Below, in pieces: positions 1-64,000 of a stretch of DNA of 64,000 nt. The notes below the pieces were generated by a model, which did no database searches, was not told where the DNA came from, and saw only the letters and a list, made by a program, of their open reading frames with translations. The first letter of the stretch is position 1. Every line of letters begins with the position of its first letter. Position numbers and translations under genes: made by a program. The DNA is taken from the NCBI GenBank assembly GCA_023260985.1, contig JALRKY010000029.1, positions 1 through 64,000 on the forward strand, written 5' to 3'. Source of the stretch: Altererythrobacter sp. (lineage in GTDB: Bacteria; Pseudomonadota; Alphaproteobacteria; Sphingomonadales; Sphingomonadaceae).

Positions 1-455
<455 letters not shown>

Positions 456-468
456 TTGAGCGTCTGTA

Positions 469-1398
469 CTAGAGCGCGAGCCCTTCGGTTTCGGGCAGGC
501 CGCACATGATGTTGAGAATCTGGATTGCGGCCCCGCTGGCGCCTTTGCCAAGGTTGTCGAGCCGGGCGACGAGGCGCACCTGCGCACCGTCAGCGCTGGC
601 GAAGGCGAACAGCTCAAGCCCGTCCCACGGCGTTGCGCCAGTGTGCAGCAGCAGTTCGGACGGAGTATCCTCAAGCGGGTGGACCTTCACCACCGGCGAA
701 CCCGCGAAGAAGTCCGCGAGGGCAAGATGCAGCACGGCGATATCGGCCTGTGCGCCCATCGCGGCGAGCGGTAAAGGCACGTCAACCAGCATCCCGCGGA
801 AGCCTGGCACCACCCCGGGCGAAAACACCGGCGCATGGGCAAGCCCTGCGTGCCGCTGCATCTCGGGCAGATGCTTGTGCCCCATCGCAAGGCCATAGGC
901 GCGGAAGGCGATGTCGCGCTCGGCCTCGAACCGCTCGATCAGCGCCTTTCCGCCGCCCGAATATCCGGAGACAGCATTGACCGTGTAGGGCCAACTGGCG
1001 GATAGCAGACCGGCGCGCACCAAGGGCGCGACCAGCGCGAGGAAGCCGGTGGGATAGCAACCGGGATTGCTGACGCGCTGCGCACCGGCGACCGCAGCAT
1101 GCCCGATCAGTTCCGGAAAGCCGTAGGTCCAGCCATCGGCCACGCGGTGCGCGCTGGATGCGTCGATGAAGCGCGTTCCCGATCCTTCCGCCAGCGCGAC
1201 GGCTTCCTTGGCGGCATCGTCCGGAAGGCACAGGATCGCGACGTCGGCGGCATGGAGCGCTTCCTTGCGGGCAGCTTCGCTCTTGCGCTGCGCATCGTCG
1301 AGCAGCAGCAGTTCGAAATCGGCGCGCCCGGCGAGCCGTTCGCGGATTTCGATACCGGTCGTTCCGGCGGCGCCGTCAATGAAGATGCGGGTCGCCAT
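469..1398 (-). CDS. argC: N-acetyl-gamma-glutamyl-phosphate reductase (short-type ArgC)
   Basis: Reduces N-acetylglutamyl-5-phosphate to the semialdehyde with NADPH in cytoplasmic arginine synthesis. The N-terminus ATRIFIDGAAGTTGIEIRERL is the dinucleotide-binding start, and SNPGCYPTGFLAL carries the catalytic cysteine. The product is 309 residues, matching the short ArgC class rather than the longer (about 340 residue) class. The ORF track extends upstream to 342 residues, but the extra N-terminus is proline/alanine-rich and runs into the SH3 gene. The internal ATG, preceded by AAGG-type bases, is therefore preferred. It lies 10 bp downstream of the SH3 gene and is probably cotranscribed with it. 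Confidence 0.93.
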   Translation of the reverse strand: MATRIFIDGAAGTTGIEIRERLAGRADFELLLLDDAQRKSEAARKEALHAADVAILCLPDDAAKEAVALAEGSGTRFIDASSAHRVADGWTYGFPELIGHAAVAGAQRVSNPGCYPTGFLALVAPLVRAGLLSASWPYTVNAVSGYSGGGKALIERFEAERDIAFRAYGLAMGHKHLPEMQRHAGLAHAPVFSPGVVPGFRGMLVDVPLPLAAMGAQADIAVLHLALADFFAGSPVVKVHPLEDTPSELLLHTGATPWDGLELFAFASADGAQVRLVARLDNLGKGASGAAIQILNIMCGLPETEGLAL

Positions 1399-1408
1399 CG
1401 CGCGCGCC

Positions 1409-1759
1409 TTAGCCAGCGGCGGGGGCGAGGCTGGCCACGGGGACGTAGCCGCTCGGCCCGTCCGGCCCCAGGCAGGCCCAGGCCCAATCGCCTGCAATGT
1501 CGAGCACTTCGACGTTGCTGCCGCTATCGAGCCGGGTCACGACGTCGCTGTCGGCCCGCGAAGCGAGATGCATCGGAGCACCTTCGGTCGCCACGCTGCG
1601 GATTTGCGGAATCACGTAATGCGCCGCGAGATATTTGCCCGCCAGCCCCATATGCGCCAGGTCTCCGCGCAGCGGCAAAGTGCCGGGCGCAGGGCGCGCA
1701 ACCGGGCCAGCCAGCCGCAGCGGACCTTCCGGTACGTGATATGTCGCCTCACCGCTCAC
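1409..1759 (-). CDS. Orphan SH3-domain protein (NlpC/P60 N-terminal half only)
   Basis: A 116-residue protein resembling the N-terminal SH3 region of alphaproteobacterial NlpC/P60 (C40) cell-wall peptidases. Residues about 25-60 (PLRGDLAHMGLAGKYLAAHYVIPQ) form the lead-in. Residues about 60-110 (VEVLDIAGDWAWACLGPDGPSGYVPVASL) are a bacterial SH3 repeat. The C40 catalytic domain that normally follows is absent: the ORF stops and argC begins 10 bp later. In related bacteria an NlpC/P60 gene beside a leucyl aminopeptidase is common, so this may be a truncated remnant or a stand-alone adaptor. No signal peptide is visible. The product name rests on recalled family features. Confidence 0.7.
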   Translation of the reverse strand: MSGEATYHVPEGPLRLAGPVARPAPGTLPLRGDLAHMGLAGKYLAAHYVIPQIRSVATEGAPMHLASRADSDVVTRLDSGSNVEVLDIAGDWAWACLGPDGPSGYVPVASLAPAAG

Positions 1760-1855
1760 TGGCGCGTGTTCCCCTGGTCAAACAGCCCCGCTACACGCGG
1801 GCTGCGCGGGCGCTTATACATGGAAGGCCTTTCCGGCAAGTTAGCCGTGGTCGAC

Positions 1856-3247
<1,392 letters not shown>

Positions 3248-3317
3248 GGGGTTTTATCTAGTGACGCCAAACGCGTTGTCACTCGCAATTTTGCGCATGC
3301 GTCCCTATGAGGGCGCC

Positions 3318-4148
3318 ATGCACCAGTACCAAGTCATCGAGGGAAGCGAGACCGTCTATCGCGACGGCACGATCAAGCTGCACGGGCCCGAAGGGTTCGA
3401 GGGCATGCGCAAGGCCGGCCGGCTTGCGGCAGAAATCCTCGACGAGCTGACGACCTTCGTGAAGCCGGGCGTGACCACGGCCGAAATCGACGATTTCGCG
3501 CGCGGAATGATGCTGGACGCAGGCGCGGTGCCCGCCACTCTGGGTTATCGCGGCTATGCGCATAGCTGCTGCACTTCGATCAACCATGTGATCTGCCACG
3601 GCATCCCGGGCGACAAGGCACTGAAGGACGGGGACATCGTCAATATCGATGTGACCCCGCTGCTCGACGGCTGGCATGGTGACACCAGCCGCATGTTCTA
3701 CGCGGGAGAACCGCCGCTGAAAGCGACGCGGCTGGTCGATGTGACCTATGAATGCCTGATGCTGGGGATCGAGTCGGCATCGAAGCCCGGCGCGCGGCTG
3801 GGCGATATCGGCGCAGCGATCGAGGCGCATGCGCACCAGTTCCGCTATGGCGTGGTGCGCGAATTCTGCGGGCACGGGTTGGGGCGGCTGTTCCACGATG
3901 CGCCCGAAGTGGTCCATGCGGGCCGCGCAGGCACCGGGCCGGAGCTCAAGCCCGGCATGTTCTTCACCATCGAACCGATGATCAATGCGGGCAAGCCCTG
4001 GGCGAAAGTGCTCAATGACGGCTGGACGGCGGTGACGCGCGACAAGTCACTCAGTGCGCAGTTCGAACACTCGATCGGCATTACCGAAACCGGAGTGGAG
4101 ATCTTCACCAAGAGCCCGAAGGGGTTGAACAAGCCGCCCTACGCCTGA
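3318..4148 (+). CDS. map: Type I methionine aminopeptidase
   Basis: Removes the initiator methionine from nascent proteins in the cytosol. The 276-residue product shows the pita-bread fold landmarks: AHSCCTSINHVICHGIP (histidine), NIDVTPLLDGWHGDTSRMF (metal aspartates), FCGHGLGRLFHDAPEV (metal histidine), FFTIEPMINAG and SAQFEHSIGIT (metal glutamates). The track ORF runs much further upstream, but homologues begin near HQYQVIEGSE, so this ATG was chosen; another ATG seven codons upstream is possible. It is divergent from the aminopeptidase gene, with a 49-70 bp shared promoter region. Confidence 0.95.
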   Translation: MHQYQVIEGSETVYRDGTIKLHGPEGFEGMRKAGRLAAEILDELTTFVKPGVTTAEIDDFARGMMLDAGAVPATLGYRGYAHSCCTSINHVICHGIPGDKALKDGDIVNIDVTPLLDGWHGDTSRMFYAGEPPLKATRLVDVTYECLMLGIESASKPGARLGDIGAAIEAHAHQFRYGVVREFCGHGLGRLFHDAPEVVHAGRAGTGPELKPGMFFTIEPMINAGKPWAKVLNDGWTAVTRDKSLSAQFEHSIGITETGVEIFTKSPKGLNKPPYA

Positions 4149-4371
4149 CGGCGGGAAGTGGGTGGAAAGCGGACAAGCGGCGGCAGAATCAAAAGTGGTG
4201 ACCCACAGGATCACAATCCGCGTGTCGCGGCTTAGAGCCCATTCTCCGCGCAGTTCGCGAAGCAATATCTACTATCGCTTGGCTAACCGCCCGATCGTTT
4301 CTTGCACCTGCTCTGGACGAGTGTCACGTCTGCCAATGCGATGGATCGAGTGAAGCGTTAGGGAGCGGATA

Positions 4372-4767
4372 ATGTCCTGGATGGAATGGTACAATAATCT
4401 TGTGAAGCCCTCGTGGACGCCTGATCCTGCCACGATCGGGATGGTTTGGCAGGTGCTTTACCCGATCATCCTCGCAACATTCTTGTTTGTCATGATACAG
4501 GCGGTGCGCAAGAAACTGCCATGGCGCGTTACTTGGCCATTCGTCATCAATCTGGTCGCCAATTTCGCATTCACGCCAATCCAGTTCGGGCTTCAAAGCC
4601 TGATTTTGGCAGCACTAGATATCTTGTTAGTATTGGGATCGATAATCTGGATGATGGTTGCAATCTGGAAGCACTACAAATGGGTCGCGCTTGCGCAAAT
4701 ACCTTATCTTGTTTGGGTGTCGATTGCCTCTGTGCTACAGTTGAGTATCAGTTGGTATAACTTGTAG
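4372..4767 (+). CDS. TspO/MBR-like membrane protein, short form
   Basis: Tryptophan-rich sensory protein/TspO family, membrane proteins that bind tetrapyrroles and other small ligands. Family landmarks are NLVKPSWTPDPATIGMVWQVLYP near the N-terminus, LVANFAFTPIQF in the middle and QIPYLVWVSIASVLQLSI at the end. The product has 131 residues and about four membrane spans. The first of the usual five helices seems to be missing, because the KPxW motif starts at about residue 12. The ATG has a GGAG box 7 bp upstream (GGGAGCGGATA). It stands alone with no obvious operon partner. Its AT content is somewhat higher than that of its neighbours. Confidence 0.75.
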   Translation: MSWMEWYNNLVKPSWTPDPATIGMVWQVLYPIILATFLFVMIQAVRKKLPWRVTWPFVINLVANFAFTPIQFGLQSLILAALDILLVLGSIIWMMVAIWKHYKWVALAQIPYLVWVSIASVLQLSISWYNL

Positions 4768-5158
4768 TCTTGGGCGCGCATGGTGAGCCAATAAACAAGA
4801 ACCTTTAAGCTACCTGCCGGGATCATCATCGTCCGCGTGTGGGGGCGAACCCCTGCTCCGCAACCAATCTTGCCAAGTGATCATGCGACAAAAGCGACGG
4901 CGCTTCGTGTTCTGAGGATACCGACTTTCTTTCATCCGCAATTGGGTTGTTAGCGGACATTCCCGATTTTCCTACATGGCCGCGTTCTGGCAAGAAGACA
5001 GCGTTCTTTGCCATTGTCGTATCGCCTCATGCCACCCTTCGCAGCCAAAACTCGGGAGTAGGTTTTTCTTCTACAGGACTATATCGCATGTGTCGCATTG
5101 ACGCCAAAAGCGCGGTGCCACCTCGACCGATTAAGCCAGAGGGGCGCTGGCGGGGCTT
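4768..5158. other. Intergenic stretch without recognisable gene
   Basis: About 390 bp between the TspO-like gene and the 3' end of ccmB. Two opposing ORFs of 62 and 71 codons overlap here; neither has a convincing ribosome binding site or recognisable motif. No tRNA, terminator hairpin with a T-run or repeat could be supported. Confidence 0.6.
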
Positions 5159-5821
5159 CTAACCCTCTCTCCCCGCCCTGATCGCAGCCCCTGCTGCAAA
5201 TGGCGTGATCGCCACCAGCAGCAGGCTGATCGCGGCGGAGAAGCCCAAGGTCGCCGGGTCGCCGCGTTCGAGCGCGCCCGCGCCGAAGATCAGGATCGGC
5301 AGCGCCAGCGGGATCAGCAGCAGGCCGGAAAGCGCCGCGCCCGCGCGCAGCCCCGCGGTCAGCGCAGCGATCATCAGGCCGACCGCCGCCAGCCCCGGCG
5401 TGCCGGCCAGCAGGCCCAGCAGCAGCAGGTACAGCGTCTCGCCATCCAGCTTGAGCAGCGCAGCGGCGGGCAAACACGCCAGCATCAGCAGCGGCGCGAA
5501 GCTGAGCCAATGCGCGACGAGGCGCACCACCATCACGATCTCTTCGGTCACACCGCGCAGGTTGAGTTGGTCGAAAATGCCGAGCGCGATATCCTCCTGC
5601 ACCAGCCGGTCGAGTGGCAGGATCGCCGCCAGCAGTGCCGCGATCCAAAGCACCTCGCCTCCGGTCTTTGCGAGCAGCGGCGCATCCGGCCCGACCGCAA
5701 AGGGATAGAGCATCGCCACCGCGAGGAAGAACAGCAGCGGCAGCACTGCACCGCCGCGGCTGCTGCCGAACAGCAAATTGCGCAGGTCACGCCACATCAA
5801 TGCGGTGAGCACGCGGATCAT
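5159..5821 (-). CDS. ccmB: Haem exporter permease CcmB
   Basis: Inner-membrane subunit of the CcmABCD system, which handles haem for cytochrome c maturation in the periplasm. The 220-residue protein is almost entirely hydrophobic, with about six spans. It starts with the typical RDLRNLLFGSSRGGAVLPLLFF and contains PLDRLVQEDIALGIFDQL, a conserved CcmB cytoplasmic loop. Its ATG overlaps the end of ccmA by four bases (ATGA), indicating translational coupling. No ccmC, ccmD or ccmE is adjacent; they must lie elsewhere, as often in sphingomonads. Confidence 0.93.
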   Translation of the reverse strand: MIRVLTALMWRDLRNLLFGSSRGGAVLPLLFFLAVAMLYPFAVGPDAPLLAKTGGEVLWIAALLAAILPLDRLVQEDIALGIFDQLNLRGVTEEIVMVVRLVAHWLSFAPLLMLACLPAAALLKLDGETLYLLLLGLLAGTPGLAAVGLMIAALTAGLRAGAALSGLLLIPLALPILIFGAGALERGDPATLGFSAAISLLLVAITPFAAGAAIRAGREG

Positions 5822-6390
5822 GGCACGAATTCCGCCAGCTCAAGCACGCGCATCCCGTCGAGCGGGAAGGGCTGGTGAGAGGCCAGCACGCAGATCCCGT
5901 GCGCGCGGGAGTGGCTCCCCACCATTGCGGCGGCCATGCTCACGCCGCGATGGTCGAGCCCGTTCAATGGCTCGTCAAGCAGCCAGATCGGCGCGATTTG
6001 CGCCGATAGCCGGGCAAGCGCGGCGCGCTTGCGCTGGCCGGTCGAAAGATAGTGCACCGGCACATCGAGCAAATGCTCGATGTCCCATGGATAGTTCGTG
6101 CCAGGAGTCGCGTCGATCGCACGCCAGAAGGCAAGCGCGTGGCTCAACGGCTGGTCAGGGTCGAGCGCGGGCTTTTCGTCAAGCAGGCCGACCGCACCAT
6201 CGCGTTCGACCGTCCCGGCATAGGGCGAGAGCAACCCGGCCAGGATGCGCAGCAGGCTCGACTTCCCGATGCCGTTGGCGCCGGTGACATGCAGCACGTC
6301 GCCCGGCTCGAGCGACAGCGACAGCCCGCGGAACAACACGCGGTCGCCACGTCGGCAGGCGAGATCATGGGCGGCGAGGCGCGCTTGCAT
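5818..6390 (-). CDS. ccmA: Cytochrome c biogenesis ABC ATPase CcmA
   Basis: ATPase of the CcmAB transporter, whose ATP hydrolysis drives release of holo-CcmE. The 190-residue protein is short, as usual for CcmA. Walker A is GANGIGKSS at about residue 36; the ABC signature is the degenerate LSTGQRKRAALARL; Walker B is IWLLDEPLNGLD. It is the first gene of the ccmAB pair and divergent from the pterin dehydratase gene, with 47 bp between their start codons. Confidence 0.94.
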   Translation of the reverse strand: MQARLAAHDLACRRGDRVLFRGLSLSLEPGDVLHVTGANGIGKSSLLRILAGLLSPYAGTVERDGAVGLLDEKPALDPDQPLSHALAFWRAIDATPGTNYPWDIEHLLDVPVHYLSTGQRKRAALARLSAQIAPIWLLDEPLNGLDHRGVSMAAAMVGSHSRAHGICVLASHQPFPLDGMRVLELAEFVP

Positions 6391-6437
6391 AGCGCCTCCG
6401 GTTAGGCGAAAGCGGCTTTCGTCACAAGGAGGTGGAC

Positions 6438-6743
6438 ATGATCGTTCCGCAACTCACCGATGCCGAATGCGATACATTGCTGGCCGCGCATCCCGGCTGG
6501 TCGATTTCGCGCGAGGGCAGGGCGATCGAGCGGACCTTCACCTTCGCCAATTTCAGCGAAGCGTGGGACTTCATGAACCGGGTGGCGCTGCTGGCCGAGG
6601 CGCATGACCACCACCCCGAATGGTTCAACGTTTATAACCGGGTGCAGATCACGCTCACCACGCATGACGCCGCCCCCGAAGCGGGCGGCGCCCTGTCCGA
6701 ACGTGATGCAGTGATGGCAGCGGCAATCGACGCGCTGCTCTGA
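6438..6743 (+). CDS. phhB: 4a-hydroxytetrahydrobiopterin dehydratase (PCD/DCoH)
   Basis: Recycles pterin-4a-carbinolamine, classically for phenylalanine hydroxylase; in bacteria it is often encoded alone. The core motif [25 protein letters not shown] contains the paired histidines and the PEW signature. It is 101 residues, the usual length. The track starts two codons earlier at GTG, but a perfect AAGGAGG lies 5 bp before the ATG used here. The insertion between THDA and LSERD (APEAGGA) is slightly longer than the usual GLS turn. Confidence 0.92.
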
Positions 6744-6753
6744 TCCCCTGGGT

Positions 6754-7563
6754 TTAGCCTTCGACGCCGATCCCGATCCCTTGCGCACGCATTTCCTTGC
6801 GCACGCGGCCGGGCAGGAAGCGCGAAAGGAACAGCAAGCGGCTCGCCGTCTTGCCGACAGTGTAGTCGAGCTTGTCGCTGTGCACCGCGTCCCACACCAC
6901 TTTGGACACGTCGCTGACGGGTGAGACTTCAACGCCGGCCTCGACCAGACTTTCCTTCACCGACTGGTTGGATTCCGGCCGGGTCTGTTCGATAAGCGGG
7001 GTGTCGATGAAGCCGGGGCAGAGTGCGGAAACCTTGATCCCGTCAGGCGCCCATTCGGCGTCGAGACTGCGCGTCATGCCGCGCACCGCCCATTTGGTGG
7101 CGCAATAGACGCTCATGTTCGGCGCGCCGATGATCCCGGCAAGGCTGGCGGTGTTGACGAGCGCAGATCCGGGCGCGGTCTTCTTCAGATGCGCATAGGC
7201 TGCCTGCGCCCCGAAGAGGACGCCCTTGACGTTGACATCGAGCAGGGCTTCGATCTCGCCAGTCGGCTGCTCGGCCAGCGGCCCGCCATGTGCGATGCCC
7301 GCATTGTTGAAGAGAGCGTCGATCCGCCCGCCGGCTGCAGTGGAGAACGCCTCGAGCGCCACGTCCCATGCCGTACGGTCGCGCACATCGAGCTTGTGGG
7401 CATATTTGAAGCCACCAGGGATCAGGGCGAGCGTTTCTTCCATCCCCTGCTCGTTGACATCACCGATGCCCACGAACCAGCCGCGCTTGCCGAAATAGAT
7501 GGCGACTTCGCGCCCGATCCCCGAACCGCCGCCCGTGATGAAGATTGCCCTGCGTTCTCCCAT
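6754..7563 (-). CDS. SDR family oxidoreductase
   Basis: Classical short-chain dehydrogenase of 269 residues. The nucleotide-binding TGGGSGIGRE sits at about residue 10 and the NNAG motif at about residue 90. The catalytic serine lies in NTASLAG and the Tyr/Lys pair in YCATKWAVRG. An acidic residue after beta-2 (IGDVNEQG) suggests NAD(H) preference. The substrate cannot be told from sequence. It ends 10 bp from the convergent pterin dehydratase gene and is probably monocistronic. Confidence 0.88.
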   Translation of the reverse strand: MGERRAIFITGGGSGIGREVAIYFGKRGWFVGIGDVNEQGMEETLALIPGGFKYAHKLDVRDRTAWDVALEAFSTAAGGRIDALFNNAGIAHGGPLAEQPTGEIEALLDVNVKGVLFGAQAAYAHLKKTAPGSALVNTASLAGIIGAPNMSVYCATKWAVRGMTRSLDAEWAPDGIKVSALCPGFIDTPLIEQTRPESNQSVKESLVEAGVEVSPVSDVSKVVWDAVHSDKLDYTVGKTASRLLFLSRFLPGRVRKEMRAQGIGIGVEG

Positions 7564-7638
7564 TTCGTCTCTCCCAAATACAAACCGCGCAGAGCTGATA
7601 ACCCCGCGCGGCTTGCTTGTCAGCTATTCACATTGATG

Positions 7639-9711
7639 TCAGCTGCCCAGCGCCTCCTTGAGGCCTTGGACGTGTTCGGCGCCTTCGAGAACCTGCGCGG
7701 TCGAGGGCTTCAATACATCGCCGAGCGGTTCGGCCCGCCCGCCAAGGCATTCGGCGAGAAAGTTCTCGGCGATCGCGAAGAAGGCGATATTGTTGGTCGG
7801 CTTGGCGAAGCCGTGGCCTTCATCGGGATAGAGCACATAGGTGACCGGAATCCCCGCCTTCTTCATGGCACCCACGATCTGGTCGCTTTCCGCCTGCTTG
7901 ACGCGCGGATCGTTGGCCCCCTGCGCGATCAGCAACGGCTTGGTGATCTGGTCAGCCTTGTAAAGCGGGCTCGCGGCCTTGAGCAGCGCCAGGCCTTCCT
8001 CGGTATTGGGATCACCCATCCGGTCATGGAAGACCTTCACCAGAGGCGCCCAATAGGGGGGGATGGTGGAAAGCAGGGTTTCGAGGTTCGAGGGGCCGAC
8101 GATGTCGACACCGCATGCGAAAGCCTCGGGCGTGAAGGTCAGCCCCGCCAGCGTGGCATAGCCGCCATAGGAACCGCCCATGATCGCGACCTTGTCCTTG
8201 CCGGTGATGCCCTGTTCGACCGCCCAGTTGGTCGCATCGATCAGGTCGTCATGCATCTTCAGGCCCCACTGCAGGTTTCCGGCGTTGAGGAAATCCTTGC
8301 CGAAGCCGGTCGAGCCGCGGAAGTTGACCGACAGCACGGCATAGCCGCGGTTGGCGAGCATCTGGTGGACGGTGTTGAAGCCGTAGCCATCGCGCGCCCA
8401 GGGGCCACCGTGGACGAACAGCACCATCGGCACAGCGTAATCGGGCTTGCCGTCGCCATCCGCATCGCTGCCAGGCGGCAGGGTGAGGTAGGAAGGCAGG
8501 GTCAAGCCGTCGCGGCTGGCGATCTCGACCGGATGCATCGGCTGCAGCGGCGCGCCTTCGAGTTCCGGCCGTGAAGTGTAGAAATGATTGAGCGTGCCGG
8601 CCTTGTGATCGTAAATATAGGTCGAGCTCGGCGTGATCAGCGGATCGTTCCACACGATCCACTTGCTGTTATCATCGGTGCGCGATTGGACGCCGAATTC
8701 GCCATCGAGCTTGCTGCCGAGGAATTCGAGCGCGGCCTTGACATCGGGGTCGGTCGCGGTCCATTCAGTGGTGAGGTATTCGACCGAATAGGCTTCCACC
8801 ACACCGGTCTTCGGATCGCGGATCGTGCCGCCGATATCGGCCCTTTCGTCTTCGGCAACAAGCGTGCGCTCACCGGTCGTAACATTTTCCGCATAGAGCG
8901 CGGCGGTGTTGCGGCCCCGGCTGTCGAGCCAGTAGAGTATCGATCCGTCATTCGTGTAGCCGGCCGGGTTCGTGGTGAGCGAGTCCTCCATCGCAGTGGC
9001 CGAGAAAGGCTCGGCTTCGACCTTGGCGTCTACCACGCGGAAATAGTCGGTGCCGCCTTCAGCGTTTTGCCGCATCGCCATCCGCACAGTCAGCGTGTCG
9101 TCGGCCATGAAGCCGGCATAGCTGTCATTCTGCAACACCATGGTGAGCTCGCCCGTGTTAAGGTTGAGCAGGTGCACGTCATGGTATTGGGGATTGCGAT
9201 TGTTGAGCCCGACCAAGATCTTGTCGCGGATCGATTCCGAACCGCCGATCAGCAGCACGCGGGTCTTCTCGAAGGGCGTAAGGGTGGTTTCCTTACCGCT
9301 GGCGATTTTGACGCCATATAGCAGGAAGTTCTCGTCGCCGCCCTTGTCCTGTATGTAGAGGAGGCTCTGCGAATCCGGTGACCAGAAATACTGGCGGATC
9401 GGGCGATCCTGGGCATCGGTCATCGGCTTGCCGCCATCGGGATTTCCGACCGGCGCCATCCACACGTTGAGCACGCCGTCCTTGGGCGCGAGCCAGCTCA
9501 GCCATTTTCCGTCGGGGCTGATCTGGCCACCGGCGCGGGACGGGTTGCCGAACAAAGCGTCGCGCGGGATCAGGGGGGCGGCTTGGTGGTGCTGGTGCAT
9601 CGTGGTTCCATCATTGGCGTGGTGATCGGCAAGCGCCATGCTGGGCAGCGCCAGCGCACTGGCTGCGAGCGCGGTAGTAAGCAGGCGTGTTACCAGGGGT
9701 CGTTTGTTCAT
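7639..9711 (-). CDS. Secreted S9-family prolyl oligopeptidase-like peptidase
   Basis: Predicted periplasmic serine exopeptidase of the dipeptidyl/acylaminoacyl peptidase type. A signal peptide (residues 1 to about 28, ending PSMALA-DHH) is followed by a beta-propeller region (about 50-420) and an alpha/beta hydrolase domain (about 430-660). The nucleophile is in MGGSYGGYAT, the acid in GANDPRVK and the histidine in PDEGHGFAKP. The RGSTGFGKDFLNAG segment is typical of the family. The 690-residue length is normal. The start codon has GAGAGGAAT upstream. It probably processes imported or secreted peptides; such genes are abundant in Erythrobacteraceae. Confidence 0.92.
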   Translation of the reverse strand: MNKRPLVTRLLTTALAASALALPSMALADHHANDGTTMHQHHQAAPLIPRDALFGNPSRAGGQISPDGKWLSWLAPKDGVLNVWMAPVGNPDGGKPMTDAQDRPIRQYFWSPDSQSLLYIQDKGGDENFLLYGVKIASGKETTLTPFEKTRVLLIGGSESIRDKILVGLNNRNPQYHDVHLLNLNTGELTMVLQNDSYAGFMADDTLTVRMAMRQNAEGGTDYFRVVDAKVEAEPFSATAMEDSLTTNPAGYTNDGSILYWLDSRGRNTAALYAENVTTGERTLVAEDERADIGGTIRDPKTGVVEAYSVEYLTTEWTATDPDVKAALEFLGSKLDGEFGVQSRTDDNSKWIVWNDPLITPSSTYIYDHKAGTLNHFYTSRPELEGAPLQPMHPVEIASRDGLTLPSYLTLPPGSDADGDGKPDYAVPMVLFVHGGPWARDGYGFNTVHQMLANRGYAVLSVNFRGSTGFGKDFLNAGNLQWGLKMHDDLIDATNWAVEQGITGKDKVAIMGGSYGGYATLAGLTFTPEAFACGVDIVGPSNLETLLSTIPPYWAPLVKVFHDRMGDPNTEEGLALLKAASPLYKADQITKPLLIAQGANDPRVKQAESDQIVGAMKKAGIPVTYVLYPDEGHGFAKPTNNIAFFAIAENFLAECLGGRAEPLGDVLKPSTAQVLEGAEHVQGLKEALGS

Positions 9712-9753
9712 CGGTATTCCTCTCTCGCGTTGGAACGGTGCTTTGCGACGTTA

Positions 9754-9781
9754 CGGTGTGTTGTAATACCAATACACACTG
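9754..9781. promoter_or_regulatory. Inverted repeat upstream of the S9 peptidase gene
   Basis: CGGTGTGT and ACACACTG form an 8-bp inverted repeat with one mismatch around a 12-bp AT-rich centre, about 45 bp upstream of the peptidase start. It is a possible operator; no regulator is implied by the neighbours. Confidence 0.3.
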
Positions 9782-9803
9782 AATTGCTCGTGGCAATAGA
9801 TAC

Positions 9804-10421
9804 TCATAACGCGGGATTGGCGTAATAGTGCCATGTGAAAATCGCCATTGCGCCGCGATGGGGGCGCCAGGCCTCGCCGAGCTCGCGGGTCGGCTTTTCG
9901 GTCGGGCGTTCGGGCAATTCGAGCAGTCGTTTGACGCCCTCCTGCACGGCCAGGTCCCCCGCCGGCCAGATATCGGTGCGGCCTTCGGTGAACAGCAGGT
10001 AGATTTCCGCCGACCAGCGCCCGATGCCCTTGATCCGGGTCAGCTCGGCGATGGCAGTCTCGTCATCTTCGGGCAGGTTTTCGAAGTCTACCTCGCCCGC
10101 GGCCGACAGTTCGCAGAGGCTTCGCGCATAGCCCTGTTTCTGGCGCGACAACCCGCAAGCGCGCAGCGTATCGAAGTCGCGCTCGAGCACGCATGCAGGG
10201 GTGAATTCCAGGCCCAGTTCGGCCTCGAGCTTGTTCCACATGCTGCTCGCCGCCGCGACCGAGACCTGCTGACCCACGATCGTACGCAGCAGCGTCTTGA
10301 ACCCGCGATCGCGGATGCGCGGTTCGGGATAGCCGACTCGTTCCAATTCGCGCGCTATGCGCGTGTCGCGTTCGGCCAGTGTGTCCAGCCCGGAGCGGAT
10401 TGCCTCGGCGCTCAATCCCAC
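9804..10421 (-). CDS. DNA-3-methyladenine glycosylase II-like (HhH-GPD)
   Basis: Base-excision repair enzyme removing alkylated bases. The helix-hairpin-helix is LTRIKGIGRWSAEIYLLF; the catalytic aspartate is in IWPAGDLAVQEG (GPD motif); LLRTIVGQQVSVAAA is the lead helix. It lacks the Ada regulatory half and the AlkA N-terminal domain, giving a compact 205-residue enzyme. The track extends it to 318 residues across the divergent ferredoxin gene, which is unlikely. A GTG with AGGGGAA upstream (TAGGGGAATCATTA) is the better start and leaves a 108-bp divergent promoter region. Confidence 0.88.
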   Translation of the reverse strand: MGLSAEAIRSGLDTLAERDTRIARELERVGYPEPRIRDRGFKTLLRTIVGQQVSVAAASSMWNKLEAELGLEFTPACVLERDFDTLRACGLSRQKQGYARSLCELSAAGEVDFENLPEDDETAIAELTRIKGIGRWSAEIYLLFTEGRTDIWPAGDLAVQEGVKRLLELPERPTEKPTRELGEAWRPHRGAMAIFTWHYYANPAL

Positions 10422-10529
10422 TAATGATTCCCCTAGCTTGCAAATTGGCTCCGCAGACCGTAGCAGCCCGCCCGAGCAGTCGATAGTGGCCGCAGCATAT
10501 GCGCGCCGATCAGGAAGGAACTTGCACCG

Positions 10530-10847
10530 ATGCCCAAGCTGACCGTCGTCAACCGTGCCGGGGAAGAATCGACCATCGATGTCGAAGCCGGCCTGACCGT
10601 GATGGAAGCGATCCGCGACAATGGCTTTGATGAGCTGTTGGCGCTTTGCGGCGGGTGCTGCTCCTGCGCGACCTGTCATATCCTGGTCGACCCGGGCTTC
10701 ATGGGCAAGCTGCCGCAGATGAGCGAAGATGAGGACGATCTGCTCGAAAGCTCTGATCATCGCGGCGCAACTTCGCGCCTCGCATGCCAGATCGCCTTCA
10801 CGACCGATCTCGACGGGCTCAAGGTAACTATCGCCCCTGAAGATTGA
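10530..10847 (+). CDS. 2Fe-2S ferredoxin, adrenodoxin type
   Basis: Small electron carrier of 105 residues. The cluster cysteines are in [11 protein letters not shown] (C-x5-C-x2-C) and in RLACQIAF. The extra cysteine in the first loop is common in this subfamily. Acidic patches ([14 protein letters not shown]) match partner-binding helices of adrenodoxin/putidaredoxin-like ferredoxins, which serve P450s or Fe-S assembly. The start has AGGAAGG upstream. It is divergent from the glycosylase gene, and cysK follows 42 bp downstream. No P450 or reductase gene is nearby. Confidence 0.92.
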
Positions 10848-10889
10848 AGTTGATTGCGGCGGGCCCCGCTAGGCCCTAATTCTTCCCGC

Positions 10890-11903
10890 ATGAACATTAT
10901 AAAGCCATTCGGCTCGTCGCTCGACCTGATCGGCAATACGCCGCTTGCCCTGCTCAAGGGGCCTAGCGAAGCGGCGGGTTGCGAGATCTGGGGGAAGTGC
11001 GAATTTACCAACCCTGGCTCCTCGGTTAAGGACCGGGCCGCGCTCTACATCATCCGCGATGCCGAAGCGCGCGGCGAACTCAAGCCCGGCGGCACCGTGG
11101 TCGAAGGGACTGCGGGCAATACCGGTATCGGCATCGCGTTGGTCGCAAATGCGCGCGGTTACAAGACCGTGATCGTGATACCCGACAACCAGTCTCAAGA
11201 AAAGATAGACACGCTGCGCGCGCTTGGCGCGGAACTGGTGCTCGTGCCGCCGACCAAGTTCGCCGACCCCAACCATTTCGTGCACACTTCGCGCCGGCTG
11301 GCCGAGGAGACCGCCGGGGCGGTGTGGGCCAACCAGTTCGACAATATCGCCAACCGCAAGGCGCATATCGAGGGGACCGCACCCGAGCTGTGGGAGCAGC
11401 TTGAAAGCCGGATTGATGGCTTCACCTGCGCAGCGGGCACGGGAGGGACGATTGCGGGCGTAGGCATGGGCCTCAAGGCGTTCGACGAAAATGTGCGGAT
11501 CGCGCTGACCGATCCGCACGGCGCCGCGCTCTACAACTATTTCGCATGTGGCGAACTGAAGGCCGAAGGTTCCTCGGTCGCAGAAGGGATCGGGCAGGGT
11601 CGGATCACGGCCAATCTCGAAGGCGCGCCAATCGATATGCAATATCGCATTTCCGACGAGGAAGGGCTGCATTGGGTCGGAAGGCTGCTGCGCGAGGAGG
11701 GGCTCTGCCTCGGCCTCAGTTCAGGGATCAACGTTGCCGGCGCGATTGAGCTGGGCAAACAGCTGGTGGCCGAAGGGCGCAAGGACGTGCGGGTCGCGAC
11801 AATCCTGTGCGATACGGGTTTCCGTTATCTTTCGACGCTGTACAATGCCGATTGGCTCCGTTCGAAGGGTTTGCCGGTGTTCGAATGGCTCGAGCGAGAT
11901 TGA
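10890..11903 (+). CDS. cysK: Cysteine synthase A (O-acetylserine sulfhydrylase)
   Basis: PLP enzyme forming cysteine from O-acetylserine and sulfide. The PLP lysine is in NPGSSVKDRAAL; the phosphate-binding loop is EGTAGNTGIGIAL; AAGTGGTIAGVG is the second PLP loop. At 337 residues it is slightly longer than the 305-320 residue enterobacterial enzyme. The track starts 12 codons earlier at a non-ATG codon; the ATG giving MNIIKPFGSSLDLIGNTPL is preferred. It complements the sulfate-reduction and sulfurtransferase genes found at 43-50 kb. Confidence 0.93.
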   Translation: MNIIKPFGSSLDLIGNTPLALLKGPSEAAGCEIWGKCEFTNPGSSVKDRAALYIIRDAEARGELKPGGTVVEGTAGNTGIGIALVANARGYKTVIVIPDNQSQEKIDTLRALGAELVLVPPTKFADPNHFVHTSRRLAEETAGAVWANQFDNIANRKAHIEGTAPELWEQLESRIDGFTCAAGTGGTIAGVGMGLKAFDENVRIALTDPHGAALYNYFACGELKAEGSSVAEGIGQGRITANLEGAPIDMQYRISDEEGLHWVGRLLREEGLCLGLSSGINVAGAIELGKQLVAEGRKDVRVATILCDTGFRYLSTLYNADWLRSKGLPVFEWLERD

Positions 11904-11954
11904 CTGGCGACGCCCAGGCTCTAGCCTGACCATGCGATAGCGAAAGGCGATCTT

Positions 11955-12323
11955 GTGAAACTGCCCAAACTGCGCGGACCGAGCGAACCGCAGATGCCCG
12001 ATGAAGGCGTCGCGGGCGGCGGTGCCTCCTCTGGAGGGAACCGTTCCCAGGCAGTGCAGCGCCTGCAGGTAGGGCTCTCGGGCCTTGCCGCCATGATCCT
12101 GCTGGTCGGTCTCGCCAACATCATCCAGGATCGTGCGCGGGTGGCTGACGAGATGGCTGTTCCCGAAGCAGCGTCTACGATTGCGCCTGCCGGGCCACTG
12201 CCGATAAGCGATCCGCTCGCCGATGCCGGGGTCGTGCCGGACATGCCGGCAGAACCATCTCCAAGTCAGAGCGCGGCGATCGTTCCGGAGCAGGGCAATG
12301 GCGCAGGCCGCCAAACGCCTTAA
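11955..12323 (+). CDS. Hypothetical single-span membrane protein
   Basis: A 122-residue protein of unknown function. Residues about 1-35 are polar, with a Gly/Ser-rich patch. Residues about 36-56 (LQVGLSGLAAMILLVGLANII) form one membrane helix. The tail is rich in proline and alanine and probably periplasmic. It starts at GTG with AAAGGCG upstream. Its last 26 bases overlap the first codons of the broken gene that follows, so the two were probably translationally coupled. No family was recognised. Confidence 0.6.
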   Translation: MKLPKLRGPSEPQMPDEGVAGGGASSGGNRSQAVQRLQVGLSGLAAMILLVGLANIIQDRARVADEMAVPEAASTIAPAGPLPISDPLADAGVVPDMPAEPSPSQSAAIVPEQGNGAGRQTP

Positions 12324-13097
12324 GCTCGCGCTTGTTGCGTTGCTGCTGGCGCTTGGCATCGCTGCCGGGCTGTGGGCATGGCAGCAGCTTTCCCAACCGG
12401 TCGACCGCAAGCCGCTCGGCGTGATGAGCAGCCTACCCATCTATTGGGCTGAAGGGGCCTGACGATGGTGATCGAGGGCGGAGGACAGGCGCCCTGGGTT
12501 CGGAGCGCGCTTGAGTAACGTTACCAACTGTCGCCGCTCGATACGCTGGCAGCCGCGCCTGACGGGGAGGGCGGGCAGATCGACCCGCTTGCCGGGCTCG
12601 ATCGGCTCCTGATCGCCCAGCCGCGCGGGCTCAGCCCCGCAGACAATGCCGCGCTCGACCAGTGGGTGCGCGGCGGCGGACGGCTGCTTTTCCTGCTCGA
12701 TCCGATGCTGACCGGGCGATACGCTGTGCCGCTTGGCGATCCGAGCCATCCGGTGGCGATGGGACTCATACCGCCGGTCATGGTGCGCTGGGGTCTGGCG
12801 ATGCAGTTCAACGAAGCCCAGTCATTGGAGGTTCGCTGCGAAAGCTATGGCAGCGGTTCCATTCCAGTGCTGCTGGCAGGCGAAATGCTTCTGGCGGATC
12901 CCGATCCGGAGGCAAGCGAAGAGGAACTGGCGGCGCGCGGCGATTGCCGAATCCTGGGCAGCGGGATCGCTGCGCAGTGCGATGTGGGGAAGGGACGAGT
13001 GACCCTCGTTGCCGATGCCGCATTGCTCGAATTTTCGGATCCGCCGGGCAAAGCGCCGGACCAGCTGCTCGAACTGGCCGAATTCGCCATCGATTAG
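12298..13097 (+). pseudogene. Broken DUF4350-like membrane-anchored protein gene
   Basis: Three consecutive pieces look like one former gene of about 265 codons. Piece one (MAQAAKRLKLALVALLLALG to LPIYWAEGA) is an N-terminal anchor and the start of the domain. It ends at TGA (12460-12462). The next piece reads in another frame (MVIEGGGQAPWVRSALE) to an in-frame TAA at 12516-12518, after which the same frame continues RYQLSPLDTLAAAPD to LELAEFAID. Both lesions interrupt what would be continuous family sequence, including the typical GLDRLLIAQPRGLSPADN and WVRGGGRLLFLLDPML. The TAA stands where CAA (Gln) would fit. Sequencing error could explain the frameshift near GGGG, but less easily the stop. 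Family assignment is from recall of intact sphingomonad relatives. Confidence 0.72.
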
Positions 13098-13123
13098 AGA
13101 CGGTTGCGCCGCATTCCGGGCGC

Positions 13124-13182
13124 GACTCATGACAATCGGGGCAATCGCGGGAAGCCTATCGCGCTTGCGACTCGCGAGTCGC
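13124..13182. promoter_or_regulatory. Cluster of three GANTC sites in the dcw promoter region
   Basis: The perfect 16-bp palindrome GCGACTCGCGAGTCGC (13167-13182) contains two GANTC motifs; a third, GACTC, lies at 13124-13128. GANTC is the CcrM methylation site of Alphaproteobacteria, and methylation together with GcrA controls division genes in Caulobacter. Placement upstream of mraZ fits cell-cycle control of the dcw cluster; that role here is inference. Confidence 0.45.
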
Positions 13183-13280
13183 GAAATCGACAGAAAAACA
13201 GGGGATTGCACGTAGGACTTGCCGCATCTGAATAAGAGTAGGCTGAAAAATACGAGAAATTATTCAAAGATAAATCAATT

Positions 13281-13320
13281 ATTTACCACTTTATCCCGTA
13301 AATTCCCGTAAAAATCCCTT
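13281..13320. promoter_or_regulatory. Probable MraZ operator: phased TCCC boxes
   Basis: An AT-rich run contains TTATCCCGTA, AATTCCCGTA and AAAATCCCTT back to back, preceded by ATTTACCACT. The TCCC cores (GGGA on the other strand) recur every 10-11 bp, one per helical turn. MraZ is known to bind arrays of TGGG-type repeats phased at about 10 bp upstream of its own gene. The array ends about 165 bp before the mraZ start. Confidence 0.6.
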
Positions 13321-13398
13321 TCATCCCCATGCTACCCGCGATATTACCAAGGCCCATCGGACACAGAGTTTCGTTCGGCGCCTCCCTCTCGGAGTGCG

Positions 13399-13426
13399 CA
13401 CCGCCTGCACTCGCGTGCAGGCGGTG
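13399..13426 (+). other. Strong hairpin in the mraZ leader
   Basis: A perfect 12-bp stem, CACCGCCTGCAC against GTGCAGGCGGTG, closes a TCGC tetraloop in the transcript leader about 60 nt before the mraZ start. No T-run follows, so it is not a standard intrinsic terminator. It may stabilise the mRNA or act in attenuation. Confidence 0.5.
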
Positions 13427-13485
13427 GCGGCGAAGCTGTGTCCGTGGGGCAAAGGGGCCTCGGGGAACAGGGCGGAGGGGTACAA

Positions 13486-13983
13486 GTGTCTTTCGGAGGA
13501 TATAGTGGACAGGCTTATTCGCCTTCGGGCGACAAGGGCCGTTTTGTCCTGCCTCCCAGCTTCCGCAAGGCGGTTAAGGAATCGTCTGACGGCCGCATCC
13601 TCTGCCTCGACAAGCACGATCGCTGGAATTGCCTCGTCGGCTTCGGCCTGTCGCGCAATGACGAACTCGAAGCCCAGCTCGATCGCGAGGAAGACCGCGC
13701 GCTGCGGCTCGGTCGCGACTTCGACCGCGACCTTCGCGCCACCCAGCTGTTTGGATTTGCCCAGGTGCCGTTCGATGACAGCGGGCGCTTCATTATGCCC
13801 GAGCACCTGCGAAGCCTTGGCCGTGTGGAAGACGGGCTCTATTTTCAGGGTGCGGGCCGCTTCTTCACGATCTGGAACCCTGTGGAACTCTCGCGCATGG
13901 GCGAGGAATGGGAAGCGGCGCAAGCCGCTTGTGCCAATCTCGTCGCCGAAGCGCAAGCCAAGGGCAAGGGGGGCGGCAAATGA
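13486..13983 (+). CDS. mraZ: Transcriptional regulator / division protein MraZ
   Basis: AbrB-like DNA-binding protein that autoregulates the dcw operon. Two MraZ repeats are visible: [23 protein letters not shown] near the N-terminus and [22 protein letters not shown] at about residue 85. The product is 165 residues with a Lys/Gly-rich tail. The track starts earlier, but a GGAGGGG box 5 bp before this GTG and the sharp start of homology (VSFGGYSGQ) fix the start. The stop overlaps the rsmH ATG (ATGA). It is the first gene of the dcw cluster. Confidence 0.93.
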
Positions 13984-14939
13984 GCCCCGCCGCCCCAGCA
14001 AGCGACGCCCCCCATATCCCCGTTCTTCTCGATGAAGTAATCGCTGCGCTCGACCCGCGGCCCGGCGATGTCATCGTAGATGCCACTTTCGGTGCGGGTG
14101 GATACACCCGCGCGCTGCTTGACCGCGGCGCGACCGTCCATGCCTTCGACCGCGATCCGGATGCGATCGCGCAAGGCTGCGTATGGGCCGAGGCGCGTAC
14201 TACCCCTCCGCGCCTTGTACTCCATCCGCGGCGTTTTTCGGAGATGGTGGCGGCATTGGCTGAAGCTAGCATTGCGCAGGTCGATGGCGTGGCGATGGAT
14301 ATCGGCGTCTCGTCGATGCAGCTTGACCGGCCCGAGCGCGGCTTCGCCTTTTCGGTCGATGGCCCGCTCGACATGCGGATGAGCCAGGAAGGCGAAAGCG
14401 CAGCGGATTTTCTCAATACCGCCGCGGGATCGACCATCGCCGATGTGCTTTACGAATATGGCGAAGAGCGCCAGTCGCGCCGCGTCGCTCGGGCGATCGT
14501 GGCGGCGCGCCCGCTCCAAACTACTGGCGAGCTGGCCCGCGTGGTGCGCAAGGCGCTGGGCTACAAGCCGGGCGACAAGAAGGATCCTGCCACCCGCAGT
14601 TTCCAGGCGATTCGTATCCATCTGAATGGCGAGCTCGACGAGCTTCGCACCGGGCTCAATGCGGCCGAGCACGTTCTCCGCGCTGGCGGGCGGTTAGCGG
14701 TAGTGACCTTCCACAGCCTCGAGGACCGTATCGTCAAACGTTTCCTGCGCGATGCTGCGGGCCGCAACGGCGGTTCGCGCTATTTGCCCGAGAACGATGT
14801 GACGCCGCCGATCTTCACCGAAATTTCCAAGGGCATCCGCCCCTCCGAAGCGGAAATTGTCCGCAATCCTCGAGCCCGTTCCTCAACTTTGCGCCACGCG
14901 GTGCGCAGCGACGTACCGCCGAGAAAGGAGGCCGCTTGA
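13980..14939 (+). CDS. rsmH: 16S rRNA m4C1402 methyltransferase RsmH
   Basis: SAM-dependent N4-methylation of C1402 in the ribosomal P site. [13 protein letters not shown] is the hallmark N-terminus; [15 protein letters not shown] is the SAM-binding motif; [22 protein letters not shown] is the second conserved block; [14 protein letters not shown] is near the C-terminus. The 319-residue length is normal. The start is set by the four-base overlap with mraZ; the longer track ORF reads into mraZ out of frame. Confidence 0.96.
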
Positions 14940-14941
14940 TC

Positions 14942-15478
14942 ATGTCCGGATCCCGTTTGCACCAGATCGGCTGGCTGGCTGTTCTCGCGATATGCGGCAG
15001 CCTGTTCCTCGCGCTTAGTTTCCGCGTCCATGCGGTGAAGAGCGAAGTGTTGTTGGCGGAACGCCAGATCATCGCGCTTGAGCGCGAAACGCTGATGCTT
15101 GAAACCGAGTTCGAAGCGCGCGCCAACCAGCGCCAGCTCGCAGAATGGAACGAAGTCGACTTCGGATATCAGGCGCCGCGCGCGGACCAGTTCTTCGAAA
15201 GCGAACTCCAGCTGGCCAGCCTCAGCGCTCCGTTGGGCCCTGCCGCGCCCAGCCCGATCCGGGTGGCGCGTGCCGATACCGCAACCGATGGTGCTGCGCC
15301 TTCCGTTGCCCGGCCGATGGTTTCGCCAGTCTCCGGCCGCCCGGTGACGATGGCCTCTGCCGCCATGCCCAGTGCTACTGCCACGGTGGCGGAAGCCTTT
15401 GGCGAACTGCTGGCCGAAGCCTCACCGGTTCGTAGCGCACAGGCACGCACCTTGCTGAGTGCCGAGGCGGCTGAATGA
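14942..15478 (+). CDS. ftsL: Cell division protein FtsL-like
   Basis: Bitopic divisome protein that pairs with FtsB/FtsQ and activates FtsWI. It has a short cytoplasmic N-terminus, one membrane span (residues about 7-27, LAVLAICGSLFLALSF) and a coiled coil with leucine periodicity (about 32-60). A long Ala/Pro/Ser-rich tail follows. At 178 residues it is longer than E. coli FtsL, mainly through this tail. AAGGAGG lies 10 bp before the ATG; a TTG two codons earlier, overlapping the rsmH stop, is an alternative start. Identity rests on position and topology, since FtsL diverges fast. Confidence 0.82.
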   Translation: MSGSRLHQIGWLAVLAICGSLFLALSFRVHAVKSEVLLAERQIIALERETLMLETEFEARANQRQLAEWNEVDFGYQAPRADQFFESELQLASLSAPLGPAAPSPIRVARADTATDGAAPSVARPMVSPVSGRPVTMASAAMPSATATVAEAFGELLAEASPVRSAQARTLLSAEAAE

Positions 15479-17229
15479 ACACACTAACGGCCAACGCGGC
15501 CATATCCTCGGGCAGAGTCGAACTGGTAGCATTCCGGCGCGAATCCCTCGTGCTGGCACGCTGGCGGGTACTGTGGATCGCGCTGGTCTTTGCAGCGGTC
15601 GCTGCAGCGGCGCTGCTGCGGATCGCCTATCTCGGGCTGGCCGATCACGGCACCACGCGCACTTCGCTTGAGGAAGCGCTTTTGCCGCCTCGCGGCGAAA
15701 TAACCGATCGCAACGGCGTGCCGCTTGCGCGCGCTTTTCCAGCCTATGCGCTGTGGTACAATCCCAAGGCGCTGGGCGAAAGCGGCTCGTCCCTGGTCAA
15801 GTCGCCGCAGGAAGTTGCCGCGCGCCTTGCCGCAATCTTCCCCGAGCTCGACGAGATCGACGTTGCCGAGCGGCTCGCGGTGGGCAAGGCGGGCTACCTG
15901 CGCCGCCGCGTCCTGCCTGAGGACGCGAACAAGGTGCAGGCCATCGGCGAACTGGCGCTGGAAATGCCGCGCGAGAACGACAGGCACTATCCGCAAGGCA
16001 TGCTCGCCGCGCATATCCTCGGCCATGTCACGTCTGACGGCGAGGGCAAGATCGGCATGGAGCAGGTGCTCAACGAGCGGCTGTCCAATCCGGCGACCCG
16101 CAGCACTCCCACACCGCTTTCGATCGACATCCGCGTGCAGGGCGCGCTTGAGGACGAATTGCGCCGCGGCATGCTGGCTGTCAACGCAATGGGTGCGGCA
16201 GGGATCGTGCTGGATGTCGACACGGGTGAAGTGCTTGCGCTCGCTTCGCTGCCGGAATTCGACCCCAATGCGGTGCGGAGCGAGGACCTGATCCTGAGCG
16301 ATGAAGCCCACAAGCGCGGTGAAACGCCACGGGCATTCAACCGCGTAACCAACCAAGTCTATGAGTTGGGTTCCACCTTCAAGCCCTTGACCATGGCGGC
16401 GGCGATCGATGCGGGTGTGGTGAGCGACTTCGGCAAGCAGTGGAACGCCATGCCCGTCAAGGTCGGTCGATTCACGATCAAGGACCTCCACCCGCTGGGC
16501 GCTTCGCTCAACGTACCGCAGGCGCTGATCCACTCATCCAATACTGTCACTGCCAGGGTTGCCGACGAGCTTGGACCTGAGCGCTTGCGCCGCACGATGA
16601 TGGATTTGGGCATGAACGAGCGGCCCTATATCGAGCTTCCCGCGCGCGGTTTCCCGCTGTGGCCGGGCAAGGATTGGGCACGGTTGACCAATATGACTGT
16701 CAGTTATGGCCATGGCATCGCGGTTACCCCGCTACACTTGGCCAGCGCCTATGCCGCCATGGTCAATGGCGGGATCTGGCGCCCCACCACTGTGCACAAG
16801 CTGGCGGCGCATGAGGTTCCGCGCGGCCGCCGGGTGTTCAAGGCATCGACCTCGTCGCGCATGCGACAGTTGCTGCGCATGATCACGCTTTACGGAACCG
16901 GCCGCAAGGCTGACGCGCCGGGCTTCCGCGTGGGCGGCAAGACCGGATCGGCAGAAAAGCCGGGAGCTGGCGGCTACAATCGCTCATCGCTGGTTTCCAC
17001 CTTTGCCGCTGTCTTCCCGATGGACCGCCCGCGCTATGTCGTGGTGGCGATGCTTGACGAACCGCGCGGCACGATCGCCAGCTCGTTCCAGCGCACCGCA
17101 GGCTACACGGCCGCTCCGATCGTGGGCAAACTCGTGCCGCGGATCGGACCCCTTCTGGGTGTGCGCCCCGATACCAGCCGCGACGTTGATCTGACCGATC
17201 TCCAGGCGCTCGTGCCGGAGAAGGAATAA
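15475..17229 (+). CDS. ftsI: Peptidoglycan D,D-transpeptidase FtsI (PBP3)
   Basis: Septal class B penicillin-binding protein that crosslinks peptidoglycan with FtsW. One N-terminal anchor (about residues 28-50) is followed by a pedestal domain and the transpeptidase domain. The active-site serine is in GSTFKP (SxxK), the second motif is SSN in IHSSNTV, and the third is KTGS in GGKTGSAEKPG. It is 584 residues. The start overlaps ftsL by four bases and the stop overlaps the murE start by one base (TAATG). Confidence 0.97.
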   Translation: MNTLTANAAISSGRVELVAFRRESLVLARWRVLWIALVFAAVAAAALLRIAYLGLADHGTTRTSLEEALLPPRGEITDRNGVPLARAFPAYALWYNPKALGESGSSLVKSPQEVAARLAAIFPELDEIDVAERLAVGKAGYLRRRVLPEDANKVQAIGELALEMPRENDRHYPQGMLAAHILGHVTSDGEGKIGMEQVLNERLSNPATRSTPTPLSIDIRVQGALEDELRRGMLAVNAMGAAGIVLDVDTGEVLALASLPEFDPNAVRSEDLILSDEAHKRGETPRAFNRVTNQVYELGSTFKPLTMAAAIDAGVVSDFGKQWNAMPVKVGRFTIKDLHPLGASLNVPQALIHSSNTVTARVADELGPERLRRTMMDLGMNERPYIELPARGFPLWPGKDWARLTNMTVSYGHGIAVTPLHLASAYAAMVNGGIWRPTTVHKLAAHEVPRGRRVFKASTSSRMRQLLRMITLYGTGRKADAPGFRVGGKTGSAEKPGAGGYNRSSLVSTFAAVFPMDRPRYVVVAMLDEPRGTIASSFQRTAGYTAAPIVGKLVPRIGPLLGVRPDTSRDVDLTDLQALVPEKE

Positions 17230-18701
17230 TGAAGCTTGCGAGTTTGGCGGCAACTTCGGGAATTGCTCTCGCCGAAGCAGGTGATGCCGAAGTGACCGGC
17301 TTCGCGATCGATCATCGCAAGGTTGCGCCGGGCACTGTGTTCGGTGCCTTTCGCGGGGCGCGGGTGAACGGAGAGGACTTTACCCCGGCGGCGGTCGAGG
17401 CCGGGGCGGTGGCGGTGGTCGCACGACCTGAAGCCCCGGTTAAAGGCGCGGTCCATATTGCCGATGCCGAACCGCGCCGAGCCTTTGCGCGGCTGGCGGC
17501 AGCTTTTTTCACCCCGGTGCCGCGAGTGATCGTAGCGGTAACCGGCACCAATGGCAAAACCTCGATCGTCGAGATGACCCGCCAGCTGTGGCGCATGGGC
17601 GGCGAACACTCGGCCAGCATCGGTACCCTGGGGGTGACGACGTCTGACGAGAGCATTTCGACTGGCTTCACCACGCCGGATATCGTCACCTTCCTTAGCA
17701 ATATGAGCGGGTTGGCATGCGAAGGCGTGACCCATGTCGCTTATGAGGCTTCGAGCCATGGGCTCGATCAGTTCCGCAACGAAGGGGTGCCGGTTGCTGC
17801 GGGCGCCTTCACCAATTTCACCCGTGATCACCTCGACTACCATGGTACGATGGAGGCCTATTTCGCTGCGAAGATGCGGCTTTTCGATGAGGTGCTACAG
17901 CCCGGGTCCGCTGCGGTAATCTGGCATGGCGAGGACGATAGCGAGTGGACTCGCCGGGCCATCGAGCATGCGCATAAAAGGTCGCTGCACGTGCTCACGG
18001 TGGGCGAGCAGGGCGAATTTATCCGCCTCCTCGCCCGTACGCCGACCCAGCTCGGCCAGACGCTGGATATCGAACACGAAGGTGCGCGGCACAACATCAA
18101 TCTGCCGCTGATCGGTGCCTACCAGGTGGCCAACGCGCTGGTCTCTTGCGGACTGGCGATTGCGACCGGCAGTCCCGCTGGCCAGGTTCTGGATTCAGCG
18201 AACCGTTTGCAGCCGGTGCGCGGACGGTTGGAGCGGGCGGCGATAACCGCCAAAGGCGCGCCGATCTATGTCGACTATGCACATACGCCCGATGCGATGG
18301 AGGCCGCTATTGCGGCGTTGCGCCCCCACGTCGAAGGCCGATTGATCACTGTATTCGGTGCGGGCGGCGACCGCGACAAGGGCAAGCGTGCGCCGATGGG
18401 TGCAGCGGCCGCTGCCGGTAGCGACGTGGTGATCGTGACCGACGACAACCCGCGCGGCGAAGAACCCTCGTCGATCCGGGCATCCGTTCTTGCGGAAGCG
18501 CCCGATGCCATCGAGATTGGCGACCGGCGTACCGCGATCGCTGAAGCGATCCGCATGGCAGGCGCGCAGGACATTGTGCTGGTGGCAGGCAAAGGTCACG
18601 AGCAGGGACAGATAATCGGGTCAGGAGAGTCTATGCGGATATTGCCGTTCGACGACGTGCAGGTGGCGCGCGAGTGCGCCGGGGTGGAGGTGACGCAATG
18701 A
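17229..18701 (+). CDS. murE: UDP-MurNAc-dipeptide: meso-diaminopimelate ligase
   Basis: Adds the third stem-peptide residue in the cytoplasmic stage of peptidoglycan synthesis. The ATP loop is VTGTNGKTSIVEM at about residue 105. The C-terminal motif DNPRGEEP specifies meso-diaminopimelate rather than lysine. VDYAHTPDAMEAA and GKGHEQGQ are further Mur ligase landmarks. The 490-residue length is normal. It is coupled to both neighbours by start/stop overlaps. Confidence 0.97.
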   Translation: MKLASLAATSGIALAEAGDAEVTGFAIDHRKVAPGTVFGAFRGARVNGEDFTPAAVEAGAVAVVARPEAPVKGAVHIADAEPRRAFARLAAAFFTPVPRVIVAVTGTNGKTSIVEMTRQLWRMGGEHSASIGTLGVTTSDESISTGFTTPDIVTFLSNMSGLACEGVTHVAYEASSHGLDQFRNEGVPVAAGAFTNFTRDHLDYHGTMEAYFAAKMRLFDEVLQPGSAAVIWHGEDDSEWTRRAIEHAHKRSLHVLTVGEQGEFIRLLARTPTQLGQTLDIEHEGARHNINLPLIGAYQVANALVSCGLAIATGSPAGQVLDSANRLQPVRGRLERAAITAKGAPIYVDYAHTPDAMEAAIAALRPHVEGRLITVFGAGGDRDKGKRAPMGAAAAAGSDVVIVTDDNPRGEEPSSIRASVLAEAPDAIEIGDRRTAIAEAIRMAGAQDIVLVAGKGHEQGQIIGSGESMRILPFDDVQVARECAGVEVTQ

Positions 18702-20164
18702 ACGCTATGAGGGCATTGCGCGCATGGCCCGGCGACCAGCGCGATGCGCTGCCCCTAGCGCTGTGGAGCTCGGAAGAGATTGCCACGGCCACTGGAGGTG
18801 TCGCCAGCCATGATTTCCTGGCTTCCGGCGTCGAAATGGATTCGCGCGACGTACGCCGTGGCGACCTGTTCGTCGCACTCAGCGGCGAAGCAATGGACGG
18901 CCATCGCTTCCTGCCGCAGGCCTTCGCCAATGGCGCGGTGGCTGCGATCGTGGATCGTCCGGTCGAATACCCGCATGTTCTCGTGAAGGATACCGCCGCC
19001 GCACTCCATGCGATCGCCGCCGCTGCCCGCGAGCGCGCACATGCGGTGCGCATCGGCGTGACCGGATCGGTCGGTAAGACCGGGGTCAAGGAAGCGATCT
19101 TCCTCGCGCTCGACCGCGCCAGCCGCGGCGCCGCGCACCGCAGCGTGCGCAGCTACAACAACCATGTGGGCGTGCCGCTCACACTTGCGCGGATGCCTGC
19201 GCGCAGCCGCTTCGGCGTATTCGAGATGGGCATGAACCATGCAGGTGAAATGCGCGTTCTCAGTGCGCATGTGCGCCCCCACGTCGCGCTGATCACCACC
19301 ATTGCCCCGGCGCATATCGAGAACCTCGGAAGCATGGAGGCGATCGCCGCTGCCAAGGCCGAGATCTTTGAATCGTTGATGCCCGGCGGCACTGCGGTGA
19401 TCCCGGCTGATAGCCCCTGGGCCGCGCAGTTGTGCGAAGCGGCAAAGAAATATGCAGCGAAGGTCCTGACCTTCGGCAGTTCACCCGACGCCAATGTGCG
19501 CCTGCTCGATGCCATCCCCAGCGTCAATGGCGGATCGCTGGTAACGGCCGATCTGGGCGACACACGGCTTTGCTATTCGGTGGCCGAGCCGGGCGAGCAT
19601 TGGATCGCCAATTCGCTCGGCGTCATGGCGGCAGTACAGGCGGCGGACGGCGATCTTGGCGCCGCGGGGCTTGCCTTGGCCGAAATGGGCGGGCTGAAAG
19701 GTCGCGGCGCGCGCCATCAGCTGGCGGTGCCGGGAGGCAAGGCGCTGCTGATCGACGAGAGCTACAACGCCAACCCGGCTTCGATGCGCGCGACCTTGCG
19801 CCAGTTGGGGCAGACTCCGGCCACGAGGCGGATCGCCGTACTCGGCAGCATGAGGGAATTGGGAGACTTCGGGCCAAATTTCCATGCCCAGCTGGCAAAG
19901 CCGCTCGCGGAGGCCAAAGTCGACTACGCGATTCTGGTGGGCGACGAGATGCACGCGCTGGCGCGGGAATTGGGGAAAGCCGGTGCAGTATCGCTTGGCA
20001 TAACCGCCGGCTTCGCCCATTGCGCTAACCCAGCCGAAGCGATCGCGGCGCTCAAGGAATTCGGCATCACTGCTGGTGATGCGATTTTGGTAAAGGGCTC
20101 CAACTCGGTCGGACTCGGCGCGCTGGTGTCACACTTCACGGGTCTTTCCGCAGCCGGGACCTAG
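18698..20164 (+). CDS. murF: UDP-MurNAc-tripeptide: D-Ala-D-Ala ligase
   Basis: Last cytoplasmic Mur ligase, adding D-Ala-D-Ala. The N-terminal domain has VEMDSRDVRRGDLFVALSGE. The ATP loop is VTGSVGKTGVKEAI, and EMGMNHAGEM and DESYNANPASMRA are typical MurF blocks. The product is 488 residues. The track ORF begins inside murE, but the ATG overlapping the murE stop (ATGA) is the natural start. A 9-bp gap separates it from mraY. Confidence 0.96.
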   Translation: MNAMRALRAWPGDQRDALPLALWSSEEIATATGGVASHDFLASGVEMDSRDVRRGDLFVALSGEAMDGHRFLPQAFANGAVAAIVDRPVEYPHVLVKDTAAALHAIAAAARERAHAVRIGVTGSVGKTGVKEAIFLALDRASRGAAHRSVRSYNNHVGVPLTLARMPARSRFGVFEMGMNHAGEMRVLSAHVRPHVALITTIAPAHIENLGSMEAIAAAKAEIFESLMPGGTAVIPADSPWAAQLCEAAKKYAAKVLTFGSSPDANVRLLDAIPSVNGGSLVTADLGDTRLCYSVAEPGEHWIANSLGVMAAVQAADGDLGAAGLALAEMGGLKGRGARHQLAVPGGKALLIDESYNANPASMRATLRQLGQTPATRRIAVLGSMRELGDFGPNFHAQLAKPLAEAKVDYAILVGDEMHALARELGKAGAVSLGITAGFAHCANPAEAIAALKEFGITAGDAILVKGSNSVGLGALVSHFTGLSAAGT

Positions 20165-20173
20165 GATTATCGC

Positions 20174-21244
20174 ATGCTCTACCTGATCGCCGAATGGCTG
20201 GGTTTCGAAGGCGTTTTCAACCTCATACGCTACCAGACCTTTCGTGTCGGAGCCACGCTGATTACAGCCCTGTTCATCGGCCTGCTGATCGGCCCGCGCT
20301 TCATCAACTTGCTACGCGTACGTCAGGGCAAGGGCCAGCCTATCCGTGAGGACGGGCCCCAATCGCACCTCGCCAAGCGCGGTACGCCGACGATGGGCGG
20401 ATTGATGATTCTGGTTTCGCTCACGCTTTCGCTGCTTTTGTGGATGGACTTGGACAATCCGCTTGTATGGGCATGTTTTGCGGTGACTATCGGCTTTGGG
20501 ATGATCGGTTTCTTAGACGATTACGACAAGGTCTCTAAATCGAGCCATCGCGGTGTGTCTGGGCGGGTGCGCCTGTTGCTCGAATTCGTGGTTGCCGGCA
20601 TTGCTTCGTGGCTCATCGTGAGCCAGGTCAGCACCAATCTCTACGTGCCCTTCCTCAGCGGGGTGTCGATCCCGCTCGGGCCGTTTTATTTCCTCTTCGC
20701 GGCGACGATCATCGTCGGATTCGGCAATGCTGTAAATTTGACCGATGGGCTTGACGGCCTCGCGATCATGCCGGTGATCATCGCGGCGGGCACTTTCGCG
20801 ATCATCGCCTATCTCGTGGGCCGGGTCGACTTCTCAGCCTATCTCGGCATTCCGCACGTTCCGGGCGCGGGCGAACTCGCAATTTTCTGTGCGGCGATCA
20901 TGGGCGCGGGGCTCGCCTTCCTGTGGTTCAATGCGCCGCCGGCAGCAGTTTTCATGGGCGATACGGGCAGTCTTGCGCTTGGCGGCGCTCTGGGCGCGAT
21001 TGCCGTGGCAAGCCATCACGAAATCGTCCTGCTGATCGTGGGCGGGTTGTTCGTGGTCGAAACCGCCAGCGTGATCATCCAGGTGTTCTGGTTCAAGCGC
21101 ACCGGCAAGCGCGTGTTCCGCATGGCGCCGATCCACCACCATTTCGAGCAGCTTGGCTGGAACGAAAGCAAGGTCGTGATCCGGTTCTGGATCATCGCGA
21201 TCGTGCTGGCGATGGCGGGCCTGGCAACGCTGAAGCTGAGGTGA
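20174..21244 (+). CDS. mraY: Phospho-MurNAc-pentapeptide translocase
   Basis: Integral membrane enzyme making lipid I from UDP-MurNAc-pentapeptide and undecaprenyl phosphate. About ten membrane spans are seen in 356 residues. Active-site motifs are [20 protein letters not shown] and [14 protein letters not shown] (HHH motif). [11 protein letters not shown] is the conserved N-terminal loop. It lies between murF and murD in the canonical order. Confidence 0.97.
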
Positions 21245-21251
21245 CGCGAAG

Positions 21252-22625
21252 GTGATCACCTCTTCCGCCTTCCACGGAAAGAAATACGCAGTGTTGGGAC
21301 TCGCGCGTTCGGGCGCTGCGACGGTCGAAGCCTTGCTGGCGAGCGGGGCGCAGGTGCTGGCATGGGACCGGCAGGACAATGCGCGCGCGCCGTTCGAGGG
21401 GCGCTGCGAACTGGCCGATCCGATCGAAGCGGACCTTACCGGCTTCGCCGGGGTGGTGGTGTCGCCCGGCGTGCCGCTCAATACTCATCCTATTGCCGGC
21501 CACGCCGCAAGGTTCGGCGTGCCGTTGATCAGCGACATCGAGCTGTTTGCGCAGGCGCGAAGTGGGCTGCCGCCGCACAAAGTAGTGGGCATCACCGGCA
21601 CCAATGGCAAATCGACCACGACCGCGCTGGTGCATCACTTGCTTGAAACGGCGGGTGTCCCGTCGCGAATGGGCGGGAACATCGGCCTGCCGATCCTGGC
21701 GCAAGATCCGCTGCCTGAAGGCGGTGTCTATGTGCTCGAACTGTCGAGCTACCAGATAGATTCGACCTTCAGTCTTGCCAGCGATGTCGCGGCGTTGAGC
21801 AACATCACACCGGACCACCTCGATCGCTACGAGGGTTTCGAGGCTTATGCCGCTTCAAAGGCCAGGCTGTTTTCCATGCAGCGGCCTGAACAACTCGCTG
21901 TGTTCGGCTGTGCAGACGAGCCCACATCGGCGATCCACGCCCGCGAAGCTGCGCGGCGGGAAGCGGGGCGCGCTGTATGTGCGGACCGGTCTGCGCTGGC
22001 GCCGCTCCAGCCCGCTTTGCCGGGACTTGCAGGCCCGCACAATCTAGAAAATGCCGCGCTTGCGGTGGCGATGGTCGAGGAACTTGGCGTCGCCCGTGCG
22101 CAATGGCAGGAAAGCCTCGCTAGTTTTCACGGGTTGCCGCACCGAATGGAGATGGTGGGCCTGCACGCCGACGTGCTGTTCATCAACGACAGCAAGGCCA
22201 CCAATCCCGACAGCACTGCCCCTGCGCTGGCGGCCTATCCACCCGATCCCGCGATCAACAATGGCGCGCCGCGCATCCACTGGATCGTCGGCGGGCTGCC
22301 CAAGGAGGATGGGCTCGGACCTTGTGAGCAGCACCTCGGCAATATCGCCGCCGCTTATGCGATCGGCGAGGCTGGGCCGCGCTTTGCCGAGCTGCTTGCT
22401 CCGCATGTCCATGTCGAGCGTGCCGAGATGATGTGCGAGGCTGTGACGCGCGCGTTTGCGCGCGCGCGGCCAAGCGAAGTCATACTGCTTTCGCCCGCCT
22501 GCGCCAGTTTCGACCAGTTCCGCGACTATGAAGCGCGCGGTGCGTATTTTCGTCAGTTGGTGGCCGCGCTCACCGGAACGGGCGAGGAGGTCACGGAACC
22601 GCTCGCCAGGGGAGAAACCGCATGA
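21252..22625 (+). CDS. murD: UDP-MurNAc-L-alanine: D-glutamate ligase
   Basis: Adds D-glutamate to UDP-MurNAc-L-Ala. The ATP-binding motif is GITGTNGKSTTTALV; LSSYQID and NITPDHLDRY are conserved blocks; INDSKATNPDSTAPAL is the ligase C-terminal motif. It starts at GTG with a weak AAG box, 7 bp after mraY. The 457-residue length is normal. The stop overlaps the ftsW ATG by four bases. Confidence 0.96.
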   Translation: MITSSAFHGKKYAVLGLARSGAATVEALLASGAQVLAWDRQDNARAPFEGRCELADPIEADLTGFAGVVVSPGVPLNTHPIAGHAARFGVPLISDIELFAQARSGLPPHKVVGITGTNGKSTTTALVHHLLETAGVPSRMGGNIGLPILAQDPLPEGGVYVLELSSYQIDSTFSLASDVAALSNITPDHLDRYEGFEAYAASKARLFSMQRPEQLAVFGCADEPTSAIHAREAARREAGRAVCADRSALAPLQPALPGLAGPHNLENAALAVAMVEELGVARAQWQESLASFHGLPHRMEMVGLHADVLFINDSKATNPDSTAPALAAYPPDPAINNGAPRIHWIVGGLPKEDGLGPCEQHLGNIAAAYAIGEAGPRFAELLAPHVHVERAEMMCEAVTRAFARARPSEVILLSPACASFDQFRDYEARGAYFRQLVAALTGTGEEVTEPLARGETA

Positions 22626-23851
22626 GCTCGGTCAAGCCCTATATCCCGCATCAGCGCGCGCGAAGGGCCGGCCCGAACGCGCTGCTGCAGATCGACTGGC
22701 GCGCCGAGTTGCGCATCTGGTGGCGCGAAGTCGACCGGGTGGCCTTGGCGCTTGTGCTGCTGTTGGCGCTGGTCGGCACCGGCGCGGTCGCGGCAGCTTC
22801 GCCTGCCAGCGCGAGCCGACTCTCGAACTCCGAAGTGCGGCTCGACGATTTCTATTTCTTCAAGCAGCATATCGTGTGGCAGACGCTGGGCATGAGCGTG
22901 ATGCTTGGCGCCTCCATGCTGTCGCGTGAGCGGGCGCGACAGGCTGGCGTGCTGCTGGCATCTGCCATGCTGGTGCTTCTAGCTTTGGTCCCGTTGATCG
23001 GTTTCGAAGTGAACGGCGCGCAACGCTGGATCAATCTCGGCTTTTCGTTCCAGCCCTCCGAGTTCCTGAAGCCAGCATTTGCGATATTGCTCGCCTGGAT
23101 ATTGAGCTTGCGCTTGCGCGATCCGGACTTGCCGGTGCTCGCTTTCGCCTCGGCTGTTTTGGTCCTTGTCGCCATGCTGATGATGATGCAGCCCAACCTT
23201 GGAGACACCATGTTGTTCGCCGGGATCTGGTTCGTGCTGGTGTTGCTGTCTGGGGTCAGCGTGCAGCGGCTCAGTGCATTGGTCGGCGTAGGTATAGTCG
23301 GTCTGACAGCCGCCTATTTCCTCTACGACAATGCTCGACACCGGATCGATTCCTTCCTTGGCGGGGGTACCGCCTTCGACCAGGTCGACCTGGCCGAACG
23401 AACGCTTCTGGCTGGCGGCTGGACCGGTACCGGGCTATGGCTGGGCATTCGCAAGATGAACCTGCCTGAAGCACATACGGACTATATTTTCTCGGTGATC
23501 GGCGAGGAATTCGGCCTGCTTGCCTGTGCGGTGGTGGTGATCCTGTATTTCGCCCTGCTGTGGAGGGTGTTGCTGCGGCTGGTTGACGAGGACAACCTTT
23601 TCGCGGTGCTGGCAGGCTCCGGCCTGGTCGCGGCGATCGGCGGACAGGCCTTCATCAACATTCTTGTGAACCTGCAGCTGTTCCCGTCGAAAGGGATGAC
23701 GCTGCCGCTGGTCAGCTATGGCGGTTCCTCGACCATCGCCGTGTGCCTCACGGTCGGGCTGTTGCTGGCGATCACCCGCCGCAATCCGTTCCTGCGGCGC
23801 GAGACGCCGGGGCTCAAGGCGATGCTCGAACGGCGGGAGGATGCGGCATGA
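22622..23851 (+). CDS. ftsW: SEDS peptidoglycan glycosyltransferase FtsW
   Basis: Polymerises lipid II at the septum with FtsI. About 9-10 spans are visible in 409 residues after a basic cytoplasmic N-terminus of about 45 residues. Conserved blocks include GAQRWINLGFSFQPSEFLKPAF, EAHTDYIFSVIGEEFGLL and LPLVSYGGSSTIAVCLTVGLLL. It overlaps murD and murG by four bases each, so the three are translationally linked. Confidence 0.96.
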   Translation: MSSVKPYIPHQRARRAGPNALLQIDWRAELRIWWREVDRVALALVLLLALVGTGAVAAASPASASRLSNSEVRLDDFYFFKQHIVWQTLGMSVMLGASMLSRERARQAGVLLASAMLVLLALVPLIGFEVNGAQRWINLGFSFQPSEFLKPAFAILLAWILSLRLRDPDLPVLAFASAVLVLVAMLMMMQPNLGDTMLFAGIWFVLVLLSGVSVQRLSALVGVGIVGLTAAYFLYDNARHRIDSFLGGGTAFDQVDLAERTLLAGGWTGTGLWLGIRKMNLPEAHTDYIFSVIGEEFGLLACAVVVILYFALLWRVLLRLVDEDNLFAVLAGSGLVAAIGGQAFINILVNLQLFPSKGMTLPLVSYGGSSTIAVCLTVGLLLAITRRNPFLRRETPGLKAMLERREDAA

Positions 23852-25134
23852 GCGGCTATATTCGTACCGGCGCCAGCCGCCACTATGTCCTCGCCGCTGG
23901 TGGCACCGGCGGGCACCTGATCCCGGCCTTTGCGCTGGCGAAAGAGCTGGACCGGCGCGGGCACCATGTCGCGCTGATCACCGATGAGCGGGGCGCTGCG
24001 ATCCCCGGCAAGCCCGATTTCTTAACTGCGCATGTGATCCCGGCAGGCCGCTTCGGCAAGAACCCGCTGCGTTGGCTGGGTGGGATCAAGGCCGTGCTCG
24101 AAGGGCGCGCAATGGCGCACCGCCTGTTCGACACTTTCGCGCCGAGCGCGGTGGTGGGCTTTGGCGGCTATCCGGCTTTTCCGGCAATGCTGGCGGCGAC
24201 GGGCGCGGGCATCCCCGCGGTGATCCACGAACAGAATGCAGTGCTGGGGCGCGTCAACCGCCTGCTGGCAGGCCGGGTGGATGCGATCGCCACGTCCTAT
24301 GACGAGGTCGAGCGGCTCAAGCACAAATTCATCGACAAGGTGCATATAGTGGGCAACCCGGTGCGCCCAGAAGTGCTCGCGCTGCGCGACGAGGATTACC
24401 CACCCTTTACCGAAGACGGCTTGCTCAAGGTGCTCGTCACCGGCGGCAGCCAGGGCGCGCGTGTGCTGTCGGAAGTGGTGCCCGATGGGCTTGCCATGCT
24501 GCCGCCCGCGCTGCGCCACCGGCTGCAGGTGACGCAGCAATGCCGGGCCGAAGATCTCGAACGCGTGCGCGAACGATATCGTGCGCATGACATCCCGGCA
24601 GAGCTTGGCTCCTATTTCGAGGAAATGGACGCCCGGCTGGCCGAATGCCATTTGTTCATCGGCCGCGCCGGCGCTTCGACCATTGCCGAGCTTACGGCTG
24701 TAGGCCGCCCGGCGATCCTGGTCCCGCTGCCGATCGCCACCGACGACCATCAGGCCGCAAATACGCGCGAAATGGTGAAGGCGGGCGGGGCGCGGATGAT
24801 CCGCCAGCCCGCGGTCACGGTGAAGGAAGTCACCGGCTGGGATGACAAGGACAATCGCGAACGCGTCGCTCAGTCCGACGCATTCCAGAAGCTGTCGAAG
24901 GATATTTCGCTCCAGATCCAGGCAATGGCTATGGCGCCGCAGACGCTGGCCAATGCCGCACATGCGGCGTGGAACTGCGGGCGGCCGCATGCCGCGCGCG
25001 ATCTTGCCGACCTTGTCGAAGGTTTTGGCGGGATCGACCTGATGGACGTGATCCGCGTCGGCAGCGCAAGCCTTGAGCGCAATGGCGAAGGCGCACCCGC
25101 TACTGGCGTGGCCAATCGGGATCGCGCGCTATGA
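23848..25134 (+). CDS. murG: Undecaprenyl-PP-MurNAc-pentapeptide GlcNAc transferase
   Basis: GT28 enzyme turning lipid I into lipid II on the inner membrane face. The N-terminal glycine-rich loop is [17 protein letters not shown]. Other MurG blocks are [46 protein letters not shown] and [24 protein letters not shown]. At 428 residues it is longer than usual. The extra length is a charged segment of about 25 residues ([20 protein letters not shown]) and a polar C-terminal tail. The start is the ATG overlapping ftsW; the longer track ORF lies inside ftsW. Confidence 0.95.
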
Positions 25135-26564
25135 AAGGCGTCGGCACCGATATCGGGGTGATCCATTTCGTCGGCATCGGCGGGATCGGCATGTCGGGCA
25201 TCGCCGAGGTGATGCACAACCTCGGTTATCAGGTGCAGGGTTCGGACATCGCCGAAAGCGCAAGTGTCGAGCGGCTGCGCGCGCGTGGGATCGAGGTCAA
25301 GATCGGCCATGCGCGCGAGAATCTCGATGGCGTGGCCGTGGTGGTAACTTCCACCGCCGTGCGCCGTGCCAACCCCGAAGTTGCGGCGGCGTTGGAAGCG
25401 CGCATTCCCGTGGTTCGCCGCGCGGAAATGCTGGCCGAGCTGATGCGGTTGAAATCGACCGTCGCGGTGGCCGGCACGCATGGCAAGACCACCACCACCA
25501 GCATGATCGCGGCGCTGCTCGATCGCGGCCGGATCGATCCCACCGTGATCAATGGCGGGATCATCGAGCAATATGGCTCGAACGCGCGCCTTGGCGCTTC
25601 CGACTGGATGGTGGTCGAAGCCGACGAAAGCGACGGCAGCTTCCTGCGGCTTGACGGGACGATAGCGGTAGTCACCAATATAGATCCCGAGCATCTCGAC
25701 CATTACGGTGATTTCGAGGGCGTGAAGCGCGCATTCGTGGAGTTCATCCACAACGTGCCTTTCTATGGCGCCGCGGTGTTGTGCATCGACCATCCGGAAG
25801 TGCAGGCGGTGATCGGCCAGGTGCGCGACCGTAAGGTGGTGACATACGGTTTCTCGCTGCAAGCCGATATTTGTGGGGTCAATGTCAGGCCCGACGCGGG
25901 CGGGAATTTGTTCGACGTGATCGTGCGCCAGCGCGGCGTGGAAGACCGCCGCATCGAAGGCGTACGCTTGCCTATGCCGGGCCGTCACAACGTGCAGAAT
26001 GCGCTCGCCGCTATCGCGGTGGCGATCGAGATGGGCTGCGGCGACGAAGTGATCCGCGAAGGTTTCGGCGCGTTCGGCGGGGTACGGCGGCGCTTCACCA
26101 AGGTGGGTGAAATCCCGCTCGATAGCGGACGAGCCACGGTGATCGACGACTATGCGCATCACCCGGTCGAAATTCAGGCCGTGCTTGCCGCCGCGCGCGA
26201 AGCGGTTGGCGGCGCGAATGGCGGGCGCGTGATTGCTGTCGCGCAGCCGCACCGCTTCACCCGTTTGCGCGACCTGATGGATGAATTCCAGACCTGCTTC
26301 AACGAAGCAGACCGCGTGTTAGTAACACCGGTCTACACCGCCGGTGAGGAGCCGATCGAAGGCGTCAGTGCCGAAGCGCTGGTGGCCGGGCTCAAGTCGC
26401 GCGGGCACCGTTCTGCTGCGACCGTGGCCGACCAGGCCAAACTGGCGCAGGTGCTGGCGGGCGATCTCAAGGCAGGCGACTTCGTCGTGTGCCTGGGCGC
26501 GGGCGACATCACCAAATGGGCGGCGGGGCTGGCTGATGCGATCGCAGCGCGGAGGGGTGCGTGA
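25131..26564 (+). CDS. murC: UDP-N-acetylmuramate: L-alanine ligase
   Basis: First Mur ligase, adding L-alanine to UDP-MurNAc. The N-terminal Rossmann motif is [18 protein letters not shown], the ATP loop is [14 protein letters not shown], and [20 protein letters not shown] and [15 protein letters not shown] are MurC landmarks. The 477-residue length is normal. The ATG overlaps murG by four bases; the stop is shared with the start region of murB. Confidence 0.97.
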
Positions 26565-27469
26565 TGGCGTCCGAGGCCTTGCCGCAAGCGATGCCTGCGG
26601 TGCGCGGCAAGCTCACTCCCAATGCGCCGCTGGCCAAGCTGGTCTGGTTCAAGACCGGTGGCTGCGCCGATTGGCTGTTCGAGCCGGCAGATGCAAACGA
26701 CCTTTCCGATTTCCTGCGTTCGCTCGATCCGGCCATCCCCGTGATGGCGCTTGGTTTCGGATCCAACATGATCGTGCGCGATGGCGGCGTGCCGGGTGTG
26801 GTGATCCGGCTGGGCAAGGCGTTTGCAGGTGTCGAACGGATCGATTTCACTACCTTGCGCTGCGGCGGCGGGGCCAGCGGCATATTGGCTTCCTCGACCG
26901 CCCGCGATGCAGGGATCGGTGGGCTCGAGTTCCTGCGTTCGATCCCGGGCACGGTCGGCGGCTTCGTGCGGATGAATGGCGGGGCCTACGGCCGCGAGGT
27001 CAAGGATGTCCTCATTGTCTGCGATTTGGTGCTGCGCAGCGGCCAGCGCAAATTCCTTTCGCCCGAAGATCTTGCCTATACCTATCGCCACTCGGAACTG
27101 CCCGAAGGCGCGGTAGTGATCTCCGCGACCTTCCGCGGCAATATCGACAGCCCCGAGGCGATCCAGGCCGAAATGGATCGCATTGCCGTCGCGCGCGAAG
27201 CGTCGCAGCCGCTGCGCACGAAGACCGGCGGCTCGACCTTCAAGAACCCCGAGGGGCTGAAGGCGTGGCAATTGGTCGATGAGGCGGGTTGTCGCGGCCT
27301 GACGGTCGGCGGGGCGCAGGTTTCCGAGAAGCACACCAACTTCCTGATCAACACGGGCGACGCCACCAGCAGCGACATTGAGGCGCTGGGCGAGGAAGTG
27401 CGCCGCAGGGTCATGCAAAACTCGGGCGTCGAGCTCGAATGGGAAATTCAACGAGTAGGACGCAAGTGA
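26561..27469 (+). CDS. murB: UDP-N-acetylenolpyruvylglucosamine reductase
   Basis: FAD/NADPH enzyme producing UDP-MurNAc. The FAD-binding segment is [17 protein letters not shown], and [24 protein letters not shown] is the second conserved block. The catalytic serine lies in [11 protein letters not shown] and the glutamate in the C-terminal [10 protein letters not shown]. The 302-residue length is typical. The start could be the GTG overlapping murC or the ATG directly after it, differing by one residue. Confidence 0.95.
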
Positions 27470-28449
27470 CGCTTCCCAAATTTCATGTTGTTGTTTTGAT
27501 GGGCGGCTGGGCCAACGAGCGTGAGGTCTCGCTGATGAGCGGCAATGGCGTCGCCGCTGCGCTGGAATCGCGCGGGCACCGCGTCACAAGGATCGACATG
27601 GATCGGCAAATTGCCGCACGGCTGGCCGAGGCCGCGCCCGATGTCGTCTTCAACGCGCTCCACGGTGTGCCAGGCGAAGACGGCACCGTGCAGGGCATGC
27701 TCGACCTGATGGGCATCCCCTATACCCATTCGGGGCTCGCCACTTCGGTGATCGCGATCGACAAGCAGCTGACCAAGCAGGCGCTCGTGCCGCATGGCAT
27801 CCCCATGCCGAGCGGGCGGATCATGAAGAGCGCTGATCTTTTTAAGAGAGATCCGATCGCGCGCCCCTATGTGCTCAAGCCGGTCAACGAAGGCTCTTCG
27901 GTCGGGGTGGCGATCGTCACCGCCGATGGGAATTACGGCAACCCGATCGATCGCTCTGTGCCGGGCCCATGGCAGAAGTTCGAAGAGCTTCTGGCCGAAC
28001 CCTATATCCGCGGGCGCGAGCTCACCACCGCGGTGCTGGACGAGTCGGGCGGGCCGCGCGCACTCGGAGTGACCGAGTTAAGGCCCAAATCGGGCTTCTA
28101 CGATTTCGATGCAAAATATACTGACGGACTGACCGAGCACGTGTACCCTGCCGATATTCCGGCAAAGATTGCTACGCTGTGCTGCGAATATGCGGTGCGC
28201 GCGCACAAGCTGCTCGGCTGCCACGGCACCAGCCGCACCGATTTCCGCTGGGATGACGAGCAGGGCGAAAGCGGGCTGTTCGTGCTGGAGACGAATACCC
28301 AGCCCGGGATGACGCCGCTCAGCCTCGTGCCCGAACAGGCGCGCCACGCCGGCATGAGCTATGCCGACCTGGTAGAAGCCATCGTCGAGGAAGCGCTGCA
28401 ACGGATGGCGCCGGGAAAACTGGCGGGAGGCGCCGGTGACGACGATTAG
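27466..28449 (+). CDS. ddl: D-alanine: D-alanine ligase
   Basis: ATP-grasp enzyme that makes D-Ala-D-Ala for MurF. The N-terminal motif GGWANEREVSLMSGNGVA is a variant of the usual GGxSxEhxVSLxS. HGVPGEDGTVQGMLDLMGIPYTHSG, KPVNEGSSVGVAIV and ETNTQPGMTPLSLVPEQA are ATP-grasp and metal-binding blocks. The track starts nine codons upstream at ATG. The GTG overlapping the murB stop (GTGA) fits the coupling seen throughout this cluster and has GTAGGA upstream, giving 327 residues. Confidence 0.94.
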   Translation: MTLPKFHVVVLMGGWANEREVSLMSGNGVAAALESRGHRVTRIDMDRQIAARLAEAAPDVVFNALHGVPGEDGTVQGMLDLMGIPYTHSGLATSVIAIDKQLTKQALVPHGIPMPSGRIMKSADLFKRDPIARPYVLKPVNEGSSVGVAIVTADGNYGNPIDRSVPGPWQKFEELLAEPYIRGRELTTAVLDESGGPRALGVTELRPKSGFYDFDAKYTDGLTEHVYPADIPAKIATLCCEYAVRAHKLLGCHGTSRTDFRWDDEQGESGLFVLETNTQPGMTPLSLVPEQARHAGMSYADLVEAIVEEALQRMAPGKLAGGAGDDD

Positions 28450-29347
28450 GCGATCGGCCAAGGGCGTAAGGCGCGTCGCGCGCGCAAATGATCGCGCGAA
28501 CAAGGCGCGCAAGGCCCGCGGCACCACCAGTCGCATTATCGACTGGCTGATGGGCTTGCTGCCCTTCACCGAAGAGCAGCTGCATCGCATCTTCCTGGTG
28601 CTCATTATCGCGGCCGCCGTGGCTCTTGCCTGGTTCATCGCCACGCTCGCGGGCGTACCGTCGATGGCGCAGGCGCAGCTAGCACATCTCGCGTCCAATG
28701 CCGGTTTCGAAGTGCGCCATGTGCGGGTGAGCGGTGTCGAGCGCATGAACCAGGACCGCGTCTACGAACGCGTACTGGGCGAGCGTGACCGACCCATGCC
28801 GCAAGTCGACATCGAAACGATCCGTTCGGACTTGCTGCAGCTGCCCTGGGTCAAGGATGCGCGGGTCTCGCGGCAATTGCCCGGCACGCTGGCGATCGAC
28901 ATCGTCGAGCGGCAGCCGCATGCGGTGCTGCAGAAGGCAGACCGCCAGGTGCTGGTCGATGTCGCAGGCAATGAGCTGGAGCCGGTCAGCCGCAATGCAA
29001 TCGGCGAGCGGCTGCTGATCTCGGGCCCCGGCGCAGCGCGCCAGGTTGGCTCGCTCGACCGCCTGCTCGAAGCCGCACCCGCACTGAGGCCGCAGGTGGG
29101 CGCCGCCGAATGGGTCGGCAACCGGCGCTGGAACCTTACTTTCAGGACCGGGCAGGTACTCGCGCTGCCGCAGGGCGATGATGAGGCCGCCGCGGCGCTA
29201 GTGTCATTCGCCCGGCTCGACGGGCAGAACCGCCTGCTGGGCGGCGAAGTCTCGACATTCGACATGCGCGCGCCGCCGCGCATCTACATGCGCATTCCCG
29301 GCCGTGCGGACCAGGTGCTGAACGCCAAGAAAGAAGGGGCCCCCTGA
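28436..29347 (+). CDS. ftsQ: Cell division protein FtsQ
   Basis: Bitopic divisome scaffold that binds FtsL/FtsB. A basic cytoplasmic N-terminus (about residues 1-45) is followed by one membrane span (about 48-72, IFLVLIIAAAVALAWFIATL). Then come a POTRA domain (FEVRHVRVSGVERMNQDRVYERV) and the beta domain with LPWVKDARVSRQLPGTLAIDIVERQP. The product is 303 residues, starting at a GTG 14 bp inside ddl. The stop overlaps the ftsA start by one base. Confidence 0.93.
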   Translation: MTTIRRSAKGVRRVARANDRANKARKARGTTSRIIDWLMGLLPFTEEQLHRIFLVLIIAAAVALAWFIATLAGVPSMAQAQLAHLASNAGFEVRHVRVSGVERMNQDRVYERVLGERDRPMPQVDIETIRSDLLQLPWVKDARVSRQLPGTLAIDIVERQPHAVLQKADRQVLVDVAGNELEPVSRNAIGERLLISGPGAARQVGSLDRLLEAAPALRPQVGAAEWVGNRRWNLTFRTGQVLALPQGDDEAAAALVSFARLDGQNRLLGGEVSTFDMRAPPRIYMRIPGRADQVLNAKKEGAP

Positions 29348-30627
29348 TGGCAGCGACGCGATTCACGCGTTATTTCGGGGCGGTCAACACCGGCTCTTTC
29401 CGGATCTCGGCCATGATCATGGGCCAGACCGAAAGCGGCGAGTTGCAGGTGCTGGGGTCGGGTCACCGCGCCTCGAACGGGATCAAGCGCGGCTATGTCA
29501 CCGACATGGCGGCTGCGACCTACGCCATACGCGACGCGGTCGAGCGCGCCGAGAAGAACGCGGGTACCAGCGTGCAGAGCGTGTGGGTCGGTTGCGCCGG
29601 GGCAGGACTCGCCAGCCAGGTCGCGAAGGTAGAGATCGACATTGGCGGGCGCCGGATCGAGGAAGAAGATATCGAGCACCTGCTGATCGCCGCGCGCGAT
29701 ACGATCCAGCCCGACGGGCGGATGGTACTGCACGCGCAGCCAGCGCATTACACTCTCGATGGCGCACATGGCGTGGCCAATCCCAAGGGGCTCCATGCCG
29801 AGCGGCTGGGGGTCGATATCCACGTGATGCTGGCGGACGGGGCGCCTGTCCGCAACCTCACCGAAGCGGTGCAGAACGCACATCTCGATGTCGAAGCAGT
29901 GGTTGCCGCCCCGCTTGCTGCAGGTTACGCCTGCCTCAGCGAGGAAGAGCGCGAATTGGGCGTCGCTCTGGTCGAGATCGGCGGGGAAGTGACCAATGTC
30001 GCGGTCTATGCAGCGGGCATGCTGCTGGGGCTGAGAGCGCTCCCCTATGGTTCGGGTGACATCACCGATGCGATCGCTTCGGCCTTCGGAATTCGCCGAT
30101 TCCAGGCGGAACGGCTCAAATGCGTTTCGGGATCGGCCATCGCTAGCCCGACCGACCACCGCGAGATGATCCCGGTCAACGGGCCGGGCGACGACCAGAC
30201 CGGACCAGTCGCTCGCGGAGCCGATGACAAGAACCGCGTGGCGCGGGCAGAACTGGTCTCGATAGTTACGCAGCATTTGTCGCGGCAGACCGATGAGATC
30301 GGCCGTGCGCTGAAGTCGATGGGGTTCAGTGGAGTGCGTGGTGGCCAGGTCGTGATGACCGGCGGCGGTGCCGAACTCGCAGGTCTTGCCGAATTCGCGC
30401 AAGGGGCGCTGGGGATGCCTGTCCGCATTGGGCGCCCGCCGGCGTTGACCGGTCTACCGGAGGCGCATGCCACGCCCGGTTTCACCACTTTGGCAGGGCT
30501 GTGCGTCTATGCGGCAGACGATCCGGTCGACATTCGTTCGATCGGCGAAGCGAGCGCGCCGATCACGCTGCTGGGAGGGGCTTTGGGCCTCAGTCGGCTG
30601 TGGCGGGCGCTGAAAGAAGGATTCTGA
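29347..30627 (+). CDS. ftsA: Cell division protein FtsA
   Basis: Actin-like ATPase that tethers FtsZ to the membrane. The 426-residue product shows the SHS2-containing N-terminal fold (HRASNGIKRGYVTDMAAATYAIRDAVERAE). Nucleotide-binding blocks are VALVEIGGEVTNVAVY and MTGGGAELAGLAEFA. The C-terminal LSRLWRALKEGF is an amphipathic membrane-targeting helix. It is the last tightly coupled gene of the cluster; ftsZ follows after a 133-bp gap. Confidence 0.95.
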   Translation: MAATRFTRYFGAVNTGSFRISAMIMGQTESGELQVLGSGHRASNGIKRGYVTDMAAATYAIRDAVERAEKNAGTSVQSVWVGCAGAGLASQVAKVEIDIGGRRIEEEDIEHLLIAARDTIQPDGRMVLHAQPAHYTLDGAHGVANPKGLHAERLGVDIHVMLADGAPVRNLTEAVQNAHLDVEAVVAAPLAAGYACLSEEERELGVALVEIGGEVTNVAVYAAGMLLGLRALPYGSGDITDAIASAFGIRRFQAERLKCVSGSAIASPTDHREMIPVNGPGDDQTGPVARGADDKNRVARAELVSIVTQHLSRQTDEIGRALKSMGFSGVRGGQVVMTGGGAELAGLAEFAQGALGMPVRIGRPPALTGLPEAHATPGFTTLAGLCVYAADDPVDIRSIGEASAPITLLGGALGLSRLWRALKEGF

Positions 30628-30760
30628 CGTGGGAAAGGGCGCAACCCCGGCTCTTAACCACTGTGGATAAGGGTTTTTGGGCTATCAACGGTATAGCTCC
30701 TTTGTGTCAAACACAGGTTAAAGGTTAATTGGGCCGTGGTGCGCCCGGAGGACTAACGTC
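30628..30760 (+). promoter_or_regulatory. ftsZ leader / probable ftsZ-specific promoter region
   Basis: The first sizeable gap inside the dcw cluster. It is AT-richer than its surroundings, contains the inverted repeat TGTGTCAAACACA and the tandem GGTTAAAGGTTAA, and ends with GGAGG 9 bp before the ftsZ ATG. One GANTC (GATTC) lies at the very end of ftsA. A separate ftsZ promoter is common in Alphaproteobacteria; the exact elements are not certain. Confidence 0.4.
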
Positions 30761-32428
30761 ATGAGTATCAATATCGGACCTGCATCGAGCGACGATCTGC
30801 GCCCCAGGATCACCGTGATCGGGATCGGTGGCGCGGGCGGCAATGCCATCGCCAACATGATCGAGGCCGAGATCGAGGGCGTCGACTTCATCGCCGCCAA
30901 CACCGATGCGCAGGCGCTGGCCATGTCGAAGGCGGCCACCAAGATCCAGCTGGGTCCGGACATTACCGGCGGTTTGGGCGCAGGCGCGCGTCCCGAAGTG
31001 GGCAAGGCCGCGGCCGAGGAAACCGTGGCGGAGATTGAAGACGCGCTCGATGGCGTCAACATGTGCTTCATCGCAGCCGGCATGGGTGGCGGCACCGGCA
31101 CCGGGGCTGCCCCGGTTATCGCCGAAGCTGCACGCCGCAAGGGTGTATTGACCGTGGGAGTGGTGACCAAGCCATTCCTGTTCGAAGGCACACGTCGCAT
31201 GCGTTCGGCCGACTCCGGGATCGAGGAGTTGCAGAAGCATGTCGACACTCTGATCGTGATCCCGAACCAGAACCTGTTCCTGATCGCCAAGGCCGAAACC
31301 ACCTTCAAGGAAGCCTTCTTGCTGGCCGACGAGGTGCTGCAACAGGGCGTTCGTTCGATCACCGATCTGATGGTGATGCCAGGGCTGATCAACCTCGACT
31401 TTGCCGACGTGCGTTCAGTGATGAGCGAAATGGGCAAGGCCATGATGGGCACTGGCGAGGGCGAGGGCGAGAATCGCGCGCTGGAAGCCGCCGAACGCGC
31501 CATCGCTAATCCGCTGCTCGACGGCGTCAGCATGCAGGGCGCCAAGGGCGTAATCATCTCGATCATTGGCGGTGAAGACATGCGCCTGCTCGAAGTCGAC
31601 GAAGCGGCCAACCACATTCGCGAGCTGGTGGACGAAGACGCCAATATTATCTGGGGTTCTGCATTCAATCCCGATCTCGAAGGACGGATCCGCGTTTCGG
31701 TCGTTGCCACCGGCATCGACCAGCATGCCGTTCAGCGCCTGCCAGACAGCACGCCTGTGTCGCTGGGGGCGGCGCGCCCGCCGAAGCGGCCTGCGCTCGA
31801 TTGGCCGATTGAGCCGGAAGCATCCGCACCCCTGCCCGCGCCTGAACCCGAGCCCGAATCCGAACCGATCGAGCAAGAGCCGTTCGAACTGGCTATGGAG
31901 GCTGCGGCCGAACTGGTCGCCAAGCCCGAATATGACTATGAGGAAGAGGGAACGTCCGAGCCCTTCGACCTGAACGGAATGCAGGTCGGCGATGACATGG
32001 GTGACGATTATGACGGCGACGATGTCGATGGGATAGTCGATGCGCTGGCTGGCCTGCGAAACGAAGAGAACGACCCCTATGCGGACGATCTGCGCGCGGG
32101 CCGCGGTGGCTATTATGGCGGTGCCGGAGACGACATGCTCGACCTCACCTCCGAAGCGCCCGCGCCTGACGATTTCGGCGCCAGCGAGCCCCAGCAGGGC
32201 GGCAGCCGTCGCGCGTCGATACTCGGCGGTGGCGGAGAAGGCGCAGGTGGCGGCGGCGGCGCTCCAGCGGCGGCTGTCGGCGGCAGCACGCTTTTCGAAC
32301 GTATGGCCAATTTATCGCGCGGCGTCGGTCGTTCCGACGACGATGACGAAGGCGAAGGTGAGGGTGGCGATGACAATGGTTCCTCGCTCAGCATTCCGCG
32401 TTTCTTGGGCCGTCAGAACAACCAGTAA
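30761..32428 (+). CDS. ftsZ: Cell division GTPase FtsZ
   Basis: Tubulin-like GTPase that forms the Z-ring. The globular core (about residues 12-320) has [10 protein letters not shown], the tubulin signature GGGTGTG at 109-115, and the T7-loop segment [12 protein letters not shown] linker of more than 200 residues follows, acidic and Pro/Gly-rich, with [17 protein letters not shown] and [11 protein letters not shown] runs. The C-terminal conserved peptide is [10 protein letters not shown], the FtsA/ZipA-docking tail. The total of 555 residues is long even for Alphaproteobacteria. GGAGG precedes the ATG. Confidence 0.97.
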
Positions 32429-32516
32429 GCCCGGCGCTATCCGTCTGCGCGTTCGCCAGCCGTCCAGCTGGCGTGGGCTGCGAACACCCGTTCACACTGG
32501 CTTTGGCAGCTGGAAA

Positions 32517-33923
32517 ATGCCCGCATGTTACCTTGTCCTACCGCTTGCGATTGCCGCGGCAACCTTGAGTGCAAGCCTTGCTGATCCACTGGCCGCTCAG
32601 CAAACTGCGAGCGGCGCCACTTCGCGCGAAGTTGTGCAATCATTTCCCACGCCCGAAGTCGAGCGGCTTCGTGCGGCGCTGCAGCGGCTGGCGACCGAAG
32701 CGGAGAGCGTCGATGCCCTGGTCGATGCGGGCGATGCCTCGCTGGCGGTAGGTGATCTTGAGGCGTCGCTTGGCTTTTTCGGTCGTGCACTGGAGCTCTC
32801 GCCGGAGAACGCGCGGGCGAAGCTCGGACTCGCATCGGTCTATTTGCGCTCGCGCAGGCCGGTCGAGGCGCTCCAGATGTTCGCGGAGGCTGAGCGTGCA
32901 GGCGCACTAACGGACGCCTTCTTTGGCGATTTGGGCCTGGTGCAAGATCTTGTTGGTAACAACGCGCAGGCGCAACAGAGCTATCGCACCATGCTGGCAA
33001 CTAAGCCCGGCGACGATGAAACGCGCCGCCGACTGGCGATAAGCCTGGCCATTTCGGGCGATCGCGCCGGGTTCGAAGCGGCTTTGTTGCCGATGTTGCA
33101 GCGCCAGGATCTTGCCGCCCATCGCGCGCGCGCTTTCGGGCTCGCGATCCTTGGCGACATTAAGGAAGCAACCGCGCTAGCCAACCGGCTCATGCCGCCC
33201 GACCTTGCAAGCCGCATGGCTCCCTATCTCGATTGTATGCCGCGCCTCACTCGCGCCCAGCAGGCGGCTGCGGCCAATCTCGGCATTTTCCCGAGCGCCG
33301 CAGAAATCGGGCGGGACGATCCCAGAATCGCACGGTTGGCCAGCTCTGCCGACCGATCCGCTGCGAAAGCCGACGATCGCCTTGCTCCTCGCGGTACGCC
33401 GCTAGGCGAACGGACAACGCCCACCCGTGCCCGGCCGACAACGCAACAGTCAGAAGCGAGCAGCCGCCTGGCGCAGGTCAGCCGCGAACAGGCCACGGCG
33501 CGGCCCTCCAGCGTGTCCGAAGCCTTCATTGAACTCGCTGGGCCGGTTTCTGCTGCGCGCAAGCCGGGCGAGGGCGCGGTCGACATCACGGCGATCGAAA
33601 TTCCGCGCGAATCGCGCGAGCGACCCAAACCCGCCAAGCCCGCTCCCCCGGCACACCCCAGCCGCCATTGGGTGCAGCTGGCCACCGGGCGCGACCGCGA
33701 TGCTCTGAGCTTCGACTGGCGGCGTATGGCACGCAAGGCGCCCGACCTGCTCGGCAAGCGGTCACCCTATGTCGTGCGCTGGGGGCAGGCAAACCGGTTG
33801 CTGGCCGGTCCGTTCCCGACGCAGGATGCGGCAAGGGAGATGGTGCGGGCCTTGCGCCAGCAAGGGTTTGACAGCTTTACCTATACAAGCCCGACTGGTG
33901 AAAAAATCATTGAATTGAAATGA
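32517..33923 (+). CDS. Secreted TPR and SPOR-domain protein
   Basis: Probable periplasmic septal peptidoglycan-binding protein. An N-terminal signal (LVLPLAIAAATLSASLADPLAA) is followed by TPR repeats (about residues 60-220, e.g. GDLEASLGFFGRALELSPENARAKLGLASVYL). A disordered Pro/Arg/Thr region (about 270-380) follows, then a C-terminal SPOR domain (about 385-465, HWVQLATGRDRDALSFDWRRM). SPOR domains bind denuded glycan at division sites, so its place directly after ftsZ is meaningful. The track ORF starts inside ftsZ; the ATG with a Lys-Met-Pro start was chosen, though the exact start is uncertain. Confidence 0.82.
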   Translation: MPACYLVLPLAIAAATLSASLADPLAAQQTASGATSREVVQSFPTPEVERLRAALQRLATEAESVDALVDAGDASLAVGDLEASLGFFGRALELSPENARAKLGLASVYLRSRRPVEALQMFAEAERAGALTDAFFGDLGLVQDLVGNNAQAQQSYRTMLATKPGDDETRRRLAISLAISGDRAGFEAALLPMLQRQDLAAHRARAFGLAILGDIKEATALANRLMPPDLASRMAPYLDCMPRLTRAQQAAAANLGIFPSAAEIGRDDPRIARLASSADRSAAKADDRLAPRGTPLGERTTPTRARPTTQQSEASSRLAQVSREQATARPSSVSEAFIELAGPVSAARKPGEGAVDITAIEIPRESRERPKPAKPAPPAHPSRHWVQLATGRDRDALSFDWRRMARKAPDLLGKRSPYVVRWGQANRLLAGPFPTQDAAREMVRALRQQGFDSFTYTSPTGEKIIELK

Positions 33924-34065
33924 CGAATCCTGAACTCGCTTGTTTCTTTGCACAGGCTTTGAACAGGCGAATTTTGTTCTCCCCAGCCGCTGGCTTGCCA
34001 GCCATTGCCTTTCCCCACCCGGCCAAGGCAATCAGCGCAACGATGCAATCGAAGAACCTCCTCGC

Positions 34066-34572
34066 ATGAGACCGCGCGAAGTCGAATATCGCAATTCGGA
34101 CGATGCTGCGCCGGTAGAGATGCTGGCTGCGCTTTTCGAGGCGCGTGGCTGGGCTTTCGAGATCACCGCCGAGGACGAGCTCGCCGGTGAAGTTCAGGGC
34201 AGCTGGGCGAAGTACCAGCTCAAGGCGATCTGGCGCAGCGAGGACAATGTCCTCCAGCTCTTGTGCCTGCCCGATATCCGGGTGACGCAGGACAAGCGGC
34301 AGCAGGCCTACGAGCTGCTGGCGCTGGTCAATGAGCAGATGTGGCTCGGCCATTTCGATATCTGGTCTAATGGCAGCGTGCTGCTTTATCGCCATGGCGC
34401 CTTGCTGGGCGACGAGGGGCTGCTCAGCATCGACCAGGCGCAGGCGCTGGTCGAGACCGCGATCGACGAGTGCGATCGCTTCTACCCCGCGTTCCAATTC
34501 GTGCTTTGGGGCAACAAGAGCCCGCGCAGCGCACTCGAAAGCGCGCTTGTCGATGCGGCGGGGGAAGCCTAG
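34066..34572 (+). CDS. YbjN domain-containing protein
   Basis: Conserved bacterial protein of the YbjN fold, related to type III secretion chaperones; its function is poorly known. The diagnostic pattern is PVEMLAALFEARGWAFEITAEDELAGEVQGSWAKYQLKAIWR, then LALVNEQMWLGHFDIWSNGSVLLYRHGALL. It has 168 residues. The start is the ATG just before the conserved region; the upstream track extension is unlikely. proC follows after 35 bp, a pairing I recall from other Alphaproteobacteria. Confidence 0.85.
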   Translation: MRPREVEYRNSDDAAPVEMLAALFEARGWAFEITAEDELAGEVQGSWAKYQLKAIWRSEDNVLQLLCLPDIRVTQDKRQQAYELLALVNEQMWLGHFDIWSNGSVLLYRHGALLGDEGLLSIDQAQALVETAIDECDRFYPAFQFVLWGNKSPRSALESALVDAAGEA

Positions 34573-34607
34573 TCCTGCGTCGAAATAGCCGGGGCTGAGG
34601 TGCGGGA

Positions 34608-35420
34608 ATGGCCGAGTTCGAAAAGCTGCTGATCGTCGGATGCGGCAATATGGGCGGCGCGATGCTGGCCGGCTGGCTGGCGGCAGGCGAGGATCCGGCA
34701 CGCTTCGAAGTGCTCGACCCGGCGCTCGAATCGGCACCCGCAGGGGTTACGATCCATCGCGCAGCTCCTGCGAACCCAGACCACGATGCGGTGTTGCTCG
34801 GCTTCAAGCCGCAGCAACTGCCCGCGCTGGCACCGGGGCTGCAACCGCTCATGGGCGAAGGGGTGACGGTATTCTCGCTGCTGGCCGGGATCGACCTTTC
34901 GATGCTGGCGGGCGCGTTCCCCTCGGCGGCGGCGCATGTGCGGGGGATGCCCAACCTTGCCGCGCGGATCGGCAAATCGCCGGTGATCCTCGCCGAGACT
35001 GGCCTCACTGCACCGCAGCGCGATGCCGCACAGGCGTTGTTCGGCAAGCTGGGCACCGCGCTCTGGCTGGAGGATGAAGCGCAGTTCGACCTTGTCACCG
35101 CATTGGTCGGCTCCGGGCCGGGGTTCGTCTATCGATTCATCGACGCGCTGGCGGCGGCCGGGGCCGAACTGGGCCTCGATAGCGCGCTGGCAGACCAGCT
35201 TTCGCTTGCCATGATCGATGGCGCAGCGAGCCTTGCGGCGGCGGCGGATGCTTCGCCTGCCGAACTGGCCGACCGGGTGGCGAGCCCCGGCGGAATGACG
35301 CGCGAAGGGCTGAATGTGCTCGACGATGGTAATGCGCTCAAATCGCTGCTGATTGCGACGCTGTGCGCGACTGCAGAGAAAGGCGGCGAACTCGCTCGGC
35401 AGGCGCGCGAACAGGATTAA
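34608..35420 (+). CDS. proC: Pyrroline-5-carboxylate reductase
   Basis: NAD(P)H-dependent last step of proline synthesis. The Rossmann motif is LLIVGCGNMGGAMLAGWL; the mid-region AAHVRGMPNLAARIGKSP and the C-terminal ASPGGMTREGLNVLDD (family signature) are clear. The 270-residue length is normal. proB lies about 6 kb downstream beside obgE, so two proline genes share this window but not an operon; proA is not present. Confidence 0.94.
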   Translation: MAEFEKLLIVGCGNMGGAMLAGWLAAGEDPARFEVLDPALESAPAGVTIHRAAPANPDHDAVLLGFKPQQLPALAPGLQPLMGEGVTVFSLLAGIDLSMLAGAFPSAAAHVRGMPNLAARIGKSPVILAETGLTAPQRDAAQALFGKLGTALWLEDEAQFDLVTALVGSGPGFVYRFIDALAAAGAELGLDSALADQLSLAMIDGAASLAAAADASPAELADRVASPGGMTREGLNVLDDGNALKSLLIATLCATAEKGGELARQAREQD

Positions 35421-35524
35421 ACTGTTGCGCTGAATGCAAGCCGGTTTTCCTTGAAAATCAGTGCCGGGATTGCGATATTGCGCGGACCGGTTTGTCGTCG
35501 CTCGGCGACGGAGAGGAGTTTACA

Positions 35525-36268
35525 ATGGCTGATTGGAACGAAACCCAGCGCAAGCAGCAGGGCTTCGGCTCGGTTCCGCGCACTGGTGGTGAACTCGCCA
35601 GTGGCGTCACCTTTGATGAGGGCCTGCGCAAGCACATGCTCTTGATCTACAACTACATGACTTCGGGCGTATTGCTGACGGGTATCGTGGCGCTGCTTGC
35701 TGCTCGCTCGGGCCTGACGCTTGCATTCGCTTCTGGTCCGCTGATGTGGCTGGTCGCACTGTCGCCGCTGGCGATCGTGTTCGCGATGAGCTTCGGCGCC
35801 AACCGGTTCAGCAAGGGCACGCTGCAAGTGCTGTTCTGGTCCTTCGCCACGCTGATGGGTCTGTCGATGTCGACGATCTTCCTGGTCTTCACCGGCGGTT
35901 CGATCGCGGCGACTTTCTTCGCCACCGCGGCGGCCTTCGCCGGGTTGAGTCTGTTCGGCTACACCACCAAGAAGGACCTCAGCGGCTGGGGCAGCTTCCT
36001 GATCATGGGCGTGGTTGGCCTGCTTGTCGCCATGCTGCTGAACATCTGGCTTCAGTCGCCCGCGCTGATGTGGGCGGTGAGCTTCATCGGCGTGCTGATC
36101 TTCGCTGGCCTCACGGCCTATGACACGCAGCGGCTGAAGCGCGAATACAGCTATTACCGCGGCACGGAATTCGCCGGTAAGGCGATTATCCTGGGCGCGC
36201 TGAGCCTGTATCTGGACTTCATTAACATGTTCCAGTTCCTGCTGCAGTTCATGGGCCAGCGCGAGTAA
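35525..36268 (+). CDS. Bax inhibitor-1/YccA family membrane protein
   Basis: Seven-span membrane protein of the BI-1 family, implicated in calcium/proton leak and stress response. A soluble N-terminus of about 40 residues (VTFDEGLRKHMLLIYNYMTSGVLLTG) leads into the spans. AYDTQRLKREYSYYRGTE is the conserved loop before the last helices. It has 247 residues. GAGAGGAG precedes the ATG; the track extension upstream overlaps proC. A strong terminator follows, so it ends its transcription unit. Confidence 0.92.
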   Translation: MADWNETQRKQQGFGSVPRTGGELASGVTFDEGLRKHMLLIYNYMTSGVLLTGIVALLAARSGLTLAFASGPLMWLVALSPLAIVFAMSFGANRFSKGTLQVLFWSFATLMGLSMSTIFLVFTGGSIAATFFATAAAFAGLSLFGYTTKKDLSGWGSFLIMGVVGLLVAMLLNIWLQSPALMWAVSFIGVLIFAGLTAYDTQRLKREYSYYRGTEFAGKAIILGALSLYLDFINMFQFLLQFMGQRE

Positions 36269-36307
36269 TCGCTAAGCGCCCGGTCGCACGCACGACTCGT
36301 TTCACCG

Positions 36308-36345
36308 ATGCCCGAGGTGCCCAGTGCATCTCGGGCATTTTCTTT
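36308..36345 (+). terminator. Intrinsic terminator after the BI-1 gene
   Basis: ATGCCCGAG pairs with CTCGGGCAT across a 13-nt loop, a 9-bp perfect stem followed by TTTTCTTT. It lies 40 bp downstream of the BI-1 stop codon. Confidence 0.85.
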
Positions 36346-36447
36346 GTCTGGGATCGGGTATACCCAATGCGCATTAACTTTCGGAGTTCAGCCGAAGTTA
36401 GGGGTGGGACGATTAGCTTCCACCGGTCGCAACGAGAGGGCACCGAA

Positions 36448-37182
36448 ATGGGTCGAGGAATTCTGGCGAAGACTAAGCTTGCAGTAATGGCCGCAGGTAT
36501 TGCGGCACTGGCGGCTTGCACGGCTCCCCCGCCGCCTCCCGCACCGGTCGCTTATGCGCCGCCCCCGCCGCCGCCCCGGGTCTTAATTCCGCCGCGGCCC
36601 ACGCCGCCCGCAGGTGCCTTCGCCACCATGGCGATCCCCCAAATGTCTGCCGATGGCGTTCGCCAGACGGTCAACACCGGCATTTCGTCCCAGCAGAAGC
36701 TCTGGAACCTGCGCTCTGGCCTCAACGTCGCGGCGCTCAATTGCCTGCGAGCCGAACACGCGGGGCTGGTCGAGAATTACCGCACGCTGCTGAAGCAGCA
36801 TTCGCGCCAGCTGGCGGCCACCAACAACGCGCTGACCAAGCAGTATCGCGACAAGCACGGCAAGTCGTTCCGCGATCACCAGGACGCCTATATGACGCGC
36901 GTCTATAACTACTTCGCGCTGCCTCCCGTGCTGCCCGAGTTTTGCAATGTTGCGCTGCAGGTAAGCAATGAAGCAGCGCAGGTGAAGCCGGGCCAGCTGG
37001 ATGCGTTTGCCGAACAGGCGCTGCCGCGCCTCGAAGCGGTCTACGAGCAGTTCTTTAGCGCGTATGAGAAGTATCGCGTCGATCTGGCTGCTTGGGATGC
37101 GCGCTATGGTGCCGGCGGTGGCCGGACCATGGAAGCGACCTACAACCAGGTTGCGACCAGCTCGAACTTCACTTCAGATTAA
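36448..37182 (+). CDS. Hypothetical lipoprotein with proline-rich segment
   Basis: A 244-residue protein with a type II signal and lipobox (AALAAC at about residue 23). A Pro-rich linker (PPPPPAPVAYAPPPPPP) is followed by a helical domain containing TMAIPQMSADGVRQTVNTGISSQQKLWNLRSGLNVAALNCL. Such proteins are envelope-anchored; the function is unknown. GAGAGGG lies before the chosen ATG, and the signal peptide begins four residues later; the upstream track extension was rejected. Single gene between the BI-1 terminator and tRNA-Ala. Confidence 0.75.
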   Translation: MGRGILAKTKLAVMAAGIAALAACTAPPPPPAPVAYAPPPPPPRVLIPPRPTPPAGAFATMAIPQMSADGVRQTVNTGISSQQKLWNLRSGLNVAALNCLRAEHAGLVENYRTLLKQHSRQLAATNNALTKQYRDKHGKSFRDHQDAYMTRVYNYFALPPVLPEFCNVALQVSNEAAQVKPGQLDAFAEQALPRLEAVYEQFFSAYEKYRVDLAAWDARYGAGGGRTMEATYNQVATSSNFTSD

Positions 37183-37331
37183 ATATACATCCCGCAAACA
37201 GCGCCTGACCGTCGGCCTCATGGCCGCTGGTCAAGGGCTGGCGGATGCGCTGCAAAAATCCTTTACATGCGCCACGGCGTTTCGCTAATGCGCTCGCCCG
37301 GTGGCCGGGCGGCCGCCAGACACACCTGAAC

Positions 37332-37407
<76 letters not shown>

Positions 37408-37509
37408 GGTGTCCCCTATTCTCCTCCAACGCCACGGCTTGATCGCGCTCTGCGCTGCGCCTATTGCCACGCCCATGGAATGGGGCGGACGAACCCGCGC
37501 CAACTCATG

Positions 37510-37700
37510 ATATGCGTGCCGGTAACGGGAACGCGGTGCGGGCGGCGATACGCCCAATTCCGCGGCTGTCCCTGCAACTGTAAGTGGCGAGCATCCGTTT
37601 CATGGGCCCGAATTTCGGGCGCACCCACTGGGCCAATTGGAGCCTGGGAAGGGGAAGCGGGGGCGATGACCCGCAAGCCAGGAGACCGACCGGCTGCGCA
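37510..37700 (+). promoter_or_regulatory. Cobalamin (B12) riboswitch
   Basis: The leader of the TonB receptor gene contains the B12-box pattern AAGCCAGGAGACC, preceded by GATGACCCGC. Upstream core pieces are CGGGAACGCGGTGCGGG, CCCTGCAACTGTAAG, CCCACTG and CTGGGAAGG in the order expected of the cobalamin element. It should repress expression when adenosyl- or related cobalamin is bound. Boundaries are approximate. Confidence 0.93.
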
Positions 37701-37780
37701 GTCGCTCTTGCCTGGTCCAGGGATTGGCCCGGCGCGAAACCTTTCGTCTGAGCGACGAGTAGCAGCGGCCGGGGCCGCAT

Positions 37781-37825
37781 CGGATGGGCAAAGGGGGGCA
37801 CGCGCTGCCCTTTTTTGCCGATCCG
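37781..37825 (+). terminator. Terminator hairpin of the riboswitch expression platform
   Basis: GGGCA-CGCGC-TGCCC followed by TTTTTT forms an intrinsic terminator between the aptamer and the receptor gene. The stem can be extended outward (GGCAAA with TTTGCC, CGGAT with ATCCG), so alternative pairings are possible. It argues for transcriptional control. Confidence 0.7.
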
Positions 37826-37887
37826 GCTGCCGAAAGGCGGAGACCCCGGCCCGGCAATCGCTCTGGCGCGAAAGGATATGAAATTTC

Positions 37888-39807
37888 ATGCGAAACTATT
37901 TACTAGCCGCAAGCGCGATCGTGCTTGGCCAGCCGTTGCCTGCATTTGCGGAACCGGACATTTCTGACGATGCGGGCGGCGCAATCCTCGTCAATGCCAG
38001 CCGTTCGAGCGAACCGCTGGCCACGGAAGATTATCCCGGATCGGTAACGGTCCTATCCAGCGAGGAAATCGAGCGGCGGCAGGTGCGCGATTTCGCCGAT
38101 CTGCTGCGCGACGTGCCGAGTGTGGCCGTGAGCGGCGTAGCGGGGCAGACGCAGCTGCGGCTGCGCGGGAGCGAGGCCAATCACGTCCTTGTGCTGGTCG
38201 ACGGGATCGAAGTGTCTGATCCTTTCGCGGGCGAACTCGAGATCGGTGCGCTTCAGGCTGAGATCGGATCGAGCGGCGAAGTGCTGCGCGGCCCGCAAAG
38301 CGCGCTCTACGGCTCCGACGCGATCGGCGGCGTGATTTCTTATCGCAGCGCTTCGGGCCGCGAAGCGCCGGGGGTTTCGGCGCGATTGGAGGCAGGGAGC
38401 TTCGGCACGGTCAACGCTGCTGCACGCGCAGGCTTTTCGAGCGATTCGCATGAATTCGCGCTGGGTGCCACGCTCGTCTCGACCGACGGCACGCCCAATG
38501 CGCGCGGCGGCACACGCGATATCGGGCGCGACGGACTGACGCTCTCCGCCAAGGGCTCGGTCGATCTTGCCGCCGGGGTGCGGCTGCGCTTCGCAGGGCG
38601 CTATGTCCGCAGCGAAGGCCAGTTCAACGACCAGGATTTCGACTCGTCCAGCCCAACCTTCGGCTATGTGATCGACTCGCCGGATATGCGGTTCGAACAG
38701 GACGCGATCTATGCGCTGGCGGGCCTTAATGTCGCAACGCTGGAGGGGCGCTGGACGCATGATTTCTCGGGTCAGTTGGCCGACATCAGCCGCGACAGCT
38801 TCGGCCCGTTCGGGCGCAGCTTTGGGCATGAGGGGCAGCGGCTCAAGGCCTCCTACGTCTCCACTTACAAGCTTGGCGGGCCCGCCTTTGCGCATAGCCT
38901 GACGTTCGCCGCGGATGTCGAGCGCGAGAGCTTCCGCAACACCGACCCGTTCGGCTTCGCCTTCACCGGCCGGCGCAGCGCGCGCAATGTCGGGCTGGTG
39001 GGCGAATATCGCGCTGCGAGCGAGCTGTTCGATCTCTCGGCGGCGATCCGGCACGATCTCAACAACCGCTTTACCGATACTACCACATTTCGCCTCGCCG
39101 GAGCGATCCAGGCCGCGCGCGCCACGCGCATCCGCGCCGCCTATGGCACGGGGATCAAGAACCCCGGCTTTTATGAGCTTTACGGATATGTCGACGGGCG
39201 CTTCATCGGCAATGCGGATTTGACGCCGGAGAAGTCAACTGGCTGGGAAGCGGGGATCGACCAGTCGCTGGGAGATGACGTGCTGCGCCTGTCCGCGACC
39301 TGGTTCGACAGCGAGCTGAGTCACGAGATCTTCACTGATTATCCGGCGCCGGATTATCTGGCGAGCCCGGCCAATCGCGACACCAAGTCCAAGCAGAAGG
39401 GCCTTGAACTGAGCGCCTGCGCGCGGCTCGGCCCGCAAGTGACGCTCAATGCGGCCTATAGCTGGCTCGACGCCGAGGAGAACGGGACCGAGGAGGTACG
39501 TCGGCCCGCCAATATCGCCTCCGCTGCGCTCGCTTGGCGCGCGCCGCGCGATGCGGGTTCGGCCACGCTGATCGTGCGCCACAATGGTGCGAGCGACGAC
39601 CTTGCGTTCATCGATCCCAGCTACGTGCCACTGACGGTGCGGCTCGACGCCTACACGCTGGTCAATCTGGCGGCAGAGGCGCGGGTGACGAACCGCGTTC
39701 GCGCGTTCGGGAGGGTCGAGAACCTGCTGGATGAGACATACGAGCAGGTGTTCAGCTTCGTCTCGCCGGGTCGCTCGGTCATCGCGGGGCTGCGCGTCAC
39801 GCTCTAG
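37888..39807 (+). CDS. btuB: TonB-dependent receptor, BtuB-like cobalamin transporter
   Basis: Outer-membrane channel for vitamin B12 uptake. Signal peptide (residues 1-21, LPAFA-EPD), then a TonB-box-like AILVNASR, a plug domain (about 45-155, YPGSVTVLSSEEIERRQVRDFADLLRDVPSV and QSALYGSDAIGGVISY) and a 22-strand barrel region ending in VIAGLRVTL. At 639 residues it matches BtuB length. The cobalamin riboswitch upstream supports the substrate. No btuCDF genes follow, so the inner-membrane transporter must be elsewhere. Confidence 0.9.
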   Translation: MRNYLLAASAIVLGQPLPAFAEPDISDDAGGAILVNASRSSEPLATEDYPGSVTVLSSEEIERRQVRDFADLLRDVPSVAVSGVAGQTQLRLRGSEANHVLVLVDGIEVSDPFAGELEIGALQAEIGSSGEVLRGPQSALYGSDAIGGVISYRSASGREAPGVSARLEAGSFGTVNAAARAGFSSDSHEFALGATLVSTDGTPNARGGTRDIGRDGLTLSAKGSVDLAAGVRLRFAGRYVRSEGQFNDQDFDSSSPTFGYVIDSPDMRFEQDAIYALAGLNVATLEGRWTHDFSGQLADISRDSFGPFGRSFGHEGQRLKASYVSTYKLGGPAFAHSLTFAADVERESFRNTDPFGFAFTGRRSARNVGLVGEYRAASELFDLSAAIRHDLNNRFTDTTTFRLAGAIQAARATRIRAAYGTGIKNPGFYELYGYVDGRFIGNADLTPEKSTGWEAGIDQSLGDDVLRLSATWFDSELSHEIFTDYPAPDYLASPANRDTKSKQKGLELSACARLGPQVTLNAAYSWLDAEENGTEEVRRPANIASAALAWRAPRDAGSATLIVRHNGASDDLAFIDPSYVPLTVRLDAYTLVNLAAEARVTNRVRAFGRVENLLDETYEQVFSFVSPGRSVIAGLRVTL

Positions 39808-39859
39808 CCTCGCCGAAACACTCGCCAAATCGCTCGCAATCTGGGCGGGAAATGCATAG

Positions 39860-40942
<1,083 letters not shown>

Positions 40943-40946
40943 CCCG

Positions 40947-42071
40947 ATGAGCCGCCCCGCCGAACTGGCCGATCTGGGCGCTTGCCGCCGCATCGTCGTC
41001 AAGGTCGGCTCTTCGTTGCTGGTCGAGGATGGCGCACCGCGCAGCGCGTGGCTTGCCTCGCTGGCGCAGGAACTTGCAACGCTGAGGGCGCAGGGCCCCG
41101 ACTTGATCGTGGTCAGCTCGGGCGCGATTGCGCTTGGCGCGGCCAAGCTGGGGCTTGCGAGGGGAGGGCGCGCCAGCCTGGCCGATGCGCAGGCGGCGGC
41201 TTCGGTGGGTCAGATCGCGCTGGCTGGCCTGTGGGCGGAGAAGCTCGGCCAGCATGGCCTCACTGCGGCGCAAATGCTGCTGACGCTCGAAGATCTCGAG
41301 GATCGCCGCCGCTACCTCAATGCCTCGGCCACGCTTGCGCGGCTGCTCGAAGCAGGCGCGGTCCCAGTGGTGAATGAGAACGACAGCGTCGCGACGGAGG
41401 AAATCCGCTTCGGCGATAACGACCGGCTGGCGGCGCGCGTGGCGCAGGCCGCCGGGGCCGACATGGTGGTGCTGTTGAGCGATGTCGACGGGCTGTATGA
41501 TCGCGACCCGCGCGAGGATGGCGCGCAGCTGGTCGAACGGGTCGAAGGGATCACGCCTGAAGTTCTGGCCATGGCGAGCGGGGCGTCGTCCTCCGGGATG
41601 GGGTCGGGCGGGATGACTTCTAAGCTGCAGGCGGCGCAGATCGCCGAACGCGCCGGTATCGCGCTGGCGATCATCAACGGCACTTGTGAAGAGCCCATCG
41701 TCACCGCGTTGTCCGGCAATCGCGGCACTTTGTTCCTGCCCCAGCGCAGCGACGGCGCGCGCAAGGCATGGCTTGGAGGCCGACTGGCGCCGATGGGCAC
41801 GCTGCGCGTGGATGCAGGCTGCGCCAACGCCCTCAGGGGCGGGGCGAGCCTGCTCGCAGCCGGGATCGTCGGCATTTCGGGCGCTTTCCGGCGTGGCGAT
41901 CTGGTCAAGATCGTGACGATGCGCGGCGAGGAACTGGCGCAGGGGCTCGCCGAATACGAAGCGCATGAAATCCAGGCGATTGCGGGCAAGCGCGCGGATG
42001 ATCAGGCCGACCGGCTCGGCTATGCGCCGCGCGCGGCAGTGGTGCACCGCGATCATATGGTGCTGCTGTGA
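40947..42071 (+). CDS. proB: Glutamate 5-kinase with PUA domain
   Basis: First step of proline synthesis, subject to proline feedback in homologues. The amino-acid kinase domain (about residues 10-265) shows VVKVGSSLLV, VSSGAIALG, NENDSVATEEIRFGDNDRLAARVA and SDVDGLYDRDPR. The C-terminal PUA domain (about 285-374) includes RVDAGCANALRGGASLLAAGI. The product is 374 residues. It overlaps the next gene by four bases (GTGA). Confidence 0.95.
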   Translation: MSRPAELADLGACRRIVVKVGSSLLVEDGAPRSAWLASLAQELATLRAQGPDLIVVSSGAIALGAAKLGLARGGRASLADAQAAASVGQIALAGLWAEKLGQHGLTAAQMLLTLEDLEDRRRYLNASATLARLLEAGAVPVVNENDSVATEEIRFGDNDRLAARVAQAAGADMVVLLSDVDGLYDRDPREDGAQLVERVEGITPEVLAMASGASSSGMGSGGMTSKLQAAQIAERAGIALAIINGTCEEPIVTALSGNRGTLFLPQRSDGARKAWLGGRLAPMGTLRVDAGCANALRGGASLLAAGIVGISGAFRRGDLVKIVTMRGEELAQGLAEYEAHEIQAIAGKRADDQADRLGYAPRAAVVHRDHMVLL

Positions 42072-42994
42072 CTGGCGAAGTGCCGCTCGCGCTTACGGGG
42101 GGCTCCGGATTTGTCGGGCAGGCGGTGCTCGATGTGCTGGGCGAACGCAATGCTCCGGCAGGCGCGCTGGTGCGGCGAGTGACCGAGCACTATCACAGCC
42201 GGGTCGAATGGGTGACGGGCGACCTCTACAACAAGCGTGCGCTCGACCATCTGGTCGCTGGAGTTCGCGGAGTGATCCATATCGCCGGGCTTACCAACGC
42301 GCCCGATCCTGCGGAATTCGAGGCTGCGAATGTCGAAGGGACGACCCAGCTGATTGCGGCGGCGAAACAGGCGGGCACCAAGCGCTTTGTCTTCGTCTCC
42401 TCGCTCTCGGCACGCGAGCCCGAACTTTCGGCCTATGGCTCGTCGAAGGCGAAGGCCGAGAAGTTGGTCGAGGACAGCGGGCTCGACTGGACCATCGTTC
42501 GACCCCCGGCGGTCTATGGCCCGCGCGACCGCGACATGTTCGAGCTCTTCCGCAGCGCTAGCTATGGCTTCGTGCCGCTGCCGCCGGGCGGGGCGACGTC
42601 GATCATCCACGCCCATGACCTTGCACGGCTGCTGGTCGATCTGGTCGATGCGCAAGCGGCGTTGGTGCGTAACCGCACATTCGAGCCCGACGACGCGCGT
42701 AAAGGCGGCTGGAGCCACAAGGAACTGGCGGCCGCGATCGGGCAGTCGGTGGGGCGGCGGGTGTTCGCCCCGCACCTGCCGCGCGCCGTGCTGCAAGGCG
42801 CGGCAGGCTTCGACCGCTTGCTGCGTGGGGCCGGGGCAAAGCTGACGCAGGACCGGGTCGGCTACATGTGCCACCCCAACTGGGTCGTGCGCTCCGACCG
42901 CAAGGTTCCCGAAGTCATCTGGCAGCCCCAAATCGGCGGCGAGGCCGGGCTCAAGGCCACTGCGGATTGGTATCGCCAGCAGGGCTGGCTCTGA
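42068..42994 (+). CDS. NAD(P)-dependent epimerase/dehydratase-type SDR
   Basis: Extended/atypical SDR of 308 residues with the nucleotide-binding TGGSGFVGQAV near the N-terminus. VIHIAGLTNAPD, FVSSLSAREPELSAYGSSKAKAE (catalytic Ser/Tyr/Lys) and IVRPPAVYGPRDRDMF are diagnostic. It starts at a GTG overlapping proB, so it belongs to the obgE-proB unit. The substrate is unknown; similar proteins are annotated as NAD-dependent epimerase or complex I-associated 39-kDa-like. Confidence 0.85.
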   Translation: MTGEVPLALTGGSGFVGQAVLDVLGERNAPAGALVRRVTEHYHSRVEWVTGDLYNKRALDHLVAGVRGVIHIAGLTNAPDPAEFEAANVEGTTQLIAAAKQAGTKRFVFVSSLSAREPELSAYGSSKAKAEKLVEDSGLDWTIVRPPAVYGPRDRDMFELFRSASYGFVPLPPGGATSIIHAHDLARLLVDLVDAQAALVRNRTFEPDDARKGGWSHKELAAAIGQSVGRRVFAPHLPRAVLQGAAGFDRLLRGAGAKLTQDRVGYMCHPNWVVRSDRKVPEVIWQPQIGGEAGLKATADWYRQQGWL

Positions 42995-43098
42995 TTTTCT
43001 CTTTGCCGGGCTGTCGATTGCCAACCTATCCTGCCCCCGGGATCGCGAGCCGCAATGGCGGTGACAGCCGCTTCAGCGGGTCACGATAAGGGGAAATC

Positions 43099-43288
43099 AT
43101 GAGAAAGATCATACTTGTAGCCGCATTTGAGGCGGTGGCGGCAAGAATCGCAGGCGGTTTGGTAGGAAACACCTGACACCGAAGGTGCGACCGAAGTATG
43201 CTATGATCAAAGGATGGAAGGCGGGGTTTACAAGTCGACCAGCCGGGCAACCGGCGAAACTGCTACGATCACAGGCCCTGAGTCTTGA
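43099..43288 (+). pseudogene. Small secreted-protein gene, probably frameshifted
   Basis: An ATG preceded by AAGGGGA opens a 25-codon frame (MRKIILVAAFEAVAARIAGG) that looks like a signal peptide. It ends at TGA (43174-43176). The +1 frame then continues in a protein-like way (ETPDTEGATEVCYDQRMEGG, then VYKSTSRATGETATITGPES) to its own stop, just before a strong terminator. The +1 frame has a stop directly before ETPDT, so a single indel near 43165 would join them into a protein of about 63 residues. It is either a decayed gene or an assembly indel; no family was recognised. Confidence 0.45.
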
Positions 43289-43306
43289 TCGTTTTGACTC
43301 TTTGAG

Positions 43307-43346
43307 GGGCACCGGCGGCGCAACGCGTTCCGGTGCCCTTTGCTTT
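43307..43346 (+). terminator. Intrinsic terminator
   Basis: GGGCACCGG pairs perfectly with CCGGTGCCC across a 14-nt loop and is followed by TTTGCTTTT. It closes the small unit upstream and stands just before the 3' end of the convergent cysH gene. Confidence 0.8.
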
Positions 43347-43351
43347 TCCGA

Positions 43352-44149
43352 TTACAGGAAGGGTTCGTAGCCGGGGGGCAGTTCGCCGTCGTCGGTCAGC
43401 GGCGTGTGGATGCCGCATTCGGTCTTGTCCCAACCCTTCCACCTGCCCGAGCGCGGGTCTTCGCCGGGTTCGACCTTGTGCGTGCAGGGACTGCAGCCGA
43501 TCGAGGGGAAGCCGCGCGCCACCAGCGGATGGCGCGGAAGGTCATGCGCGATAAGGTGGCCTTCGATCTGGCTCGCATCCCAGTCGATCAGCGGATTGAT
43601 CTTCAGCCGTCCCTGCGCGTCGGACTTGTCGATCTCAAAGCGCGGCAGATTGGCGCGGGTCGACGACTGGAAGGATTTGCGCCCGGTGAAGCTTGCGTCG
43701 AATTGCGCCAGCGCCTTGGCCAGCGGCTTCACCTTGCGGATTTCGCAGCAGCCATCGGGGTCGTAAGACCAGCGCAGGCCGGTTTCGTCGCACGCGACGA
43801 GTTCGGCCCGGTCGGGCGCCAAGTTCACGATGTTGGTGAGGCCAAGCCGATTGATCAGCGTGTCGCGATACTCCAGCGTTTCGGGGAAGTGCTTTCCGGT
43901 TTCGAGGAACAGCACGGGCACACCGGGATCGATGCTGGCGATCAGGTGGAGCAAAACCGCGCTTTCCGCACCGAAACTCGAGACCACGGCGAGATCGCCC
44001 ACCAGGCCGTCACGGATCACCGCTTCGAGCATCTCCGCCGTCGAAGAGCCGCGAAACATGCGGTTGAGGCGCACTGCGTCGTGGTCGCAAAAGCGCGGGC
44101 CGGTGTCGATCCGGTCGACTGCGCGTATGCTTGTGGCGGGCCTATCCAT
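43352..44149 (-). CDS. cysH: Adenylyl-sulfate (APS) reductase, Fe-S type CysH
   Basis: Reduces APS to sulfite with thioredoxin in assimilatory sulfate reduction. The P-loop-like SSFGAESAVLLHLI binds nucleotide. CCEIRKVKPL and GCSPCTHKVEPGEDPR supply the CC...CxxC ligands of a 4Fe-4S cluster, which marks APS rather than PAPS reductase. The catalytic cysteine is in KTECGIH near the C-terminus. The product is 265 residues; the track ORF adds 63 upstream residues overlapping the DUF934 gene and was trimmed to the ATG overlapping that gene by 8 bp. It is the last gene of the operon. Confidence 0.92.
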   Translation of the reverse strand: MDRPATSIRAVDRIDTGPRFCDHDAVRLNRMFRGSSTAEMLEAVIRDGLVGDLAVVSSFGAESAVLLHLIASIDPGVPVLFLETGKHFPETLEYRDTLINRLGLTNIVNLAPDRAELVACDETGLRWSYDPDGCCEIRKVKPLAKALAQFDASFTGRKSFQSSTRANLPRFEIDKSDAQGRLKINPLIDWDASQIEGHLIAHDLPRHPLVARGFPSIGCSPCTHKVEPGEDPRSGRWKGWDKTECGIHTPLTDDGELPPGYEPFL

Positions 44150-44609
44150 GGCGCAGCTCTGGGATCGGCCTGCGGCGATCGGCCGCGTGCTGGTAGACAT
44201 TCTCCCATCGCGCGAAAGCTGCCACCGCATCGACTTCATTGAGCCGCTGGTCGGGTGCGAAGGCATCGAAGCCGCAGCGCCGGAGAAGAGCGAGCTGGTC
44301 GATAAGCACGTCGCCCACTGCGCGCAATTCGCCCGCATATTCCGCTTCGCGCAGCACCCGCGCCGCCGAATAGCCGCGCCCGTCGCTGAACACGGGGAAG
44401 TTCACTTCGACCAGACGCAGCCGACCAAGGTGGGGCAACAGCGCGCGCGCATCGTCGCCGGGTTCGATCCGAACCGCACTGGCATTTGACTGGTCGAGGA
44501 AACTGTCGACGGTGACCGTGCCGTGATCGACCGGTTCGTCGTCGCGAAAGCGAAACTGCACCTCGTCGGGGCTAGTGCCGCCGATTCCATTGATGCCGGC
44601 GTCAGCCAT
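44142..44609 (-). CDS. DUF934 family protein
   Basis: Conserved partner in assimilatory sulfate reduction operons, function unproven. Diagnostic segments are VEVNFPVFSDGRGYSAARVLRE and YAGELRAVGDVLIDQLALLRRCGFDAF. It has 155 residues from the ATG that follows CAGGAGG at good spacing. A GTG overlapping the cysI stop (GTGA) would add 14 residues and cannot be excluded. It sits between cysI and cysH, as in many Alpha- and Betaproteobacteria. Confidence 0.9.
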   Translation of the reverse strand: MADAGINGIGGTSPDEVQFRFRDDEPVDHGTVTVDSFLDQSNASAVRIEPGDDARALLPHLGRLRLVEVNFPVFSDGRGYSAARVLREAEYAGELRAVGDVLIDQLALLRRCGFDAFAPDQRLNEVDAVAAFARWENVYQHAADRRRPIPELRHG

Positions 44610-44647
44610 TTGCGCCTCCTGCCGGTTCATACGTCTTGCCCCAATTG

Positions 44648-46279
44648 TCACCCATAAAGCGCCTCCTTGAAGGGCTCCATGCCGATTCGGCGGTAGGTAT
44701 CGAGGAAGCGCTCGCCCGCGTCGCGTTCGCGCAGGTAGACATCTGTGACAGTTTCAACCGCATCGACAATGCCTGGCTCGTCGAAACCGGGGCCGGTGAT
44801 GCGGGCGAGCGACGTGTCCTGAGCCTCGCTGCCCCCGAGCAGAAGCTGGTAGTTCTCGACGCCCTTCTTGTCGACGCCGAGGATGCCGATATGGCCCGCA
44901 TGATGGTGCCCGCAAGCATTGATGCAGCCCGAAATCTTGAGCTTGAGCTCCCCCAGTTCGGCTGTGCGACCGTTCGCGGAGAAGCGCTGCGAAATCTTCT
45001 GCGCGACCGGGATCGAGCGCGCATTGGCGAGGCTACAGTAATCAAGCCCCGGACAAGCGATGATGTCCTCAATCGTGTCGATATTGGGATTGGCGAGGCC
45101 CGCCGCGTCGAGCCGGGTCCACAGCGCGTGGAGGTCCGCGATCTTCACATGCGGCAGCACGATGTTCTGCGTGTGGGTAACGCGGCATTCGTCGAAGCTG
45201 TATTGCTTCGTAAGCTCGGCCATCTCGTGCATCTGCGCCGCCGAGGCATCGCCGGGAATGCCGCCAACGGGCTTGAGGCTGATCACCGCCGAAACATAGC
45301 CCGGCGCCTTGTGCGGCACGGCGTTGCGATCCACCCAAAGCGCGAAATCGGGGTCCGAACGGTCGATCCCGGTAGGCAGGCCGAATTCGAACTCTGGGTC
45401 CGCGAAAAAAGGCTTGATCCGCTCGAGTTCGGCAAGCGGAGGCTCGATGCCCTGCGAAAGTAGGTGAGCGAATTCCTCCTCGACCTGGCGGGCGTATTCT
45501 TCCTTGCCGAGTTCATGGACGAGGATCTTGATCCGCGCCTTGTACTTGTTGTCACGCCGTCCGTAGCGATTGTAGACGCGCAGGCACGCCTCGGCATAGG
45601 GGACCAGCTGGTCGAGCGGCACGAATTCGCGGATGCAGGGCGCGACCATCGGGGTACGGCCCATGCCGCCGCCGACATAGAAGGCCGCGCCGAGCGCGCC
45701 GTCCCGTTCTACGATTTGGATACCGATATCGTGCAGCTTCATCGCGGCGCGGTCGGTGTCGCTGGCGATCACCGCGATCTTGAACTTGCGCGGCAGGAAG
45801 CTGAATTCCGGATGGAAGCTCGACCACTGCCGCAGCAATTCGGCATAGGGGCGCGGATCGACCAGCTCGTCTGCCGCAGCGCCCGCGAAATGATCTGAAC
45901 TGATATTGCGGATGCAATTGCCGCTGGTCTGGATCGCATGCATTTCCACGCTGGCGAGGTCGGCCAGCAGGTCAGGCGCTTCCTCTAGCTTAATCCAGTT
46001 GTACTGGATGTTCTGGCGCGTGGTGAAATGGCCGTATCCGCGGTCATACTTGTTCCCAATATCGGCCAGCATATGCATCTGCCGCGAATTGAGCGTGCCA
46101 TAGGGGATGGCCACGCGCAGCATATAGGCGTGCAATTGCAGGTAGAGCCCGTTCATCAGCCGCAGCGGCTTGAACTGGTCTTCGCTCAGCTTGCCTTCGA
46201 GCCGGCGGCGGGTCTGGTCGCGGAATTCCTCGACCCGGGCATCGACCATCGCCTGGTCGTATTGGTCATAGAGATACAT
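44648..46279 (-). CDS. cysI: Sulfite reductase hemoprotein (nitrite/sulfite reductase)
   Basis: Siroheme/4Fe-4S enzyme reducing sulfite to sulfide. Two ferredoxin-like repeats are present. RGYGHFTTRQNIQYNW and TSGNCIRNISSDHFAG mark the first siroheme-binding half. The cluster cysteines lie around IIACPGLDYCSLANARS and KISGCINACGHHHAGHIG. The product is 543 residues. The electron donor is probably ferredoxin or a separate flavoprotein; no cysJ is present in the window. Start and stop overlap the neighbours, indicating an operon. Confidence 0.94.
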   Translation of the reverse strand: MYLYDQYDQAMVDARVEEFRDQTRRRLEGKLSEDQFKPLRLMNGLYLQLHAYMLRVAIPYGTLNSRQMHMLADIGNKYDRGYGHFTTRQNIQYNWIKLEEAPDLLADLASVEMHAIQTSGNCIRNISSDHFAGAAADELVDPRPYAELLRQWSSFHPEFSFLPRKFKIAVIASDTDRAAMKLHDIGIQIVERDGALGAAFYVGGGMGRTPMVAPCIREFVPLDQLVPYAEACLRVYNRYGRRDNKYKARIKILVHELGKEEYARQVEEEFAHLLSQGIEPPLAELERIKPFFADPEFEFGLPTGIDRSDPDFALWVDRNAVPHKAPGYVSAVISLKPVGGIPGDASAAQMHEMAELTKQYSFDECRVTHTQNIVLPHVKIADLHALWTRLDAAGLANPNIDTIEDIIACPGLDYCSLANARSIPVAQKISQRFSANGRTAELGELKLKISGCINACGHHHAGHIGILGVDKKGVENYQLLLGGSEAQDTSLARITGPGFDEPGIVDAVETVTDVYLRERDAGERFLDTYRRIGMEPFKEALYG

Positions 46280-46575
46280 CAGATTACCCAGTTGCCGACT
46301 TCTGGGTCGGCCGGTTTGAGCGTGAGGTCAGGGCGCACGGTGGGGCCGAGCGCGCGTACGCGGTCCTTGATATGTGCCGGGCGAACGCCATTGGCATCGC
46401 GGCTCGCTTCGATTGCATAGGCGGCGTTGACGCGCCTGGCGGATTGCTCGCGTGCGAGGATTTCGCCGGCGCGTTCGCCCACGTCTACGGCTTCGTTGAC
46501 ATATATCGACCAGCCGGTGCCGTCCCACCACACCACTGCGCCTGATTTCAGGTCGTTCCCGGTAAGAATCTTCAC
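46279..46575 (-). CDS. DUF2849 family protein
   Basis: Small conserved protein of 98 residues typical of the siroheme/sulfite reductase operon in Alphaproteobacteria. KILTGNDLKSGAVVWWDGTGWS at the N-terminus and AAYAIEASRDANGVRPAHIKDRVRALGPTVRPDL are characteristic. It overlaps cobA by four bases and cysI by one. The function is unknown; context suggests a role in siroheme loading or electron delivery to CysI (inference). Confidence 0.9.
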   Translation of the reverse strand: MKILTGNDLKSGAVVWWDGTGWSIYVNEAVDVGERAGEILAREQSARRVNAAYAIEASRDANGVRPAHIKDRVRALGPTVRPDLTLKPADPEVGNWVI

Positions 46576-47330
46576 AGCACTGTCTCCGCTGCGAGTTGCG
46601 CCAAGGATTGGTCTTCGCGCGCGGTGACTTCGCCGATCACGATCAGCGCCGGGCTCTTGACCCGCTGCCTTGTGACCAGTTCGGGCAGGCCAGCCAGCAG
46701 CCCGCGCAGCACGCGCATCTGCGGCCGGGCGGCATTCTCGATCACGGCCACCGGCATGTCGGGCGCGAGCCCTTCAGCCATCAGCTTTTCGGCGATCTGC
46801 GGCGCGGTCTTCACGCCCATGTAGATCACCAGCGTGCGGCCCTTTCCGGCGAGGCTCGACCAATCCTGATCGGTCAGTCCCTTGCACTGGCCGGCCACGA
46901 AGGTGACCATGGAGGAGGCGTCGCGGTGCGTCAGCGCGATCTGCGCCGCCGCCGCTGCGCCGTTTGCGGCGCTGATGCCGGGAACGATCTCGACCGGCAC
47001 GCCGGCAGCACGCGCGGCTTCGGCTTCCTCGCCGCCCCGCCCGAAGATTAGCGGGTCGCCGCCCTTGAGCCGAACCACATCGCGCCCGGCGCGCGCTTCG
47101 CGCACCAGCAATGCGTTGATCTCTTGCTGCGGCATGGTGTGCTGCGAGCGGCGCTTGGCGACCGAGATGAAGCTTGTATCGCGCCCGGCGAGCGCCAGGA
47201 TGGCGGGCTCAACCAGCCCGTCATGGACGATTATCTCCGCACGGTTGATCAGCCGCGCAGCGCGAAGGGTCAGCAGGTCCGGATCGCCCGGGCCTGCGCC
47301 AACGAGATAGATGGTGCCGGTCTTTGCCAT
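46572..47330 (-). CDS. cobA: Uroporphyrinogen-III C-methyltransferase
   Basis: SAM-dependent methyltransferase making precorrin-2, the precursor of siroheme. VGAGPGDPDLLTLRA and VRLKGGDPLIFGRGGEEAEA are the two SUMT signatures. The product is 252 residues, so it lacks the CysG dehydrogenase/chelatase half, which must be supplied elsewhere. It is the first gene of the minus-strand operon, with a 97-bp upstream gap to mscS. Here it likely serves siroheme for CysI rather than B12 synthesis, since a B12 import system is nearby. Confidence 0.93.
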   Translation of the reverse strand: MAKTGTIYLVGAGPGDPDLLTLRAARLINRAEIIVHDGLVEPAILALAGRDTSFISVAKRRSQHTMPQQEINALLVREARAGRDVVRLKGGDPLIFGRGGEEAEAARAAGVPVEIVPGISAANGAAAAAQIALTHRDASSMVTFVAGQCKGLTDQDWSSLAGKGRTLVIYMGVKTAPQIAEKLMAEGLAPDMPVAVIENAARPQMRVLRGLLAGLPELVTRQRVKSPALIVIGEVTAREDQSLAQLAAETVL

Positions 47331-47427
47331 GCGGGCCAGATGGCCAATTGGCTGTGTATCCGCCAGCGAGAATGGATTTCCAATCGCGTAGCAAAGCTAT
47401 GCCAGTGCCAGAGGCTAGCAATTAACC

Positions 47428-48495
47428 CTATGATTTAGAGTGTGATTCCTCGCGCGCCGCGAGCGCTTCGATGAGCCTTTCGAACTGTTCGTTGTTGCGC
47501 AGATTGATATCGCGCTGCGGGAAGGGGATCTCGACATTGTGCTCTTTGAACAGCCGCCACAGGTTCTTGAGAACTTGGGACCGGATGTTTCCGACGCCTT
47601 CCTCGGGATCGTTGATCCAGATCTGGATGATGAAGTCGACCGAGCTTTCGCCATAGTTGCGAAGCCATGCCGTGGGCGCCGGCGATTTCAGTACGCGGCT
47701 GCTTTGTCGTGCCGCCTTGAGCATCAGTTCCTCGGCCAGATCCAGATCGCAGGCATAGCTCACGCCCACAGGCACCTGGACGCGGACATTGCGGGAAGAA
47801 TAGGACCAGTTTTCGACCTGATTTATCATCAGGTTCTCGTTCGGGATCAGATATTCCTTCTGATCCCGTGTGACGATCGAAACGGCGCGAATGCCAATCC
47901 GGCGAATCTGACCGAACGTCTCATTGCCGGCCGTATCCGCCACTGCAATTACGTCGCCCGGCTTTATGGACTTGTCCATCAGCAGAATGATCCCGGCGAT
48001 GAGATTGCCGAAAGTCTTCTGCAGGCCGAAGCCAATGGCAAGGCCGAATGCGCCCGAGAACACAGCCAGCGCTGTCAGATCGATCCCCAGCATGTCGATG
48101 CCGACGAAAAACGCCGCGGCCCAGATGACGATCGTGGAAATTTTCTGCACCAGCAGCCGCTGGGTTTCATCCAGCCTTGTAGCCCGGCACACGAGCCGCC
48201 CGCTGACCCGGGTGAGCATCCATGCGCCAATGATCACCAGCAGGATTACCCCGATCACCACCATGGCATCAAGCATGGAGATCCGCGTGTCGCCCAAGGT
48301 CAGCGCCCACAAATCGAGTGTTTCGAGAATGGTCCCGGCCGCCTCGCTCTTCATAGCGACGGCTTCCTTCAACCCCTGCGAAGCAACCACCGCTTCCTGC
48401 ACTTCGGGTGGCGCCGTTTCGGCAAGGCTCCAAGCCTGGCCCGGGGGCAGCGGCGTTTCCGTGGCGGCGGGTGAGGGCGTGGCGGTCGTAGTCAT
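47428..48495 (-). CDS. MscS-family mechanosensitive channel
   Basis: Small-conductance channel protein of 355 residues. An N-terminal periplasmic/linker part is followed by about three spans. The pore helix region is AVFSGAFGLAIGFGLQKTFGNLIAGIILLMDKSIKPGDVI, then the beta domain (VSIVTRDQKEYLIPNENLM) and the C-terminal alpha/beta domain (VPVGVSYACDLDLAEELMLKAA). It overlaps the metC stop by four bases, so it is cotranscribed with sseA-metC. The functional link is unclear. Confidence 0.92.
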   Translation of the reverse strand: MTTTATPSPAATETPLPPGQAWSLAETAPPEVQEAVVASQGLKEAVAMKSEAAGTILETLDLWALTLGDTRISMLDAMVVIGVILLVIIGAWMLTRVSGRLVCRATRLDETQRLLVQKISTIVIWAAAFFVGIDMLGIDLTALAVFSGAFGLAIGFGLQKTFGNLIAGIILLMDKSIKPGDVIAVADTAGNETFGQIRRIGIRAVSIVTRDQKEYLIPNENLMINQVENWSYSSRNVRVQVPVGVSYACDLDLAEELMLKAARQSSRVLKSPAPTAWLRNYGESSVDFIIQIWINDPEEGVGNIRSQVLKNLWRLFKEHNVEIPFPQRDINLRNNEQFERLIEALAAREESHSKS

Positions 48496-49700
48496 AGTTC
48501 TTTCATCGCAGCAAAGCCGCGCTCAAGGTCGGCAATTAAATCGGCCGGGTCTTCCAGCCCTATGGAAAGCCTTATGCCCAACCGATCGTTCTCATTCCAT
48601 CCTGCGCGCGGCCAGGCGCTTGCGTCGCGGATCGGCGCGGGGTCAAAGGGCAGGGCAAGGCTTTCGAACCCGCCCCAGCTATAGCCGATTCCGAACAGTT
48701 CGAGCGAATCGACCAGCCGGGCACGCGCCGAATCTTCGCTGCCCTTTAGCACGAAGCTGAACAAGCCGCAGCCGCCGGTGAAGTCGCGCTGCCACAGCGC
48801 ATGGCCCGGATTGCGGGGCAGCATCGGGCACAGGATATGGGTGACCTCGGAGCGGGTAGCCAGCCATTCGGCGACCGCGAGCGCGCTAGCGGTCGATTTC
48901 TCGAGCCGTATGCCCATGGTCCTGAGGCCCCGCAGGGCAAGTGAGGCATCGTCGGGCGAGACCACTTGCCCCAGCTGCTGCGCGGTAAGCCGCAAGGCGC
49001 GATACCACCGTTCGCCCGCTGTGGCGGAACCCATCATCAAGTCCGAATGCCCGCCGACATGCTTGGTCAGGCTCATCACGGTGATGTCGCAGCCATGGTT
49101 GAGCGCGGCAAACCCGAGCGACGTGGCCCAGGTGTTGTCGAGCAGGCTCGCCGCGCCCTTTTCGCGCGCGATCGCGGCCAGCGCAGGTACGTCGCAGACT
49201 TCCATCGTCAGGCTGCCCGGGCTTTCGAGCCACACCGCTCGGGTTCGGTCGCAGAAGGCGGCGCGATAGGCATCGATGTCAAGCGGGTCGAAAAAGCGAT
49301 GCTCGACCCCCCAACGCTTGAGCAGCCCGCGCGCGATATTGCGGCTCGGCTCGTAGGAATTGTCGCTCACCAGCAGGACGTCGCCGGGATGGAGCACTGC
49401 CATCAGGGCGCCAGCGATCGCCGCCACGCCGCTGGGATAAAGTACCGTGCCATGCGCGCCGGGCTCGAGCTGGGTCAGCGCTTGGGCCAGCGCCCATTGC
49501 GTCGGTGCGCCACGCCGCCCGTAATAGAAAGTTCCGTCTTCATTGCCGCCCAGCGCAGCCTTTCGCTCGCCTTCGCTGGCGTAAAGATGCGTGCTGGCAC
49601 GCCACACCGGCGGATTGACCACCGGGCCGGTCCATTCGGGCCTGCGCCCAGCCTCAACCAGCCGTGTTGCGGGCCTGCGGGGCGGGCGTTCGCGGCTCAC
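48492..49700 (-). CDS. metC: Cystathionine beta-lyase
   Basis: PLP enzyme of the Cys/Met-metabolism family cleaving cystathionine to homocysteine. YGRRGAPTQWALAQALTQLEPG and LYPSGVAAIAGAL are substrate/PLP loops. The PLP lysine is in MSLTKHVGGHSDLMMG, and LDNTWATSLGF holds the aspartate. It is 402 residues from the GTG overlapping the sseA stop (GTGA); the track start 14 codons earlier lies within sseA. The C-terminal YSWGGFESLALP is typical of cystathionine beta-lyases. Confidence 0.9.
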   Translation of the reverse strand: MSRERPPRRPATRLVEAGRRPEWTGPVVNPPVWRASTHLYASEGERKAALGGNEDGTFYYGRRGAPTQWALAQALTQLEPGAHGTVLYPSGVAAIAGALMAVLHPGDVLLVSDNSYEPSRNIARGLLKRWGVEHRFFDPLDIDAYRAAFCDRTRAVWLESPGSLTMEVCDVPALAAIAREKGAASLLDNTWATSLGFAALNHGCDITVMSLTKHVGGHSDLMMGSATAGERWYRALRLTAQQLGQVVSPDDASLALRGLRTMGIRLEKSTASALAVAEWLATRSEVTHILCPMLPRNPGHALWQRDFTGGCGLFSFVLKGSEDSARARLVDSLELFGIGYSWGGFESLALPFDPAPIRDASAWPRAGWNENDRLGIRLSIGLEDPADLIADLERGFAAMKEL

Positions 49701-50539
49701 GGCGAAACCGTCGCCTTGGGGGTTGCTGGATCGCTGCCCCAATCGAGCCAGCTCCCGTCATAGAGCGCGGTATCCTCGCGGCCGATCAGGTGCAGCGCGA
49801 ACAGCAGCACGCAGGCGGTCACTCCGCTGCCGCAAGTGGTGACGACAGGCCGGTCGGCATGGATCCCGACATCGGCTAGCGCGCCGCGGAGTTCATCGGG
49901 CGACTTGTAGGTACCGTCTTCGCGAAACAAATGCCCGTACGGCAGGTTGCACGATCCGGGGATGTGGCCGGTTGGCTGCCCGTGGATCGTGTCGACAATG
50001 GTGCCGGTGAATCGCCCTGCATCGCGGGCGTCGAGCACCTGTTCTGCACAGCTGTCGAGGTTTTCCATCACGTCGCGCTTGAAGCGGATCTGGTCGGGGG
50101 CGGGCAGTGAGAAGGATTGCGCGCGCTGGATTTGCGGTTCGCCGCTTTCGAGTGCGCGGCCCTCCGCCTTCCATTTGGCGATCCCGCCGTCGAGGATCGC
50201 GACATTGGCCAGGCCATGCGCGTGGCAAAGGAACCATGCTCGGGCCGCGGTCTTCACGGCCGAATCGTCATAGAATACGATCCGGCTGGTCGGCCTCGCT
50301 CCGCATCGCGCCAACTCGATCGCCAGCTGTTCGGGTCGCGGCAGTGCCTGCGGGACGTCCGACGTGTCATCGACCAGCGCTGCAAGGTCGAAAAAGCGCG
50401 CTCCGGGAATATGTGCCGCGGCGAATTCGGCTAGTGCATCGCGTTCGGCGGCGGGCAGGTGGCGCGAAGAGTCGAGCAGCACCAAATCGGTTGCGCCCAG
50501 ATTGCTCGCGAGCCATTCGGTCGAAACAAGGCTGTCCAT
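49697..50539 (-). CDS. sseA: 3-mercaptopyruvate sulfurtransferase
   Basis: Two-domain rhodanese of 280 residues. The catalytic loop CGSGVTACVLLFAL in the second domain is the mercaptopyruvate type (CGSGVT) rather than thiosulfate type. The first, inactive rhodanese domain includes IPGARFFDL and GGIAKWKAEGR. The track uses a TTG two codons upstream; the ATG is preferred. It heads the sseA-metC-mscS unit, 47 bp downstream of a broken gene that may once have led it. Confidence 0.92.
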   Translation of the reverse strand: MDSLVSTEWLASNLGATDLVLLDSSRHLPAAERDALAEFAAAHIPGARFFDLAALVDDTSDVPQALPRPEQLAIELARCGARPTSRIVFYDDSAVKTAARAWFLCHAHGLANVAILDGGIAKWKAEGRALESGEPQIQRAQSFSLPAPDQIRFKRDVMENLDSCAEQVLDARDAGRFTGTIVDTIHGQPTGHIPGSCNLPYGHLFREDGTYKSPDELRGALADVGIHADRPVVTTCGSGVTACVLLFALHLIGREDTALYDGSWLDWGSDPATPKATVSP

Positions 50540-50586
50540 TGGCAAGGAACTAGCGGCGCAGCGCGCGCGCGTCGAGGGGGCGCTTG

Positions 50587-51728
50587 TCAGCTTACGGATT
50601 CAAGCGCGCGGGCACGGATATTGTCATAGCCGCCCGGCGGGCCCGAAAGCGGGAGCGGGTGGACCCGTCCCCCGGCATTGGGCGATCCCGGCCCGACCAG
50701 GAACGTGCGCAGCTCAGGCTCGAAGTCGCTGCCTTCCATGCGCAGGCGGACCAGCGGCATGCAGATCGGCAACTGGCCCTGTGCGAACACTTCGATCTCG
50801 GAGACGGGAAGCTGCAGCCTGCCAGAAACGCTCGCACTCTGGTGTGGGCCGATCCGGTCGAGCGCGTCGCCGGGCGGGAGCGGGGTAGATAGCGAAGCGA
50901 GCTGTTGCTCCGTCGGCAAGGCGCGGCTCGAAGTGATCAGGTCCGCCGAAATGGCCATGTCGTGTACCGCCCGGTTCGAGCGGTTGGAAATCGTGACGAG
51001 ATAGTTGACCGTCAGCATCATCAGGCTGCGCATCAACTGCTCGATTTTGAGCGCGATGTGGAGATCGGGCGCACCGATCTCTTCCGGTTGCGGTACGGAG
51101 CGATCGTCGACGATTGGCGGTTCGATCTGCAGCACCTAACGCGGAGTGCGACGGCGTGCGATCAGCCAGCCTCCCAGTCCGCCCGCAAATAGCGCGCCCA
51201 GCAGCCCGGCCGCCCAGCCCCACCAAACGGGCAAGGGCGATCCCGGTGCAGATTCCAGCGTCGCTTCGTAAGTGGCAGCAGGCGGGACGATCGGTTCCGG
51301 AATGAAGCCGGTCGGCTGGTCGATTTTGACGCCGGGCGAGCCCGGTTCGAAAAGCAAAGGCGTTTGCGGATCGACGGCGGGCCTTGCGGTGCCTGACGGG
51401 CGAGGTTTGGGCGTCGAAATCGGGCGTTGTGGGGGCTGGCCGCCGGACGCAAGGGGTCGGCAGCGGTTACCCCTCCTGCTTGCGCTCCCTGGGGCGTTGA
51501 GGGCTGTTCAAGCTGTGTGGGCGAGGGCGTAGGGGTGGCCGTGGGGATCGCACGCGGTCCGATGGGTACCGGTCCGCTTTTGTCCGCCGGGCCCTCTACT
51601 ACGGGCGTGGGTGTGGGCGATGGGTTTGGCGGCAGAGTATAATCCTACGGGCGCTGCTGCGCGGCGACGGGCGCATGCGCCATGGCCAGCGCGATCAGGG
51701 AACAGGACAGGGTAAAACGGGTCATCAT
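50587..51728 (-). pseudogene. Decayed sphingomonad membrane protein gene (Pro-rich, one span)
   Basis: Reading down the minus strand, a signal peptide (MMTRFTLSCSLIALAMAHAP, then VAAQQRP) runs into an in-frame TAG at 51645-51647. The frame continues with DYTLPPNPSPTPTPVVEGP. A frameshift near 51430-51470 moves coding to the frame of ISTPKPRPSGTARPAVDPQT and a membrane span (WWGWAAGLLGALFAGGLGGWL). Another in-frame TAG at 51136-51138 follows ARRRTPR. Directly after it, VLQIEPPIVDD and a globular domain (MRSLMMLTVNYLVTISNRSNRAV) continue in the same frame. I recall intact homologues of this architecture in sphingomonads. Three lesions make translation of a full protein unlikely, though the 182-residue C-terminal ORF remains open. 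Confidence 0.75.
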
Positions 51729-51833
51729 CGCTTCGCTTCAGGGTCAAGCGGGAACGGGGCTGAATAGGCACTTAACCTGGCGCGATCCAGCCAGTCTCTT
51801 GCACTCGGCGTCACTTCGCGGCAACAGCGCGAC

Positions 51834-52292
51834 ATGAGCGACACACCCAACCCGCAGTTCCTCGGCAAGCAGACCGCATTGCCCGCCTCGCCCGAGCAGG
51901 CGCAGCTCGACTATGTGTCCAATCCGCGGCCGGACACACTTTACCTGGTGCGCTTCGCCTCGCCGGAGTTCACTTCGCTGTGCCCGGTGACTGGGCAGCC
52001 GGATTTTGCGCATCTCGTGATCGACTATGCGCCGGGAAAATCCATCGTCGAATCGAAGAGCCTGAAGCTGTTCCTCGGCAGCTTCCGCAACCACGCCGGC
52101 TTCCATGAGGAGGTGACAGTGGGGATCGGCCAACGGCTGACCGCCGAGATGAAGCCGCGATGGCTTCGCATCGGCGGATATTGGTATCCGCGTGGCGGCA
52201 TTCCGATTGACGTCTTCTGGCAAAGCGGCCCGGCACCCGAAGGGCTCTGGGTGCCCGACCAGGGTGTAGCCAGCTATCGTGGACGTGGCTGA
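51834..52292 (+). CDS. queF: NADPH-dependent preQ0 reductase (7-cyano-7-deazaguanine)
   Basis: Reduces the nitrile of preQ0 to preQ1 in queuosine tRNA modification. The short QueF form, 152 residues. The catalytic cysteine is in [14 protein letters not shown]; the QueF motif is [21 protein letters not shown]. It is divergent from the broken gene and followed by the island relic. No other que genes are in the window. Confidence 0.95.
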
Positions 52293-52327
52293 CGCGACTT
52301 TGGACGATCTGCTAAGGTCAAACAAGG

Positions 52328-52377
52328 ATGGTGCCGGCTGCAGGAATCGAACCCGCGACCTAATGATTACAAATCAA
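52328..52377 (-). repeat. att-like partial tRNA-Thr copy
   Basis: Identical to the 3' half of the intact tRNA-Thr (from the anticodon stem to CCA and one flanking base), except for one G-to-A change in the anticodon stem/variable region. It breaks off within the 5' side of the anticodon stem, so it cannot be a functional tRNA. Confidence 0.85.
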
Positions 52378-52478
52378 AAATAAGAGCCTTTCTAGCCATA
52401 ACGAAGTCCTCGAAATTTATCCCCATAACGGAGGGGACGGGATACTTACGGGGCATGTCCCGATGCAGAAGCGGAGTA

Positions 52479-52528
52479 TAGCGGGAGGGACGGGACACAT
52501 GCCTAAAGGCATGTCCCATGTCCCGCTC
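52479..52528. repeat. Imperfect long hairpin with GGGAC/GTCCC blocks
   Basis: ACATGCCT and AGGCATGT flank an AA loop. The outer arms continue as GGGAC/GTCCC and GCGGGA/TCCCGC with small bulges. A further GGCATGTCCCG lies about 30 bp to the left. It lies inside the island relic; it may be a remnant regulatory or recombination site. Confidence 0.4.
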
Positions 52529-52658
52529 CGACTGGGGTGGTGTTGGCCTACTCAGGAGTTGAACGGTCGTGGGCCGAAACGACGGCTGTAAAACAGGGGA
52601 GTGTGTGGGCCGCTTGCTGGCAGGTTTTTATTGCTACCAAGCTGGGCAGGGGTGAGGG

Positions 52659-53000
52659 CTAAAAATTATCTTGCCAAGGCTCAACGCCTACACACTTTTT
52701 CCATTGCCCACCAATGGTTCCGAATTCTCGACGGTATTCAATACGGCTACCTTCGCCTTCTGGAAAAATTGAAAATGCTAACGATACGCCGCCGTATCCG
52801 TTTTTAATCAAAACAACTTTTGATCCGTCTGGACGATCAAGAACTGGTACATTGTTTCGATTTGCCAAGCAAAACGCAACAGCTGATGGGTCTTTTTCAA
52901 TAAAGTAAACTTCAGTTGCCTCTTTGGAGAGCACAGTGCCTGTCGAGGCGCAGCCTGCAAGTAAAGTAGCCGCTGTGGCAGCAAACCAGATACGGTTCAT
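52659..53000 (-). CDS. Small hypothetical lipoprotein on the island relic
   Basis: 113 residues with a lipoprotein signal (IWFAATAATLLAGCAST; lipobox cysteine at about residue 17). The mature part contains EKDPSAVAFCLANRNNVPVLDRPDGSKVVLIKNGYGGVSLAFSIFPEG. GAGAGGATG lies upstream of the ATG. Codon use and AT content differ from the neighbours, consistent with horizontal origin. No family was recognised. Confidence 0.7.
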   Translation of the reverse strand: MNRIWFAATAATLLAGCASTGTVLSKEATEVYFIEKDPSAVAFCLANRNNVPVLDRPDGSKVVLIKNGYGGVSLAFSIFPEGEGSRIEYRREFGTIGGQWKKCVGVEPWQDNF

Positions 53001-53170
53001 TGAAACATCCTCTCGTTGAGAGAATATCTAGTCACAACCGATACGGCAAAGCAAGGTGATAAGCAGTGGCAATGCACCAAATCTAGGTGCATTTTTGGTG
53101 CAGTCAAATTGCTGCCAAATTCCAATCCAGCCAAACGGGCGGCGGAGAAATTGATCTAAGTCATTGAAAA

Positions 53171-53247
<77 letters not shown>

Positions 53248-53326
53248 GTGCCTTCTTGAGGACGCGGTCCACTAGGGCAAAGCGTCTCTGGCCTCAAGTA
53301 GCGAAGCGATAGGCCTGAAAAAACAC

Positions 53327-54208
53327 TTAAACCGCGCCGAAAGTCCAGCCTTCTGTGCGTGCGACGTCGGGCGTCAGCCCCGCCGGGCTCCAATAGGCCG
53401 ATTCATTCGCGGCCTTGCGCAGCCATGCGGCGGTGACCAGCGCATCGGACGAATGGTCGTCGATCGGTCCGCTGCCGCAAACCGGCGGGCTACTCAACTT
53501 CGCCAGTGCGCTGTTGAGGTCTTCGTAGCTCCGCAGCTTTGTTTTTCCTTTGCTGACGCCGCCCCCGCGCGCTGCGATCGAGGTGTACATTTCGACCACA
53601 ACCGGGCGGCTTTCGAGCAAGGGATCGATCGGCCAGACCGAAACGCGACCGCGCAGCCGGTTGAGCATCCGCATGCCGGTCAGGCTCGATCTGCCGACCT
53701 GCGCCGCGCCGACCAGGTTGAAATTGCTCACAGGGCGCACTCCCTGCTCGCGCTGGGCCTGCTCCGCGCGTCGGAAGCGGCCTTCGCGGGTCGGTGCGTC
53801 AGGGAGGTGGAAGCGGTCGCCGATATGTGCTTTCGAGTGACGGAAATAGCGCGAGGCTTCAGCATGGCTGACGAAGCTCCCGGCCTCAAGATGCAGGTCC
53901 GCTGCGCAGATTTCGTCGATCAGCGCCCACAACGATTTCGCATCGGCCGGGCTTTCGCTCCAACCCGGGAAGAACGCGTCGGCATCGGCAAAGGGCAGCG
54001 AAATGCCCAGGTCCATGCCCACCAGCGTGCTTTCGGGCAGGTCTTCGCGCAGCACCGCCAGCACGTCCTCACGGCTCCATCCGCGGCCCGGATCGACTAG
54101 AACCGGCGGCCCACCATCGCCATGCGCTAGGGAGAGGGCGATGCCCTTCTGCCTTTCGCCGCGCGCGCCGGACCAGTCGATCGCGAGGAAATGCGAGAAT
54201 TTACGCAT
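53327..54208 (-). CDS. Predicted RNase H-like (DUF429-like) protein coupled to rarA
   Basis: 293 residues, function unproven. FLAIDWSGARGE at the N-terminus, LVGMDLGISLPF at about residue 65 and DDHSSDALVTAAWLRKAA near the C-terminus place acidic residues as in RNase H-fold nucleases and DUF429 proteins. The track extends it 57 residues into rarA; the ATG overlapping the rarA stop by 8 bp is preferred. The overlap implies translational coupling with RarA and so a possible role at stalled forks, which is inference. Confidence 0.65.
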   Translation of the reverse strand: MRKFSHFLAIDWSGARGERQKGIALSLAHGDGGPPVLVDPGRGWSREDVLAVLREDLPESTLVGMDLGISLPFADADAFFPGWSESPADAKSLWALIDEICAADLHLEAGSFVSHAEASRYFRHSKAHIGDRFHLPDAPTREGRFRRAEQAQREQGVRPVSNFNLVGAAQVGRSSLTGMRMLNRLRGRVSVWPIDPLLESRPVVVEMYTSIAARGGGVSKGKTKLRSYEDLNSALAKLSSPPVCGSGPIDDHSSDALVTAAWLRKAANESAYWSPAGLTPDVARTEGWTFGAV

Positions 54209-55526
54209 TGGGAGGTTGTGCTCGGAGGTGCTCCCAATAGGCGATGCGTTCGCGCACCTTGCGTTCGAAGCCGCGTTCGACTGGCTCGTAATAGGTTTGC
54301 GGCTCCATCTCTTTGGGCCAATAGTTCGCGCCCGAGAAACCGCTCTCGGCCTCGTGGTCGTATTGGTAACCCGCGCCATAGCCGATATCTTTCATCAGCT
54401 TGGTGGGCGCGTTGAGGATGTTCTGCGGAGGCATGAGGCTGCCGGTTTCGCGCGCGCTGGCCCAGGCCGACTTCTGCGCCTTGTAGGCGGCGTTCGATTT
54501 GGGTGCAGTAGCGCAATATAGGCAGGCCTGCACCACCGCGAGCTCGCCTTCGGGGCTGCCAAGGAAGTCAAAAGCGTCCGTGGCTGCGAGGCAATGAACG
54601 AGCGCTTGCGGATCGGCGAGCCCGATATCCTCCAAGGCAAACCGGACCAGCCGTCTCAGCACGTAGAGTGGCTCTTCGCCGGCCACCAGCATCCGCGCGA
54701 GGTAATATAGTGCGGCCTGCGGATCGGAGCCGCGCAGCGACTTATGCAGCGCGCTTATGAGGTTGTAATGCCCCTCGCGGTCCTTGTCATAGACCGCGAC
54801 CCGGCGCTGCAGGAACGCGCCGAGCGCAGCGGGATCGAGCGGCGCCGCGATCTTGGCGTTATAGAGCGTTTCGGCCTGGTTGAGCAGGAAGCGTCCGTCT
54901 CCGTCTACAGTTGCGACCAGCGCGGCGCGCGCCTCTGGCGTGAGCGGTAAGGGGCCTTCGAGTTCTTCGGCGCGGTCGAGAAGCTTGCCGAGCGCGTCTT
55001 CGCCAAGCCGGTTGAGCACCAGCACCTGTGCGCGGCTGAGTAGTGCAGCGTTAAGCTCGAAGCTGGGGTTCTCGGTCGTCGCGCCGACGAGCGTTACTGT
55101 GCCGCGTTCGACGAAGGGCAGGAAACCGTCCTGCTGCGCACGGTTGAAGCGATGGATCTCGTCCACGAACAATAGCGTCCTCTGCCCCGCCTGCGCGGCA
55201 CGATCGGCCTCGGCAAAGGCCTTCTTGAGATCGGCAACGCCCGAGAACACCGCGCTCACCGCTACAAAGCGCATGCCCACGGCATCGGCAAGGAGGCGTG
55301 CGATGCTGGTCTTGCCTGTACCTGGCGGCCCCCAAAGGATCATGCTGGACAGTCGACCTGCTGCGACCATCCGCCCGATCGCGCCATCGTTCCCGGTCAG
55401 ATGTTCCTGCCCGATGACTTCGCTCAAATCACGTGGGCGGAGGCGATCGGCCAGCGGCGCATCGGCGCGTGGCTCATCCTGCCCGTAAGCGGGAGGCGGG
55501 GGATCGTCTGCGAACAACTCTGCCAT
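54201..55526 (-). CDS. rarA: Replication-associated recombination protein A (RarA/MgsA)
   Basis: AAA+ ATPase related to clamp-loader and RuvB subunits that acts at stalled replication forks. The Walker A motif is GPPGTGKTSIARLLA at about residue 57, Walker B is LLFVDEIHRFNRAQQD, and sensor 1 is LVGATTENPSFELN. The C-terminal tetramerisation region includes NYWPKEMEPQTYYEPVERGFERKVRERIAYW. The product is 441 residues. It is divergent from the PadR gene. Confidence 0.95.
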   Translation of the reverse strand: MAELFADDPPPPAYGQDEPRADAPLADRLRPRDLSEVIGQEHLTGNDGAIGRMVAAGRLSSMILWGPPGTGKTSIARLLADAVGMRFVAVSAVFSGVADLKKAFAEADRAAQAGQRTLLFVDEIHRFNRAQQDGFLPFVERGTVTLVGATTENPSFELNAALLSRAQVLVLNRLGEDALGKLLDRAEELEGPLPLTPEARAALVATVDGDGRFLLNQAETLYNAKIAAPLDPAALGAFLQRRVAVYDKDREGHYNLISALHKSLRGSDPQAALYYLARMLVAGEEPLYVLRRLVRFALEDIGLADPQALVHCLAATDAFDFLGSPEGELAVVQACLYCATAPKSNAAYKAQKSAWASARETGSLMPPQNILNAPTKLMKDIGYGAGYQYDHEAESGFSGANYWPKEMEPQTYYEPVERGFERKVRERIAYWEHLRAQPPNA

Positions 55527-55587
55527 TGGTTGGAACCAATAGGCTGTTCGGCAGATAATTGCATAGCCTCCTTGTTAAGGTACATCT

Positions 55588-55618
55588 AAGATATATCATA
55601 AAACTATTAAGACATATC
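55588..55618 (+). promoter_or_regulatory. Phased direct repeats upstream of padR-like gene
   Basis: AAGATATATC and AAGACATATC (9 of 10 identical) begin 21 bp apart, two helical turns, just upstream of the PadR start in AT-rich DNA. This is a natural candidate for an autoregulatory operator. Confidence 0.45.
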
Positions 55619-55630
55619 AGGATACCCCAG

Positions 55631-56248
55631 ATGACCTGGAACAAAAACCGCCGCTTCAGCCGTTCCGACGCCTTGCCGTTTCTCGCCATGATGGCGGGTA
55701 ACAGTGGCAGTTGGAGCGCCAACTGGGGCGGCAGTAGGTGGGAAGAAGATGAGGGCGAGGAATGGACTGGCGGACGACACCGCCGCCGTCGGCGCATGTT
55801 TGGCCAGGGTGAGTTGCGACTCGCGCTGCTGGCGCTCGTGCGCGATGAACCGCGCCATGGCTACGAGCTGATCAAGGCAATCGAGGAACTGACCGGCGGC
55901 GAATATGCGCCAAGCCCCGGCGCGGTCTATCCCACGCTGCAGATGCTAGAGGATGAAGGCATAGTCGCCCAAGCCGAAGCAAGCGGCGCGAAGAAGCCGT
56001 TCAAAGCCACGGTTGAAGGCATTGCCGAACTCGATGCACGCGCCGACGAAGTCGAGGAACTGATGCGGCGCCTGGCTCGCATGGGCGAAAGGCGCTCGAA
56101 GGTCCGTTCGCCCGACCTGTTTCGTGCGATTGGTAACCTCGCCAGCGTGATCAAGAACCGGGCCCGTGCCGGCAAGCTCGACAAGGCGGCGATGGACGAA
56201 ATCGTCGACATTATCGACGAGGTCGCCAAGCGGATCGAGCGGCTTTGA
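55631..56248 (+). CDS. PadR family transcriptional regulator
   Basis: Winged-helix repressor of 205 residues. The N-terminal 55 residues are atypical, rich in Gly, Trp, Glu and Arg (SWSANWGGSRWEEDEGEEW, then GGRHRRRRR). The PadR domain follows: GELRLALLALVRDEPRHGYELIKAIEELTGGEYAPSPGAVYPTLQMLEDEG. A helical dimerisation tail ends the protein. The architecture resembles metal-responsive YqjI-type PadR proteins, whose N-terminal extension binds metal, but His/Cys residues are few here. The track start 24 codons upstream would place coding over the repeats; this ATG has AGGAT upstream. Confidence 0.82.
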   Translation: MTWNKNRRFSRSDALPFLAMMAGNSGSWSANWGGSRWEEDEGEEWTGGRHRRRRRMFGQGELRLALLALVRDEPRHGYELIKAIEELTGGEYAPSPGAVYPTLQMLEDEGIVAQAEASGAKKPFKATVEGIAELDARADEVEELMRRLARMGERRSKVRSPDLFRAIGNLASVIKNRARAGKLDKAAMDEIVDIIDEVAKRIERL

Positions 56249-56350
56249 CAAAAGACGCGGGTGCAATCTCGATTGCGCCCGCACCCCATGCGGCATATTC
56301 TTTCCCTCACTCGATCTGGCCTTACCGGACGATGAAGGGGGAGATCGTCA

Positions 56351-56773
56351 ATGAACCAGTCAGTGAAAGCGCCACGGCACCTTTGGGCTGTGGGAATTGT
56401 GACGCTGTTGTGGAACTCAATCGGCATCATGAGCTACATGATGACCCGGATGGGCATGCTTGAAGACCTCGGCATGACGCCCGAACAAATCGCCTTGCTC
56501 GATACATTGCCCATCTGGGCCAATGCGGCTTGGGCTTTTGGCGTGTGGGGTGCCTTCTGCGGCTCCATCTTCCTGCTGGCGCGTTCTCGCTGGGCGTTCA
56601 TCGCGATGGTCGTGTCGGTGCTCGGATTAGCTGCCACCACACACTTCCAACGCTTCGTGATCGAATTACCCGAAGGCATATCTAACGATGCGCTGGACGC
56701 CACTATCTGGCTCACCACGCTTTTCCTTCTGTGGTACTCGCACCGGATGAAGGCCGCAGGTGTACTAAGCTAG
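56351..56773 (+). CDS. Hypothetical four-span membrane protein
   Basis: 140 residues with spans at about 12-32, 55-75, 80-98 and 115-133. The segment GMLEDLGMTPEQIALLDTLPIWANAAWAFGVWGAFCGSIFLLARSRWA is shared by many small proteobacterial membrane proteins, some labelled sugar-transporter-like. The function is unknown. It follows the PadR gene by 102 bp and could be its target. Its stop overlaps the convergent glycosyltransferase stop by 9 bp. Confidence 0.75.
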   Translation: MNQSVKAPRHLWAVGIVTLLWNSIGIMSYMMTRMGMLEDLGMTPEQIALLDTLPIWANAAWAFGVWGAFCGSIFLLARSRWAFIAMVVSVLGLAATTHFQRFVIELPEGISNDALDATIWLTTLFLLWYSHRMKAAGVLS

Positions 56774-57967
56774 GTCAAGCGCGGCCTTTAGCTTTGCAGC
56801 GTCGGCATCCTGTTCTTTTCTGCGCCGTTCCACCAGCCTGATGTAGGTATCGGCAACGACTTGGTTGATCGCATCCCAGCTGTATTCGCGCGCCTTGCGT
56901 TCGCCTGCCGCGCCATGCGAATGGCGCAGCACGTGATCGATGCAATAGGGGGCAATCGCTTCAGCAAAGGAGGCTGTATCACCAGGCGGTAACAACTGGC
57001 CAGTTTCGCCCGGCATGACGAGGCACGAGGTCCCCGTTGCACCCGCAGCGACCACCGGCAGCCCGCTCGCCATTGCTTCCAGCGTCACATTGCCGAACGT
57101 CTCGGTGATCGACGGGTTGAAAAATATGTCGCCGCTCGCGAGAGCTTGCCCAAGGCCGACCCCGGTCTTGAAACCTGCGAAAATGCCGCCGGGTAGCACC
57201 TGTTCGAACCAGCCGCGTGCAGGCCCGTCGCCAATCACCAACACCTTGTGCGGAACCTGGAGCTTGCGCAGTTGCACGATCGTTTCGGCAAATACGTCGA
57301 GGCCCTTTTCCATGACCAGGCGGCCCAGGAACACGATTGCGACATCGTCATCATCCAGCCCATGAGCGCGGCGCCATTCCCGGTCGCGCTTGCTCGGATC
57401 GAAGATCGTGCGATCGACGCCGCGCGACCAGATCGCGATATCGTCATGCATATCCTGCTCGAGCAGGGTATCGACCATGCTCTGCGAAGGTGCGACCAGC
57501 GCATCGCACCGGTTGTAGAGCCGGCGCAGGATCCATTCGATCACCGGCTCAAGGAAAGCCATTCCGTAATACCGCGGATAGGTCTCGAAGCGGGTGTGGA
57601 CCGAAGCTAGCACAGGAATATCGTAATCTTGTGCCCAACTGAGCGCCGCGTGCCCCGCCGGATCGGGCGAGGAGAGATGGACGACGTTGGGCTGGAACCG
57701 CTCGAGGTCGCTCTTCACTGCGCTGCCAAGGCCAGTGGGAAGGCGATACTCGCCGCGCCCTTTCACAGGCATCCGGACGTTGGGTAGCCCGACCAGGTCG
57801 CCGGTTGGTTCGAAATCGGGATTAGGCACCTTCGGAGCGTAGACGCGCACGGCCGCGCCCTGCCGGAGTAGATATTCCACCAGCCGGTTCAGAGCCTGGT
57901 TCGCGCCGTCGCGAGTGTAATTGTAGTTGCCGCTGAACAGGGCAATGCGAAGATCGCTCGTCTGCAT
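56765..57967 (-). CDS. Glycosyltransferase family 4 (GT-B)
   Basis: 400 residues. The N-terminal half (LRIALFSGNYNYTRDGANQALNRLVEYLLRQG) and SVHTRFETYPRYYG resemble GT4 enzymes that transfer mannose or glucuronosyl units to lipids. The C-terminal nucleotide-sugar domain has FLGRLVMEKGLDVF, VIGDGPARGWFEQ and FNPSITETFGNVTLEAMASGLPVVA (EX7E motif). It probably acts at the inner membrane face in glycolipid or polysaccharide synthesis. Monocistronic by appearance. Confidence 0.88.
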   Translation of the reverse strand: MQTSDLRIALFSGNYNYTRDGANQALNRLVEYLLRQGAAVRVYAPKVPNPDFEPTGDLVGLPNVRMPVKGRGEYRLPTGLGSAVKSDLERFQPNVVHLSSPDPAGHAALSWAQDYDIPVLASVHTRFETYPRYYGMAFLEPVIEWILRRLYNRCDALVAPSQSMVDTLLEQDMHDDIAIWSRGVDRTIFDPSKRDREWRRAHGLDDDDVAIVFLGRLVMEKGLDVFAETIVQLRKLQVPHKVLVIGDGPARGWFEQVLPGGIFAGFKTGVGLGQALASGDIFFNPSITETFGNVTLEAMASGLPVVAAGATGTSCLVMPGETGQLLPPGDTASFAEAIAPYCIDHVLRHSHGAAGERKAREYSWDAINQVVADTYIRLVERRRKEQDADAAKLKAALDLA

Positions 57968-58066
57968 GGTGCAAGCCCCATAAAGAAGCCCGCGGCGATT
58001 GGCGAGAGCGAGAACGAAATTCTGGCTATACTGCTGTTTCCGTAACGCTATCTGCGGCGCGCAAAT

Positions 58067-58094
58067 GAAAAGCGGCGCGCCATCGGCGCGCCGC
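58067..58094 (-). terminator. Intrinsic terminator
   Basis: On the minus strand GCGGCGCGC pairs with GCGCGCCGC (9-bp stem) and is followed by TTTTCATTTG, 26 bp past the stop of the small membrane protein gene. Confidence 0.75.
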
Positions 58095-58119
58095 CCCCCA
58101 AACTAGGCCAAAGGCCTGT

Positions 58120-58467
58120 TTATCCGTTGCCGGACGTAAGGTCGGTGACAGTACCCATCACCGACTCATAGAGGCGACGAGCGACCAGACTGGCTGAGAC
58201 GCCCGCTGCAGCGATGGCAACATTGCCGAATATCGCATTCAGGTATCCGCCGACGGCAGGGACACTTGCCAGCGCCGCGCCGATTGCAGGCAGCACCAGT
58301 ACCCCAAGGAACATTCTGACTGCGTTGTCCTGATCTGCCCAGATGCCTGCGACGATCGCGAGCACGAGTATTGCCAATGCGACATTCAGGCCCGGGATGT
58401 TGACTACCCCGGCAACAACCGCAAGCAAAATGGCAAGCGTCGATGCAATTCCACCAATTTTCTGCAT
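58120..58467 (-). CDS. Hypothetical small membrane protein
   Basis: 115 residues with three or four hydrophobic segments: STLAILLAVVAGVVNIPGLNVALAILVLAIVAGIWA, FLGVLVLPAIGAALASVPAVGGYL and FGNVAIAAAGVSASLVARRLYE. The ATG is preceded by GGGGGAGAG; the track start five codons earlier is at a non-ATG codon inside that box. The function is unknown; it has its own terminator, so it is monocistronic. Confidence 0.75.
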   Translation of the reverse strand: MQKIGGIASTLAILLAVVAGVVNIPGLNVALAILVLAIVAGIWADQDNAVRMFLGVLVLPAIGAALASVPAVGGYLNAIFGNVAIAAAGVSASLVARRLYESVMGTVTDLTSGNG

Positions 58468-58744
58468 TTTCTCTCCCCCCAAGTTTCTTCTTATGGAGGA
58501 CTACGATGTTACCTCTCACATGCTGCAGAACCAAATTTTAATGCTGCGCAGCAAATTACTGAAAATAATATATAAATAATAGATTCCCTAGTCTTTTCCA
58601 CAGGCTGGGTTTACCTAACGGCAACCGATGGAGTGAGGCTGAGGCGCGACGAATCGATCTGAAATCAGCTGAAAATCCCCGGGGAGGCCGCTTGGAAACC
58701 GGCTTGACTAGCTATCTCGCCACACTAATGCGGCCGACGGGCCA

Positions 58745-58787
58745 CGCGGTCCCAACGCCGCGCGAGCTCTCTGCAAGGAGAGTCTAC
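58745..58787 (+). ncRNA. serC leader RNA structure (serC-motif candidate)
   Basis: Two hairpins stand directly before serC: CGCGG with CCGCG, then CTCTCT-GCAA-GGAGAG, a 6-bp stem (one G:T pair) with a GNRA tetraloop. The second holds the GGAG ribosome binding site in its 3' arm. A conserved serC leader RNA motif has been described in Alphaproteobacteria upstream of serC-serA; this matches in position and style, but covariation was not checked. Confidence 0.55.
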
Positions 58788-59918
58788 ATGACTGTGATTA
58801 CGCTTCCGGCGCGCAAGCCTGTGCGTCCGTTTTTTTCTTCCGGTCCCTGCGCCAAGCCGCCGGGCTGGTCCCCTTACAAGCTGGCCACCGAATCGCTCGG
58901 CCGTTCGCACCGCGCCAAGATCGGCAAGGCGCGGCTTGGCTATTGTATCGACCTGATCCGCGAAGTGCTCGAGGTGCCAGCGACGCACCGCATCGGGATC
59001 GTTCCCGGTTCGGATACGGGCGCGGTCGAAATGGCAATGTGGACCATGCTCGGCGCCCGCCCTCTGACTACGCTGGCGTGGGAGAGCTTCGGCGAAGGCT
59101 GGGTTACCGATGCTGCAAAACAGTTGAAGCTAGATCCCACTGTCATTCGCGCCGATTATGGCGAGTTGCCGGATCTTTCGCAGGTCGACTGGTCGAACGA
59201 TGTAATCTTCACCTGGAACGGCACCACTTCTGGTGTGCGCGTGCCGAATGGCGACTGGATCGCCGCAGACCGCGAAGGCCTGTGCATTGCCGACGCGACT
59301 AGCGCCGTGTTCGCGCAGGATATCGCCTGGGACAAGGTCGATGTGTTGACCTTCAGCTGGCAGAAGGTGCTGGGAGGCGAGGGCGCGCACGGCGTACTTA
59401 TCCTTGGCCCGCGCGCCGTCGAGCGGCTGGAGATCTACACCCCTGCATGGCCCCTACCGAAAATGTTCCGCCTGATCAGCAAGGGTGCGCTTGCCGAAGG
59501 CGTGTTTAAGGGCGAGACGATAAACACGCCCTCTATGCTCGCGGTCGAGGATGCGATCTTCGCGCTCGAATGGGCGAAGTCGGTCGGTGGCCTTGAGGGA
59601 ATGAAAGCACGCGCCGATGCCAATGCGGCCGCGCTCGATGCAATCGTGCGGCAGCGCAACTGGCTTGGCCACCTTGCGGCAGACCTAGCCAGTCGCTCGA
59701 ACACCAGCGTTTGCCTGACCGTCGATGGCGCCGATGCGGACTTCATCAAGAAGTTCGCGGGCCTGCTCGAGGCACATCACGCGGCCTATGACATCGCCGG
59801 CTATCGCGACGCCCCACCGGGCCTGCGCATCTGGTGCGGCGCGACGGTCGATACCGCCGATGTCGAAGCGCTGGGCCCCTGGTTCGACTGGGCCTGGGCA
59901 ACCCTCCAAAGCCAATGA
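58788..59918 (+). CDS. serC: Phosphoserine aminotransferase
   Basis: PLP enzyme converting 3-phosphohydroxypyruvate to phosphoserine (also used in PLP synthesis). The alphaproteobacterial long type, 376 residues. FFSSGPCAKPPGW is the N-terminus; GSDTGAVEMAMWTML binds phosphate; the PLP lysine is in LTFSWQKVLGGEGAHG. The start is the ATG after AAGGAG; the track extension of 32 residues covers the structured leader. It forms the serine unit with serA. Confidence 0.94.
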   Translation: MTVITLPARKPVRPFFSSGPCAKPPGWSPYKLATESLGRSHRAKIGKARLGYCIDLIREVLEVPATHRIGIVPGSDTGAVEMAMWTMLGARPLTTLAWESFGEGWVTDAAKQLKLDPTVIRADYGELPDLSQVDWSNDVIFTWNGTTSGVRVPNGDWIAADREGLCIADATSAVFAQDIAWDKVDVLTFSWQKVLGGEGAHGVLILGPRAVERLEIYTPAWPLPKMFRLISKGALAEGVFKGETINTPSMLAVEDAIFALEWAKSVGGLEGMKARADANAAALDAIVRQRNWLGHLAADLASRSNTSVCLTVDGADADFIKKFAGLLEAHHAAYDIAGYRDAPPGLRIWCGATVDTADVEALGPWFDWAWATLQSQ

Positions 59919-59922
59919 ATTC

Positions 59923-60013
59923 CGTCACCCTGAACTTGTTTCAGGGTCCATTTCTCCACATCGGGCTAAGCACGAAAAGGCTCGATGGATGCTGAAACAA
60001 TTTCAGCATGACG
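59923..60013. repeat. Palindromic intergenic repeat between serC and serA
   Basis: Ends CGTCA and TGACG enclose two hairpins, CCCTGAACTTGTTTCAGGG and GCTGAAACAATTTCAGC, separated by about 45 bp. The sequence type is one I recall as dispersed through sphingomonad intergenic regions (CCTGAACTTGTTTCAGG family). It fills almost the whole serC-serA gap, so it lies in the operon transcript. Confidence 0.65.
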
Positions 60014-60027
60014 AAAAGAGACAGATT

Positions 60028-61614
60028 ATGACCAAACCAAAAGTCCTCATCTCCGACAAGATGGACCCGAATGCCGCAAAGATCTTCGCCGAGCGCGGCT
60101 GTGACGTTGACGTCATCACCGGCAAGACGCACGAAGAGCTCAAGGCGATCATCGGCCAGTATGACGGCCTGGCGATCCGCTCGGCGACGAAGTTAACGAA
60201 GGAAATCCTCGATGCGGCACCGAACCTGAAGGTGATCGGCCGGGCGGGCATCGGGGTCGACAATGTCGACATCCCTTATGCCAGCTCGAAGGGCGTTGTG
60301 GTGATGAACACGCCGTTCGGCAATTCGATCACTACCGCCGAACACGCGATTGCGATGATCATGGCGCTTGCTCGCCAGATTCCCGAGGCCGACCGCCGCA
60401 CGCAGGCGGGCGAGTGGCCCAAGAACGACTTCATGGGCATCGAAGTGACCGGCAAGACCCTGGGCCTGATCGGCGCAGGTAATATTGGTTCGATCGTAGC
60501 CAGCCGCGCCCAAGGGCTGAAGATGAAGGTGATCGCCTACGATCCCTTCCTGACCGAAGACCGTGCAATCGAAATGGGCATCGAGAAGGTCGATCTCGAT
60601 ACGCTGCTGAACCGAGCCGATTTCGTCAGCCTCCACACGCCGCTGACTGACCAGACGCGCAACATCCTCAGTCGCGAGCGTTTGGAGAACGCAAAGCCTG
60701 GCATTCGCATTGTCAATTGCGCGCGCGGTGGGCTGATCGACGAAGTCGCGCTGAAGGATTTGCTGTTGAGTGGCCAGGTTGCGGGAGCTGCCCTCGATGT
60801 CTTCGAGAAGGAGCCGCCTGCGTCCGATCACCCGCTGTTCGGCACACCCGGCTTTATCTGCACTCCGCACCTCGGCGCTTCGACCGCTGAAGCGCAGGTT
60901 AATGTCGCGCTGCAGGTCGCCGAGCAGATCAGCGATTTCCTGGTGAATGGCGGCGTCACCAACGCACTCAACATGCCATCGCTCAGCGCGGAGGAAGCGC
61001 CCAAGCTCAAGCCCTACATGGCGCTTGCCGAAAAGCTGGGCAGCCTGGTGGGCCAGCTGTCGCACGGCAATCTCGAGAAGATCAGCATCGAGCGGGAAGG
61101 CGCCGCAGCCAGCCTCAACGGCAAGCCGATCACCGGCGCGGTGCTGGCTGGGTTCATGCGCCGCTATTCGGATAGCGTGAATATGGTCAATGCACCCTAT
61201 CTGGCCAAGGAGCGCGGGCTCGACGTTCGGGAGGTGCGGCACGATCGCGAAGGCGTGTACCACACGTTGTTGCGCGTTACGGTGGAAACCAGCCAGGGGC
61301 CGCGTTCGGTTGCGGGCACACTTTTTGGCGATGCCGCCCCGCGCCTGGTCGAGATTTTCGGCATCGGGATCGAAGCCGACCTTGCCGGCCATATGCTCTA
61401 CATCGTCAATGAAGATGCGCCGGGCTTTATCGGACGCATCGGTACACTGCTTGGCAAAGCAGGCATCAACATCGGTACGTTCCACCTTGGCCGACGCGAG
61501 GCTGGCGGCGAAGCGGTGCTGTTGCTGAGTGTCGACCAGCCGATCAACGAGGAAATGGTCCAGCAGGCAGCTAGGATCGAAGGCGTCAAAATGGTCAAGG
61601 CGCTGGAATTTTAG
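60028..61614 (+). CDS. serA: D-3-phosphoglycerate dehydrogenase
   Basis: First enzyme of serine synthesis, NAD-dependent. The long bacterial type, 528 residues. The N-terminal substrate domain starts KVLISDKMDPNAAKIF; the NAD-binding GLIGAGNIGSIVASRA is at about residue 148; catalytic residues are in NCARGGLIDEVAL (Arg) and CTPHLGASTAEAQ (His). The regulatory part from about residue 330 ends with an ACT domain (LYIVNEDAPGFIGRIGTLLGKAGINIGTFHLGR). The track ORF extends through the repeat into serC; the ATG before TKPKVLI is the family start. Confidence 0.95.
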   Translation: MTKPKVLISDKMDPNAAKIFAERGCDVDVITGKTHEELKAIIGQYDGLAIRSATKLTKEILDAAPNLKVIGRAGIGVDNVDIPYASSKGVVVMNTPFGNSITTAEHAIAMIMALARQIPEADRRTQAGEWPKNDFMGIEVTGKTLGLIGAGNIGSIVASRAQGLKMKVIAYDPFLTEDRAIEMGIEKVDLDTLLNRADFVSLHTPLTDQTRNILSRERLENAKPGIRIVNCARGGLIDEVALKDLLLSGQVAGAALDVFEKEPPASDHPLFGTPGFICTPHLGASTAEAQVNVALQVAEQISDFLVNGGVTNALNMPSLSAEEAPKLKPYMALAEKLGSLVGQLSHGNLEKISIEREGAAASLNGKPITGAVLAGFMRRYSDSVNMVNAPYLAKERGLDVREVRHDREGVYHTLLRVTVETSQGPRSVAGTLFGDAAPRLVEIFGIGIEADLAGHMLYIVNEDAPGFIGRIGTLLGKAGINIGTFHLGRREAGGEAVLLLSVDQPINEEMVQQAARIEGVKMVKALEF

Positions 61615-61642
61615 GCGCCGATCGGGCAAGCTCCCATAGGTC

Positions 61643-62752
61643 ATGACCGAAGCTGACGACCTGCTGCCCGAGGGGCTCGAAGACCGGCTTCCGCAAGAGG
61701 CGGAGCGGATCGCCCGTACCATGCGCGCCTGCCTCGATGTGCTGGCGAGCCACGGCTATGCGAGGGTCCGCCCGCCGCTGGTCGAATTCGAGAAGTCGCT
61801 CGCGGGGCGGATGGAAGGGGTGCAGCCGCGCCGCATGTTCCGCTTCGTCGATCCCTCAAGCCTCCGTACGCTTGCCTTGCGCAGCGACATCACGCCGCAA
61901 ATCGGGCGGATTTCGGCGACCAGCCTCTCTGCTGCGCCGCGTCCGCTGCGCCTCGCCTACTGCGGCGAGATCACGGTGATCAAGGCGGACCAGCTCGAAC
62001 CCGCGCGCGAGCGGTTGCAGCTTGGTGCCGAGCTGATCGGGGCGGACACCGTGGCCGCGGCGGGCGAAGTCGTGGCGATCGCGGTCGAGGCGCTGGCGGC
62101 TGCGGGGCTGACGGGCATTTCGGTCGATTTCACTTTGCCGGACCTAGTCGACACGCTTGCAGTCAACGCGATGCCACTGGCGCCGGAGCAGGCCGACGCG
62201 GTGCGCCGCGAATTGGACATGAAGGATGCGGGCGGCCTCAAGGAAGCAGGCGGAGAAGCCTATTTGCCGCTGCTCTATGCCACTGGAGCATTCGACGAAG
62301 CGGTGACCAAGCTGCAGGCGATCGATGCGGGCGGGGCGCTTGCGAGCAGGATTGCAGGGCTCAAGGCGATTGCGTCGAAAATCGGCGACCGTGCGCGCAT
62401 CACGCTCGACCCCACCGAGCGGCACGGCTTCGAGTACCAGAGCTGGTTCGGTTTCACTCTCTTTGCCGAGGGGCTGCGAGGCACGCTGGGTCGGGGCGGC
62501 ACCTATCTCATCAAGGGTAGCGAAGAAGCCGCGACCGGCTTCTCGCTCTATGTCGACCAGCTGGCGCAGGCGGTGGGCGACGGTCCGCCCTGCGATACGC
62601 TCTACCTGCCTTTGGGCCATAATGCAGCGGCTGCGGTTCGGTTGCGCGCCGAAGGTTGGCGCACAATCGCGCAGATTGGCGAAGGGGAAGACCCTCAAGC
62701 ACTGGGCTGCACGCATTTTCTAAACGACGGGAAGCCGACCGGTCTTTCTTGA
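61643..62752 (+). CDS. hisZ: ATP phosphoribosyltransferase regulatory subunit HisZ
   Basis: Histidyl-tRNA-synthetase paralogue that activates the short HisG. 369 residues with class II synthetase-like blocks: YARVRPPLVEFEKSL, FVDPSSLRTLALRSDITPQIGRI and LRLAYCGEITVIKADQLEPARERLQLGAELIG. It lacks the anticodon-binding domain. It starts at ATG 28 bp after serA and may be cotranscribed with it. hisZ next to purA is an arrangement I recall from sphingomonads; here about 1.2 kb separates them. Confidence 0.92.
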   Translation: MTEADDLLPEGLEDRLPQEAERIARTMRACLDVLASHGYARVRPPLVEFEKSLAGRMEGVQPRRMFRFVDPSSLRTLALRSDITPQIGRISATSLSAAPRPLRLAYCGEITVIKADQLEPARERLQLGAELIGADTVAAAGEVVAIAVEALAAAGLTGISVDFTLPDLVDTLAVNAMPLAPEQADAVRRELDMKDAGGLKEAGGEAYLPLLYATGAFDEAVTKLQAIDAGGALASRIAGLKAIASKIGDRARITLDPTERHGFEYQSWFGFTLFAEGLRGTLGRGGTYLIKGSEEAATGFSLYVDQLAQAVGDGPPCDTLYLPLGHNAAAAVRLRAEGWRTIAQIGEGEDPQALGCTHFLNDGKPTGLS

Positions 62753-62988
62753 CAACGCCTCCCTCCCATTATGGCTGGTAAGTGTCTGATTCGAAAATGC
62801 AATCTTTCTCAAATGCGAAGCCGATTTCACTTGAGGATACGGCCGGAGCCTCGCCAACGAGGGAGTTTCCGTGGATCATATCAAGTTATGATCGAAAGCC
62901 CTATGATGGCTTGATCGGTGGGAGCAATCCGGCTTTCACGTGTGCGCCAAAGTGTCGGCATAAACCATTCTTCGCTGAGGAGGATTTG

Positions 62989-63402
62989 ATGGATATTCGC
63001 CAGGTTGAACCCGGATTTGCAGTAGCCCCCCAATTGCAGCCAGGCGACATGGCGGCTCTGGCCCATGAGGGCTTTATCGCCGTAATCTGCAACCGGCCCG
63101 ATGGTGAGGACGATGGCCAGCCGGGTGTCGCTACGATACGTGCCGCAGCGGAGAGCGCAGGCCTCGCTTTCCATCACATTCCCGTCAGTGGAGGGCAGTT
63201 TCCCGATGCCGCGATCGATGCCTTTCGCTCTGTTCGCCAAGCCACAGATGGCCCGATTCTGGCCTATTGCCGCACCGGAACCCGCTCGATCACACTGGAA
63301 ACGCTTGCCAATCCCGAAGGACGCAGCGCATCCGTCCGGCTAGGCTTGGCGAATGCTGCGGGTTATGACCTTACGGCTATGGCGAGCAGGCTGGGCGATT
63401 GA
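62989..63402 (+). CDS. TIGR01244 family sulfur transferase/phosphatase-like protein
   Basis: 137-residue protein of the DUF442/Blh N-terminal fold, related to tyrosine phosphatases and rhodaneses. MDIRQVEPGFAVAPQLQPGDMAALAHEGF is the typical N-terminus. The phosphate-loop-like motif is AYCRTGTRSITL (C-x5-R). AGLAFHHIPVSGGQF is also conserved. GAGGAGG lies just upstream of the ATG; the track extension of 69 residues has no family character. Some members act with sulfide-quinone or persulfide enzymes. It stands alone after hisZ. Confidence 0.85.
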   Translation: MDIRQVEPGFAVAPQLQPGDMAALAHEGFIAVICNRPDGEDDGQPGVATIRAAAESAGLAFHHIPVSGGQFPDAAIDAFRSVRQATDGPILAYCRTGTRSITLETLANPEGRSASVRLGLANAAGYDLTAMASRLGD

Positions 63403-63668
63403 GCGTCCCAAGCCGCTCCAAACGCAGCCGCGTTCTCGCTTTTCCCGATCCACCAAAGTGTTGTCAGTTCGTTGCTTTGGAGGGGCATCAGGACCGAAGC
63501 CTGATATCCGTGCTTCGTACCCCACTTGTTGAAATCGTCTTTGATTTGCAGATATTTTTCAACGGAACATCCGTTGTTTATCTTAACGCCAATAACATCC
63601 CAGTGTTCTGCATTGGCAGCAGTCGAGGTAGAAGCCATCGCGAGTGCCAAGATTAGAAATTTCTTCAT
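63363..63668 (-). CDS. Small secreted protein, possibly C-terminally truncated
   Basis: 101 residues from an ATG that begins a clear signal peptide (KKFLILALAMASTSTAANA). The mature domain is EHWDVIGVKINNGCSVEKYLQIKDDFNKWGTKHGYQASVLMPLQSNELTTLWWIGKSENAAAFGAAWD. The last 13 or so codons overlap the convergent phosphatase-like gene and lose protein character after AAWD, suggesting that the natural end was replaced. Function unknown. Confidence 0.6.
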   Translation of the reverse strand: MKKFLILALAMASTSTAANAEHWDVIGVKINNGCSVEKYLQIKDDFNKWGTKHGYQASVLMPLQSNELTTLWWIGKSENAAAFGAAWDAQSPSLLAIAVRS

Positions 63669-63672
63669 GTGG

Positions 63673-63792
63673 TCACCCCATTCCAATTAGTTGGAAAGCG
63701 ACCCAGATCAGGAAAATATCATAGATCAACGCGCCCGCAGATTCTTTTTCCGCGTTGGTCATCAGCGTATCGATCCGACCGTGGTTCAGCAT
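63673..63792 (-). CDS. Possible small membrane peptide
   Basis: A 39-codon frame from an internal ATG of a longer track ORF: a polar start (NHGRIDTLMTNAEKESAGAL) and a hydrophobic end (IYDIFLIWVAFQLIGMG). It stops 4 bp upstream of the secreted-protein start. No strong ribosome binding site was seen and no family recognised. It may be a fragment of a degraded gene. Confidence 0.3.
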   Translation of the reverse strand: MLNHGRIDTLMTNAEKESAGALIYDIFLIWVAFQLIGMG

Positions 63793-63963
63793 TGCCCAGA
63801 TCCGGGCTTTGCGCAGTCCCGTCACGCCGCTTGACTTGCCTATGCCCCACGCTCTAACCCGCGCGGCGCATCCGGGGACGCAAGGCTCCCTCCATTTCCG
63901 TCCCTTGGTCGAGTCCTGTCGAAGGACCATGAGGATCCCCCTGGCAGGGGGTAAGGTGTAAGC

Positions 63964-64000
63964 ATGGCCAACGTAACCGTGATCGGCGCTCAATGGGGCG
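63964..64000 (+). CDS. purA: Adenylosuccinate synthetase, first codons (window edge)
   Basis: Only twelve codons are present, reading MANVTVIGAQWG, which is the near-invariant N-terminus of PurA (GTP-binding loop GQWGDEGKGK follows in the family). The enzyme commits IMP to AMP synthesis. GGTAAGG lies upstream. The call rests on this short match plus the hisZ neighbourhood. Confidence 0.85.
   Translation, partial: MANVTVIGAQWG

Follow-up and report, generated by a model that had tools for sequence, protein, structure and literature searches.

A candidate MraZ operator with a family-specific TCCCG box upstream of the dcw cluster in Altererythrobacter and its relatives

The dcw locus and its MraZ protein

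The window (the whole 64,000-nucleotide stretch of Altererythrobacter sp. DNA that was analysed) contains the beginning of a dcw cluster on its forward strand. The first gene of the cluster, mraZ (13486–13983; Pfam PF02381), has a GTG start and is followed by rsmH, also called mraW (13980–14939; Pfam PF01795), behind which the usual dcw genes continue. Upstream of mraZ lie an array of short, regularly spaced boxes, elements that resemble those of a promoter, a structured leader RNA and a G-rich run.

Few bacterial transcription factors are as widely conserved as MraZ, which assembles into a multimeric ring built from repeated AbrB-like DNA-binding units; to our knowledge, its sites are established experimentally in few lineages. 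Our open literature search found no paper on MraZ–DNA structures or on MraZ in Sphingomonas. A profile of the MraZ family matches the solved MraZ structures 1n0e, 9qlr, 9qlg and 9sx6, although a phmmer search of the PDB with the single protein from the window gave no match. In this protein, K17, R19, P23, R27, G100 and R101 are invariant across 24 MraZ proteins. The DNA-binding arginine, R19, aligns with R15 of Escherichia coli MraZ, a residue that Eraso and colleagues are said to have found, in 2014, to be needed for function. MraZ evolves fast within the family: identities fall as low as 20–40% when distant genera are compared, and of the repeats only the second reaches the Pfam MraZ model.

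A phased array of TCCC boxes

On the coding strand 5′ of mraZ, the box region reads TATCCCGTAAATTCCCGTAAAAATCCCTTTCATCCCCATGCTACCCGCGATATTACC. Three TCCC cores, 10 and 11 bp apart, are read directly at 13294, 13304 and 13315, as the original prediction had described; the array had nonetheless been ended too early, as a further TCCC at 13324 and an ACCC at 13334 continue the phase, giving steps of 10, 11, 9 and 10 bp from 13294 to 13334. Box 1 (13294–13297) is found in 94% of aligned relatives (at ~1.8 bits per base), box 2 (13304–13307) in 97%, box 3 (13315–13318) in 94% and box 4 (13324–13327), which sits inside a CCCC run, in 90%; the ACCC (13334–13337) is a possible fifth box, with an in-phase CCC in 54%. 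A TACC that had been taken for an additional, weaker box is indeed present at 13284–13287, but only 18% of aligned relatives have a TACC in this phase, and it is probably non-functional. Boxes 1 and 2 both read TCCCGTAAA (other strand, TTTACGGGA), and this 9-mer is repeated exactly at 13294–13302 and 13304–13312. CCC lies on the coding strand, and the box core on the minus strand is CGGGA. The array lies 150–190 bp before the GTG start of mraZ and adjoins a conserved, putative −10 element.

Four-base cores are common as such, and repeats of this kind could be a product of chance or composition in AT-rich intergenic DNA. The array, however, is a chain of five [AT]CCC cores at 9–11 bp spacing, a length reached by 0 of 5000 dinucleotide shuffles, and the box pattern is conserved across the family; the conservation data refute chance, to which we attach practically no credence. 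Moreover, the array is the sole [AT]CCC chain of at least four members in the 64-kb window, both strands considered, and the stricter pattern TCCCGN5TCCCGN{4,7}TCCC has one match in the 2.07-Mb assembly and none in a reversed control.

Conservation among relatives

Among 251 genomes from the order, mraZ was found in 244, and we read the loci of 89 relatives, the close ones among them belonging to Altererythrobacter, Erythrobacter and Novosphingobium. The original prediction had proposed aligning the mraZ upstream regions of relatives, and held that lack of conservation would count against an operator; in this alignment, the array is conserved. Chains of at least three boxes occur at −300 to −100 before mraZ in 68 of the 89 relatives (76%, against 0.3% in shuffles) and chains of at least four in 60% (0% in shuffles), whereas five other motifs form chains in the same region in 0–1% of relatives. 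The chain-bearing relatives come from many genera, and the 10–11–9 spacing is common to 59 of 71 well-aligned cases; in about a quarter of the relatives, mainly those from distant genera, at most two boxes are clear. In 58 aligned relatives, the column information is concentrated in TCCC at positions 0, 10, 21 and 30, in a CTTCCA block and in G.TA at +46, the best conserved stretch being CCCTTCC (13316–13322).

A search of 251 family genomes with the strict TCCCG pattern returned 32 matches. Those with AT-rich spacers sit, among the matches that could be compared, at known mraZ positions; several GC-rich matches lie elsewhere, and they are about as many as in the reversed control. Because the relatives are not independent samples, the p-values in this work are too favourable; the retention of the array in many genera, together with the class-wide homologue described below, is the stronger argument.

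The same relatives bear on the proposal that no protein is needed, and that the G runs of the template strand act as a G-quadruplex, as has been proposed for the Staphylococcus aureus mraZ promoter (PMC11796246). There are five G runs of 3–4 bases here with loops of 6–8, and the best G4Hunter score is −1.4 in 25 bases. The canonical motif, however, is absent from the box region and occurs in only 25 of 90 relatives; the 11-bp step, which makes an 8-base loop, is kept in most of them; and the T before CCC and the base after it are also conserved, such that box geometry is maintained and not G richness alone. We therefore rejected a quadruplex reading of the boxes and regard it as very improbable.

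Approximately 20 bp upstream of box 1, a further element, AAATCA (13272–13277; consensus AAAnCA), occupies columns −22 to −17 of the alignment of 58 relatives, with 0.8–1.45 bits at all but its variable fourth base. This is perhaps an UP-like element or a site for another regulator.

Promoter architecture and proposed mode of action

A σ70 consensus scan upstream of mraZ called no promoter, and the assignment proposed here consequently rests on conservation; the −35 is weak. The putative −10 is GATATT (13340–13345; consensus G.TA), in which the T and the A never vary among the 58 aligned relatives; G.TA is present in 93% of relatives. The putative −35, 16 bp from it, is CTTTCA (13318–13323; family consensus CTTCCA), which is strongly conserved and flanked by boxes 3 and 4. 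Transcription would start near 13351–13355; the position of this promoter is supported by the leader RNA, which begins just after the −10.

In the mechanism that we propose, MraZ would contact several GGG-containing boxes (GGGA on the template strand), one per helical turn, along a single face of the DNA. Boxes 3–5 would cover the −35 and the spacer of the GATATT promoter, and boxes 1 and 2 would prolong the contact upstream. Given that boxes 3–5 overlie these elements, bound MraZ would most likely exclude RNA polymerase, resulting in negative feedback on mraZ itself and on the downstream genes for division and the cell wall.

The opposite sign of control is conceivable, with MraZ occupying the same operator as an activator that recruits RNA polymerase to a poor −35: the array sits largely upstream of the −10, the family has lost the ancestral TTGAC −35 of other alphaproteobacteria, and activation is described in mycoplasmas (cited in PMC7761207). 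Against this, the placement of boxes 3–5 on the −35 and spacer is the usual layout for repression, and the boxes overlap both promoter elements in other alphaproteobacteria. E. coli MraZ is, moreover, a repressor. In Mycoplasma genitalium, loss of MraZ raises expression of dcw genes (PMC8475190); for mycoplasma MraZ in general, both activation and repression have been described (PMC7761207 and PMC8475190). The sign of regulation is not readable from sequence, and repression is the commoner experimental result for MraZ; we thus favour repression and think activation unlikely at this promoter.

Association of the array with mraZ

Chains of at least three boxes are found at none of 16 rsmH loci without mraZ, two of which belong to the same family; in comparison with the mraZ-bearing relatives, the difference in array presence gives a Fisher p of 4e-9, bearing in mind that the samples are not independent. 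Two further genomes, G285 and G096, were first scored as lacking mraZ, but on re-reading were found to carry a divergent mraZ as well as TCCCAT boxes, and we do not count them as mraZ-less. In two loci of the same family (L144 and L147, both from one genus with genomes of ~2.1 Mb), the region before rsmH contains neither mraZ nor the boxes nor the leader RNA.

The array might be bound by a different regulator, in which case its link with mraZ would mean no more than that the dcw promoter is important. Binding by MraZ is deduced from sequence, and the additional conserved AAAnCA element indicates that another factor may act here. Such a regulator would not readily explain why all 16 loci that lack mraZ have lost the array as well, why the repeat type and period are those of experimentally known MraZ sites, or why a base of the box shifts in parallel with a residue beside the KGR motif of MraZ; we judge this reading to be quite improbable. 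Since position, sequence and spacing before mraZ are kept across the family, and the array is missing where mraZ is missing, the proposal that MraZ is the cognate protein has held up, and the 13294–13337 array very probably serves MraZ as its operator at the dcw operon. MraZ operators are known as a kind; what is new is the operator of this lineage with its family-specific box, which provides a defined candidate for Sphingomonadales that is open to testing.

A family-specific box and a possible change in specificity

The 9-mer TCCCGTAAA had been suggested as the sphingomonad version of the box. In essence this is borne out, the family form being TCCCG followed by T or C, with G after CCC in 102 of 136 family boxes. 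Outside the family, 108 of 117 boxes have A in this position. TCCCAT at 10-bp steps is frequent in the mraZ promoters of ~30 alphaproteobacterial families and of other families of the same order, as in TTGACTCCCATGAAATCCCATGTTATCCCAT, where the boxes overlap both promoter elements, and chains of at least two CCCA cores are present in 48 of 59 mraZ loci of other alphaproteobacteria against 2% in shuffles. At the loci L104–L133, this class-wide array lies over the promoter upstream of mraZ, with TTGAC between boxes. These data indicate that the alphaproteobacterial operator consists of TCCCAT boxes laid across the dcw promoter. Given that TCCCAT is class-wide, and that TCCCATAAAATCCC persists in some distant members of the family (L079, L082 and L083), the TCCCG box looks like a derived, family-specific form of it.

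A change in the protein runs parallel to that in the box. The residue equivalent to D11 of E. coli MraZ, four residues before the conserved arginine and beside the KGR motif, is Gly in 73 family members, in which A follows CCC in 6 of 288 boxes; it is Asp in 16 distant members, in which A follows CCC in 13 of 53 boxes. We hypothesize that TCCCA-to-TCCCG and Asp-to-Gly arose jointly in box and protein; as Gly is the mark of a single clade, the correspondence does not amount to proof. If true, this would be a natural specificity switch from which to learn how MraZ reads DNA. The broader proposal, that regulator and operator switched specificity together and that the dcw operon is controlled both by MraZ and at the RNA level, we advance tentatively, leaning slightly against it. 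Two of these findings would not be expected by a specialist: the leader RNA, and the parallel shift in box and protein.

Comparison with other MraZ sites

In E. coli, the MraZ operator reportedly lies at mraZ1p, as described by Eraso and colleagues in 2014. The sequence there (locus L103 of our set) contains the G-rich boxes AGTGGGAAAT, TGTGGGGCAA, AGTGGGAATA and AGGGG at 10-bp steps before mraZ, the same kind of site as in the window; the repeats are GTGGGA or GTGGGG, at the same locus. The two arrays differ in orientation and placement: in E. coli, GGG is on the coding strand, within ~45 bp of the start codon, whereas in the window it is on the template strand, 150–190 bp upstream of the start codon and over the −35 and spacer. 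They also differ in the base 5′ of GGG, which is T in E. coli and C here.

In Burkholderia cenocepacia, MraZ band-shifts a fragment of PmraBc that holds four 7-nt repeats with 3-nt spacers (PMC7761207). A period of 10 at the dcw promoter is common to PmraBc and the present array; the GTG repeats of PmraBc, however, lie downstream of the −10, over the start site, and the CGGGA repeats here lie upstream of it. For Mollicutes, MraZ is described as binding (AAAGTGKN3)3 (Fisunov et al. 2016, as cited in PMC5282649 and PMC8475190). By that description, the site likewise consists of direct repeats with a 10-bp period before mraZ, but it has a GTG core, comes from a different organism and is associated with regulation of either sign.

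A structured leader RNA and a G-rich run

Between the promoter and mraZ, a leader RNA with a three-way junction (an outer stem and two hairpins; 13355–13445) is recognized by a covariance model, built from a seed of 12 relatives, with E = 1.9e-20; this is the only match in its own genome. Of 90 family loci, 59 carry the structure before mraZ according to the model, and a single stray, weak match (L016) lies elsewhere. Compensatory changes on both sides are seen for 23 of the 26 pairs, and cells with double changes number 190, against 50 in shuffles and 33–52 for structures slid along the alignment; these counts lean towards the model, to which the alignment was fitted, and in the 12-sequence seed alignment alone, double changes occur in 12 of the 26 pairs. 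No consensus structure emerged when 42 divergent leaders were aligned with MAFFT. An Rfam scan of 12900–14000 gave no match for the leader, the only hit being a meaningless snoR125 far below the cut-off, and in 59 mraZ loci from beyond the well-sampled part of the family the model (R1) matched nothing significantly, the best E being 0.028. The leader, apparently undescribed, is confined to the family among the loci searched.

UpsM, an abundant sRNA from the dcw cluster of Rhodobacter sphaeroides, derives from a 268-nt leader with a Rho-independent terminator, and a 2016 study considered long mraZ leaders with terminators exclusive to Rhodobacteraceae (PMC5089854). Both this RNA and the one described here are long, structured 5′ leaders between the dcw promoter and mraZ; the latter, however, comprises ~130 nt with a three-way junction, and as a search of 13080–13560 found no Rho-independent terminator, it does not share that feature of UpsM. 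It extends structured dcw leaders beyond Rhodobacteraceae.

The stretch that follows, 13446–13480, was considered as a second MraZ array in the E. coli orientation and rejected, since its steps are 7–9 bp and the run itself lacks conservation. It is a G-rich run, GGGGCAAAGGGGCCTCGGGGAACAGGGCGGAGGGG, that represents a textbook G-quadruplex-type motif on the mRNA strand, with the canonical motif in only 6 of 90 relatives; it precedes the start codon, and the Shine–Dalgarno sequence of mraZ is likely to lie within it.
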